64,000 nt of DNA from the NCBI GenBank assembly GCA_008692225.1, contig VICG01000016.1:1508001-1572000 (forward strand). The letters run 5' to 3'. A program made the position numbers and the translations under genes. The DNA comes from Monilinia fructicola. Lineage: Eukaryota > Ascomycota > Leotiomycetes > Helotiales > Sclerotiniaceae. The notes beneath the pieces were generated by a model that was not told the DNA's origin, did no database searches, and saw only the letters and a program-made list of their open reading frames with translations. The stretch's first letter is position 1; each line of letters starts with the position of its first letter. Positions 1 to 64,000 of the stretch are shown here, piece by piece.

Positions 1-3000
1 AGATGGAGATTGAGATGGAGATTGAGATGGTTAAATGGGGGAGGTACTTGGGTGGCTGTGGGTTTGGGGGAGCGGAGGAGGGGAAGGAAGAAAATATATG
101 TATGGATCCTGGAACTGGAGAAGAGAAGAGAAGGGAAGGGAAGGGAAAATAATCAACGCTCTACTACCCACCACGTATCAATGTTTACTATGTGAGTGAG
201 AGTGAGAGTGAGGATTATGATAGCAGGTAGCAGGGAGCGGAAAGTTTGATGATGATGGTAATGATGCTTATGTATGTATATATGTATATATGTATGTATG
301 CATGTATATAACATTACGCAATCTCAACCCTGAAATGACTGCATGGGAGGAGATGGATGGGATTGGATGGAACGGGATGACTTTGAGGAGATTTGGGGGA
401 TCTGGTCTGGTCTGGTGAGGTGTGGTATAATGTGATGTGGTATTGCTGACTGTGTGTGATATGTATTGTTGTTTTTGTTGTTGCGTCCGCTGATAATCAT
501 ATAAACGAGGTGATGTTTGTGGGTTGGGTTGGGTATGATGGGGGAGGGGGTGGGGGTGGGAGGTGGGAGGTGTGATTTTTTGAGATGTTATCGTCATACT
601 GTACAATATGGTTCGTTTGGGATCTTGGGTTTTGGGTCTGGGTGGAGGGAGGAGGTTGGTTGCTGTGTTGTGATTTGGATGTTCGTGCTGGCTGGGGTCC
701 GATGTTTGGATGTTTTTGGTGTTTTGAGAGGTTGGTGGGTGGTGAGTGGTCTTGTGTTGGGATCTGTGGTTGTGATGGATGGATGGATGGATGAGTGGTT
801 TTGGGGGAGACTTGGGTTTGGGTTTGGTTGGTTTGGATTGGATGTTTGGATACGATTTTGGGATTGGGATTTATATGCTTCATTAATGATATCTATAGCA
901 GCGAGCTTGGGAATTAGATTAGATTGGAGATAGGAAGTTTGGGGTGAAGTTGGGGTTGAAATCTGGGGTCTGGGGTTTGGTTGATGAAGATGAAAATGAG
1001 TATGATGAGTATGATTTGCTCGGATTGGGGTGAGGAGGAAAGGGAGAGTAGATGGTGAATTGTAGACTGAATGACGTTTTGTAGATTGGATATTAGATTC
1101 AGATGTGTAGTTTAAAGGAGTTGTAACTTGTGAGTTAATGGTAACCTTTCGGAGCTACTCGAGTATTCACCGTCTAGATGAGCTGAGAATGGAATGTAAT
1201 GATAAACGGATGGTATGAGGAAAGTTTCATCGAGAAGTAGTTCGGATATTGAGCTTTGCTGGTGAATATGATATCGAAAAGAATGTTTATGGTTTGATTG
1301 GAGCGGCTGTATTTGTACTGTTCAGTACTTTTTCTTCGGCTGAGACTCCTGAGAGGATAAGTAGACTGGGCATTGCTCGAGGAATTCCAAGTTGTGTATA
1401 GAAGCACCTAGTAAGTAAACTAAGAGCGAGTATTGTGCGGTGAGAAGGAGAAGAGTGCCAGGTGAGCTTTGTTGTTGAGCTTTGTTTTCTATTGTTTGGT
1501 GTTGTGAAGTCTTATTGACTACTTTTAGAACTACCCCTGACTGAAACTATATTTTCTTTCGCTTTCCCTTGCTGCTATGTATTGTAATCATTATCATTGT
1601 CATCGTCGTCGTCATCGTCATGCCTTTCATATCCATCTATACATGCTTATTGTTCTTGTCCTTACTCACTTCTTATAACCTTTGAATAATTTCTCAACGT
1701 CTACTTGTATTATGGTCACCACGTTTTCTCCCAGCCTCTCAGCCTCTCAGCTTCACAGCCTCTCAGCCTCACAGCATCTCAGCCTCACAGCATCTCCAAT
1801 CAACCAATCATCGGAAGCATCCATCCTTCGATCTCATCAATCCATCCATCCATCCACCCAACCCCAAAAGCCTTCCATGGATTCTCCAATGAGTACATAC
1901 TGTACTCTGTGCAAGTACAGTAAAATACAAGTGGCAACCATCTCGGTATAAACGGCACAACGACGGCAATCGGACAACGATACCCGATACCGATGAGATA
2001 TAATCCCAATTCGGCATAGATGAACTGAAATAAACTTGATATTTTCCTCGCATCCTTGTGCTGATCAACAATTGATACATGTACCGTAGGCGAGAACTTG
2101 GGGAGGCGTCAAGGTACACCACCGAGATTGTGATGACGCGCTATGAAAGACTGGACACTGGATACTGGGCGGTGGACAGTCGCATCGGTGGCTGGGGTGT
2201 AAAGTTACTGCGTAACCTAGAGAACTCTTGACAAATGGGATGAGAGAGATGGAGTTGGAAGGATGGAGATTGGAGATGGTTTCCCCTGTTTGGTGTGATG
2301 CTAAGTGTGGGACTCGCGGGGATCACGGGCTGGAATTTAGAAGTCTTGGAAAGGTTTATACGGTTGGTTAGTGGTAGTAGTAGCCTTGTTGAGGTTTTTT
2401 TTGACTTCACTCTAACTTCACTTCATTTTTAGGATTGCTGTTGTTGTCGTTGCTGTCGTTGTTGTCGTTGTTGTTTTGTTGTTTTGTTGTTTGTTGTTTG
2501 TTGTCTTTTCCCTTACCGCCAACATGGTTTCATAATATTCAGCCGTCGCTCTCTTTCTCGAGATCTATTCAAACGTCTAGTTAGGTACTCCCCAGCTAGA
2601 TACATATGGAGTAACCATTAGCCCTTGCATTATTGGCTCTCTGGAAACTCGGAATCAGTGGGTGTGAAATGATAGACGGCCATCTACATAAGCTGCCAAG
2701 GACAGTTATGCAAAGATGATTTTCGTTACATAAACTATGAGAAGATCATTTCGACATTCAGATGTGTTATGCTGTTTTATCTTATGAAGATTTGCATAAT
2801 ATGAAGTTCTGCTGAAAGTCTTGCTACTAAGGTTACTCATAACCAATCCACAGATACTGGCTTCAAACTTCCCTCGTATAAACTTGATGAAAATTCTTTT
2901 ATGCTCAAATCATCTAATACACTGGGGCGTGCATTACCGGTTTAGTATCCTCGGACACGTACAGCCTTAGTCTAGATGTTTCGGATGACCCCGTACTTTT

Positions 3001-4000
3001 CTTTTAGTTAAAATGCTACTTTAACTTGTTTGTTTTCATTGGGATGTTGAAATTAATAAGTATGGCAAATTACTTCTTTTCCCATTATCGTTTACATCGG
3101 GTTTTTTCATATATTTGGAATACTACACACATTATGTCATTTCTCATCTCTCATCTTTTATATGATATCAGAATTGAACCAAGCGGGCCGTTCAAGTGAT
3201 TTCCCTTTCTTTATATTGAATTGGAAACATCAATGCTGTCATATTGTCATACTGTCATAGCATTCACATCCATACCTAGCTAGGTTTTCATATACTCCGG
3301 GAGTCCGCCCCTAGGTGTTGTGATTGCAGGAACAAGTTGGTTGACTAACTCTTTACTCATTCCCTCATCCAATGAACTGATTGTCTATTATGGCACCATA
3401 GTCATTTACCCGCCTCACCTTATTCCATATACAAGTAGTTCGAGAAATTCAATAATGTCACAATGGGATTCTTCCAGATTCAATCTGAATCTGGGGGATT
3501 ACGTGGTTCTACTATCCGAATGTCATCCAACTGCCTGACCTGCAGAGTGCCTAGTAGCACTTACGCGCTCTTCTCCATATCAAGTTACACAAAAGGATCT
3601 GAAGGAATACGGGCCATGTAAAAACATACATCTAAACATATATATATATACTCAAGTCATCCTAATTAGTAACTCTAGACCTGAAAAATTATCTAGAATA
3701 AATCAGAGCACTTTGACGGACTAGCTTCAACTTCTCAAACCCCTATTGGATGAAATGGAAACACTGGAGAAATCTAGGAAGCTAGCATGTACTAGTGCGC
3801 CACGGCATAGACATGACGTGAATTATATCATAATTCTATCATTGGAACCAACCAAGGCAAATCAGCTTCAAGATCAAACATGGGTTCAAGATGGACCGTG
3901 CTAAGCCACATTAACTTGGAACTTGATGATGCGTTAGTGCACGGGTGGTGGTGTTTGTTGTTGTGCGGGAGTGGCTATATAAGAATTGAGCTTCCTGTTT
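1..4000. other. Gene-free leading region with simple repeats
   Basis: I found no supportable gene here. The first kilobase is strongly G/T-skewed on the + strand, with (GAGATG)n near 3-30, ATGTATAT-type repeats near 268-310 and GGATG repeats near 775-792. A tandem of CAGCCTCTCAG-like decamers lies at about 1732-1797 and TTGTCGTTG-type repeats at about 2435-2500. Open frames in this stretch follow the repeats and have no domain-like composition or intron signals. Confidence 0.6.
3976..3982 (+). promoter_or_regulatory. TATA box of the Ser/Ala-rich wall protein gene
   Basis: TATATAA lies about 175 bp upstream of the ATG at 4155. It is followed by a T-rich/pyrimidine-rich stretch (about 4008-4080), a common fungal core-promoter layout for highly expressed genes. 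Position and spacing are seen directly; function is inferred. Confidence 0.5.
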
Positions 4001-4154
4001 GTTGATGGACTTTTTTTTCCTTCTACATTACAACAACTATCACTTTCGTCTTCTACACACTTGATACCCCTCAAAAGAATCTATCTCTTCTCTTCAATCC
4101 TTCAATAAACAAACCTTCTTTAAGTTTCTTAATTAAATCAAACCAACCGCAAAT

Positions 4155-4831
4155 ATGCAATTCAAGAACCTCGTCTTTTTGGCTTTGGCCGGTGGTGTTA
4201 TGGTATGTTTTCCTTCCTTCACCTTTTCAGATCTATATTCCTTCTCAGATATGGATCGACTCCAACAATGCAAACACTAACACATCTCTCTCAGGGTCAA
4301 GGATCAGTTATCTCCTCCATCACCGAAAGTGCCGCCAGTGCCCTCAGCTCCGCCACCGAATCCGCCTTAGGATCATCCAGCAGCTCCCTCTCTTCTGCAT
4401 CTACCGCAGCTGCATCCTCGGCCTCATCCGCCAGCGATGTCGCCAGCTCCATCGCCTCTGTCACTAGCTCCGTCTCCTCCGCAGCATCCAGCGTCCAATC
4501 CTCCATCAACAGTGCCGACGCTTCCGCTCGTTCCAGCCTCTCCAGCGCCGAAGCCTCCGCCTCAACTCTCACCGGTTCCGCAGCTGCATCCGCCTCCTCA
4601 TCCCTTGCTTCGGTCTCTAGCTCCCTCGCCAGCAGCATAAGCTCCAAGACATCCTCCTTGTCCTCCTCTGCTAGCAGCAAGGCTACCTCTGCCGGAAGCG
4701 TCCACACCACCACCAACTCCGCCGGCGAAACCGTCACCTCCACATCGACCGGTGGTGCCGCCATCCAAACCGGTGCCATGGGAGCCGCCGCTCTCTTCGG
4801 AGGTGCCGCCATGTTCGCTGCTGCTTTGTAA
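4155..4831 (+). CDS. Small Ser/Ala-rich secreted, probably GPI-anchored wall protein
   Basis: Two exons, 4155-4202 and 4295-4831, give about 194 aa. The 92-nt intron has a GTATGT donor, an ACTAAC branch site near 4276 and a TCTCAG acceptor, in phase 0. Exon 1 encodes the first 16 residues of a signal peptide (MQFKNLVFLALAGGVM). The mature part is almost entirely Ser, Ala and Thr, a composition expected of an O-glycosylated stalk. The C-terminus runs Gly/Ala-rich into a hydrophobic tail (AALFGGAAMFAAAL), as in GPI-anchor signals. No enzymatic domain is visible. It probably sits in the cell wall or plasma membrane, where such proteins serve as structural or surface components. The long antisense frame across the same bases is an artefact of the Ser/Ala codon bias. 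The family is not recognised beyond this general class. Confidence 0.8.
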
Positions 4832-5391
4832 ATGACGGATTGATTGATTTCTTTCTTCTTCAAACCGGCATACCAAATGGGGGGTTTTCTTCATTCATGA
4901 TCGCTCGGGTAGGATACCGCGACACGATCATGAAGAGGAGTATGTAACTGATGATCGTAATGATGATGGTTAGGAATGGGAAATTGGGTTTGCGAATGGC
5001 GCTTTGTACTTAGTTGCATTGCGGTGCTAATTAATACCACTACATGAACATACATACTTTATCCTTCTCTTTTGCTTGGTGAAATCATTGTGTGACTTAT
5101 TCATCACGCTCATCTACCTTGTATTCATTGTGTAACCTTGTATTGATTGTGCAACTTCAAACCATACGATTGATTCGTGCTAACCTGGAATACCACACCC
5201 ATTACCCATTATTCATGGGGGCAAGCCCCCAAACCCCCTTAGCTCGCTGCGCTCGAATATACTTTCATTTTCAAAATACTCTACCTCCATGGCAGTGGTC
5301 CCTGGAGGGCTAGCGGACCGACATCAGATTAATTTTCAATCGTATCACAGCGCAAGCTAAAATTGTCAAGAATAAATAATATGATATTCAG
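4832..5391. other. Intergenic, with a GC-rich repeat fragment
   Basis: This is the 3' region between the wall-protein gene and the convergent SIN1 gene. No gene was found. It contains a GC-rich block at about 5212-5258 that resembles the loop of the inverted-repeat element at 23.5 kb (listed separately). Confidence 0.55.
5212..5258. repeat. GC-rich fragment related to the 23.5-kb element loop
   Basis: The block contains GGGGGCAAGCCCCCAAACCC. The reverse complement of 23521-23568 contains GGGGGCTAGCCCCCAAACCC in the same order, and both copies then continue with a TC-rich, CG-containing tail ending near TCGA. By eye about three quarters of roughly 45 positions match. No terminal inverted repeats are visible around this copy, so it looks like a fragment. 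Confidence 0.45.
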
Positions 5392-7988
5392 TTAACTATT
5401 TGTTTGATAAGGAGCAATACCCTTTTTGATTTCATAGACAATTTCTGCAGCTTCATCTGCACTCTTTGCTTCGAAATCGTAACGCTTTTCTTCGCGGGAT
5501 TTGTAGACCACGAGCTAATTTTGTTTTGTTAGCTTTTGATTTTGAAGTAAAGACAATGATAGTGATAGAAGATGAAAATGAACATGAAATAGGACTTGAT
5601 TTGTAAATATAACTTACCTTAAAGTTAGTTGGATGTCTTCTTGTAACTTTACAACCAACCACATTACTAAAATGTACTGTTGTCGTCTTGCCTTGCCCTT
5701 CAAACAAGGTCTTTCCAGTACTTGCAGGTAAAATATGCAAATATTCTCCATCTATAGCGATAACTCTTTCATTCATCCCTACGAATCTCATTGGCTGCTT
5801 TCTCCATACTGTATATCTCCTATAATTGGCAGAACCAAGTTCATCTTGCTTTACACTTTCCATCAATGGATGTGGAACCAACATTTGTGTTCCCTTTCGT
5901 GTCTTTCGGGGGTCAGGTCGATCGACCATGAGTGAATTGGGGGTGCTACTGGAAGGAGATCCAGTCATGGTCAAGGGTCCATCAGTAGCAAAACGACGTC
6001 GGTAGAGATCAAGTTCAGATGAATTGCCTATTGATCCCACTGTACGATCAAGATAAACAACAGTTCCAGATCCGGTAAGTTTAAGAACGTGGCCTGCTTT
6101 GTCTAGTTGTCTCTTCTTACAAACCGTATCAAGGACATCAGCCAAGTAAGTATCGGTAGTGACTTCTAGAGCGACCATTTGTCCAGGTGTAGCATTGATC
6201 GAATGAATATTAATACTCAATATCTTTTTAGTACCGCCACCTCTTGAAGTAGGTTGATTAAGAGCTGTCCCAATCGTAGGGGCATCTGCTAATGTGGAGT
6301 TTTTTCGTAATGCTGTCATTGTTGTAAGAAGAGGATTTTGATGAGGTTGAGTACCGAGGGGAAATGAACTATTAGGTTTTGGTGTATTGATAGGAGTAAA
6401 CTCTTCCTCTGCTTCAGATGGAACAATGGACTCTTGTTTGAATTGCGGTGTAAGTTTTTGATTTTCTTCGAATTGTTCATCAGTTGCCTCAACCAAAGCA
6501 AATTCATCAAAAGGCTTGGAATTTGATCTCGCTCTAGGTGGAGCTCGATTGTTGGCGAATGTAAATGAAGTGACTGGTTTGAGACGATCAAGAGGAGGAA
6601 AATCAGTATCTACCTCCCCATCATCTACCATCCGTAAGATCCATCGATTGACATTCAACTTCTCAGGAGCTATTGTTGGTTCAATCTTTTCCTCAAAATA
6701 CCTCCATAAACTTAAACCGATTAGATCAGTAATAGCTACAGGTCGATTGTGTGTTTCATCCTCATGAACAGTTCTCCTAATCAAAACCTCATAAGGCTTT
6801 GTGGTTGAAGTTGCAAATGGTGCCAATATACGAATATTAATAGGATTAGGATCTCCTTGTCCAGAAAGTGAAGCAAAACTCTCGAATGGCATAGCAGCTT
6901 TCGTTCGTTTAGCCATAATCATTGTCGTCAATAAGCTTTTAGGTTGTATCATACTAATAGGACGAGGAGGTGGTAAGGCTTGAAGTACTGGTGGTGCTGG
7001 TTTTGATCTCTTTGTTGGTGATCTTATAAGTTCTCGAGGTATAGTATTTCCAATATGCTCTGGGGCGGCAGTTATTGGTCCATCAACACTATCTAATATA
7101 GATGCACTGTCGATACTGCCACCAAATGTAGATGACATATCTGATCCCGAATCTTCATCTTCTTCCTCCTCTTCCTCTAAGAGATCACTGACTTGTCTCT
7201 TAACACCAAAATCAGGCTCCGGTGGATTCGTTCTAACCATTCTACCAGCCCTCGCGGCATTCCTATTTAATTCTCTTTGTTTTTGAAAAGCGGACGCATC
7301 AAATTCATTGTCAGATGACATCTCACTACTCGTAACAGTATCTCTCCTAGCCCTTTCTTTCACAACCTCTACAGCAGATTGAGAGCCTCTTCTTATGCCT
7401 GGCCCTGGAGTACGTGTTGGAGAACTTGCCGTAGTAGATTGTCGAAGGTTAGATCCACGAATGGGAGAAGAACCAGAACGATTTCGTATGGGCATTTTGG
7501 AGAATTTAATTTGTTGGGCTGCCCTTTGATCTCCATCATCATCGCTATCATCACTCAAATCACTACTATCTTCCTCTTCCATTTGTTCTCTCCTCCTTCT
7601 CCTTTTCGTAGCAATGCCCGGTCCCACTGTATCGCCTGCCCCCCCTGTGAGTAAGCCTCCTTCTTCAACTTCATCCTCGAGGCCAGAAGGTATCAGACCA
7701 GCTGATCTAGGTGGTGCTTGAAAATATTCTGATGTGATAGCTGTTGGTATTGGCGGGGAATGTGTTCGTTTTATATTTGCGGCATTCGTACGCCATCCAG
7801 CAGCTTTGAATCCCGGTGTATTTAAGAAACCATCATTAATCGTGATAAGCCTTTCACCAACACCATCTGCGATATTATTTAAATAATTTGATCTCAATTG
7901 ATAAGAGACAAGACTGTGTAGCGCGTTAGTTGAGGAAGCGGGATGTAGTTGAGAAGAACACTTACTCTTCTACTTGAATGACCGACAT
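5392..7988 (-). CDS. SIN1/AVO1-type TORC2 subunit
   Basis: Three exons (7966-7988, 5618-7913, 5392-5514) give 813 aa with an intact frame. The start was chosen because a 23-nt first exon (MSVIQVED) joins to LVSYQLRSNYL and DGVGERLIT, the conserved N-terminus of fungal AVO1 proteins. Its intron has a GTAAGT donor and a CTAAC branch. Order: an N-terminal disordered acidic/Ser-rich region, a CRIM domain around residues 320-470 (PFESFASLSGQGDPNPINI, then a DFPPLDR element), a Ras-binding-like ubiquitin-fold segment around 575-660, and a C-terminal PH domain around 700-810 (YRRYTVWRKQPMRF; last exon LVVYKSREEKRYDFEAKSAD). In the family this protein scaffolds TORC2 at the plasma membrane and presents AGC kinases through CRIM. 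The gene is divergent from the PRCC-type gene, with a 589-bp shared upstream region. Confidence 0.93.
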
Positions 7989-8577
7989 AGTTAGTAGTAG
8001 TAGAATTCAAATGATTTAAAGGAACGATCACCGGCTCGTAAGCATGAAAGAACAACCTGGAAGAAAGAGATTCGAGAGATTCGAGAGATTCAAGCGATTC
8101 ATTCGTTTCCAATCATTGTGAAGTGGTTTTCAAATGGAATTTCAATCATAGGAACAATGAATGAAGTTGCGATAAACACATTCCAAGATTGCTTGTAGAT
8201 TTAATCTTTATCAAAGCTCAGCCTTGCACATGAAGGATCGATCCATGGATATCTGGGGTACAAGTACAAGTAGTTCGGTCTCAGGTTGTCAAATTAGCCC
8301 GAGGTTACATGATGATGACACTAATTAATTGATAAAATCGATGGCCGATTCATTTTTTATTCATCAGGCTGTGGGGATTGACAGCCTTTTCAACAACCTT
8401 CATGACCTTGGGAGCATTTACATTTATTTGTAAACAGTATTATCAGAAACCAGAACTATAAGAACAACAGCAGCAGCGGCAGCAGCAACGATAACGACAG
8501 CGGCAGTGGCAGCGACGACGACAACAACAACAACAACAGCAACAACAACAACAACGTCACTCTCATCAATAACATCA
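7989..8577. promoter_or_regulatory. Shared divergent upstream region of SIN1 and the PRCC-type gene
   Basis: The start codons face away from each other. The PRCC-proximal part (about 8463-8556) is a CAG/CAA/ACG-type trinucleotide tract and is probably 5' leader. One ATCCATGGAT palindrome lies at 8241-8250. No TATA box stands out. Confidence 0.5.
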
Positions 8578-9804
8578 ATGGCGCTCGTCGATTATTCAGA
8601 TTCAGAGGATTCGGGATCGGATTCCCCAAAGACTACTGCGCCAAAACCTTCTACGTCAACGTCAACACCAACACCAACACCAACACCAACATCATCATCT
8701 ACTGGCAAACCATCATTTCAAAAGGTTGTCGATAGATCAAATCCGGGTAAAATCAAAGTATCTTTACCACAGGCATCATTAAAAGATGATACCAAAACCG
8801 ATGAACCACCAACAAAGCGAGTCAAGACTGGTGGTGGTGGAGCTTTTAGTGGATTTAATTCATTCTTACCAGCTCCAAAAAGAACAGGACAATCTACAAA
8901 TACTACATTGGGTGGTGGAAATGTGGCAAGAAAGAGTGGTTTAGGAGCTGGAATTAGTTTGAAGACTGGAGCTACTCCTGCTTTTAGCAGAGAACCGGAA
9001 CCATTGAAAGAATACAAAGAGGATGAGTCGGCAAGAGATGAAGAATCAAGTACGGGATCTGGTTTGAATTTACCACCTCCAAACTCATTAGTTGATGGAC
9101 AAAAACCAGCAGATGAAGTCAAATTAGTTGGGAAACCATTAATGTTCAAACCGTTGTCTGTTTCGAGAAAACCAGCAAAAAAGAAGATACAAAAACCAGA
9201 ATCAATTACATCTACACCTGCTCATCTAAACCCAGAAATCGAGACACCGGCCACTCCACAAAACTCAGGAAAAGCAACCCCGAAACCAAAAGTATCATTA
9301 TTTTCTCTCGAAGTAGAACCAGTCAATATGACTCCAAATACAACTTCCAATGGAGAATATAAACCAATGCTATACCAATCATCTTCCTCACAGGACCAAG
9401 AACCTACCTATGAAGATTACACTCCCACAACCTCACATACCCTCCCTTTCGCGCCGACTCCTCCAGTCAACCACCATAATACCGAATCTCTCTCGTCCAT
9501 AGCCGATACCCTTCACCTCTCCGCTGCTGAACGCCGTCAATTGTTTGGACGTCAAAAGGGTGGCTCTGGTCCACAAGCCACTAAAATCATAAACTTCAAC
9601 ACCGATCAAGAGTATGCACATAATGAAGAATTACGTGCAGCAGGTGAGCAAGTGGTACATAATCCAGTCAGATCAATTGCACCTGGTAAACATAGTTTGA
9701 AACAACTTGTTGGCGCAGCTCAAAGTCAAAAGGAAGCATTGGAGGAGAGCTTTGCTACAGGGAGAAATAACAGGAAGGAGGCTGGAAGTAAATATGGGTG
9801 GTAG
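8578..9804 (+). CDS. PRCC-domain nuclear protein
   Basis: One exon, 408 aa. The ATG at 8578 (MALVDYSDSEDSGSD) was preferred to in-frame non-ATG codons upstream because those only translate the ACA/ACG repeat tract of the leader. The N-terminal two thirds are disordered, rich in Pro, Ser, Thr and Lys, with several basic nuclear-localisation-like patches. The C-terminal third carries the conserved block: ADTLHLSAAERRQLFGR, then IINFNTDQEY, then HNPVRSIAPGKHSLKQL, ending in SKYGW. This matches the PRCC (papillary renal-cell carcinoma-associated, mitotic checkpoint PRCC) C-terminal domain, found in spliceosome-associated nuclear proteins. A role in pre-mRNA splicing is inferred from family knowledge only. 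Confidence 0.88.
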   Translation: MALVDYSDSEDSGSDSPKTTAPKPSTSTSTPTPTPTPTSSSTGKPSFQKVVDRSNPGKIKVSLPQASLKDDTKTDEPPTKRVKTGGGGAFSGFNSFLPAPKRTGQSTNTTLGGGNVARKSGLGAGISLKTGATPAFSREPEPLKEYKEDESARDEESSTGSGLNLPPPNSLVDGQKPADEVKLVGKPLMFKPLSVSRKPAKKKIQKPESITSTPAHLNPEIETPATPQNSGKATPKPKVSLFSLEVEPVNMTPNTTSNGEYKPMLYQSSSSQDQEPTYEDYTPTTSHTLPFAPTPPVNHHNTESLSSIADTLHLSAAERRQLFGRQKGGSGPQATKIINFNTDQEYAHNEELRAAGEQVVHNPVRSIAPGKHSLKQLVGAAQSQKEALEESFATGRNNRKEAGSKYGW

Positions 9805-10226
9805 ATTGAGTGACGTATGATTAGGAGGGGGAAGAGAGAAAGAAAGGGATTGTGTGCAATACATGATAGTGTTGAGATGTAACGGAAATGTGAAAGAGTT
9901 CGATACCCATGTAGTCTATTCAGATTCTTGTTTCATGAATACATATACAAATTGAAGAAAGCTAATATGAAAACGTATATGGACATAAGTAAATATGTAT
10001 TGTAGAAATGAATATATATACAAAAACTGCCATGCCTTTCTTTTGATCATGTCCTCTGATCCGACACCCATCCAAGGCGAACCCAAAAAATCAGACCCAA
10101 TAAACTCCACCCGATCACAGCTCTTGTTCTCGGGAAACAACCATGACACTTTGAACTCCTTGCTCTCTCTCTTCCCCCAAACCCATCATCCACACCCAAA
10201 AAATGCATCCCATACCAAAGGGCAAC
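9805..10226. other. Short convergent intergenic region
   Basis: This stretch lies between the 3' ends of the PRCC-type gene and the unrecognised GC-rich gene. No gene was found. Base composition changes abruptly from AT-rich to C-rich near 10.05-10.2 kb. Confidence 0.5.
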
Positions 10227-11520
10227 CTAACAATCCACCTCAATAAGCGTAAGTCTTCTCTCCCCCCTCATCAAAAGGTTCCATTCTCCTCTCGTCCCCG
10301 GACTAATATCCTCACTACTATTGGGAGTCCTCTGCCCCCTAAAAAACGGCCCCTTATCCTCCTCCGCCCTCCTCCCCCAAACCGGACTCTCCCCATCCCT
10401 CCCCTTAGCACTCTCGCCCACCTCCACCAAATCCTCCCCCTCCTCCCTCTCAAACGAAGTCTTCACCGAAAGCCTCCCCAACCCCTCCCTCTCCACCCCA
10501 CCCACCCTCACCGCCCCCCCATACGCCCTCCGATACCCCTCTTCCACATCCCACAGCGCGCTAAGCGAAACCCCCAACCACGCATACCCACCCTCCAACT
10601 CCCGCCGACACAGCGGCCCCCCTCCCCTCCCCAAGACCACCCGTCTCAGCCCCTGCACCGCAACGGCGCGCTCCGCCGCCCGCAACCCCCGCGAATACGC
10701 ATGCAACGCACACTTAAACTCAAACAGGTAATCGAGGGCGTAGAGCGACAGGCCGGGCGCCGCAAACACGAGACGGTTCTGCGCGAGCGATCTGCGGATG
10801 AGCTCCCGCGTGCCGGCATCTTCGATGGGTTGCGAGAGGGGTCGCGCGCTGAGCCAGTCGCTGCCGATGGCGGGGAATTTTTTTCTCCGCCCGCGTGATG
10901 GTGGCGCGGAGGATGCGTTCGGCGCGCGGGGTGAGGGTGCTGGAGTGGAGGAGCGTGATGCCGTAGCGGTTGGGGGTGTTGGGGGATAGCCATTCGGGGG
11001 AGGGGGAACGGGGGGTGGGGGGCGGGGAGATGGAGGCGTGGAGGTGGTGCGCCATGGTGTCTTTCGGGGAGGAGGGGAGGCCGGGGTATTTTGTGCGGGA
11101 GAGGTAGATGGTGGAGGTGGAGAGGGTGGATGTTGTCGTGGAGGTTGAGCGGTCCGAGGGGGAGTGCGAGAAGATGGTGTTGGTGGGGCTTGAGGCGCGG
11201 GAACTGAGCGGGGAGCTTCCTCGGCTGGTAGGTGCGATGTCGCGGGTGTGCGATGTGAGTGGTGCGTGGTTGTAGAGGATGGTGGATGGGGATGCAGTGA
11301 GAGAATAAGAGCCGGGTGCGGGGGTAGATTGGGCAATCATGGGACTCTGAATTTGGCTGTCTTTTTTGATGACGATCAATGATAGATGAAGTCTCTTTCG
11401 CACTAAGCGTTTTGATACATAATCAAGAGCTTCGAGTAATTCGGATGGTAGCTGCATTGGTTCAAGCAGTGATGTACCCGCTTCGAGTGGAGAGGATATA
11501 TTATTCTTTGAGATAGGCAT
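10227..11520 (-). CDS. Conserved-looking fungal protein, unknown function, one frame break
   Basis: I do not recognise the family. The frame starts at the ATG at 11520 (MPISKNNISSPLEAG), includes LPSELLEALDYVSKRLVRKR and a Ser/Pro/Thr-rich linker, then YGITLLHSSTLTPRAERIL. It breaks at a run of seven A on the coding strand (10878-10884 on +). Dropping one A continues the protein as AEKKFPAIGSDWL, ELIRRSLAQNRLVFAAPG, LYALDYLFEFKCALHAYSRG and GYAWLGVSLSALWDVEEGYR. Total length is 1294 nt, which fits 430 aa once one base is removed. The C-terminal half has even hydrophobicity, as in a folded globular domain. Coding GC is far above that of the neighbours. A sequencing error is more likely than a pseudogene because both sides keep protein-like composition. 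Confidence 0.7.
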
Positions 11521-13723
11521 CTTGATAATGACCTCGACGAACAAACTTATTAGAGATAGATGATATTGAGAGACAGTCAATCACCAATCTCTATATCGAA
11601 TGTAAAACCTGAAGCTGATGGTGAGTTATCGAACTCGGGGAGCCAGCCAAGATATACAAATCTCAGGGTATAACAACCCATGAAGCTGATACTCAAAATA
11701 AACTCTCCGATGCGCTGCATGGTTCCCGCCCAACGGGTATTCTCCACATTGAATGAACATGGTATGTGGTGTATAAGGCGATACTATCACAGCCAGGGCA
11801 CAATAGAACTTTGCCGAAATTCTACTAGATGACCACTTTGCCAAGCATCAAAAGTAAGTGAGGGGAAACAATTTCTTTCTAGCGTGCTGGATGGTGTGTA
11901 GAATATGCAAGACATCTCGCAATACTTGACATGATTGGTCAACAATGTTTCTCAAAATAACATCATGCATATTGTCCTACTTTAGCCGAAGGGGCACATT
12001 TATTTTTGGAGCGTGATGACTACTACGCATAACAAAAAAGTGAATAAACCCACACCTTTCCAACCGCCACGGATCATCAAAGGCTGTTAATTAGCATGAT
12101 CCGGCAGTCCCTCTATCAACTACAGAGTGTGATGAACTCCGGGGCGCTTAACACTTCCTCTCATAGTTCTATCCGTGCAAACCCTACTTACTCACTCCAT
12201 CAAGTAAGTTATTTTGGGATGTGATGAAGCATTCTTTAATTCAAATATAGAAAACAAATTACCTCGCACCCAATACTTCCGGCGTCTATTTCCACGCTTC
12301 AACTTGACGATCAATTGCGATTGACGCCTTGAACAAATGCAGCACTGATGCTCTTTCTCGATTAGATATTGGATATGAGATTCCACCAATATCACATCTC
12401 GGACTTTGCATGTTGATCACATATTTCGACATTTACATCTCTTTCTGCTTATCATCATCATCGCCATCATCATCATTGTTATCATCCAATATTTTACCAA
12501 GCTAAGAATAGTACCAAATTATGCGTTTTTGTTCTTCTATAGCTAGTTCCCCAGGAACATCTAGACGTCATTGTTTATCAAAGTCTTATCTGGATTTACG
12601 CTTAGCTATAGATGTTGTATTGTATTGCCTTGTGGGCTTGCATATATCCACTGCATACATCCATCCACTACCCATCCACTACCCATCCACTACCCATCCA
12701 CTACCCATCCACTACCCATCCCACAAAGAAGGCTGCATATCGATACCCCCTTTCAAGTCTGTGCCAGCCTTGAAAAGAAAGGGTAACCAGCTGTTGTGGA
12801 TTTGTCTATTGATCGATCTAATCAGGGTAAACTAATCTCTACCTACCCCTACCTCCCCTTACCTATCCCCACTAGCTTCTGACAAGTACTCTCCCAATAC
12901 CCCAAAGATGTCTTATACCCTTACATTCCACACGAAGTCAACAAATTAAAGAGACTCGTTTGAACAATAATTAATAGATATTTATCAATAATATCAATAA
13001 TATCTATCCTTAAGGTATAACTTCTCTTCCGTCGTAACTATTTTCTTTCTTTCCTCATCATCCTATCGGCATGTCATCATTGTCCCTTCTATCATGCTCT
13101 CAATCCCCTCTTAACACCCATTCAACGCTGTAAAATTTGTCTGGTAGACTTCATAAACGCCATGAATCATCTAATCATTCATCCATCTTGCCATCCCATC
13201 CATTTCACCCAACCGTCAGATAGAAGAAAACTAGAATAACAGAGAAGAAAAAGACAACACAAAGATATCAAGAGTGATTTTATGCCATCCATCGCATCAA
13301 TTTCCTTTACTCCCAGACCAGACCAGCTCCGGCCAGACCAGACCAATCCATTCCCATTTCCATTCCCATTTCCATTCCCATTCCCATTCCCATGCCCAAG
13401 CTAATTCCCAGTTCCCAATGTTGATAACCAAACCCCATCGAAACCAGATGTATTCCATCAAAAGGAGCAAAGTTAATTCTCCAGTAACCCTAATCTATAG
13501 GTCTCCGAAAAAAGTGTTGCGCCAGATGTAACCCCCTGTTGTACGTTTCTCTCAATTAACATTCAATTCATTAGGTAGTTGATTATTCCCTGTTGTTTAA
13601 CAACACCTGATACGCCAATGTAGACTGAAAGAATTTTGAAAGCTCCGCAGCTTTGTAATCCAAAGGAAAAAGGTGAAAAATCGTAGGTTATTGTATCATT
13701 AAAAAGTCATTTGAACAACAAAA
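11521..13723. other. Intergenic region with two short tandem repeats
   Basis: No gene was found in 2.2 kb. There is an 11-bp tandem repeat (unit CCATCCACTAC, about 5-6 copies, 12658-12721). A CCCATT/CCATTT repeat lies at about 13353-13396. Short open frames are explained by these repeats. Confidence 0.55.
12658..12721. repeat. 11-bp minisatellite, CCATCCACTAC unit
   Basis: The unit is repeated about five and a half times with little or no variation. It lies in intergenic DNA. Confidence 0.85.
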
Positions 13724-16700
13724 TTAGAGTTGTACCTCTAACTCACTATCCATAGGTTCGCAAAGTTCAGTTAAACTTTCCATGGGTTCATCAGAAGCAT
13801 ATTCATCATCTGAGTTGCCCCATTCTATTAATTCGTTAGTTTGATTTCCCTTCAGAATGAATTAAGGTATGGATGGTATCTTACCAGAAGCTTCCTCATC
13901 TGCTTCATCTACCATGTATCTTCGTATTTCTCTCCAGACATCTAGAACTTGTTAATTTGTTTTCCCCAATGGAGATGATATAAACTTACTATCCATTCTC
14001 AACTTGTAGTCATCAGCTGCTTTTCCAGGTTCAAAATATTGAAGACAAAGACTCCCGACATGCTCGATGTTAACCATAAACTGGTCTAACAGCTTGCACT
14101 CGCTGTACTATGTAGACTTCGTTTAAATAATCCAAACAATGGTAGCCCAACCTCTGAGTCATTTTCATCCGGTATAACGCCAGGTCTATTTCACTTGCTG
14201 ATCCAGTATCGTCAACCTCAATACCCAAATTGAAGATTAAATCTCCAAGGAAATCTTCAGTATCAGATCTGACGGCACTTTCATAATGAGTGAGAATGGC
14301 AGGAGCCCAATCAGAAGCTGTATATAAAGCGATCTTTGTGATTTCTTTTCGAGAAATGTCACTAGAGTTGCTCTGAAGATTAACGAGATCTTTGAAGAAT
14401 CGAAGGAATTCAGACCCTTCATTATTATCAATGTACCAAGCAGCCTTGGCAACGTGAGTGGCCATATCCTGAATAGCCTGTGGGCTCTCTGAGTGCTCGC
14501 AATATAACGTAGCAGCTCTTAAAAATGGAACCCAAGGTAATGGATTATTCCTTCTAATGCCCTGAGTAATTGCAACATAGATATACTGATCATGATTCAG
14601 CTCATTTGGGAAATGTAAGAGAGTGGCGATGATGGAGTGTGTTGCCTTCTGATTTTGATTGATCGTGAGAAGTTTTTCCGTCAGGATATTAGCGTGAGTC
14701 CTCGTCCAGTGCAAATTCATTCTTCGTTTCTCATCCCATGTGAAGGGTATCTTATTGGAATCAAAGAGACAATTGTAACCGAGAATCAGAACGATCAGGC
14801 TCAGGTGCTTCCGGGTCACAAACCGAGAGGAGTCGAGCTAAGAGATCGATGACGCTATCATATGAGACAGGTCTTGTTGTCGAATTTCTTTTGGCAATCA
14901 GCTGAAGCATTCGTTGTAACTGAGCATTATGGGCATCCCCAGTATCCGCACAGATGATGTCTAAAGTTTTCGAGAGAAATCCTGAGTCGAGAAGAACTGC
15001 TGCTTCATTATCTCCGAGGTCGGCAATATTGGTGAGTAAACCGAAGTAATCAGGCCAAGCTCTTAAACTATTATGAAAGTTTTCATATAATCTAATCAAG
15101 GAACCAATCAAATCCTGTAGTAAACGTGGATCATCAGGGACATGATGTCCATCAACACCAAAGCCGTATGCATATTGAACTCCGGTCTTTACCGAAATCA
15201 AAGCTCCGAGGACTGCAGCACTTGTTTCTGAACGGACGATGGCTTCGGGACACCTCATAAGCAAAAAGCGGAAAGACTCTGTGCACCTACAAACATAGTC
15301 AAGAAAGTCTCGACTACATTCTCCGCAATGTTGAAATTGTGTCCGTAAAGCAGTTACGAAAGTTCCGATATCTGGGACATCCTTTGAACGTGCTACAACT
15401 TGATCCAAATGACACATGGCAACAAAAATGGCGTGCTTTTCGAGTTCGTGCGAACCTGAGCATTTCCCATTGCTCAGATAATTCAAGTTTTCGAAAATGT
15501 TCCGAGCGAAGACAATATGAGCAGGATCATACAGGCAGTATTTTCGCAACACATGCTCGTTCTCAATAGTTATGTGGTTCGCCTGTCGTTGATTGATGAC
15601 TGCCTTCAATGGGTCTTTCTCCATACTTATATCGACAGCTGCCTTCCATGGATTGGCGCTCTTGATGTTCACCAATTCTTCCTTTGCGATATTCAAGGTG
15701 GTAGAACGTTGATAAAACAACATATAGGCACTGTAGTTCTTATCAAACTGTATGGGGTTATCAACAGTCGGATGTTCAACGCCGCCATAACAGGCTGCTT
15801 CCATGAAAGTGGGATCCCAAGAAGTCACTAGGTCATCGTTAAACTCGACCCAATCTCCTTTGCCATCAACTTGCGGTCGCTCTCGGATGTAGGAATAGTA
15901 ATGGCCCGACTCTGCAGTTCCCGAGTGAACAAGAACACCAACAAGTTCAAAAATATCCTCTTCAATTTCACCTGATTCATTCATGAGGTATTCAACCTTG
16001 TAAGGTCTCATATCGATCGATGATGGAAATGTGAAGTGGTCATTGATCTTGTTTCGTGTGAGCGTTCGAAGATTAAAATCAAATCTTTTCAAATGAAAGA
16101 TCAAATTGTCTGGCACATCCTTAAGGCAAGCTCGCTTAACTGCATCAACATGTCGATTGCAAGTCTCGCATTTTGTACTTGTTATCGCCTTCCATGGCCT
16201 CACCTTCGACATAAGCCTGTAAACTTTCTTCGAGGGACTTTTTCCCCTTGATATCACATTGAATGGCCGAGAAATCTTCTAGTCTCCCAGAGATATGAGG
16301 GCACTCCTTAGACTTGATCTGCTGTACCAATTTGCCTCCATAGAAAGATCTAACTTTGCGTTTATCTTCATCTGTCAAGTTTTCCCGTTCAAAACGATCG
16401 AAGAGTAGATTGTAAAATTCATCAACATCCATTTGGACGCTGACATCAATCTCTTGGTCTTCGAAAGTCGGAATAGACGCCGCAAACCCAGTCGGATCGA
16501 CATATCTTCTCATACTATTTTGCATGAAGGAGAACAATCGTTGGGTTTCGAGGAGGAGCTTTTGTGATCCAGGATCAGCAATATGTGAATCGAAGATGAA
16601 TTCCCTAAATGAAACGTTCATGAATAATTGCGTAGTCAGAGAGTTGAGGTAGCAAGTATTGGAAAGATTCTTCAGACCAACGTAGCCAGTTGGAGATCTG

Positions 16701-19700
16701 ATATACTTTGATCTTTCAAAGGTCTGCCACATCTCAAAAGTATAAGGGTTTTCGGATTCCGAGTCGTAAGGAGTGAGATTCGACATCAGAAGGGATATTT
16801 CTTGGTATTGATGAATGTCATCTTTGACCAGAGCAAATATAGTCTCTCCCATAGTATTCCGAGTTCTAGAATTTATAATGGGGATTTTTTGGGCAATAAG
16901 TCCATCGCTTTCGACATCCTCTTCACTCGAGAGAGTAGGGAATAAATGTCTGTTAAAGAGTCGAACTCCTAGATTCCCACAAGATAACTGTTGGTCACCT
17001 TGCTTCATGGCAGTTACAGCATGATGCAACAAGTTAGTCAACCCTTGAGTAATTAAATCAACAGTTTCAGGCAGTCCGACTTCTTCATAGTTCTTGTGAT
17101 CGAGGAGGAGGTTACCCCATTCATGTATGACATTGTTGAGGTCCAAATCAATTGGTGTTTCCAACAATCTTTTGAAAATCGTCAATGCAAGTAGAAACAT
17201 CTCCTCACATTGCCCGGGTCTCTCGACGGCCTCGGGAATTAATTTGGCTACCATTGGCCATAATGTAATGGCAACCTCTGATGTCGAAACACGAGCCGAA
17301 CTAGGATTGAAGGTGAATTTGCTCGTGACGTGTTTCAAGATGGCTTTCCTGACAAATGGTCGAATGTCATCCAAGAGAAGATCTTGTAGGAGAGTACTAC
17401 CATTGAGATGACCAACGAAGGTAATCCATAGAGTAGAATTTTGAGTGGCAACCTCAAGCAAAGCTTCGACGCTGGTCCAGATCAGATGAACTGAAGTTTC
17501 AGTGGTGGTTACTGATTTGGCAGCCTTCAACAAAACTAGGAGACGTCTCAAAAGTCTGTCATCGATACCGATCGTAGATGATGGAGGTAGAGCAGGGTCT
17601 ATGAAGAATTAGTTGCCGAGTTTTGGAGATGATAAACCATGTATAATTACCTTTAAGAAGTGTCGCCAAGCTGCTAACAAAGTGCATGGCTAGAGTTTGT
17701 CTAATTGCTTGCGGTGCACTACCCTCAAGGAATTTTGAATTGGCGATAGCAGCAATGAGTAAACTCATCGCTCGATCAAAACTAGCCGAATTCACAGACC
17801 CCTGCATGAGTTAGTCACGAACTTCTGAGAGGAAATGAATCAAAAACCTTTGAAGTTTGACAGAAAATATACTGCTTCAATCCATACAAACCATACAGAG
17901 CTTTGTATGGTTGCTCAAGTGGGAATATCTCAGTATATGGGATCTCAGGGTTACTCAGATCTTTCAGAATTCTGTCATAGACGGGAAACTGAACGAGGAA
18001 TGAATATATCTAGAATGAATGTTAGAAAATTTAACGGCTCGTGAAATATTGTTTTTACATACCTTTTCCGCCAGATTTTCTTGCATGCCAAGATAACTCC
18101 AAATTTGCTCAAACTTTCTGGCAATTTCCATTTGAAGGGGATCGTTACTAGTTGGTAATGGCGGGTCGGTATCATCACGACGTTTGACGAGAACAAGTCC
18201 CGTCAGGTTGAGATCTTCAACAGACTTGCACAGTTCAGATTCGTCGTGTTTGAACTCCTTTCCGCAATAAAATACCCGGCAAGAAGTAAATTCTGTTTCC
18301 TTTTGCAATTTTGCAACTAAAGTAGCAGCTGTATCTTGAGTACCTATGGTAAGTTCCTTTATTGACGACGTAGTCTCATCGAATGCTTGATACCTAATCT
18401 TGAGAGCAGTGCCCTGTACATCATTCGATGATGTAATAACAGCGGATCGCAACTTTGGGGTGACAAAGTGCACACTGCTTGAATAAGCCGCGAGAAATGC
18501 TTGCAAGGTAGCAAGTGATCGAGTGAAAAGTAATTCCTGTTCTTGAATCCGAGAATCAGGGGTCAACATGACCATATCCTCCTCATCCCCACCGATTCCA
18601 TTATTACTGAAAGTCGTCAATTTGCTTGCAGCACCTGCTAATTTGTCGAAACATCTTGCAATGAAAGCCAGATGTATCTCGCGTGCTTTTGTGCGAGGTA
18701 ATCCTTGCATGAATGAACCAACGTAAACACCGACGAGGTCTTCAATGGCCTGTTCATAGACTGCCACTTGAGGAGCGCTCTCGATTATTCGCCATAATTG
18801 CTCCATGGCGAGGGGGTCAAAAGATAAATCCAATTCGACATTCTTGTTTTGGTCAAGCTCTTTCTGCTTTTCCTCTAGCAAGGAATATAACCCACTCCTC
18901 ACAAATCGTAACGTGCCTTCCAAAAAGTATTTAGGTTCAAGTTTTGGTAGGTATTTCTGAAAGCAAATGGAAAGGTATCTATTGGCAAATTTTTGTTTCT
19001 GAAAAGCGTCATTCAAGATATCCCAACCGGCTAAGCGGTCGGCAGTATCGTTTGATTGAGATCCCACCAACAGATTCCAAAGACGTGTACCTAATTCGAT
19101 ATTTATAGTGTCGGGCTCAGTCAAAATGATTTGTTGTAGGATCTCGCGACGAGCAAGATTTGCAGGGCTATCATAAGCCAGAGAACGATTCCCGGCTATA
19201 TTCAATTCAAGCTCATCGACCATTAATCTTGTAAGACCATGCTGCGTGGCCAATGCCTCAAGATCTGGCATCAAACTTTGATTAAGCAGTGCATTGATGA
19301 CGCATATACTTCCCGGTGCAGTGTTCGTTTTGTTCGAAATATCCTTGATACAATCGAGGTAGATATCTTTCCGCGCTTCCTGGCAAGGTCCATTGACCAG
19401 CAATTCACGGAGGTGAGTTGCGGCAAAATTCTGAATATCAGGATAACCGTTGGGACAGCCATCGCTGGTAATTGACGACTCACGAATCAATCGGACACAT
19501 ATGTCGTAAGGAGGAGCATCAAGTTCTCTACGACCCGATTTGATCGCAATCTCTCTGAAGAGATTTTCGCAAAATTCTCTCATTGCGACAGTGAAGGACT
19601 GTATTGGAAGAGCTGCAACTTTCTGACATATGTAAAGGCATGACGGATACTCATATAGGTTTAAAACTTTCTTTACCATTTTCAAAATGGCCTCCACAAC

Positions 19701-21688
19701 TCTTGGGTCTTGACTTGTCATCACAGTTTGCCATATGGTATCGGTTTGCTCGTCTTCGTACGTCTTCGTGACGAGTAGAAAGCCCACGATATTGCTACTT
19801 TCATTAATGATTTCGGGGTGAGATCCAATACCGACAATGTAATCGATTAACTTGTGTTGTAGGATTAACTTTGCAAAGTGAAGAAGAACTACACCACCAT
19901 TTGGAAGTGTTTCCTTTGATCGGTGAGCACTATGAAGAGTTAAGAGATCTTGACACATGGTTGTTACACCAACCACTCGAAGTTGCATCTGAGCGGATGT
20001 GATGAGTTTCTTAAGAACGGAAAACTTCCACTCAAGAGAAATTACCTTGGAGAGTTGTTGTGAATCTTCGATGCCGGGGCATCTCTTTCTCTGGATTTCA
20101 ATCCGATCTTTTGCTACCTGCGGATTCAACCATAATGAGTGAAACAATATGAGAGCGAGAGAATTAAGATGTGTAGTTGCAGCATCCGGAGTGAGAAAGG
20201 TAACATTTTTCTCAATGATGGACTCCAATCCCACACTCATGATGCTGAAGAATTCATATCCCGAGGCGAGCTTTCGATTAACATCTTCCATATGTGCTTG
20301 GTGTCTCCTGGTCAGTGCGGCAGTAGCATTCAACTTTTCCACTAATCTCGATGGTTCGGTCAAGTTATCAAATAGTCTCGGATAGTTTGAGATAAATCTC
20401 AATTGCCCTCCAACATACTTGGTGAGAGCAGAGATTGATGCCCCTCCAGCCTCGAAATAAGTTTGAAAATCCGAAGTATCTTCTTCCCACCTCCAATTAT
20501 AATAAGCCTCCAGATTTTTTCCAATGTGATTTAGGTCCGCGTCAAACTTTTGTAGATGACTATAAGTTGGAAGAAAACGAGGTGATGCAAGCTCCGGTAA
20601 CTGATCTGTATCGAATGATAATGTCTTGACGTCCATGGCTAAAAACCTTCCGGCAAGTCGGGCATACTGGTAAAGGAATTGTGTTAGGGATTTTGAACGA
20701 CGATTAGCTCTCTGCATGAACTGTCCAAAATAACGACTATCAAAAGTTAGCTTGGGACCAAATTCGTCATTGGTGAGTTCGACTAACGTTCGATAATTCA
20801 AGGCCCAGATCATATCTGGAAATGCGAACCAAAAATCTCGATGCCTGGTGAAAGCGCCATGCAAGCGACTATCTGTATTGGAGAAGCGGAGAAAGCTATC
20901 TATCCAGTCTCGAAGTTCGACGAAGACATCTTCTGTTTCGATAGGATCTAGGAGCATCGTTAGATATGCTCATTGCCTCATCGTCGCGCAAGAGCAAAGA
21001 AGCTTACCGTGTTGTGTAAAATATGTGCAATCCTCTTCAATGCGTGAATCACATTTTCCCCGCGATGTTGAGTAGGGAAATGATACAGAGGATCAGGGAA
21101 AACTTCCTCCTCATCAATAATAGCCATGGTCGGGCTTCTTTCAGGATCATCCGAGCTGATATGAACGAGTTCGACCTCGGGGCTCCCTTCCATCGCAGAT
21201 GAAGAGGAAGGGGTTCCGATGATTGAGGCTGGCACCGTGGACAAGATATCGCTTTCCGACTCAATACTAATCCTCGTAACTTCGTCTTCCATAATATGCG
21301 GCATTTTCGATGGCGTATGAGGGGAAGGCGAATTGGATAGAGTTGACTCTAAAGGAGGTTGCGTTGTTCGCAGATTAATGGTAACCCGACTTGATGTTGG
21401 CTCAACTGGGGATTGCGCCGTGGTAGGTCTTGTTGGAGTACTTGGTAGAATAGGATCGTGAATAAGATTCAAGTCATCTTCCTGTGACGACATGGAATCC
21501 AGGGGAATATCTGAAGCTTTAGTTGTATCGACCGACCTACTACTTCTAGAACCAGAATGACTCCTGGACGTCTTTTGTCGCTTTCTTGCCGAAAGGTGTT
21601 CGTTATCATCAAATGGGAGTGGATGTGTTGAACAAGGCTCTGATGAGACCGCACGTTCTGGCGACGACTCAACTTGATCTTGGTCCAT
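13724..21688 (-). CDS. Giant ubiquitin-specific protease (USP/UBP), frame-broken in the assembly
   Basis: Seven exons: 21008-21688, 18063-20947, 17848-18009, 17651-17801, 13990-17598, 13885-13941, 13724-13824. The corrected protein is about 2,547 aa. It is a cysteine deubiquitinase with the Cys box NLSNTCYLNS (Cys codon 16652-16654, around residue 1608), the zinc-finger-like CETCNRHVDAVKRACL, DNLIFHLKRFDF, and the His box SGTAESGHYYSY (around residue 1858). The flanks are helical USP9X/USP34-like, and the tail (RLGYHCLDYLNEVYIVQRVQ, ending EPMDSELEVQL) resembles the fungal DUF3517-type C-terminus. Exon 1 is acidic and Ser-rich. Single surplus bases break the frame at 16171-16174, about 14763-14765 and 14083-14084. 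Exons 1 and 2 also disagree in phase by one base, although donor, branch and acceptor look canonical. Introns are 48-60 nt. With catalytic motifs intact on both sides, assembly error is the likelier cause. Confidence 0.88.
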
Positions 21689-21767
21689 TTGGGGTAAAGT
21701 TGAGAGATTGAATGAATGTGGTGGAAGCTGTCCAGAACAGCAGGAGCTAGCTGGAGCCGTACGGCAG

Positions 21768-21812
21768 AAAGCTTTTTGTGAAGCTTTCGTAAAGCTTTCG
21801 TAAAGCTTTTTC
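21768..21812. repeat. AAGCTTTCGT short tandem repeat upstream of the USP gene
   Basis: Four near-copies of AAGCTTTCGTA/AAGCTTTTTG lie 80-125 bp upstream of the USP start codon. The core AAAGCTTT is self-complementary, so the tract can fold. It may be promoter sequence; no function is shown. Confidence 0.5.
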
Positions 21813-21859
21813 CAAGGAACCTAAGAGAATGGCAATCGCATATGATTATAATTTAATGA

Positions 21860-22300
21860 ATTAGCATTCCCCTCCCCGCACGACCTTTGAGGTTAATGGG
21901 TGGTGAATACTCGTATTTTGGAGGGGGTTTGGATTATTTATTGAATTAATGAATTATGGATATGAATTACCTAACCTAGAGTACAGGAAGCAATGTGAGT
22001 GGAAGGAAGTCGGTATGTGTGTATGGATGTATGGATGTAATCAGTAAGGTTACTCTGTGCTCTGGACGGTGTGATGAGGGATGGATGGGTTGGGCGAGAT
22101 TTGAGAGAGAGGGGTAAAGTACTGTAGTAAGTTTTGGGATAAGAAGAATGCCCTAGTAGGTATAACAAGAATTAGCTGGAGGTGTGATATGAGATAATAT
22201 GATATGATATGATATGTATGATGGCATGGTAGATATGAGTGAGTCGGGGAACTTGGAAAGTGTAAAATGATTAAACGCGATGAATAAGATAAGATGTGAT
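21860..22300. other. Intergenic region between the USP gene and the AT-rich block
   Basis: No gene was found. There are short GATAT and ATGTATGG repeats. AT content rises steeply after about 22.3 kb. Confidence 0.5.
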
Positions 22301-22760
22301 TAAATTCTAAAGTTATAAGTACTTATTAATAAAGTTTATTCCTTAGTAAAAAGTTTTACTTATAGTTTTTATTATTATTATTCAAGAGAAGAAAAATAAT
22401 TATTCTTAAGTAGACTTAAATTAGTAAGTATATATAAGAGAAGAATTATAATATAATATAATATAATATAATATATAGAAAAAGATTAAAAGAGTTTAAT
22501 GGATTCGAAGAATCAACCTCAGAGAAATGTGGAGTCATGTGACTGTTATCATGTGATTATTATACCTGTACTATAGGAGGTTCAAAATGAAAAAAACACG
22601 AACCTTAAATCCTTAGCGGCTCGTGTGATTGGTCATAAGTATTCCGCGAAAATTTTAATTGTCGAACATTAGTAAGCAAAAAACCTTAATTTTTTAATGC
22701 CGACTTTCCGTTCTGTCGTCGGAGCTTAGTTATTCCGACCATTTCGAAGGTGGTTAACCA

Positions 22761-22850
22761 TTTCGGCCTATTCCATTTCGGCCCATTCCATTCCGGCCAT
22801 TCCATTCCGGCCATTCCATTCCGGCTATTTCATTCCGGCTATTTTATATA
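22761..22850. repeat. CATTCCATTCCGGC minisatellite
   Basis: Five or six imperfect 14-15-bp units alternate CCATTCCATTTCGG and CCATTCCGGC/T. It sits just inside the AT-rich block and is one of its few GC-containing parts. Confidence 0.75.
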
Positions 22851-23317
22851 GGTCTATATTATTTCAAGATAATAATAATAAATAATAAATAATAAATAAT
22901 AGAAGGTATATTATTATAATTATAAAAAAAGCTAAGTTTAATTTATATATAATTGAAGAATATATTAAAGAAATATATCAAAATTATAAAGCTTTTCTAT
23001 AAAATTTAAATTTTAGAATTAAATAAAAAAAAGTAAAAAATCGAATAAATAAATAAAAAAAAATAATATAAAAAATATATTTAAAAAGAATAATATTAAA
23101 GAATATATTAAAAAAGATAAAAAAGATATAAAAATAAAAAATATAAAATATAATATAATATTATTAATATATTATTTAATATATTTAATATATTCAATAT
23201 AGAATATAATTTAAATAAGATATATATTTATAATATAAGAGTATTTATATTTAGAATTAAAAGAAGTAAGAAAATAAATATATAATTAGTAAAGGATTTT
23301 AAAAATAATTTCTTTCT

Positions 23318-23461
<144 letters not shown>

Positions 23462-23465
23462 GCTA

Positions 23466-23624
23466 TACTAGCACTCGCGGAAAATAAATTTTTAGATTAT
23501 GGATTCGTAGAATTTTATTAGCCTCGAACGAAGTGAGGATTGGGGGTTTGGGGGCTAGCCCCCATTAAGTAATAAAATTCGAAGAATCCATAGTCTGAAA
23601 ATTTATTTTCCGCGAGTGCTAGTA
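23466..23624. mobile_element. 159-bp inverted-repeat MITE with TA duplication
   Basis: The ends TACTAGCACTCGCGGAAAAT and its reverse complement form terminal inverted repeats of about 55 bp. They continue through ATGGATTC and GAATTTTATTA with a handful of mismatches. TA dinucleotides flank both sides (23464-23465 and 23625-23626), as expected of a Tc1/mariner-type target-site duplication. The 50-bp loop is GC-rich (GGGGGCTAGCCCCC) and is shared with a fragment at 5.2 kb. There is no coding capacity, so it would depend on a transposase encoded elsewhere. Confidence 0.75.
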
Positions 23625-24233
23625 TATAAATAAATAAAAGTTAAAATAAATATTAAATAAGTTATTAAATAAATATCTAATATATAGAATAGAAAACTTA
23701 ATTAAAGATAAATAGATAATAATAAAAGAAAGAATAGATTAATAAATAATAATTTTTTTCTTTAATTAATAATTAATAATTCTTTTTTAATATAATAAAT
23801 AAGAAACCTAATAGAAGTATTAAAGATTATAATAAATTAAGAGATTATATATATCTTTTACTTTATATTTTTTATATTTTTATATATAATTAATTCTTTA
23901 TAAAGATCTTAGTTAAAAATAACTATTTATTTTAAATATCTCTTTATTTTAAAGTATCTCAGTTTGCTTTAGCTCTTAATTACTAATACTAAGTACATCT
24001 ATACTTATATTAAATCTTTAAACTACTTACTTTTATTCTACTTATATTTATCTATTTACCTATTATCTATCTAGTATAATTAGAACTATTTATCTATTTA
24101 ATAGTTTTAAAGCTTCTTTAATATAGCCCCGCTATATATATTTAATAATATATATATTAAAGCGATAATAATTAAATAAAGCTAGAGGTATAATAATATA
24201 TAAATACTTATAGCTTAAAGAAGAAATAAAGAA

Positions 24234-24901
24234 ACCGCTCTAGGACTAGAGAGAATTAATTATTATACTTTAATAATAAATATTTAAATAAGAATTATAA
24301 CTATAGCTTATCGTATACCTTATATTCTTATAATAAACTCCTTATAAAATTTATATTTTCTAATATAAATTAAAATTTTAATAACTTTTATAATATTATA
24401 TATTTTAATTTAAAAACTTTATTAATTATATCTTAAGATTAATAAAATATAAAATATAAAGCTATTTATTTTTATTTATTTTATTTTAAAAGTTATATTT
24501 CTTTAAAGTTAAATTTTTTTTAAAAAATCTAATATATAACGCTTTTTTATATAAAAATTAACGACTTTTTTTAAAAAAATTATATTATTAAATTTTATAA
24601 AATTAATATTTTATTAGAAAAATTATATTATTAAATTTTATAAAATTAATATTTTATTAGAAAAATTATAAAAATTAAATTAGTTTATTTTTATAAAACT
24701 TTTAAAAATTCTTTATATATTTATTTAAATATTATTAAAAATTTAATAATTTATTAAGGATATTAAAAGTTAAAAAAATAAAGGTTTTTAATATAAAAAC
24801 GTAAGGTATACGATAAGCTATGGCCGCAACTCTTACTTAAATAATAAATTGATATAATTCACCTTATCGATTTAACTAACGTTCTCTAGGGCTCTAGGGC
24901 T
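24234..24901. mobile_element. 668-bp decayed inverted-repeat element
   Basis: The left arm (24234-24322) and right arm (24802-24901) are inverted copies. They share an exact core, CTATAGCTTATCGTATACCTT on the left with its complement on the right apart from the first base, and weaker similarity outward to CTAGGACTAGAG versus CCTAGAGCCCTAGAG. In the 17-base stretch AAGAATTATAACTATAG against AAGAGTTGCGGCCATAG all six differences are transitions and the left copy is always A or T. The interior is AT-rich and non-coding. A 12-bp direct repeat, GCTAGAGGTATA, lies outside at 24181-24192 and 24929-24940. Confidence 0.6.
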
Positions 24902-24990
24902 ATTATTTATATTCTACTAATAAGTAGCGCTAGAGGTATACGAATTAACTACTAGGTACCTACCTAGGTAGGTATCTTCTTAATATTCAG

Positions 24991-26326
24991 CATCTGTACA
25001 AGTATAGGTAGCTGGAGCCCGGTAGTATACCTACCTAGGTAATCATATCAGTGTTCCAAGGTTATTGCAATATTTATTCCTTCCTTCACTTACTCATTCA
25101 TTCACTCATTATTCATATTCGTCACTCCTCATTTGTCATTCATCAATTATTCACACATTGGATACCTACACATTCTTTGTAAAAATGGCAAGAACCAATG
25201 ATTCATCGCCCCGGGTGTCTCTATGTGTGTGTGAGCCTGAGGCAAAGATACACTACACGAGTAGGTATTTACACATCCATGGATCCATGAATGCCCATTG
25301 TATTTTAGTCTACTGTAGTCTTCCTACCCCGATTCATGATTTGCCCTTGCAAGATCAAAACGGCTCTGACTTTTCATTCTACCTCTACTCTGCACTTTCT
25401 ACTTTTGTCTTTTGTCTTTTGTCTTTCGAAGCACACTGGGCAGATGATGGAAGTTTAAATCTGTAACCTCAGTAGTAAATTTTTGATATTCAAAAATCTC
25501 AAAACCTGACTAACCCACCTAGCATGTCCACGGGTATCCCTAGAGTACCACTTTTCTGGCAGGATGCCATATATTCGTAGAATCCTCCCTAACTCTTATT
25601 ATAGCGTATATCTTACGTATATAATGGTAGGAAGCTTTGAAGCGTCCACATTGAAAGATTTTCGGAATACTATATTAGCTTCAAAATAGCTTCAAAATAG
25701 CTTTGAATACTAAATATACCATTCTCAATTCCACTTCGATTCTTCAACTTTACTTCAATTTCACTTTGACTCTTCAACTTCACTTTTAACAACATCATCA
25801 ATACATTACATCAATACCATCAATACCATCAATACCATCAATACCATTAATAGTAAGTTATTCCATTTGTTAAGAATTGCTTTTTCTACTTCGCTTCCAC
25901 TTCCCCTATTTCGAAAATGCCCCCCTCCCTCTAATAACGTATTAACCACTTTAGATTTTGAATAGTTTCAATACTACCAATAACAATAACAACAACGATA
26001 ATACTATAGATTGTGATATGTTTAAATATACCCAAATAAAGCAATACATTTAAAATAGGCCGAAATCTTGTAGTATGCTTAAATAAGCTTAGCTTAATAT
26101 ACTAAAATCAACCAATTAAGCTCAAAATAAGATATGGATTATTAGTATTAACTCCTGTTTCTATGCTATATGCTCAGAGATCCATGGATTCCCAAATGTT
26201 ATATATCAAAAAACCATTTTGAATATGGAATTATGCCATAAACCGGATATGGCATATAGCCATATTTGTGGTACTCTAGGGTATCTCAAACTTCCAAGGT
26301 TCACCAAGTATCCATGAATAAAACTA
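24991..26326. other. Intergenic region between the AT-rich block and the MITE
   Basis: No gene was found. It carries a GTACCTACCTAGGTAGGTA palindrome-like stretch near 24956-24975, (CAATACCAT)n near 25805-25850 and two ATCCATGGAT palindromes (25275-25284, 26180-26189). One 133-codon open frame near 25.1-25.5 kb lacks domain character and was not accepted. Confidence 0.5.
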
Positions 26327-26709
26327 TAGTAAAACCTGTGTATAAAGGACTACGTTATACAAGATAATTCGTTATATAGGACATTTATTCCAATTTTGGT
26401 AATTTTTATATAAAGGAACAAAATTGATTAACTTTAAAAGATTATAGAACAAATTATTTTTAATTCTATATAAAAATTAAAGATTTTATTAATTATCGTA
26501 TTAAATTTAATAAGGAATTGTTTAAATGATAATATATTATATAATTTTTTATTTTTTTTTAAAAATATTAGAAATATATAGAAAAATAATTAAACTTAGC
26601 TATACAAATTTTTCTAATGTTTTGTTGCTTAACCTGTATATACAGGAATCCTAAATATACGGGATTTAATTGACCGAATTTTTCAATCCCTTATCATCAG
26701 GTTCTACTG
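26327..26709. mobile_element. 383-bp pogo-like MITE with TA duplication
   Basis: The left end reads TAGTAAAACCTGTGTATAAA and the reverse complement of the right end reads CAGTAGAACCTGATGATAAG. These are about 25-bp terminal inverted repeats of the CAGTAGAACC type seen in pogo/Tc1-mariner elements. TA dinucleotides flank both ends (26325-26326 and 26710-26711). The interior is AT-rich and non-coding, with a further internal palindrome (CCTGTATATACAGG, near 26633). C-to-T differences at the left end suggest mutational decay. Confidence 0.75.
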
Positions 26710-26883
26710 TAATATCAGTACCGTATATTGGACATTGAATTCACAAGATTATAATCATCACATGACCAGATCAATTCAGATCATTCAAATACACGGCGGT
26801 TGAGAAGACCAGACTTTTGCAATCAATTCTACCCAATGCTCATGAACAGTTCAACGTCAACACCATAAGAAAACATTTTCAAC

Positions 26884-27935
26884 ATGGACAACAAAAAATC
26901 CAAAACCAGCTATCAATTGGATACACCATTCACAGCAGTTCAATGGTCGCTGAACCTTTACATCCTACAAAATTTCTTCACAAATCAAGACTAATCTGAA
27001 ATTCAGGCCTGAAATATCTTCAAAGGATCAAGAAACCATAGTGGAACTTCTGTGCAGGTATGTCAAGATTACAATACGCTGGAAATCATATTTCACTCAC
27101 TGATTTCTGCTTGAAGAGAATTCTTTTCCAAATGACCCCCAATCATCCCATCACTTCTTCAAATTACCTCGGATCATCTCTGCCTCCCCTTGAGAAGATA
27201 TTGAAGAATTGAAGCAGAAAGTTCTGCTGGGATCTTCTTGAAGTCTTCACTGAAAACCCTATGAGAATAAAATTGCAACTCTGATCGTCGTATTAGTATA
27301 CTGTCACCCATTGGAATCCATCGCTCCAATCACATTACCCCATCCAAAGGAAAGCGAAGCAAAAAACGCAAAAGAAGAGCCTCCAAAAGCGGAGAAGATA
27401 AATCCTCGGAATCCCCTCCACCACCCGAAATCTCCCCCTACATAATCACAGGACTTAACAGCATCCACCGAATGCTAGAAGCCTCAGTCAAGAAAGCACC
27501 AGAGACCACCCAAGCCATCGGCATGCCCACCCCCAAATCAACGAACTTCCCACCACCACTCCCCAACCCCCCCACTTCTCAACCATCTTCATCTCCCGCT
27601 CCACCACCCCCCCAATCCTCAGCTCCCACCTCCCTCAACTCATCGCCACAGCCTCCAAAACACACCCCTCCCAAGCCCCTACAAAAATCGTGCCCCTACC
27701 CAAAGGCTCCGAGACCCGAATAGCTGCAGCCCTTCACCTCCCCCGAGTATCATTCCTCGGGATGCTAGACGACGCACCGAATTCCAAGGCTTTACTCGAT
27801 GTCATTCGAGATTGTGTGGGGAATATAGATATCCCGTGGTTGGATGAGGCGAAGAAGGAGGAGTATCTAGAGACTAGGATTCGTGTCATTCAGACGACGG
27901 TAGGAAATTCGAAATCAAGTGAGAAAAAGGGGTAG
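26884..27935 (+). CDS. POP3: RNase P/MRP protein subunit POP3, one frame break
   Basis: Three exons (26884-26945, 27007-27057, 27297-27935) give about 250 aa after correction. Exon 1 reads MDNKKSKTSYQLDTPFTAVQ and splices in phase 2 to PEISSKDQETIVELLC. A 239-nt second intron leads to SILSPIGIHRSNHITPSKGK, a Lys/Arg patch and PYIITGLNSIHRMLEAS. The C-terminal part is IFISRSTTPPILSSHLPQL, PLPKGSETRIAAALHLPRVS and DIPWLDEAKKEEYLETRI, the classical Pop3 signature. Pop3 is an RNA-binding subunit (L7Ae-like fold) of nuclear RNase P and RNase MRP, which process tRNA and rRNA precursors. The two halves lie in different frames. The change falls among C-runs at 27531-27573; one missing C in the C7 run 27567-27573 restores PPHFSTIFISR. 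Intron 1 has an atypical GTCGCT donor. Confidence 0.85.
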
Positions 27936-28043
27936 GGCGCGCGGGCTGAACTCGACGTTAGGGTTAGGCGTGGAGATTGAGGAACGTGATTCGGTATGTC
28001 GGTGTAGTATCGTTGTAGATGTTGTGATATTTAGCGTAGCTTC

Positions 28044-28075
<32 letters not shown>

Positions 28076-28296
28076 CCCGAAAATGAACATGCAATCCCCC
28101 TTGAAGTCTGCCCCCCAGCCCAGCCCAGCCCAGCCCAACCGAAACTCCAAACCCCACCACTCATCCACTCCCCCAACAACACCACCCCAACGATAACCCC
28201 GCCAGCAAATCCCAATCCCCAACCCCAACACTGATAGGAGATCAAAAAATTAATACGCAGTCCGTATCCGCGAACAAGTCCACGCGAGGAGCTGGA

Positions 28297-28383
28297 ATGG
28301 TATGGTATGGTATGGTATGGTATGGTATTATGGTATGGTATGGTATGGTATGGTATGAAATGGTATGGTATGGTATGGTATGG
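28297..28383. repeat. (GGTAT)n pentanucleotide array
   Basis: About 16 units of GGTAT with a few substitutions. Confidence 0.9.
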
Positions 28384-28648
28384 AATGGAATAAGCAAAAT
28401 TCAAAAGAGACAATCCATCCATCCATCCATCCATCCCACAACCCAAGAACCCAAGATTCACCCCTTCCGGATCCGGAGAGCAGAGTCGAAGTTTGGGATG
28501 TGGAGGAAGAGAAGGATGTTGGAGGGAGATGGTGGAATGGTAGGGAGGGAGGGAGGAGGTAAGCAGATAGCTGGCGCGAGGGAGAACACGCTGTGGGATG
28601 AACATGTTTGTGTGGGGTGGGTGGATTTTGGGGGTTGGTTGATGTTGG

Positions 28649-28661
<13 letters not shown>

Positions 28662-28712
<51 letters not shown>
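28662..28712. repeat. (GT)n microsatellite, about 25 units
   Basis: A pure GT run ending in GTATATGCAT. Confidence 0.95.
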
Positions 28713-28717
<5 letters not shown>

Positions 28718-29007
28718 CATTATTTATGTAAACGAGGAATTGAGGGATGGGATTATTCTTTCTCTATTCTTTGCGCGCTCGCTCGCTCACTGATTGCTTG
28801 ATTGCTTGATTGATTGATCCATTCATGCGCTCGCTTGGAGATTCAAAAGCTAGCTAGGTGGGTGGGTAGGTAGGTAGGTAGGTATGCGAGGACGCACCCC
28901 CGCGCCCGCAATGCATCTCCATCAGAGCTCTCCAAGGTTCCCATCATATCCCATCACAATTGATACCCCACCTCCCTTTTCCACCCCCTCCCCCCCTCGG
29001 CGAAAAT

Positions 29008-29695
29008 TCACTCCCTCCCCTCCCCCTCCCCAGCAAGTAAGCTCTCCACCTTCCTGACCTTCTCGTCAAAATGCTGGATTTTATCCGTCCGCGTCCCCGC
29101 TCGGATATCGGTCTGCACGCGCAACACGCCGTTTTGATGGACGAGGGTGTGGGCTTGGCCGATGAGACGCATGACTTGGTCCCAGGTGCCTTCTTGGGGG
29201 GTGTTAGTTTGTGGATTTTTTTTGGGTTCTCTCTCTCGCTCTCTCTCTGTGTGTGTGTGTGTGTGTGTTTGGGGGATCACGGGATAAAGAGAGGGAAGAT
29301 GGAAAAGGAAAAGGAAAAGGAAAAGGAAAAGAGAATGATCGATCATGACTTACCGACGGTGGTTCCGGCGGAGTGCATACTATAGCTTAATCCGCTGGCT
29401 TTCATCAATCGTTGGACGGCGGCTACTTCTTTTGATACTGAGGGGGTGGGGGTGCCGATCTGCGGGGGTGCGGGCCGGGCTTGTCAGTACTTTTTGTTTC
29501 GTGTTTTGTTTCTCGTTTTGGGGATTGGGAGGGGGATGAGGAAGTGGCGAGGGAATGGGGGTGATGGTGAGAAGGGGGGGATGGCGAAATGTTATCGAAA
29601 AGGAGAGTTACGGGAATCAAACAGAAATCTGCCACGGCTGTGGGGGGTGTAGGAAGATTGGCATAGTCGATTGGGGTGGAGGTTGCAGAGGACAT
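29008..29695 (-). CDS. Ecm15/MTH1187-type thiamine-binding family protein
   Basis: Three exons (29612-29695, 29354-29459, 29008-29192) give 124 aa with an intact frame. The protein starts MSSATSTPIDYANLPTPPTA and continues VADFCLIP|IGTPTPSVSKEVAAVQRLMK, then SGLSYSMHSAGTTV|EGTWDQVMRLIGQAH and the helical tail RVQTDIRAGTRTDKIQHFDE. Length and motifs fit the small ferredoxin-fold UPF0045/MTH1187 family (yeast Ecm15), which binds thiamine-like ligands as an oligomer. Yeast ECM15 has been linked to cell-wall phenotypes. Intron 2 (29193-29353) is mostly CA/GA and CCTTTT microsatellite on the coding strand but keeps a GTAAGT donor, an AAACTAAC branch and an AAG acceptor. Confidence 0.88.
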
Positions 29696-32600
29696 TCTGG
29701 GGGATTACTTTGTATTGGGGTAAGGAATTCGTTGGAGTAAGTTCTCGCTTTAGAGATTCATGCGATATTCTGGGAATGGATGTGAGATTGTTTATAGGAT
29801 GGGATGCCGGGGGTTCATGCATCCAATGTGTTTGATGGAAGTTGTCGAGAGAGAAAATGGAAGATGGAGCATGTGACACGTGATGCGGGGTAATTCTGTG
29901 ATGACCCCGCCATCCATTCTTCGGGCGAATTACCCAGCTACTAAGTGGTACTTTTATGAATCCATGGATCTTCTTACTACTTGTTGAATGGTCAGTGGCT
30001 CGTGATATACATCTCCAACCTGAAACCTACATAAGTTATCATATCAATTTGCCATGTTCAGAATATAAGAAAGATATAGGTGAAACCGATACAGCGGGCA
30101 CGATGGAACGAAGCTCTAGTTTCCTTAGATATATGATATGCATCGACCTCTATCTATGTAGGTAGTTTAACCGACCCCCTATTGAACCATCCTTCAAGAT
30201 TAAGTATTAGCTATGGTCCATTCGACAGATGCTGCCTCTGTGCTAACATCATAGATATTGACCTCGGAATCGAAATAGTTTCTTTTGTTAGTGGGAAAAG
30301 GCTATGCACGAAATACAGTAGCACTTCATCATCTATCATGGAGGGGGTACCATTCCTAACTCCTCCGATCTATGAGTGCGATATCTAATCTATTCCAATA
30401 TTTTGAATGAAGAATGGGGAAAACCGATGAGAGAGGTGTATTTCAGAGTTCATCCTCAACCAATTGACGATGATGTTTCCAGAACTCATACGCAGCATTC
30501 GTCTCGCTCACTCACCATCTGCCGTGGTTTTTACCATTCTGCATCTGAATGCAGGTCGTCGCTTTGTATGTTCGTTCCACCTTTCTACATTATGCCAGTC
30601 AACACTCTCATATCATCTTCGATGGTTACTTGATTGATCCTCGACCATTTAACTGTGAACTTCGATTCTCAATCCAAACGACAAGTTAGCCCCTCGTCAG
30701 CAATCACATCATCCCCTCAGCTCGTCCCATCCAAACCGGGTGACCCCAATATCAAAGGAGGAAGATCCACCTAGCCCCATATTCTTTGCATGCCCGCCGT
30801 CTTCAACATCGATCTCTCTACATATTCAGCTCCTTGAGTAACGTTTAGTACGGGTATGATGGGAGTTGATAGGCACACATTCTTTGTCGGTGATATTTTG
30901 GTAGAAGGTAAATGATGTGCCGCGAGATGTACGGAGTATATTGTCTTGAGATGGCGGTGAGGTACCTACCGCAAGGGTATGTTTGGCTGGGTGGGAGATT
31001 GGAATGTGAGGAATAGTGGGCGACTATGCTGGTTGGGGTTACGGGGTATAAGGGGGATAGGGAGAGGAGGGAACAGTGAGAGAGAAACAGAGGGATGGAT
31101 AGCAGACGGGCTGTAGATGAAAGAGATGTAAGAGGGGAAGAAAGAAAGAAAGAAAGAAAGAAATAGGTCTACGCGTACAGTACCAAGTCAAAGCATAAGA
31201 CAGCCTGCATTGGGTACGTATATATGCGACAGCCCACATCCATGGATAGAGTAAATCAAAACCACCACTCCATATTCCAAAGCATGGCAATAATGACATG
31301 AATGTTTTCCCAAATCCAATAGTGTACCATTTTGTGGACCTCCATCTAGCCTCACCGTATGTAGTTGTCCAGTATCAATCAATGAGAGCGCGAGATGAGA
31401 GTCGAGACATCGGGATTCACACGTGATAGGGAGTAGGAGCTCAGTCAGGTTAGGATGCATTATCCCATCACGGGACCACCAGGACGCAACTTGCAAGGTT
31501 ACTGTACAGTAGAGATGACAAGTTAAGCATGGATGATCTCAAGCTCAAATTGTGGAACGAACTTGCTTGGCTCGTCCGTTTTCCCAATGGCCCGAATTCG
31601 AATATCGCCATGCGAAAGCCCTTCCTTACGCATCCCATCCCCCCTTTTTTGATCTTTGGAGGAACTCACCGTCTTGCGAGTACATTGCGATGATATCGTG
31701 TCGTATCGTTCGTTCATCGTGCTCACATATCCATGATGATTGATATCTGATATCTGATATCTGATGTCTGATGTCCTCAACTGTATCTAATGTTTAACAT
31801 TCATTATTAATCTCTGCCCGCCCCGCGAAAGGATGATCCGTCGAAATCTGAAATCGTAATACAGCATGCAGTGCAGGAGACACTGGTGTGTATGACTGAA
31901 GCATTGGTGGTTTGATGAATGGTGGATTCTCGGATCTGGTATTGAGTTTTACAGTACTGTACTACTGTATGGTTGACACGGGATTTAGTGGGGAGGATGG
32001 GAGATTCTCCATTTCTTGTAATTGTTGAGACTCGAAGGGGAGAAGATGTGGTGGTGGATGGGGATGAGGATGGGGATGGGGATGAGGATGAAGATGAGGA
32101 TGAAGACGAGGATGAGAATGAGGATAAGGATGAGAATGAGGGTGTATACCTACTCAGGTAGTGGAAGTTTAGACGAGTAATGGATGGATTTGAATTTATT
32201 GATCTTGACACCTTTGCATACATATACATATACATATATATATATACATACATACTCCGTACATACACACACATATATACATACAACTATCGCTTCCAAG
32301 TCTCTCTTAAAATCCACTCAACGCCCATCGTGAATTAGGGTTCGCGGGAAAGGGCGGGAAAGGGCGGGAAAGGGAAATTCCCGGAGACTTGGGATTTCTT
32401 AGGTGGCGGGTAGGATCAACATTTTCTACAAGCTTCATGCTTCAAGCTTCAACTTCCTCCAACCTTTCACTTTGCTTACTACTGTAGGTAGATGGATGAT
32501 TAGTCATCACTGCACAGTATCAACTTTTCAAGACCAACCACTTGTACTGTACTACTAATAATAATAATAAATAGGTAACTGCATGTATGAAGATCATTCT

Positions 32601-33906
32601 CCATCTTTGAGGTCAACATTGATCAATTTAATCAATTTAATCAATTTATGAAGCAATTTAATCAATCGTCTTCGTCATCTCCTAAACTCCACGACGCTGA
32701 TGATGTTCTATTGGTCCATGCATTCATTGATTTTCAAGGTACTCCAAGGTTCCAAGGCTGTTCTGCACACTGCACAGTAGTGAGTGCGGTATCATGCCAG
32801 TACGTACTATGTTGTACCTCACTGCCTCAGCCATGATGATGATGGATATAAATAGAAACTCTGGAATAGCTACAGTCGGAAGATCCATTCTTATCAACAG
32901 TCCTTACTCCAGGGCTCCGGCTACGTTAGACGTGTCACGTTAGTCCAGAGTGCAGTCAATGTACATTGTACACTGTACAGTATAAGATGAGATGTACAAT
33001 GTACATTACTCGTCCCGTCTTGTGAAGCTTCCAAGTTCCAACAAATGCTTTTTTAACATCCTCCGTTATGCTATTTACTATCTACTACTTATTACTTACT
33101 ACTTACTACTTACTACTTACTACTTACTACTTACTACACTCTGCACTCTGCACTCTGCACTCTGCACTCTGCACATGCTAAACAAGCATCACCTTGGTGT
33201 ATACTGTACATGTACAGTCTCATCCTCGAATCCAGGATGTCCATCGTTTCATGCGCTTCCCGAAGAACTATTGATTGGGACTTTGGAAGTTCTCTCCTTT
33301 CTAGACTCTGCTTCAAATACGGATTCGCTCCACTTTTCCAAGACTCGTAATGTTGTTGGCTTACGACTTGTTCCGTTCATACAATACGACAATCTCAGGA
33401 GAAGGAGAAGGAGAAGAAGGAGAAGGAGAATTGAAAGAGGTAAAGAGGTAACGAGGCGCAGTGGTCAATCACAATCACAATCATAATCATAATCATAATA
33501 ATGAACGAGGTCGAATCTATGTCCCGTATTTCATTTATATCTGGACAATCAATCCATTTATTATTGTCATTATTATCTTGTTGAAAAGTTCTCCATACTT
33601 ATGAAGTCTCTTTCTCTCTCTTTTCCTTGAAAGAGATTTTTTGGTTTATTTGTCTATTTGACCTTCTCATACATTATTTGCTCTTGAGAACGCACTTTGA
33701 TTGTTTTTTGTCATATTGTTCGAGAATTACCTAGTAGAATCAGAGTCGATAGATATATTTCATAGCATTTGCTGTTACTTTATTCTCTGTTGCGAAAGAT
33801 TCTTCGAAGCTTGTCATCTATCTATCAATCTATCAATCTATCAATCAATCTATCCATCTATCCATCTATCACCAACCAATACCATCCATCCCCTATCCTA
33901 TCAAAC
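29696..33906. other. 4.2-kb gene-poor region
   Basis: I found no convincing gene. Simple repeats include (GAAA)n at about 31138-31161, GATATCTGAT near 31740-31770, GATGAG/GATGGG at 32050-32140, TACTTAC at about 33075-33136 and CTCTGCA at 33137-33175. Two ATCCATGGAT palindromes (29960-29969, 31238-31247) and two TACTCCGTA/TACGGAGTA sites (30930-30938, 32253-32261) fall here. A 102-codon minus-strand frame near 31.2-31.5 kb has no recognisable features. The last 90 bp before the next gene are TCTATCAATC-type repeats, probably 5' leader. Confidence 0.5.
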
Positions 33907-35106
33907 ATGAAGTCATTTCTTGCTGTCGCGACAGCACTTCTCTCTTTGACTAGATCTACTCAAGCTATTCCTCCAAATGGTGCTTATGGGATTGAACAGC
34001 CAACGACCAACTCCAATTCAATATCAGTCAGAGATACCGTCGCTTGTAACAATTCACCAGAACTATGCAGTCGTCACTATAACAATATCACACACATGGG
34101 AGCTCACGATTCGGCATTTTTACGAGACTCAACCACCGGATTTTCCACTGCTGGCAATCAATTCTATAATGTCACGGTCGCTTTATCAGCCGGTATTCGA
34201 TTGCTCCAAGCTCAAGTGCACAATTCCAATGGAACGTTAGAATTATGCCATACGTCGTGTCTACTTCTAGATGGTGGCAGTCTCGAATCCTTCTTGAAAG
34301 AAATCAAAACGTGGATGGACTCAAATACAAATGAAGTCGTCACTCTCCTTCTGGTTAATTCTGATGATAAGTCGGCGGCTGACTTCGGTTCCGTCTTCTC
34401 CTCGTCTGGAATTGATACTTATGGCTACACACCGACGTCTACCACCGAACCCATCTCCACTTGGCCTACTCTTCAAACTCTCATTACCGCCAATACAAGA
34501 TTGATTACCTTCATCGCAAGTATTGATTATGATTCAACATATCCATACCTCCTCCCAGAATTTACCTACGTCTTCGAAACCTACTTTGGAGTTCTCTCCC
34601 TTGATGCATTCAATTGCACTCTGCAACGTCCTACCTCGGTCGATTCAGCCTCCGCCGCCGTCTCCTCCAATTACATGGGCCTCGTAAATCACTTTGCCGA
34701 TTCGGCTCAATCATTTGGCATCATCGTGCCCGACGTAGGAAATATCACCACCACGAATTCCCCCGATACAACTACCGAAGGTGCCTTGGGAACTCAAGCC
34801 GAGCAGTGTAAGAAGGAGTGGGGTGTCAAGCCAACCTTCATTTTGGTAGATTTCTTCAACGTCGGGCCGAGTATCGAGACGGCGGATTCTTTGAATGGGA
34901 TTTTGGGGGCCACGACGGGACGCACGAATGTTAGTACGAGCGTTTTGACGGAGAGTAGCAGTAGTGATTCCAGCAGTGGTTCCAGCAGTGGTTCCGGCAG
35001 TGGTTCTAGCAGTGGAGCTGGCGCATTGGGATTGGGTTTGTGGAATAATTGGGAATGGATGTGGATCATGATGGGAGTGGTTGCAGTTGGGAATACTTGC
35101 TTGTGA
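33907..35106 (+). CDS. PLC-like phosphodiesterase, secreted and probably GPI-anchored
   Basis: One exon, 399 aa. The ATG at 33907 opens a clear signal peptide (MKSFLAVATALLSLTRSTQA), so the longer upstream frame was rejected. The body matches the fungal PI-PLC-X-like (TIM-barrel) family: CSRHYNNITHMGAHDSAF holds the first catalytic-type His, ELCHTSC the second, and FLKEIKTWMDSNTNEVVTLL and TRLITFIAS follow. Such proteins are thought to cleave phosphodiester bonds of phospholipid or GPI-like substrates, but most fungal members are uncharacterised. After the barrel come a Ser/Gly-rich stalk (about residues 352-378) and a hydrophobic C-terminus, consistent with GPI anchoring. Several N-glycosylation sequons (NIT, NVT, NGT) are present. 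It has no operon-like relation to its neighbours. Confidence 0.87.
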   Translation: MKSFLAVATALLSLTRSTQAIPPNGAYGIEQPTTNSNSISVRDTVACNNSPELCSRHYNNITHMGAHDSAFLRDSTTGFSTAGNQFYNVTVALSAGIRLLQAQVHNSNGTLELCHTSCLLLDGGSLESFLKEIKTWMDSNTNEVVTLLLVNSDDKSAADFGSVFSSSGIDTYGYTPTSTTEPISTWPTLQTLITANTRLITFIASIDYDSTYPYLLPEFTYVFETYFGVLSLDAFNCTLQRPTSVDSASAAVSSNYMGLVNHFADSAQSFGIIVPDVGNITTTNSPDTTTEGALGTQAEQCKKEWGVKPTFILVDFFNVGPSIETADSLNGILGATTGRTNVSTSVLTESSSSDSSSGSSSGSGSGSSSGAGALGLGLWNNWEWMWIMMGVVAVGNTCL

Positions 35107-35345
35107 TGAGGATATCCCCCTTTTTCCTTTCCTCGGGGGGATTTCTTTGATTGATGAAACTATGAATGAAGATTTGTTTTTTGTTTTTGTTTCAAATATC
35201 TTTACATAGCGATGGTGTTTGGGGGATTGGGCATGGAAGGTAGGATTCTATTACCATTTTTTTCATGAGAATAGGAGAAGTTGGGAAGAGATTTATGTAT
35301 GGTTTGGAGGATTAACAGGTTCAGGTTATGTAAAATGAGATGGGT

Positions 35346-35380
<35 letters not shown>

Positions 35381-36307
35381 ATTTAGATTTAGATTTAGAT
35401 TTAGATTTGACTTGGGTTTGGATTTGGATTTGGATTTGGATTATCTAGACGATCGATTAAAGTCTGTAATGATATCCATGGATCCGTGGATTCTCGAGTT
35501 ATATAATTTATGATTTTCATATACAATATTACACATTTTCATCCAAATCCAATGTCGTTTTATTCGATTTACACATCAATAATCCTTTATCATCCATTAT
35601 TATATCCTCTAATTACCCAGGTACCTGGGTATGTCTTATTCATCTCAATGTTCTCTACGGAGTACTATACTCGTCCCAAATATTGTTGAAATTTCAACCA
35701 ATCACATGGCTCACACCTGACCCACTCAAATGTGATGACTAATCCTCCTGATATGAATTTCATTTGCTACACTACTCCGTACACATCTTGTACGCCCTAC
35801 AATTAACATCATCTACCCAGGTATATTCAACATCCACATCCACCAATCTCATCTCTCATCATTCTTCACAGATGGCCAAATGTCCATCGCTGATAGATAC
35901 CCTTGGGAACTTTAAGTTTGCTCTCTTTGCGGATTGATGGATCAACGCGATAACAAGCATATCATTCAACATCCCTCTTACCGGTACACCCACACTTACG
36001 GTTAAGTATCATTCAATTGAAGCTATTGGAACCCTTTCACCTTCTCTTTCCATCACTTTGATCTCGGATATTCTAGGAAATATCCTGGGTATCATATCTG
36101 TCTATCCATGTGAGAATCGAGTCTTCAGATAGTTATCTAGACTAGATAGCAATCTCTATCCATGCATGAGTCATTTCATCTTGTCAATACAACCCCGTAG
36201 TCTCCATCACAATACAACAACCAAGTTAAATTCTCCCTAACTCTCCCTCACCATTTCTCCCTTTTCCTCCATCCAACTCCCAAGTCCCTTGGACCTTGGC
36301 CTATACC
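35107..36307. other. Intergenic region with three hexanucleotide arrays
   Basis: Adjacent arrays of GGGTAT (about 35347-35378), TTTAGA (about 35381-35410) and TTTGGA (about 35416-35440) follow the PLC-like gene. Two TACTCCGTA-type sites (35656-35664, 35773-35781) and one ATCCATGGAT (35474-35483) lie downstream. No gene was found before the GNAT gene. Confidence 0.55.
35347..35440. repeat. Three back-to-back hexanucleotide arrays
   Basis: About five GGGTAT, five TTTAGA and four TTTGGA units follow each other with almost no spacer. None is the TTAGGG telomere unit. Confidence 0.85.
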
Positions 36308-37084
36308 ATGACCACGTCCCCCCAATTCCCAAAGTCGACCTCATCCCCTGGGACCCCGACTCCCCCTCCCACGTCTCGCGCCTCTTCAACCAACGCGTAG
36401 CCTGCACCTGGAACTCGGAATTCGTAGAGTCATGGCGAGAAAGACAGAGACAGGGAACCATCACCCTCCAATGGATCGTACGCCTCCCCATCGCACGCAC
36501 CCTACCACCCCCCGACTAACACCCTCCAGGTCCTCCCCACGGTCCCCACCCGCGACCACCTCCATAGCCTCCACACAGCCCAATTCCCCTCGAATCAGAA
36601 CCCCTAGCCGACTCCGCAACAACGTTCAATGGGCTCCCCCGCACCCCTCCTTCACCACCCACCTCCTTCCTCCCCATCGGCCACATCGCCCTCGAAATCC
36701 AATCACCATCACCATCACCATCACCATCACCATCCTCCCCTCCGCCCCCAACCACCTACAAAATCTCCGGCCTCTACATCTCCCGCGCCCTCCGCAGCCT
36801 CGGCCTCGGCCGCACCGCCATGAACACCATCGAAGAATTCGCGTCCCGTCCGCCCCTGGGCGCCAAAAAGCTGATCCTAGAAGTCGTGGCCAACGAGTAC
36901 CCAGGGAGGGAGGAGAGGAATCGCGCGTTGAAGTTTTGTGCCGTTGCCGATCAAGACGTTGGATTGGTATCTTCGGAGGGGCTATGTGGTGACGGGGTCA
37001 AGGGATGGCATGTGGCCGGAGCGGGATGAGGACGGCAGGGTGTGGACGGCGAGGTGTATGTTTATGGAGAAGGTTGTTGGGTAG
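36308..37084 (+). CDS. GNAT-family N-acetyltransferase, frame-broken
   Basis: Two exons, about 36308-36477 and 36530-37084. The intron has a GTACGC donor, a GACTAAC branch and a CCAG acceptor. Conserved blocks in order: VDLIPWDPDSPSHV, RLFNQRVACTWNSEFVESWR, LQW(I)VLPTVPTRDHLHSLH, ADSATTFNGLPRTP, FLPIGHIALEIQ, the acetyl-CoA-binding motif LYISRALRSLGLGRTAMNT, then DWYLRRGYVVTGSRDG and VWTARCMFMEK. This is the fungal GNAT pattern, transferring acetyl from acetyl-CoA to an unknown acceptor. Frames change near a C4 run (36601-36604, one C short) and a T4 run (36934-36937, one T extra). The start at 36308 needs one more C in the C6 run 36318-36323. If that run is right, the start lies in an unseen upstream exon. 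A CACCAT-type repeat encodes a Ser-Pro stretch at 36705-36735. Confidence 0.75.
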
Positions 37085-37420
37085 GGAGTGGATGGGGATG
37101 GGGATGGGGATGGGGATGGGGATGGGGATGGGGAAGAGGTGAGTCCCGACGGGACGGTGTATATGCAAGGTGATGAGGGGTACTTTATTTGCGGTGTAGA
37201 ACTAGATGATAGAAGATTGACTATATGGACGAGGAGAGGAGTAACGCTCAGAGATCTTTGTATCCAAGTATATACAGTAGACATACAAAAAACGAAAGTT
37301 CCAATCCCATCACAACCAACCCCCCTTCAACCCGCCAGTACGAGGATATCCGACCGAGTCGCTCCCAGACCATCAGCCTTGCCCGTCCGCACGAATGATA
37401 TCCAACATCCAACGAACCCC
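37085..37420. other. Short intergenic region with (GGGGAT)n
   Basis: A (GGGGAT)n array of about seven units lies at 37089-37134, immediately after the GNAT stop codon. The rest holds the convergent 3' ends. No gene was found. Confidence 0.6.
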
Positions 37421-39958
37421 TCACAAAAGCTCATCGTCCCCCCTATCCCCCTGCATCCTCGCCTTGAGCGTCTCGCTCCGGCCCGCCACGCCTTCGCCCC
37501 CCACCGTCGCCAAATACCTCTTGAAATTATCACTCATCTCCACCACCTTCTCGAAATGATCCTGGCGCAACTCGATCTCGAGCTTTGCGTCCGCGCGTCC
37601 CTCGCCCGTCTTCGCCTCCGCCTCCGCCTTCGCCTCCGCCTCATACTCCGCCAGCGCGACGGCCGTCTGGAAGGCGTTGCGGATCTCGCGGCCGTTCCAT
37701 TCGATGTCGGCGAGGACGTCGTCGGAGAGGATGTAGCGCTTTGCGGCGCTCTTGATGGTGATTTCGTCGGCGCGCTCGACCTCCAGCTTGTGGAAGGATT
37801 GGAGCCAGATTTTCTTGCGGCCGGCGGGGTCGAGGGGCCGGTAGCCGATGTAGACGTGGATGCGGCTGAAGAAGGCGGGGTCGAAGTGGCCGACGCGGTT
37901 GGTGGTTAGGAAGAGGATGCCGCGGTAGCTGGGGGGTGGGGGTGTTAGTCATTGTCTATTGAGGGGGAGGGGGGGGGAGGACAGTGGAGAAGGGCGAGGG
38001 GACACGTGGGGATTGGGGGATGAGGTAAGCGGATGGGCGGAAGGGTTACACGTACTATTCCATGGCGCGCAAGAAGACCGAGACGAGCCCATTGCGTGTG
38101 AGTTCGGAGACTTCACGACGCTCAAGATACACGTCGGCTTCATCGATGAGCATGACGGCGCCCCAGATCTCGGCCAACTTGAACCAATTGCTGAGGGATT
38201 CTTCGACGCTGACTTCGTTGGTGCCGATATCACCGCAGGTGAGGGAAAGGAGAGGACGGGACGTAAATTCCGCCACACACTCTGCCGTGTATGTCTTTCC
38301 GGCACCGGGAGGACCATGCAATAAGAAGATCTGACCTTCGCCTTTGTTGGGGATAGGGTCTGCGGACCACGTCGTCTCGCTTTTGCCGGCTTTCTTGGAG
38401 GATGTGTATTTATGGACGAGAGCCTTGATTAATTCTTGCTTCTCGTTTGGCAGGACCAAATTCTCGATGGCTGAGGTGTGGAATTTGGGGGGTTGACAGC
38501 AATCGACGTCGAGAGCTTGCCACTTTTTAGACTTGAGATCAAAGCCCATGATACGACGAGGGCATAAGAAGTACTTGTGTCGGGAGACGATGCCATTTTC
38601 GTCGGTCTCGGAAAGAGAGGGCGTTTCGCGGGGATCAATATTTTCGTATTTACCCCAGCGCGTACTGACCGAAGCCGCTTCACGCTTGGACACACATTCT
38701 GCACAACTGCAGTTATAGTGCAAATCTGACAAGATACCAGATTCATCATCGTCGATACCGAGAACGGGAGCCGGGTGCTTCTGAGTTTCCTGCCAGTCGG
38801 CGTATGTGTAGAAAGCACTTTGATCAATCACAACACGACCTTCGTGGAAGCGTTTTGGCTTTTGCTCCACTGGCATGCTGAAACCTCGGTAGTCCATCTG
38901 TTTGCCCATCAACATACTATAAAACTTCTCACCCCGATCCTCGAGTTGTTTTCGTGGAGAGATGACGGGATTGGTGTCAACGTAATGGGCAGGAACGACT
39001 TTCAAGGATGTAATCTCGCGCTCGCCTTCAAAGGGCACAATGGTAACCTCATGAGATCGACGCCCAACAAACCGGCCATCAAAATCTAGGTACCACATTT
39101 TGACTTTGAGAGGGGATGGTTGTCCTGGTCTAGTGTTCTCCGAGATGTTTTCGCAACCTTGAAGAACGAAACCGGCGCGTTGTTCATCAAATTGGGCGTA
39201 GACGTCCATTCCTGGTTTGAAGAGCATCCACAACATGTCGAAGGTTGCTACGGGATTAGCCCTGGCATGCCTGTCATCCTCCAACTTTAGCTTCTCTTCA
39301 AAGTTGTCCTCGAGATACTTTTGAAGGACATCGATATGGTGAGCAGCTTCTGCATCATCACAGTTCTTTTTATAGTCTTGAAGTTCCTTTCGGTAGTGAA
39401 CAAGAATTCCATAAGGTTCTTTGATCGAGATGGTGTCTCCGAGTAAGGACTGTCCAGGATAGTATTCAACAATAGATCTCAAGGCCTTCATGATATGCGG
39501 GGAATGAATGATGAGTTCTTTTTCCTCCATGGATCGTTCATCAAAATCGTTTTCATCATTATTGTCTAACGACACTGCATTCTTGTCATCCTTATCCTTC
39601 TTGCCCTTTTTCTTGCTATAGATGGTAGGGAACCAAATAGTGACACTGTATAGAACTTCTAGGATAGGGGTTTCTGAATCACGATATCTAATACATGTTA
39701 GTATCTGGTTAATAACGAATGATGGTGGCTAGCATACGTAGTCTTCTTCAACTTGTATGGTGCCGCTAGCTCTTTTGTTCCCTTAATTTCACCACCCATA
39801 TCCTTGTACTGCACTTTGTATAAGATCTCTGGGCATTTCATATCTTCGTCCCTGCCAGCATCACTAGATGCTTCAGCGGACGTCGTAGCTTCTTTCTCGG
39901 CTTTGACGACGACATATTGCTCGCCGTCCTTACTTGGGGTCTCGTGAGCATGCATCAT
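37421..39958 (-). CDS. AAA-family ATPase
   Basis: Three exons (39738-39958, 38056-39687, 37421-37928) give 786 aa with an intact frame. The start ATG at 39958 opens MMHAHETPSKDGEQYVVV. The N-terminal half (around 60-480) includes LMWLFKPG-like and YAQFDEQRAGFVLQG segments plus a long β-rich region typical of fungal AAA proteins with an uncharacterised N-domain. The single C-terminal ATPase module has Walker A HGPPGAGKT (around 535), Walker B AVMLIDEADVYLE (around 585), sensor 1 LEYY/MEYYRGILFLTTNR across the last intron, and an arginine-finger-type FDPAFFSRIHV. A lid follows, with a Lys/Glu-rich coiled segment (EYEAEAKAEAKTGEGRA), and the protein ends GDDELL. The substrate is unknown. Both introns have proper GTATGC/GTACGT donors. 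Coding GC rises sharply in the last exon. Confidence 0.87.
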
Positions 39959-42732
39959 TGATGATCTCGTGAAGAAACAAGAAGTGTGTGACTGTGCGAT
40001 GAGACGAAGAAGGAAGAAGAGAAGAGAGGATGGAAAGAAATATGAGCATCTGGAATGAAGTGTGTTCCAGAAAGAGGTATATAAATGTTCAAATCTAGAG
40101 GCTTAGAAAAAGGGGATTTGGAATTTGTGGAGTACAAGTAGGCAACACTGGGCGCAGCTGTCAGCCTGCACCTTAGAACTACACCAAACGTCTTCCATTC
40201 GTCAGAGATAGCAATGCATTGGCCATATGCTTACCTGCTCTACCCGCATTGGATAGTTTGAATCGCTGTTCTCTTCAAGTGCATAGGACTACAAGGTGAG
40301 CGATTCAAACAAAGACATATATGTGGCGGCTCTTTAGAGGTAACTAGGAGCCCTAAATACTATTCGTGACGGTTAATTGGTCGAAGCTGGTTTGGCGTTG
40401 CAGATTGGAGAATAAGTAGCTAGGATCCCCACAATAGCTGGCACAGCTGAATGTATGCGGGGTATCATATATGGCACTAATTCCATTTTGATGAGTACAT
40501 CCCGTCAGTGGTAGGTAGAATCGTGAGAGTTGAAGGCGATGTCAAAATTGGTGTGAAATATATAGCAGGACCTTATGAATAGTCAAATATTTCATTCAAT
40601 GCTAAGGGACGATATATATAAGGTATCCGGCGTGATTATGAACAACTTCTATCAACCAAGCTTGTGAGAAACGAGTCCAGTATAGATAGATTGAATCAAT
40701 CGGGAAAACGCAGCGGTCCTGTCCCAAAGATAGAGTCAATAATGATAGAATGTTTGATCTCCTTTCGAACAACCTATGCGTTATCACAGTATGGAATATG
40801 TTTTCCAGGAACATTTGAGACCTTGAATCTGCAGAGCTTTCGTTCGGCACATATGGCATACATAGCGGGCTTTGATATCAATCTTGCTGCGTTGCCCCTG
40901 AGTATGGTACTAGTCTTATCCCACTTTCATGTTGATACTAGCTAGTCCAAGCCGTTTACCGTATGAGTAATACCGGATATCACGTAAAACCATAGCAAAG
41001 GCGCTATACCTGTGCGCATCAGAGAGTATTGAGACAATAAATTCACGATTAAAAACACGTGTTATTGCAGTGCTGGGAGTTGTCTCGCATGCTGGCGAGG
41101 TCGATTTATTGAGAGTCCTCGCGAAGAAACGAAGATGGATGATTGCCCGTTTGAAGTGCTAAGCTGAACCTCGGTATCAGTGGTATGTCCATGTACTCGA
41201 TGTATCTGATCAGGTAGTCCAGATTCTTTCCGTGCACCTCAAGTATAGGAGATCCAGAACCAGCGATGACTCGATATCTTACAATGGAATCTTTCGCGAG
41301 GTAAATGCAGTTGGCCCCTAAAAAGATTGGTCCTTGGGTGAATGGGATGGACATTGGCTATTTATGTCCGCCTTTCGAGCAGATAACGGTTGAGCCCGCA
41401 TATAGTAAGATTGAGCGACATTGCTTTGGAAGCACGCCTTCATGTAATATTCATCGGTGCATCGAGCAACATGTGCCACATCAAGTGGTGTAAGGAAGGG
41501 TATGAAGGCTACCCATCCGAAGCCATGCTATTGCGAGTATTTTAGTGCTTGAGAAGGAAAACATACGTCACGAGAAAGCAAAAAGTTCAAAACAATGAAC
41601 CGCAAATGAAGAGATCTTGTCTAGAGTTACTTCGAAGTTTTACTGTGGCAGTGTTAACATCCATGGCTGAAGTATCATGAAGAGCCTTAAAATAAAGATA
41701 ATCCGCACCGGATATATGTTAATCCGATAGAATCTCACAGGTCGGGACAATCTCTTCCCTTCTCTCGACATTTCTTACTCGCATCATTCAACTCCTCACT
41801 AAAAAATCTACACCGGCTGAAGAAGTTGTTTTCAGCCATTACTATTCTTGTCCCACAATCAATGGAATAGTCAAGTGTTCTAAAGACTTGATGATTCTAA
41901 AGCTGAATCCTTTCGCGAATGCCTTCCCGTCGACGTCTTCCAGTTCATTCAAGCAAGAAGGCCACCCATATAGTTCGATGCGTTTACGAGCACTCCCATT
42001 GAACATGCATTGAACATGGGATCAACTCATGTCACTCTTTACGTCACTACCAAATCCAACTTCTTTCTTGCAAAAGATATCCCAGATCTATGCAAAACCA
42101 TAGCCTCCTTATCTCGGTCGCGTTCATGGTCACTTGCTATGTTAGCCCTTAGCTCAGTATCCTGAATTGATCAACAAAAGGAAAGACTACCAAATGTACA
42201 GTATCTATTTTTTCATTCCAATCTATTGATTATCAGATGTAATCATTATAAATCACTTCAACTACAGCCTCAAAGTAGCTCTTTCGGGACACAATAGCCA
42301 AATTAAGTAGATTTTACAATCTATCTTTACGGGCCGTCCCTTACAAACTTCTGCATCTGTTATTCAGCCTGTAGTTTATGGCCCAGTCTGACGTGCATAT
42401 ACCGCTGCGCCTAAAACATTTGCGGATCTTTTGACGAACATCCCACTCAATTTACTCTATAATTGGGCATGAAGCCCATAATTGTGCGTCGAACCGCAGT
42501 GAAGCGCTCAACCGATCTTTATGGAGGGGTAACCTTTAAGTAAATTGGTGGGACGATATCTAAAGAGGCTCAGCCGACTTTGAAATATGTTGTATGTTTT
42601 TTTTTTCTCTTACATTATTTCATCTATACAAAGTTCTTCTTTCTTTTACCTTTCTTTTATGGATTTTTCAAATTTCAATCATCTTCCCTCACTGTTCGCT
42701 TCTTCAATTGAGTTCCATTGTCGAGAGGTATC
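39959..42732. other. 2.8-kb gene-free region
   Basis: No gene, tRNA or clear element was identified. Open frames are short and on both strands. I could not recognise any terminal repeats. It could hold a decayed element, but nothing in the sequence supports one. Confidence 0.5.
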
Positions 42733-43883
42733 ATGGTCTCTACTGAACCCGGAACTCCGATACTTTCATATTCTACCCTTGGTTACGGCAGGAGGGATTC
42801 TCCAACATTCGTCGATGATGTATTTACTCCTATCTCTGGAATTGGAATTGCTATTCCCTATCCAATTGTACAATCAACTTTTCTTCTGGACCCCACTCCC
42901 CCACAAAGTCCAGTGGGAGCAACATTCAAATGTCCCTCATCGCTCCCTTCATCAACAATTCAAGGACAATACGATCTCATAACATATGATGAGCTTCCAA
43001 AATGGAGTCAGGATAATCCTCATATTCAATCAGGATATCGACAGATATCTCATTCTACTTCCACATGTTTTCATTCCTGTTTCCAAATCCATAATGAAAC
43101 TTTCAATATATGGTCTGATTTCATTTCTTGCATCTTGCTCATTATTCTTGAAGGTGTTATGATATATTATATAAACACCCGTTATCCTAATGCCACAACT
43201 AAAGATTATGTTATCTTCGCATATTTCATATTCTCCGCAGTTGTTTGTTTGGGCATATCGGCCGTTTTCCACTCCCTTATCTCTCATTCTCAAACAACTC
43301 ACGATCTCTGGTTAAAACTCGACTATGTGGGTATCATTTTCTTAATCGTTGGTTATTTTATTTCCTCTGTATATATGACTTTCTTTTGTCAACAAATTTT
43401 ACAATATGCTTATTTGGGAATGGTAAGTCATCTCTTCCTATACTCACCTCCTTTGCTCATTGAGTATAGATCCTGGCGATGTCTAGTACGGCTTTGGTTT
43501 TTCTCCTTCTGCCAGCATTCCAAGGTCATAGATGGCGTTCTTTTCGTGTATCGGCGTTTTGTGCAATAGGTGTTTCGCCTTTCATACCTTTCATTCATGC
43601 AATGGCACAATTTGGGTTTTCGAGGGCAATGGATCAATCGGGTATGCCATATTATTTCGCGGAAGCATTATTGCTGCTTATTGGAGTTGTTTCTTTTACT
43701 GTATGTCTGTTCTCCAGAGCTTGAAATTGTGGCATAGGGAGAAGCTGATAAAAATAGAAACGATGGCCCGAATCTTGGATGCCCGGTAGTTTCGATCTCC
43801 TCGGCAATTCACATCAAATATTTCATCTTTTGGTTATATTGGCTTTGGCGTTACATTTGGCGGGACTTTTACAGGCGTTTTGA
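42733..43883 (+). CDS. PAQR/IZH-type (hemolysin III family) seven-helix membrane protein
   Basis: Three exons (42733-43422, 43470-43700, 43758-43883) give 348 aa, intact, with introns of 47 and 57 nt. Family motifs are present: a cytosolic N-terminus with [17 protein letters not shown] and SGYRQ, then [24 protein letters not shown] (first metal-binding His region) and LDYVGI. TM helices follow in exon 2 ([15 protein letters not shown]), and the last exon has [20 protein letters not shown] with [15 protein letters not shown], carrying the C-terminal HxxxH pair. Members are adiponectin-receptor-like ceramidases/zinc-homeostasis proteins (yeast Izh) in the plasma or ER membrane. The small terminal exon is easily missed because the frame appears to stop just beyond the second donor. 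Confidence 0.9.
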
Positions 43884-44906
43884 TCATAATTATGGGAGTG
43901 GGGAGTGTAAAAGGGCTATCTCATAGCTTTGATGTGCTCAGGCTGTTCACGGAATGATGGAAAAGAGAGAGAGGAGTGTATATATTGGTACGGAGCGGCT
44001 TTCGGTTGTGATTATGAATTTATGTTACATACGATAATGTTGATAATTTGGCTATGAGAAGGAAAAATGAAGGATAGCCATGGAATTTAGGACATATGTT
44101 GGGTTAGAAAGAGAAGGAGAAGAGAAAGAATGGAGTATGTAAGACCATATTCCAATGCCCCAGTTCAAGAGGCAATAACTACGTGAAGCGAAAGATTTTA
44201 TGTTTGATTATGAAATTTGGGGTAGGAATAAGGATGAGAATAATCTTTTTTATATACAATACGAGTTCAACTCAAAAGCAATCAACATACCCCAAATATA
44301 CCCACAATCTTCCATTACTCGATCCTCGAGCCGCACAATTGTCTTGAAGCACTTACCAGCCCATCACAAAATTGTAGCAGCCACCCACGTGAGCCTCACA
44401 TAGATCAACCTTCCACATTCTACAGAGTAACACCCAACGGAATCACATTCCCCGCGGAGGATACACAATCACGGAAGTACATCTGAATTACCTAATATCC
44501 ATCTCCTTCCGTCATGCCGTTTGCCAATGGTATCACAGCCGTAACATTTCGTTACCTGAACAAGTGCCACGTTCTTATCATGTGCCCTGTTGTGTTTTTA
44601 GTTTGGCCAGGGGGTCATGTCACTGCAATTGGTTGGCAGGAATGCGAGGAGATATCACGAACGATATCGATGCTGGAAGTGAAAGGCGAGAGCCTATGGT
44701 ATTTGTGTCGTGCGTTGTGCGTTGTGCGCTGTGCGCTGTATCGTTACGTGCGTGTCTGCACAACGGCATCGATGGTGAGAACCCAGCGAATTGGGTGCGG
44801 AGAAGGGCAGCGTGCGCATGCGGCGAGGAGCTGACTCGCCGTTTTCGCACAAACACTCCGTTTGGTGACTATTCTAGAAACGTTCCATGCGCGACACTCG
44901 CCGTGC

Positions 44907-44944
<38 letters not shown>

Positions 44945-46482
44945 GCGCACAGAAGAGAAGATTCGTGGGTGAAAGCGAGCGAGGGAGGGCTGGCTGGCTG
45001 GCTATACGGACGGTGCAGTGGGTGGTGCAGTAGCAGGTACAAGAACGCCACGCAGACGCTCAACGAACCAATCCCACAGGCGTCCACGCAACGCGATATC
45101 CCGGCACCCACCCCCACCATCACACCACCCGTCGCGTTTCAAGACGCACCGCCTATCCCTATCCCTATCCCCCGCAACCACAACATGTGACGAGATGCAA
45201 AAGTGTGCTGATCATGACCACGATCCGTCGTCGCACCCGAGCTACCTATACGCACACACACACGACCCTCGCCCAGCTCGATACAACACAATCCAATCCA
45301 TGCCATCAAAGCACAACAAAAAAACATTACGTAACCGCGCGCCTCCGCGAGCGCACCCCCCCTCACGCGACCCAGCACGCAAAAGCAAGGCCGCCGCCAC
45401 GTGCACAAGTCTTCGCTCCCACTCTCCATCGTCGCGCGCATCGAAACACCGCCCCCTCGCAGATACAACGGATGCGTGCATGCACACATACAAACAAAAG
45501 CCCGGAGTCCGATCCTCGCATAGGAATCACGTATCAGGAGCGCCCTGCGCATCTATCTATTCATCCATCCATCCATCCATCGCTTTCGTCGCGTGGCGTG
45601 GCGTGGCGAGCGATCTCGACGTCGACGTCGACTAGCGCACACGTGTCCCGGATGCGTCGGCCGATGTACTCCGTGAGTCGTGACATACGGTGCCCGTGCG
45701 CATCTCGGCGCTCTGGGTTCGCACATGCGTTCTCGCGTCGTGGGAGCGGTGGAAGGGAAGGGAAGCGAAGGGAGGGGAATGAGAGGAGAGGGAAGGCAAG
45801 GCAAGAGCAAGGGCAAGATGTTGGGCTGTGTTGGGCTGGGTTGCGTTGGGTTGGTTTGCGTTGCGTTGCGTTGCGTTGCGTTGATCATCCGGCGTGGCGT
45901 GCAAGGCAAGGAATACAAGGAAGGGCCAGCTGCAGGCCAGTCGGTACTGTACTGTTTGTACTGTAAGGGCAATTGGGAGGCGAGGACCCCGGAACGTACT
46001 GTGCCACCGGTCCGGTCAGATCCGCCGGTGCGACCAATGGCGTGGGGTGGGAAGAACATGCTTGCATGCACATGCGTGGCTTCTTCAGCATGATGACATG
46101 GGATGGAATCTGGGGTCTGGAGTTCGGAGACCGTCTCATTCATATCTCGGCGTCGATCGAGAGGATCGATCACTGGTGTTTCTCATCCGACGGTGAATAA
46201 ATACGTCTTGTCTTTTTTTGGTTTTTGGTTGTTTTCTTCGAGATCAAAACCTTTGGTGGTTCCGCGTCGGCTGAATTTATCGACTTTCAAATATCGTGGC
46301 GCTGCTTTAATATCTAGTCTCCCTCAAATTCAATCAGACTGGGAGTGAGACTGGGACGAAGACTAAGACTGCGACGAAGACTGGGACTTCAGAAAAATAC
46401 ACACAAGAGACACAATACGCTACCCCGCACTACAATACAGCCCCAAACAACCACAACCTCAAAAAAGACAAATCGTCCCCAA
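43884..46482. other. 2.6-kb gene-free region with microsatellites
   Basis: No supportable gene was found. (GT)16 lies at 44910-44941, CCAT repeats at 45566-45581, and GGGTT/GCGTT pentanucleotide repeats at about 45825-45882. Several 130-260-codon open frames exist between 44.5 and 46.2 kb on both strands. They overlap one another, translate repeats and show no domain pattern. Confidence 0.55.
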
Positions 46483-46834
46483 ATGGCGAAATCACCATTC
46501 TCGCCCTCCTCCCGCGCCTCTTCCCCCTCCCCCTCCAAGCCCAAATCCCCACCACGCCCATCAACCCCCAAGTACGTCCCGTTTCCAGTTTCCCCCTTCC
46601 CCACCCCACCACACTAACCCCCCACCCCAACCCAATAGAACCCACCCGCACCCGCAAACCCACCTCGCAAGCCTCCTCTTCCCACCCCCCACCAAGAACC
46701 ACCAAACGATCGGACGCGGAACCCCCGGACGCGGCATCACGCCGTGGATGAACAGTGGGGATCTCCGGGTTTTGGGGGGACGACGGGGAAAGATCGATCA
46801 GGTGGATCCGGAGAGCTTGACGTGTTTTATTTGA
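46483..46834 (+). CDS. Possible small Pro/Ser-rich protein (weak)
   Basis: A two-exon model (46483-46571, 46639-46834) gives 94 aa. It starts MAKSPFSPSSRASS, crosses a 67-nt intron with a GTACGT donor, a CACTAAC branch and a CAATAG acceptor in matching phase, and ends in GRGTPGRGITPWMNSGDL and QVDPESLTCFI. The good intron signals and preserved phase argue for a real gene. No family is recognised. A Gly/Lys-rich frame continues further downstream (to about 47.2 kb) and could be the true 3' part if another base-length error lies near the GGGGGG run at 46775-46780. Confidence 0.35.
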
Positions 46835-47470
46835 GGGGTTTGCCCCGGGGTAGGGCGGGGACGGGGGTGGGATGGAGGGGACGAGAGAAAGGCAATGAAG
46901 ATGGAGAAGATGGAGGAGAAGAAGGAGGAGGAGGAAAAGGAAAAGGGAAAGGGAAAAAGGAAAAAAAAATATTCCAACTCGAGAAAATGAATACAGGGTT
47001 CTACGGAAAAGAAAATCAAAATCAAAATCAAAATCAAAAATCAACAGGAAAAAGAAAAGGCAAGCAGGCAAGCAAGCAAACAAGCATGTCATCCAACGAA
47101 AGGGTATTCGATGGGAACGGTTTTGGTATTCCAAGGTTGATATTGGAGTATGTTTCATCACGCCGGGATAGCCTGATGTCCTCCCATGTTTCGAGTTATT
47201 GGCATGCTGGACCGTCGAATTCATACCAGGGGAAATGATCATGGTCAGCGGTTTATGTATGTCTGTCACTAAACGAAAGATACAATATTCACTTCACTTA
47301 CAATATCACCAATTAAACATACATACAAACAGATATCCCTTTTTTCACTCCCCGAAAATAATCATCTTCATCAATTCACCTGTCACTCTAAAACCTCAAA
47401 AGACTACCTGCCAACATGCAATAGTACCTTTCCCCGCAGAAGATAAAGATTACCCCCTTGGACTCAACCT
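46835..47470. other. Intergenic region, purine-rich then AT-rich
   Basis: There are GGAGAA/GGAAAA repeats near 46900-46965 and (CAAAAT)n near 47018-47040. It may include 3' sequence of the weak gene above. Otherwise it is the 3' flank of the convergent coronin gene. Confidence 0.4.
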
Positions 47471-49693
47471 TTAAGACTTCGCAGCTTCCAGCTCCAACTC
47501 TAATTGTCTAATTCTTTCACTTTGATCACCAGGACCAACTCTCATCTTCAATGTATCAACTTCTTGAGTCAATAATCCAATTTTCTCCGTTTGTGCAGTG
47601 ATTGTTTTGGTTTGAGTTTCCAAGAGTTTTTTGATCTCTGCTAAAGAATCTTCGACACCTACATTAGTTGGCGATGGCTGAGATGCACCAACAGCTGAAA
47701 TAGGTCCGGATGATGTAGGAATAGTAGTTGGCGTAGGTTTAGCTGCTGGTTCAAACGAAGTTGGTGTTGCTTGAGATACAGGTGATGCCTTTGGTGGTGT
47801 AGTTTTTGTTGGGGCGACTTTAATTGGTTCTACCTTTGCGGCAATCGGAATTGATTTTTGGATTGGTTTTTGAATCTCCTCAAAACTTGAGTTATCATCG
47901 TTTTCTTCCTCATCTTCGTCTTGAAATTTAGATGCCATGGCGGAGATGGAACCTTTTTGCTCAGAAATGGTTGGTGGAGGGGCTCTTTGTACAACAGGGG
48001 CTGGTTCAGGTTCTGCCTTGGGTGGTGCGGTTTTTGTTGGAGATGGAGCGGGTGCTGGTGTGGCGACAGGTGGTTTGTAATCGGATGGTACCTCAACCGG
48101 GGCATTTCCTTCATATATACTTTCCAAATCAATCTTTGCCGGAATTCCATCTTTACCAGCAAGCCATTCTTCGGCAGTAACTGCTGGTTTCAAACCAATA
48201 GCAGGTGGATAGATATCAGATTGAAAGACCTCAGCTCTTCGAGGAACCGTGAAAGAGATAGGTTCAACATATTGATCATTGACAGTTTTGAAACCTTTCA
48301 TAACTTCATTCTCATGAACCTATATCTTATTAGAATTTGTGCCAAAAAATTTATCATCACTACTCACATTGATACCACGTCTTGGAAGGAATGCGATACC
48401 ACGTTGTTGATCACTAGATTTATATTCGGATAAGAATTCGAACTTGTCATTCTCATATTCATAGTAACGAATGTTACCATCACTGAAAATGGTTAGTCAA
48501 TGTTCCCATAATCTTGCCATGAACTTACCCTTTGCCTGCCAAATACAAACATTGTGTACCATCGTCTATAAGATGATTAGCATCAAATCAGATCATTCGT
48601 CAATATAGCTTACCCCAGAATGGCATGCAAACACCAGAGATAGAATCCAAGACGGTGAAACCTCCAATTGGTTGTTTGGCATTACCAACATCCCATAGAG
48701 CCAATTGACGGTCACTCATCTTGGAGAAACCAGTGGTGGCTAGTCGATTGTGTTCTCCCATCCATACGACTCTAGAATTTTTTGCTCCAGTATGTCCAGG
48801 TCCTTCATGTGCTGGTCTCTCCTGTCTAGTATCCCAAATACGTAATTTCTTGTCTCGAGATGTCGTTGCCATGAGCGCTCCGTTTGCGCTCCATGACAAG
48901 CTTTGTACAATGTCCCCATGCTTCAATGTCAGAGGAGCCTTCCCAGTTCCTATATCCCAGAGTTTAATCGTGTAATCGCCAGATGCAGATGCGAGGATGT
49001 TGTTTGCGGCGGGGTTGAATAGAACTTGTCCAACTTTCCTACATCATGTTAAGATCAATTCACTCACGCCTCTTGTAGTATATTATGGCACATACCTGGA
49101 ATGACCGGCCAATTTACTGATAGGCGCAACATCAAACAGGTTCTTCAGAATCTTGATAGAGTGAAAAGCCTTGTGGAACTTCCCATATGAATACCTTTCC
49201 ATCATCAGACCCAGATGCGATGATTCGATCATTGAAAGGATTCCTACATTCAAGATGAGCATTTATTTTGGCTGGCCACTTATGAAATACTCACCAATCC
49301 GTGTCGAGAACTGGTCCCGTATGACCTCTGAACAATGGAATCTGTTCTGGCAGACGGCCCTTTTCATTCAAAGGAATCACTGCGAATGCGCCTCCGCCAC
49401 TTGCCTCCCAATTGACCGAAAGATATTCAGGATTTGCCTATTTTTGATGATGAGTTGACATTATTCTCTCCTTCCCCGAATACTTTTGATTTCCCTACCT
49501 TGATCAAATTGGTATCCCAAGCATTGCGACTGATGTGTAAGTTATCATAGCATGCCTCTTTCTTTGATGATTTACCAAAGACATGACCTATTATTTATTT
49601 ATGATTAGTGATTTGCCCTTGTGCCTCTTCTCGAGATATATGTTAAAGCAAAGCCTTACGATATTTCGACGCGCGCACAAAACGACCTGCCAT
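47471..49693 (-). CDS. Coronin, actin-binding WD40 protein, one frame break
   Basis: Eight exons (49660-49693, 49499-49587, 49295-49437, 49096-49243, 48614-49038, 48529-48565, 48368-48482, 47471-48319) give about 612 aa after correction. The start is MAGRFVRASKYR|HVFGK, the conserved coronin N-terminus. WD repeats form a seven-bladed propeller (RIIASGSDDGKVFIWEV, NNILASASGDYTIKLWD, GALMATTSRDKKLRIWDT, DRQLALWDVGN), followed by the coronin-specific extension (YEYENDKFEFLSEYKSSDQQ, RRGINVHENEV, QSDIYPPAIG). A Pro/Thr/Ala-rich linker leads to a C-terminal coiled coil (TEKIGLLTQEVDTLKMRVG). Coronin bundles F-actin and regulates Arp2/3 at actin patches. Exon 4 contains a surplus base in an AAA run (49134-49136 on +), turning EEPVDVAPISK into a stop. 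Confidence 0.92.
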
Positions 49694-50988
<1,295 letters not shown>

Positions 50989-51097
50989 GGTTGTGTGGTC
51001 TAATGGTTATGATATCTCGTTCACATTCAGATGAATACAAATACTCGAATATCTTTCGAATACCGAGATGGTTCTGAGTTCGATCCTCAGCACAATC
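50989..51097 (+). tRNA. tRNA-Val(CAC) with a 37-nt intron
   Basis: The exons are 50989-51025 and 51063-51097, giving a 72-nt mature tRNA. The acceptor stem GGTTGTG pairs with CACAATC (one G-T). The D arm is GTC...GAT, and the anticodon stem TCTCG pairs with CGAGA. The loop reads TT-CAC-A then the intron, with the intron placed after position 37 as usual in nuclear tRNAs. The T arm is CTGAG-TTCGATC-CTCAG. The internal A box (TGGTCTAATGG) and B box (GTTCGATCC) are present and a TTTTT Pol III terminator lies at 51103-51107. Anticodon CAC (51022-51024) reads GUG valine codons. Confidence 0.88.
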
Positions 51098-51102
51098 AAT
51101 TA

Positions 51103-51107
51103 TTTTT
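51103..51107 (+). terminator. Pol III terminator of tRNA-Val
   Basis: A T5 run starts six bases after the tRNA 3' end. Confidence 0.8.
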
Positions 51108-52977
51108 GCATCCAGCATTTCCTTTTGTTCTTTTTTCCCATTTGACTCGAACAGCATACCGACCTACCTAGGTAGGTAGCATGTTCGATCCCATCATCCA
51201 CTGACACCACTGTGAACCTGTGATGAACGGTGTGGGTTGGTGGGCTGCGTTCGCTTATGTAATACATCATCCACAAATAGAGCACATAGACCAACCTTGG
51301 AATTCCAAGATCCCCGGCCACTTCAACCTTGATTTGTATTATCATCCATGGATTCCTCTTGTCCTCCGTACAGAGTCAACTTTCCATCCTTATACGATAC
51401 GAGTACGGAGGGAACAAACTTCCAAGGTTCTATCATATTGTAGTCTTCTTCTGCTTCTTCTGCTTCTGCTGCTTCTGCATACATATACAATACTAATCAT
51501 CAAGATAAGAATCTCGATCAACAACCTATCAATCCCATAATATCTTACTCATCTCAACTTCATCCCATCCCAATTATTCACAAGTTTACTTGGAGGAATG
51601 ACAATGGTATGCAACATATGGATATGTATATCATTCTATCCTTCGAGACTTCTGACGAGCTTGGTATCATCTATGCGAGTACTCCGTACAGTAAGTAATC
51701 TCCACGGCTTGATGTTCATGTTCAAAGTTGAACCAAGCAACATTTAATTATTATTTATAATACCGCCTGGGAATATATTGGTCAAACCTATCCATCCATC
51801 TCTGTTGTATAATCTTTCCCTGATGATATATCACTGGAAAGGATATTCTCATCTTGACACTTTTGTCACTTTGTATTTGAATTTCATTTGGTTTAATTTG
51901 AATTGATTGGAATTCAATTGAATTGATCTAATTTGATTTATTCTACAATTCAATGACCCTCCGTTGGTCCTCTGGTCACTGCCATAGAGTGAGACAGACT
52001 ATCAGAAGGGGAATCATTTTACTCCCCGGGGCCGTACAAGAAGATATCAAACCAAGTGTGTTGATTGTTAATGATTAAATGAGTTCTTGACTCAAGCTCC
52101 ATTTGATGGGTGATCGGTTTTCCCGGCCACATTCATCATCTTACGATCTGAGTATAGTCAAATTCCTATACCAGTCTCGTACTCCGTTCAAGCAAGCCTT
52201 GAAAAATGGAAACCCAATTCATTACTACAAGGGACTTGACTTTAAAAGGGCATGTTAGCTTGGTAGGTTTTTTCCATGATATCTGGTAGTCTGTCAAAGA
52301 TATGTCAAACCTTTTGACTCTACTCGTAATAACAATACCTAAGAAGTCATTCTTAGCTGTATATACAATGAATGTATGACTTCAAAAAAGAATACATCCA
52401 TCAAGACGCTAGCACTTGAGTTCTACTCAAAACCCTTTCAGCAAATAATCATTCGATGCACAATCCTTGCAATTGAGGCGTGAATAACGCAATGTCGGGG
52501 TCTAGAGCTTGAGGCACGAAAGAAGGTCAGCAAATTCCCTTCGGGACGATTCTTATCTATCTATCCCTTCATCTCATCTCGGATAGATCTCACCAGTTGT
52601 TGTGGCGGAAACGTTTTGTTTCGGTTTTTAGCCTTTGGCTGGTTATAAGCTTCATTCCTCGACAAATGTTTGTAGATCATGGAAATCCTCTCTGAAATCT
52701 CTTTGGTTGTCGCGCTTCAGGAATGCTTGGATATCCACATCACATATTTCACGAAAGTCGCGAATATGCACAAGCTTGAAGGAGGGGGGTCAGGAGAATA
52801 CCTGTGTTTATAACTTGAACCGTCTACTAAATTGTGTGAACTTTTACACCTAGCAAAACACGGTGCTTCTTGTCCTTTTTGTTCAGCGCACTCTCTCTCT
52901 CTTGCGCTTCTCTTTTATATTCGGTCATTCATTGAACTGTCTAGTCATTGGACTATCACAATCTTTTAACATTTAGT
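51108..52977. other. Intergenic region upstream of the mosaic gene
   Basis: No gene was found. One ATCCATGGAT palindrome (51345-51354) and one TACTCCGTA site (51678-51686) occur. CTTCTTCTGCTTCTG repeats lie near 51446-51478. The last 80 bp before the ATG are CT-rich (CTCTCTCTCTTGCGCTTCTC), like fungal leaders. Confidence 0.5.
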
Positions 52978-55900
52978 ATGATTCTACCCAAGGTAGCCAT
53001 TTGGGCTGCGGCTCTGAGTCTTACCGTCTCTACCGTTTTGAGTGAGAATAATGGTGGGAATCTGAGTGACAAAGTAGCAAGATCAGAGGAACAGGCTGGC
53101 CTGTAAGTTTCCATTCAGATGTTTAAGTTTTAGATGTTGAAATTTCCATTTGAATAGATGTAAAAATATCTACTAACTTTCGGCTTTGTAGCGGAAAACG
53201 TCTTCTGTTCTCCTCGAATCCTGAAGATGATTCGATTGCTAGCCTCGTGAACTCTCAAGGACTGACAGATCCCTCTTCGATTGCCAATTTCCTACGTTCG
53301 CCAGGTGTTGGCTTGGATGATGGATCAATTTCTGATTTTATCTCACAGCTATTTGGGGGAAGTGGTAACTCGGGATCGAGAGGTTCAAACAATCCTGGTA
53401 GTCCTGGTAGTAGCCCAGGTACCAACCCTAACTTTCCTGGGGGCCCAGGTGGCAATAACCCGGTAGGCACTGGAAATGGAGGGTCGAATAGATTTCCTCA
53501 ATTTCCTAACTTTCCTGGAAACTTCGGAAATGGTGGTGGTTTAAACAACCCGGGGGGCAACTCTCCAGGAGGTGTTGGTAACGGTGGTGGAAACGGATTC
53601 CCTCCCTTTCCTAAATTTCCAAACTTCCCTGGAAACTTGGGGAATGGAGGTAATCCAAACAACCCTGGAGGCAATAATCCAGGAAATAATCCAGGAAACA
53701 GTCCAGGAAATGGTGGTGGATGGTCTCCATATACTCCTCTACTCCAATTTCTACAAGGTGAAGGAGTAAATCCATTTTTCATCTCCCAGTTCCTGAACGG
53801 ATTGGATGCTTCTACTGTTGCCCGCATTTTTACGTAGAGCTGGCGTCACCTCCATCGCCGAATTCCAACAAGAGGTCGCTAATAGTCTTGTATCAATTGG
53901 CGATTTTCCTCACCTTTTTGGATGCTCTTTCACGATACAACTTCTTACAACTGTTAGACTTCCCCTTCATTGTAGGCTTTCCATTCCCACCCATTTTCCC
54001 AACTAGGTCGAGCGTGTTGATAAACACACCATCGCCATCTCCTTCGACTTCTTCCACTCGCAATCCAATTGGCGGTCCTTCCTCATCCTCTTCATCTAGT
54101 CGAAGTACGACTAGATCTACGACATTCATTCTCCCGAGCCCTTCAACTTCATCAACCCGTAATCCAGTTGGAGGCCCTTCATCCTCTTCATCGACCAGAA
54201 ATATCATTGCAAGTCCTTCATCGTCGACACGTAGGACTATTGGAGGCCCTTCAACGTCATCCACACGTTCTTCTTCCTCAACCCGAATAGTAGGTGGCCC
54301 TTCAACTTCCTCAACACGATCATCTTCATCAACCCGAGTTCTTGGTGGCCCTTCAACTTCCACTTCTTCAAGCCGAACTACGACTCGTCCAACGTCATTC
54401 ATTCTCCCAAGCCCTTCTACCTCTACAACCCGCAATCCAATTGGAGGTCCTTCAACTTCTTCCACACGTTCGTCTTCCTCAACCCGAGTTCTTGGAGGCC
54501 CTTCAACTTCCTCGACACGTTCCTCTTCATCAACCCGAATAGTAGGTGGCCCTTCAACTTCCTCGACACGTACCTCCTCAACACGTTCGTCTTCCACACG
54601 TTCGTCTTCATCAACACGAGTACTTGGCGGTCCGTCAACTTCCTCGACACGTTCCTCTTCATCAACCCGAATAGTAGGTGGCCCTTCAACTTCCTCGACA
54701 CGTACCTCCTCAACACGTTCGTCTTCCACACGTTCGTCTTCATCAACACGAGTACTTGGCGGTCCGTCAACTTCATCGACACGTTCTTCTTCATCAACAC
54801 GTTCCTCCTCGACACGCTCCTCTTCGTCAACTCGAATAGTAGGAGGCCCTTCAACTTCCTCGACTCGTTCCTCCTCAACACGTTCGTCTTCATCAACCCG
54901 AATACTTGGTGGCCCTTCAACTTCCTCAACACGTTCTTCTTCCTCGACACGTTCCTCTTCTTCAACTCGAGTTCTTGGAGGTCCATCATCTTCCTCAACT
55001 AGAACATCATCTTCCTCGACGCGTTCATCTTCCTCAACTCGAGTTCTTGGTGGCCCTTCAACTTTCCTCGACACGTTCATCTTCCTCGACACGTTCGTCT
55101 TCCTCAACTCGAGTACTTGGAGGTCCATCATCTTCCTCAACACGTTCTTCTTCCTCGACACGTTCATCTTCCTCAACTCGAGTTCTTGGTGGCCCTTCAA
55201 CTTCCTCGACACGTTCTTCTTCGTCAACTCGAATAGTAGGTGGCCCATCAACTTCCTCGACACGTTCTTCTTCGTCAACTCGAATAGTAGGTGGCCCATC
55301 AACTTCCTCAACACGTTCTTCTTCCTCGACACGTTCCTCTTCAACTCGAGTTCTTGGGGGTCCTTCATCTTCGTCCTCAACTAGAACATCATCTTCGACT
55401 AGAAGAACTTCATCATCTTCGTCAACCAGAGGTCTTGGGGGTCCTTCATCTTCATCCTCAACCCGAAGTTCATCTTCGTCAACCAGAGGTCTTGGGGGTC
55501 CTTCATCTTCGTCTTCAACTAGAACATCATCTTCGACTAGAAGAACTTCATCATCTTCATCAACCAGAGGTCTTGGGGGTCCTTCATCTTCGTCCTCAAC
55601 TAGAACATCATCTTCGACTAGAAGAACTTCATCATCTTCATCAACCAGAAGTCTTGGGGGTCCTTCATCTTCATCCTCAACCCGAAGTTCATCTTCATCA
55701 TCCAGAATTGTTGCCGGACCCTCCTCTTCATCAACGCGTTCATCCTCTTCAACACGAAATGTTGGAGGTTCTTCGTCATCATCTTCATCGACTCGAAATA
55801 TTGGTGGATTTTCAACTTCCTCAACTAGAACTTCGTCCTCATCCACGCGAGGTCTTGGAGGTCCTTCATCATCTTCATCCTCTTCAACCAGAAGTTCTAC

Positions 55901-58900
55901 TAGAAGCTCGTCTTCCTCAACCCGAGTTGGTAGCCCTTCGACATCATCTTCAACTCGTTCGTCTTCTTCGACTCGAAATGGTGCAGGTCCATCGTCATCT
56001 TCATCTTCATCTCGAAGTTCATCTTCCTCAACCCGAGTTGGTGGCCCTGCATCCCTCCTCCTCTACGAGAAATACTTTGTCATCTTCAAGCTCTTCATCA
56101 AGATCATCATCACAAGGAGTATCTACCAGTAGAACTTCAACTTCTACAAATTTGGTGGCAACTCTAAGGACCTCCAGTACTAGCTCATCGACTTCATCTA
56201 GGGTATCGTCTAGTTCATCAAGTTCCTCTCGTAGTACCACTCGATTGCAAGGTGCATCGACGAGCTCTACCTCCGTATGATTTCTCTCAATTTTACCGCA
56301 TCTATTACAGTATGGTATGGAAACTGATTCTAAATAGTCGACTGGAACAAATAGATTATCCACTAGCTCATCAACTCGATCGAGCTCTTCTGTATGGTTT
56401 TCTTCATCTGGTCTCTGATAATATTAATGCTAATTATTCGATAGTCTACACGATTCAATGGATTATCATCAAGCTCTTCATCTCGCTCAAGCTCTTCATC
56501 TCGCTCAAGCTCTTCATCTCGCTCAAGCTCTTCCTCTCGTTCAAGCCCTAGTTCCGTACGATCACTCTTATTTGTTTATTGTAAATAATCCTAACAAATT
56601 GGTAGTCATCTTCTTCCTCCCGCAGTACATCAGTGGTAGGACAAGGTCCCAGCTCCTCATCGACTCGGGTAAGAAATTTTTCTTCCGTCTTATATCTACT
56701 CCAACAGGTATGGCGAAATATAAATACTGACATTTGCCTGTAGACATCTTCCTCTTCATCCCGCAGTACCTCAGTTACAGGCCTAGGGAGCAGCTCTACT
56801 TCATCTAGGTCATCGTCCTCTTCGTCCCGCAGTACCTCAGTTGTAGGTTTAGGTCCCAGTTCTACTTCGTCTAGGGTAAACAAACCTCCTATAATCAATC
56901 ATACTTATCCCTCCAACATGCCCAGATTTGGAAACTAATATTTATAAAGTCATCATCGTCGTCATCTCGAAGTACCTCAGTAGCTTTGGGAACTAGTTCT
57001 ACATCATCTCGGGTACAGAAATATCCTCATATCTTATGCTCAGGTAATATAGTGATGCAAATGCTGATTGTTTCATAGTCGTCCTCTTCTTCCTCTCGTA
57101 GTACCTCAGTGGTTCTAGGAGCCAGTTCTTCTACATCCAGGGTAATAAAATTCTCCTCTATCATCCACCCCACACAAAATTGCCATGTCAAGACTAATAT
57201 TTCCGCAGTCCTCCTCCTCCTCTTCTCGCAGTACCTCGGCGGTCGGTCTAGGGCCTAGCTCTTCGTCATCCAGGGTATGTAAACATTCCCCTGTGCTTTC
57301 TACACGGCAATAATTTTGATGCTAATATTTATAAAGTCATCTTCCTCATCCCGATCCAGCTCTAGTTCCTCTCGAGTAAGATATTTTTCTTTGCGCCGAT
57401 CGCTCATAGTATTCGAAAGGCACATGATTGTTGACATATTATAGTCTTCATCTTCTTCATCCCGAAGTACATCGGTCGCTTTAGTAGCGAGTCCGACTTC
57501 ATCTACTTCATCCAGGGTAAGATATATTCTAATCTACCCCTGATATCCTATGCTATTTAAGAACCACAGAATTAACTTATTATAGTCATCATCATCCTCC
57601 CGAAGTACTTCTGTAGCTCCAGGGCCTAGCTCTAGTTCATCTCGGGTAAGATATATATTCTCATTGAGCCCGGAATTGCTTTATGGTTGAAAATAGTACA
57701 TAATTGTTAACATGTTATAGTCATCATCTTCCTCTTCATCTTCCCGCAGCACATCAGTTGTAGGTCTAGGAGCTAGCTCTACTTCATCTACTTCATCCAG
57801 GGTAAAAAATCTGTTCCATTAGCCCTGGTCTTCCATGCCACCGAAAAAGATTCCATAATTAACAAACAATAGCCATCTTCATCATCATCTTCCTCTCGCA
57901 GTACTTCTATTGGACAAGGTCTTAGTTCTACCTCAAGTTCCAGCCGGGTAATCTTAATTTATCTTCGCTCTATTTTTCATAAGGTTAATTTGTTTCTAAT
58001 TTAATTTAACTTATAGTCTTCTTCCACTTCTTCACCTTCAAGTTCACGATCATCGTCTTCATCCCAGTTGGTACGTCTTTCCATGTTAATCTGCATCGCA
58101 TAAATACCCTTATCATATGTACTAATAAACTTTACAGGGTTTAGGTACAACCTCAAGTACTCTAAGAACATCTACTACGCTCCTTTCATCCACAAGAACT
58201 TCATCTAGCAGCTCTGTCAGTCCGAGTTCGAGCGGTTTAATAGTATCACCAAATGGTCGTTGTGGTCCTCAAGGTGGTTTTTATACATGTCAAGGAAGCG
58301 CCAATGGAAATTGTTGCTCCAGATTTGGTTTCTGTGGTATTGGAGCCGATTGGTGTGTTGTCGGTTGTAATCCTTTGTATGGAACTTGTGGATTGGCACA
58401 GTATTCATCATCATCGAGTTCAATTTCTTCAACAGTATCTAGGTCATCCTCGGCATCTGTTGTGGTAAATGATACTTCTGTTATCGACACTATAAATGCT
58501 AAGATATTAAATAGGGACAAGGATCAAGTACTAGTTCCACTGCACGAGTCAGTACAACTTCAAGTTCTAGATCGAGCTCAAGTTCAACGGCACGACTTAG
58601 TGGAACTTCAAGCTCTAGTTCTAGGTCTTCATCAACATCAGCCGTGGTTAGTCTTTTCTTTCTGAACCCTTATTTTCTCTGCCTTTTTTATAATATTGAT
58701 CGATCAAATAGGTTCAAGGATTGAGTACCACTTCAACATCAAGATCAGGTACACTGAGTACCAGTACAACATTAAGAGCGGCTACATTAAGTTCAAGTTC
58801 AACATCAAGAGTATCTACATCGTCCTCCAGTACTAGAGCCGTCGCCTTAACAAATAGTGGAACTTCAACAAGGTCAACCTCATCTGTAAGCCCTTCGGCA

Positions 58901-59674
58901 AGTGCTTGTAGACCAGTCGCGGCTCCAGCTGCAACTCTCGCGTTAACAGTCACTGATTGCTGTCAATATTATGTCACAAAAGCCGGTGACACATGTGCCA
59001 ATATTGCCTCTGGGACTGGTATTCTCGGTTTAGATGTTTCGCTTCTACTCCTTTTGAATCCACTTTTGAGATGTGGAGGACCAGGACCTCAAGTTGGCGT
59101 CGCCGTCTGTGTTTTGAACATCAACTTATCCATCGCCGGTTCTTTGATAGCACCATCTTCTTCCTCCTCAGTATCATCTTCAGCAATTGCAACTCCAACT
59201 CCATCTCAAGCCGTTCCATCGAGCTTCTTTATTCGAGCTTTCAATTCAGGAACGGGTGCTGATGGAACTGATTTGATGATTCAACAAGCTGCAGAATACT
59301 TTGCTGGGTTTAATTTACCTTATGGTCAACAAGTATTCCCATTCTCGTACGACCCAGCTACAGGATATTTGACATCGGGTCTGTATATTTTTATGGGCAA
59401 CAGCATCTTTTGTACCACCGTCAATTAAAGTGGCACCAGTGGGTTATACAGGATGGGTAGTACCAGCTTGGCCATTGGTTTGTAGCGTGGATGGTAATCT
59501 GAAGGTATTGTGTACGGCAAATGGAAATATTTATGGGAAATTTTATCTTATCAATGGTATGTTATCAATTTCTAATGATTCGGTTCGATCATCAAGATTG
59601 GGTTACTAACATATTAAATAGCAAATGGCGATGGAAACACTGAACTCGCCATTGGAAAACAGTGCAACAACTAG
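52978..59674 (+). CDS. Secreted mosaic protein: Ser-rich repeats, CBM18 and LysM-like domains, 19 exons
   Basis: Corrected length is about 1,830 aa. Exons: 52978-53102, 53192-56274, thirteen small exons from 56338 to 58070, then 58138-58464, 58515-58646, 58712-59556, 59622-59674. It starts with a signal peptide (MILPKVAIWAAALSLTVSTV). A Gly/Asn/Pro-rich FPGNFGNGG-type segment follows (around 90-215), then a helical stretch (ARILRRAGVTSIAEF, FLTFLDALSRYNF), then Ser/Thr/Arg repeats of the SSTRVLGGPSTSSTR type to about 1,068, and repeat-encoding micro-exons (1,069-1,379). Next come a hevein-type chitin-binding domain with eight Cys (GRCGP, YTCQ, NCCSRFGFCG, DWC; around 1,419-1,465), a LysM-like Cys segment (DCCQYYVTKAGDTCANIASG; around 1,614) and an unrecognised C-terminal module ending IGKQCNN. 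Probably extracellular and chitin-bound. Surplus bases break the frame at 53827-53831, 53904-53907, 55063-55065, 56053-56055 and 59388-59392. Confidence 0.82.
53380..53740 (+). repeat. Gly/Asn/Pro-rich coding repeat
   Basis: Imperfect units encode NNPGG, FPKFPNFPGN and LGNGG within exon 2 of the mosaic gene. The composition is collagen- or elastin-like but without a strict GXY period. It probably forms an extended, flexible region. Confidence 0.7.
54045..56046 (+). repeat. Coding minisatellite (SSTR-VLGGPSTSSTR type)
   Basis: About 2 kb of tandem units of roughly 36-54 bp encode STRIVGGPSTSSTRSS, STRVLGGPSTSSTR and later SSSTRGLGGPSSSSSTR variants. A larger block (about 54610-54735) duplicates the preceding one nearly perfectly, so expansion occurred at two scales. 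A long antisense frame over 53893-55380 exists because the repeat lacks stop codons on that strand. One surplus T (55063-55065) and one surplus C (56053-56055) interrupt the frame. Confidence 0.85.
56275..58137 (+). repeat. Tandem array of 13 micro-exons with phase-0 introns
   Basis: Exons: 56338-56391, 56445-56555, 56606-56668, 56744-56875, 56950-57012, 57079-57141, 57209-57274, 57337-57375, 57445-57516, 57586-57645, 57721-57801, 57873-57947, 58017-58070. Lengths are 54, 111, 63, 132, 63, 63, 66, 39, 72, 60, 81, 75 and 54 nt, all multiples of three. Most encode variants of SSSSSRSTSVVGLGPSSSSR. The 132-nt exon carries two units with no intron between them. The intervening introns are 50-75 nt. 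Several share starts (GTAAGATATAT) and ends (ACATATTATAG, TTATTATAG), showing exon and intron were copied together. Confidence 0.8.
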
Positions 59675-61161
59675 TTCAATTATTGTTGCACCAGTTGATC
59701 TCTATCTCATCGATGCAACAGAAGAAGAGGAAGGTTAGACGAAGAGATCTGATACATGAAATGTTTTCAATCAGTTTGCTGGCCTGGAAAGATTCTCTTA
59801 AATTCTCTACTTTTGTCTGGTATTTGGTTATTTCTTTGATTTGAATTGGTTCAAGCTGGTCTGTTTCTCTTTTTGGCCGAAGGCCCTTACGGCGAATGGA
59901 TAGAGGATACACGGTTAAGATTTAGAGACTTGAAAAATTATGTGTCAATGTGTTTATGTGGTTTTATCAAGTAGCTAGTTTCTTGGGTTCCGAAATGCCA
60001 GAAAGGATTTGTAAGGTCTTGAGGGCTGAAATTGGTGTTCGTTTATCTGAAATTTCTTCCCCTATAATTGCCGAGTTGTGAATTCAGTCTACGGTCATCC
60101 TGTAGTTCACAATTGATGGGTTTTTACTTATCGTTAATTGATCATCAATCCCATAAGATGTGTTTGTATATCTCTTTTATTTACTCGTAGCATCTCCGGC
60201 TTAGTGGCCTATGACTTTAAAGTTCAGTTTCTTCAATTCCACAAATCTATCAATTCTATCAAGTCCATCACCGATTCTATCAATCCTCACAATCCTTTCC
60301 AAACCCAAAAAACTCTCTCGTATTCTCCCGCGTAAAAATCAAACTCTGCAAAAACTCATGATTTTTCCTCTTGTTACAATAACCCTACCTACCACAGCAT
60401 CTCCCAACCCCAAAATCTTACAACCATCAAATGTCCCATCCTTCGCCAAGCCCACAACCATGCACCCCCGCATCTTCCCTCTTACCTCGTACGTAATACC
60501 ACCCACGAATCACCCACGAATCACAGGCGAATTTCCCGCAAAACCAAGCACGCCATCACATCACGAATTTTCCCTCCCAATTTTCGCCATCTTTCCTCGC
60601 AGTTCAACATCAACAATGTAAGGAAGATTTCGTAACGAAATCGGGATTCCCGAGGATTTGCCCGCGCTTTCTCACCGACTGGCTTGCTTGCTTACGGGGA
60701 ATCGTGATCTCATCTTAAGGTTACTGTAGATTAATGGTAGGGAACTGGTGGTATTGGTTGGGTTTTTCTTACTACTCTCTTCTTCAAGGTTCAATCACAA
60801 CCAAGTCTTTAAGATGAAGTCTCGGTGTTGCATTTGAAAATCTTTTACCTCCTTTTTCTCTCTTCTTGTTTTGATGCTGATTGATGCTGATGTGGATGTT
60901 GATTGCAGGTTTTCACGTTGCAGGTTCCTGGGATCGATACCTCTTTCTTTCATCTTCAGTTGGATAGTTCTATATCTGAAATCTTGGGTTTACAGAGTAC
61001 GTGTTGAGTTTATTCTTGCTCTTCTCCTCGAGCACGTACGTACGTACGTACCTACCTACCTCCCTACTGTACCTCTGTTACACCAAACCCATCCCCATCC
61101 CCATCCCCATCTTCACACCACTCACCCACCCATGCAATAAACCAAGCACCTCTCCTCCAAA
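59675..61161. other. Intergenic region upstream of the permease
   Basis: No gene was found. There are CGTACGTACGTACCTACC repeats near 61035-61060 and CCCATC repeats near 61086-61110 in the probable promoter/leader of the permease. An open frame around 60.2-60.6 kb lacks features of a gene. Confidence 0.5.
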
Positions 61162-62993
61162 ATGTCAGACCCTCAACCCCAACCCCAATCCCACTCCCAC
61201 TCCCACTCCCTCTTCCACTCAAAATCTCCCATCCACGTGATCAACCCCGACGACAAAGACACCGAATACGGAATCCCGCCATCCGACCTCCCCAATGACG
61301 GACCCCCCATCCTCGCCGACAAACTCGCGCGGTCCCTCTCAGCCCGCCAAGTACAAATGATCGCTATCGGCGGCACAATCGGCACCGGCCTCTTTCTCGG
61401 CACCGGAAAATCGCTCGCCACCGGCGGCCCCGCCTCAATCCTCATTGCCTACTTCATCGTCGGCTTCATCATTATGCTGACGATGCTGTCTCTGGGAGAA
61501 ATGGCCGCCTACGTCCCCATCGCCGGTAGCTTCTGCACGTTTGCGGGCCGCTATGTGGATGACGGGCTGGGGTTTGCGCTGACGTGGAATTATTGGTTTA
61601 ACGATGCTGTGAGCACGGCGGCGGATTTGGTCGCGCTGCAGCTGGTTTGGGCGTACTGGGGGATTTGGGGTTGCCCGGGTGGGGCCTCGCGTTGATCTTT
61701 TGGGTCTTTTTGATCGCGGCGAATATCATCACGGTGAAGGCTTATGGCGAGGTGAGATTCGATGGTTCCCGTGACGATGTCGAGGTTGTGCTAATTTGGG
61801 GTGTAGCTGGAATATTGGCTGAGCTTGTTGAAAGTTGTTACTGTGACGGTGGGTTTCTTTGGTCATTCTTGGCTTTTTTGGGGGGGGTTGGGGGTACTAA
61901 TGTCGTTGCAGATCTTTATCATTCTTGGGATTGCGGTCAATTGCGGAGGAAATACTTCTCACACGTACCTCGGAGCACATTATTGGTACATTGGCGATGC
62001 ACCCTTTGTCGGTGGTATTGGCGGCTTCGCATCCGTCTTCGTCACCGCATCATTCGCATGTAAGAAAGGCTCCAACCCCTCACAACCCCCGAAGCTAACG
62101 CCCTTCCAGACGGCGGCACAGAATCCATCGCGATAACTGCCGGGGAAACCAAGAACCCCACCAAGAACCTCCCCCGGGTCGTAAAGAACGTCTTCTGGCG
62201 CATCCTCATCTTCTACATCCTCTCCGTCCTCCTCATCGGCCTCAACGTCCCCTACAACTACCCCAACCTCTCCAGCAAGAAAACCGCCACCTCCCCCTTC
62301 ACCATCATATTCCAAATGGCCGGCGCTAAAGCCGCCGGATCCTTCATCAACGCCGTGATCCTCACCTCGGTCATCAGCGCGGGAAACCACGCTCTCTTCG
62401 CCGGCACCCGTCTCCTCTACACCCTGTCCGTCGCCGGCCACGCCCCCCACTTCCTCGGCAAGCTCAACCGCAACCGCGTCCCCTGGGTCGCGGTCCTAGC
62501 CACCAGCGCCATCAGCGGCCTCTGCTTTGGCGCGAGCTTCATCGGCGCCGGGCAGCTGTGGAGCTGGCTGCAGAATCTCGTGGGCGTCAGCAACCAGATT
62601 GCGTGGATCTCGATCGGCGTGACGTCGATCCGGTTTCGGGGCGCGTTGGAGCGCCAGGGCAAGACGCACCTGCTGCCCTTTAGGAACTGGACGTACCCGT
62701 GGGGCCCGTGGCTCTGCGTGCTGCTGAACGTGCTGATCGTGCTGGTGCAGGGGTGGAGCTCCTTCAGCCCGCGCTTCAGCGCCGTCGATTTCGTCAGCTA
62801 TTACATCGAGTTGCCCATCATGGCCGTCATGTGGCTGGGCTGGAAGTGGCTGAAGGGGACGAAGGTCGTGAGTTATGAGGACATGGATCTGGTGACTGAT
62901 GTGCATGTGATTGATGAAGCGGATCTCAAGGAGAGGGAGAGGGAGAAGACGGCGAGGGGGAAGGCGGAGGCGATCTTAAGATGGATCTTCTAG
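61162..62993 (+). CDS. Amino-acid permease (fungal YAT/APC family), one frame break
   Basis: Four exons (61162-61751, 61807-61848, 61912-62059, 62110-62993) give about 554 aa after correction. The hydrophilic His/Ser/Pro-rich N-terminus is followed by the APC signature IAIGGTIGTGLFLGTG in TM1, LSLGEMAAYVPIAGSF, ALTWNYWFNDA, AANIITVKAYGE|LEYWLSLLK, GNTSHTYLGAHYW, AGETKNPTKNLPRVVK, ISAGNHALFAGTRLLY and WISIGVTSIRFR, about 12 helices in total. It is a plasma-membrane proton symporter for amino acids; the specificity cannot be read from the sequence. The frame breaks after AYWGIWG at a G4 run (61667-61670). One additional G restores GLPGWGLALIFWVFLIAANI. Introns 1 and 2 flank a 42-nt micro-exon. 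Codon use is much more GC-rich than in neighbouring genes. Confidence 0.9.
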
Positions 62994-63772
62994 GGAAGTG
63001 GTTGAGAAGCTAGACTTACTATCGAGAGTGAGCAATCATGCTTTTGCGTTTGCGTGTATATCTGTCAATGTGCATCTAATATGAATTATGCATTCGCATC
63101 TTCGAACCCGGCAAAGGGGCTGGGAAATTAAGAGCGCACACTCATCACCCAGCACCTCATCTGGGGTTTGGGGAACGCAAAACTCCTATCTGCTGGAGAT
63201 TGAAACGTGATGCAAAGGAAAGTCTTCTGAAGTTTGAGGCATGCAACGGTTGACACTTTACGTATCAGAGACGAAGAAGTGATTCCAATGAAGCAAGCCA
63301 TCTAGGGCTTTAGGAGTAAGCGATCTCCCTTTCCCCAAAAGATGGATCCATCCTCGACTCGAGCAAAAAATGCACTCGCACATTCGCATTCCAAGAAAGC
63401 CCAAACCCATCCCGAATCACACACACACACACACACACTGCAGACACAATCAAAAAACCCAACACGAGACCATTTCGTGAAAATAATGAATTTTCTTTTC
63501 TAAAAAATAATACTACCATGAATAATATTATACATTTGAATTCCACCAGTCCATCGCAGTATTATGCCATCTAAAGGGTTTGAGTAAAGGAGCGACGAGA
63601 AAACGTCCGGAGACATTAGTATTAAAAAAAAAGACCCCCACTTCACACTCGCTTCTTAGCGCTCGCGTCTCCCTCCGCCGTTGTGTTTCTATCCCCCGTG
63701 CCAAAGTGGCGCGCCTCTCGCGGCGCTCTCTCGTTCTGAACTCCCGGTAGCGCAGACTCGTGCCGTCGTCGC
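62994..63772. other. Convergent intergenic region
   Basis: No gene was found. It holds a short (CA)n at about 63420-63439. It lies between the permease and the partial gene at the window edge. Confidence 0.5.
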
Positions 63773-64000
63773 TTAGTTGGCGAGGCTGTAGGAGTAAGAG
63801 CGGGAACAAGTCCACTTGTCGGATCCTTGTTGGCCGGGCTCGTAGGTAGCTTGGGCGCTACCGTATGATTGGGTGAACAGGGAGCAGTACGTGCCCATTG
63901 GCTTTCCGTTCTTCTCCAGCATGTACGAGTTGAAGAACTTGCATTGGTAAGGAGCATAGTTTGTCATCTTGTAGATGGCTTGCATCCAAGACGAGACGAG
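63773..64000 (-). CDS. C-terminal part of a secreted Cys-containing fungal protein (runs off the window)
   Basis: 75 codons are visible, and the frame is open to the window edge, so the N-terminus lies beyond 64000. The piece reads WMQAIYKMTNYAPYQCKFF, NSYMLEKNGKPMGTYCSLFT, QSYGSAQATYEPGQQGSDKW, TCSRSYSYSLAN and stops at 63773. The CxFFNSY..G.YCSL.T pattern, aromatic residues and paired Cys are typical of a recurrent C-terminal domain in secreted fungal surface proteins of unknown function. No more can be said from the fragment. Confidence 0.6.
   Translation of the reverse strand, partial: LVSSWMQAIYKMTNYAPYQCKFFNSYMLEKNGKPMGTYCSLFTQSYGSAQATYEPGQQGSDKWTCSRSYSYSLAN

What the first reader, a model, noticed from the sequence alone, without database searches (positions are those of the whole stretch)
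56275..58137. Cassette array: 13 tandem micro-exons, all symmetric phase 0, in one fungal gene
Seen in sequence: thirteen consecutive exons of 39-132 nt, every one a multiple of three, separated by 50-75-nt introns with good donors and acceptors, most encoding a variant of one Ser-rich unit. Fungal genes rarely exceed a few introns, and repeats in fungal wall proteins are normally intronless. Because all introns are phase 0, any exon or set of exons can be skipped without breaking the downstream CBM18 and LysM-like domains. Inference: a splice-tunable stalk that sets how far the chitin-binding domains stand from the wall or cell.
Basis: partly seen in the sequence, partly recalled or inferred. 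Interest (0 to 1): 0.88.

Follow-up and report, generated by a model that had tools for sequence, protein, structure and literature searches.

The report
Thirteen-exon repeat array, fungal secreted protein
A gene for a probably secreted, chitin-binding protein of a brown-rot fungus carries a serine-rich repeat whose copies sit on separate small exons, apparently made long ago by copying one exon together with its intron; whether the cell skips exons to vary the protein's length is untested.

Summary
From 56275 to 58137 there are 14 introns (50-75 nt) and 13 exons (39-132 nt), all multiples of three, all phase 0. The chain is far beyond chance: 14 linked in-frame introns, against at most 2 in 200 shuffles and at most 3 in 40 strands of 10 kb from the same genome. 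The genome matches Monilinia fructicola Mfrc123 by scaffold length. Codon use suggests real splicing: Arg codons at exon ends are NGG in 9 of 10 cases against 0 of 19 inside; the one other NGG lies at a unit junction without an intron, apparently the scar of a lost intron. Intron ends share descent, so exon and intron were probably duplicated together, which explains the shared phase; not every test agreed. Exon copies are old and protein-constrained (dS 1.46, dN 0.15). A related repeat just upstream has no introns, is less diverged at silent sites and holds many tandem copies. Exon skipping would keep the frame but is unproven and needs 170-281-nt splices; the gene's 18 placed introns are 50-89 nt. 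Best reading: a collagen-like or Tetrahymena-LRR-like exon array, probably spliced constitutively.

The parts
52978..53102 (+). Probable first exon: ATG and signal-peptide-like start (MILPKVAIWAAALSLTVSTVLS)
   Evidence: signal peptide by eye; linkage to the array inferred because of frame breaks between
53103..53191 (+). Probable intron 1 of the gene, 89 nt, phase 2 (unlike the array)
54029..56274 (+). Ser/Thr/Arg repeat (STRSSSSTRVLGGPSTS type) that reads through without introns; many tandem copies; apparent 1-nt frame breaks near 55068 and 56045
   Evidence: breaks by eye
56197..56208 (+). Donor-like unit end TCTAGG-GTATCG read as codons inside the long exon
56275..56337 (+). Array intron 1
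56338..56391 (+). Array exon 1 (54 nt)
56445..56555 (+). Array exon 2 (111 nt), with an internal 18-bp tandem repeat x4.3
56606..56668 (+). Array exon 3 (63 nt)
56744..56875 (+). Array exon 4 (132 nt): two 66-nt units fused without an intron; AGG codon at the junction (56807-56809)
56950..57012 (+). Array exon 5 (63 nt)
57079..57141 (+). Array exon 6 (63 nt)
57209..57274 (+). Array exon 7 (66 nt)
57337..57375 (+). Array exon 8 (39 nt), shortened unit
57445..57516 (+). Array exon 9 (72 nt)
57586..57645 (+). Array exon 10 (60 nt)
57721..57801 (+). Array exon 11 (81 nt)
57873..57947 (+). Array exon 12 (75 nt)
58017..58070 (+). Array exon 13 (54 nt)
58071..58137 (+). Array intron 14, last of the array
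58138..58464 (+). Exon with CBM18 / chitin recognition domain, phase 0 both sides
   Evidence: PF00187 27.4 bits, 29 with neighbours; wheat germ agglutinin
58515..58646 (+). Ser-rich exon (132 nt), phase 0 both sides
58712..59385 (+). Ser-rich, LysM-like and C-terminal region; apparent frame break near 59385
   Evidence: LysM 13.7 bits, below cut-off; 5bum_A E 6e-5; break by eye
59557..59621 (+). Probable last intron, with TACTAAC; phase 1 by eye

Best explanation
The region is a tandem array of one exon-plus-intron unit inside a gene for a probably secreted protein with a CBM18 and a LysM-like domain. One Ser-rich repeat unit with a phase-0 intron at its end was duplicated several times, so every later unit inherited the same phase (inferred from intron similarity, splice-site register and phase). 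The introns are removed in the ordinary way, most likely all of them, giving one long Ser/Thr-rich, probably O-mannosylated linker in front of the chitin-binding domains (splicing indicated by codon constraint, not by RNA; O-mannosylation is general knowledge, not tested). At least one intron was probably lost precisely later, leaving the double unit in exon 4. The protein sequence is kept by selection while silent sites and introns have drifted. Symmetric phase is thus a by-product of history; it also keeps the frame open through unit gain or loss at the DNA level.
For: The 14-intron in-frame chain is far beyond chance. Arg codons at exon ends are NGG in 9 of 10, internal ones in 0 of 19 (Fisher p 1e-6, fused junction set aside), and the fused junction in exon 4 is the only other NGG among the array's Arg codons. 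In the last 30 nt of the introns, with column composition kept, pairwise similarity varies more than in any of 2000 permutations; neighbours are more alike (5'25+3'25: p 0.008; 5' p 0.018, 3' p 0.044); introns 5 and 8 share their last 15 nt, ending in the odd acceptor AAG. None of 300 local shuffles at each of five block sizes reaches the mean similarity of the intron cores. Ten units: aa identity 0.82 (codon-shuffled 0.55), fourfold-site identity 0.38 (shuffled 0.28), dS 1.46, dN 0.15. Introns outside the Ser-rich part have other phases (53103 phase 2; 59557 phase 1, by eye). Loss outweighs gain of introns in fungi at large (PMC8476143, passages).
Against: Similarity of exon pairs does not track similarity of their flanking introns (Mantel r 0.08 and 0.14, p 0.29 and 0.14; canonical exons only, r -0.01 and 0.06), and exons show no neighbour effect (0.797 against 0.794). 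At the first 25 nt alone the variance test is not significant (p 0.16), the order test on cores gives p 0.085, and the best single pair of intron cores (score 20) is within the range of shuffles (95% point 23). Alignments that maximise Ser matches bias dN downwards, and dS is near saturation (pS 0.64; codon-shuffled 0.74). Apparent frame breaks elsewhere in the gene leave room for a decaying gene. No RNA and no relative could be examined.
Confidence: 0.72

Rival explanations
1. Splice-tunable stalk: exons are skipped in regulated sets, so the distance between the N-terminal part and the chitin-binding domains varies, as in the titin I-band.
For: All 13 exons are symmetric and every skip keeps the frame, while intron retention does not. 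Five of 14 donors lack G at position +5 (counted by eye), which could allow variable use. A regulated exon switch is reported in Trichoderma (PMC11121469, passages).
Against: Symmetry follows from duplication alone. Skipping one exon needs splices of 170-281 nt, against 50-89 nt for the 18 introns placed in this gene. Skipped exons are 4.4% of alternative splicing events in Sclerotinia sclerotiorum. No anchor seen for a stalk (by eye).
Confidence: 0.1
2. The repeat array was first intronless, and introns were inserted one by one at the same AGG-T site of each unit (introner-like or other gain); exon 4 keeps an unfilled site.
For: An array of a related unit without introns lies directly upstream. 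Exon 4 and the site at 56197 show unit ends without an intron. The exon and intron similarity patterns do not match.
Against: Introns are diverged, not near-identical, yet share descent with a neighbour effect. A DNA search of the whole genome with the array finds only itself (that search skips simple repeats and very common words). Upstream Arg codons are NGG in only 1 of 82, so the upstream repeat does not offer the same site.
Confidence: 0.15
3. Decaying gene: the apparent breaks of the frame at about 53830, 55068, 56045, 59385 and 59665 are real, and the array is a remnant.
For: Five apparent 1-nt breaks within about 6.8 kb (by eye).
Against: The array itself has no break in 933 coding nt, intact splice sites and strong protein constraint. 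Two conserved neighbours seem to have the same kind of break: the amino acid permease near 61665 (by eye) and the ubiquitin hydrolase gene near 14770, where only 16 nt separate two parts of DUF3517 in different frames. Assembly indels are therefore likely. The published assembly is a PacBio-Illumina hybrid (PMC6795239, passages).
Confidence: 0.1

Closest known systems
Tetrahymena 90-bp-exon LRR gene arrays (PMC6564038, passages)
   Same: Tandem arrays of one repeat-coding exon, one intron phase throughout, explained there by duplication of the exon-intron unit and unequal crossing over.
   Different: There exons are exactly 90 bp, introns phase 2, in thousands of genes, the youngest with similar introns. 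Here exons are 39-132 nt, phase 0, the unit found at one locus, with old introns.
Fibrillar collagen genes with 54-bp exons (stated in a passage of PMC5395295, which cites Yamada 1980)
   Same: Extracellular repeat protein built by amplifying a DNA segment that contains one small exon.
   Different: Collagen exons follow Gly-X-Y multiples and code for a triple helix (recalled); here a Ser/Thr linker with variable exon length, in an ascomycete.
Titin I-band symmetric exons (PMC12580133, passages)
   Same: Many symmetric exons that can be dropped in frame.
   Different: Variable inclusion is reported for titin and unshown here.
Schistosome micro-exon genes (recalled; the paper looked up is not held)
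   Same: Secreted proteins with strings of symmetric small exons.
   Different: Their exons are mostly 36 nt or less and skipping is documented (recalled).
Introner-like elements of fungi (PMC4457414, search listing only)
   Same: Many introns of common origin in one genome.
   Different: Those multiply to many places (listing and recall); here related introns lie in one gene at one unit position.

Membership tests
Exon-intron unit tandem array (collagen / Tetrahymena LRR kind) | One exon encodes one repeat unit, boundaries in the same register | tested here: met
   9 of 13 exons carry the canonical unit (exon 4 twice); they start at the Ser run, two of them with one Thr or Pro codon first, and all 9 end in AGG or CGG
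Exon-intron unit tandem array (collagen / Tetrahymena LRR kind) | All introns of one phase | tested here: met
   14 of 14 phase 0
Exon-intron unit tandem array (collagen / Tetrahymena LRR kind) | Introns share descent | tested here: met
   3' ends: 0 of 2000 permutations; neighbours p 0.008; but 5' ends alone p 0.16 and Mantel tests not significant
Exon-intron unit tandem array (collagen / Tetrahymena LRR kind) | Exactly uniform exon length (Tetrahymena) | tested here: not met
   39-132 nt; ten units of 60-81 nt
Micro-exon gene | Exons of 36 nt or less | tested here: not met
   shortest is 39 nt, 0 of 13 qualify (limit from PMC11121469, passages)
Regulated cassette exons (titin I-band kind) | Symmetric exons | tested here: met
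   13 of 13
Regulated cassette exons (titin I-band kind) | Variable inclusion in mRNA | not testable with these tools
   no RNA data
Introner-like elements | Similar introns in other genes of the genome | tested here: not met
   whole-genome DNA search with the array: only itself at E 1e-3; simple repeats and common words are skipped there, and single introns were not searched one by one
CBM18 chitin-binding domain | Match to PF00187 over its cut-off | tested here: met
   27.4 bits alone, under the cut-off of 27.8; 29 with neighbours in frame, over it. Wheat germ agglutinin E 5e-10 summed over its four domains; single-domain chain 8vu6_A E 4e-4
LysM domain | Match to PF01476 over its cut-off | tested here: inconclusive
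   13.7 bits, cut-off 20.9; 5bum_A, listed as Chitinase A, E 6e-5; that this chain is a plant LysM is recalled
GPI-anchored wall protein | C-terminal hydrophobic anchor signal | tested here: inconclusive
   none seen by eye in the two possible end frames; apparent frame breaks near 59385 and 59665

The most novel reading that the evidence does not exclude
A fungal extracellular protein whose stalk length is set by skipping of up to 13 in-frame cassette exons, a titin-like or schistosome-MEG-like splice dial in an ascomycete, lying beside an intronless array of a related repeat whose length is instead set by DNA slippage.
Probability: 0.1. Interest if true: 0.82.

Novelty: new variant of a known kind. 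Interest (0 to 1): 0.5.

Why it matters
Exon-intron unit arrays are known from collagen and Tetrahymena. One in an ascomycete chitin-binding protein was not found in five paper searches (open-licence papers only, listings). The gene sets two arrays of related repeats side by side, one split by introns and one not. The split one looks older and less homogenised (dS 1.46 against 0.91 and 0.85; no tandem-repeat hit spans one of its introns). It is thus a natural test of whether introns shield repeats from slippage and unequal exchange, and of precise intron loss at a known site (exon 4).

Tried and rejected
Opposite-strand reading: the chain scan found no run above 2 on the minus strand of the window. 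Introner family: no relative elsewhere in the genome by DNA. The unit pattern has 9 hits, 8 at this locus and one lone hit on C3; its reversed control has 1, so the lone hit is at chance level. Other CBM18 places: 7 further matches at E 1e-3 (two of them close together on C2) lack the R-[ST]TS-[VAI] motif in six frames within about 1.5 kb on each side. Paralogue by the C-terminal region: only itself at E 1e-3. Exon-intron co-similarity (Mantel) was expected under unit duplication and was not seen; both sides are near saturation. The ubiquitin hydrolase domain also changes frame near 16.2 kb, but an intron fits there, so I do not count it. No intron count for Leotiomycetes was found. A predicted M. 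fructicola effector with PF00187 and PF00734 is mentioned in print (PMC8959702, passage); I could not tell whether it is this gene, and the five pieces scanned show no PF00734. One paper holds all terms and was seen as a listing only.

Full report
Where it is. The window lies on contig C16 of a 44.0-Mb genome of 20 contigs. Contig C1 is 4,238,823 bases, exactly the largest scaffold of Monilinia fructicola Mfrc123, whose published assembly has 20 scaffolds and 44.05 Mb (PMC6795239, passages). I take this as the species; the small difference in total size was not followed up.

The observation. The exons read without a stop into an exon with a CBM18 domain and, after two more phase-0 introns (58465-58514 and 58647-58711), into a LysM-like domain; from 56050 to 59425 the spliced frame is open for 777 codons (the last part is probably beyond a frame break). 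Under a generic intron rule the longest in-frame chain is 14 with 15 candidates; 200 shuffles never exceed 2. With a looser rule the maximum is 3 in 40 strands of 10 kb from contig C1 and 2 in the other 13 strand pieces of the window; if exon lengths need not be multiples of three, chains reach 5 in 3 of those 40 strands.

Signs of real splicing without RNA. In 9 of 10 exons that end in Arg, the codon is AGG or CGG, giving G before the donor; none of 19 internal Arg codons is, the fused junction apart. The double-length exon 4 has exactly one other such codon, at the junction of its two units. Its first half is most like exon 11 among the ten units (0.92), not its own second half (0.82), which fits a precise intron loss better than a recent within-exon duplication; at this divergence that is suggestive only. 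Kept introns would break the product in all 14 cases (13 by an in-frame stop, one by length).

Origin. None of 300 local shuffles at each of five block sizes reaches the mean similarity of the intron cores. With the nucleotide make-up of every column held fixed, the 3' ends still show a structure of closer and more distant relatives (0 of 2000 permutations reach the variance) and neighbours are more alike (p 0.008 for both ends together). Results on the other side: the 5' ends alone give p 0.16, the order test on cores p 0.085, exons show no neighbour effect and exon similarity does not follow intron similarity, and the best single pair of cores is within the range of shuffles. I read this as old duplication of exon-intron units with later reshuffling or saturation.

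Selection. Ten canonical units keep 82% of residues and 62% outside Ser-Ser columns, against 55% and 20% after codon shuffling (60 shuffles); Ser codons agree in type (TCN or AGY) in 95% against 69%; fourfold sites agree in 38% against 28%. Pooled dS is 1.46 and dN 0.15. The upstream array of a related unit has dS 0.91 and 0.85 (dN 0.18 and 0.11) in its two clean stretches, 14 and 8 units cut at GGP, and fourfold identity 0.52 and 0.54 over all pairs, 0.52 and 0.70 between neighbours (0.38 between neighbouring units of the split array). Tandem Repeats Finder reports many arrays there, and within the split array only inside exons 2 and 4. Expansion thus seems to proceed within exons, not across introns. 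That introns shield repeats is inference from one gene.

The rest of the gene. A signal-peptide-like start at 52978 and a phase-2 intron lie upstream; linkage to the array is inferred. CBM18: PF00187 27.4 bits alone, 29 with neighbours (cut-off 27.8); wheat germ agglutinin at E 5e-10 summed over four domains, and E 4e-4 for a single-domain chain. LysM: below Pfam's cut-off, but E 6e-5 to 5bum_A, Chitinase A. Apparent 1-nt frame breaks near 53830, 55068, 56045, 59385 and 59665 (by eye) were not mended; one more change of frame between about 53960 and 54029 is unresolved and may be an intron. Two conserved neighbours seem to show the same kind of break, so assembly errors are the likelier cause.

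Function. Most likely one long Ser/Thr-rich linker (69% Ser+Thr in the array) before chitin-binding domains. Skipping is permitted by the frame, but the evidence does not ask for it: exon skipping is a minor class in S. sclerotiorum (4.4% of events, PMC7749757, passages), and skips would need splices of 170-281 nt where the 18 introns placed in this gene are 50-89 nt. That short-intron fungi splice mainly by pairing the ends of an intron is recalled.

Known or new. The construction is known from collagen (passage and reference title in PMC5395295) and Tetrahymena LRR genes (PMC6564038, passages), and symmetric skippable exons from titin (PMC12580133, passages). I found no fungal example, which list open-licence papers only. 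Homologues could not be searched.

Noticed in passing
window 61141-62993: Amino acid permease gene (PF00324) with an apparent 1-nt frame break near 61665 (by eye); probable assembly indel.
   Followed up: partly
window 14073-17608, minus strand: Ubiquitin hydrolase gene (UCH, DUF3517) with a frame change near 14770 that leaves little room for an intron (16 nt).
   Followed up: partly
window 23000-24999: Very AT-rich block (G+C 0.07-0.19 per 500 nt) with a pure TAT run of 46.7 copies at 23322-23461.
   Followed up: no
window 50496-50779: TAA microsatellite of about 95 copies, upstream of the gene.
   Followed up: no
window 56197-56208: Unit end TCTAGG followed by GTATCG, read as codons inside the long exon: a donor-like site without intron, perhaps a relic or a proto-site.
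   Followed up: partly
window 56876-56949 and 57275-57336: Introns 5 and 8 share their last 15 nt exactly, ending in the unusual acceptor AAG.
   Followed up: yes
window 5456-7969, minus strand: AVO1/Sin1-type gene (CRIM and SIN1_PH domains) in one open frame of 838 codons.
   Followed up: no
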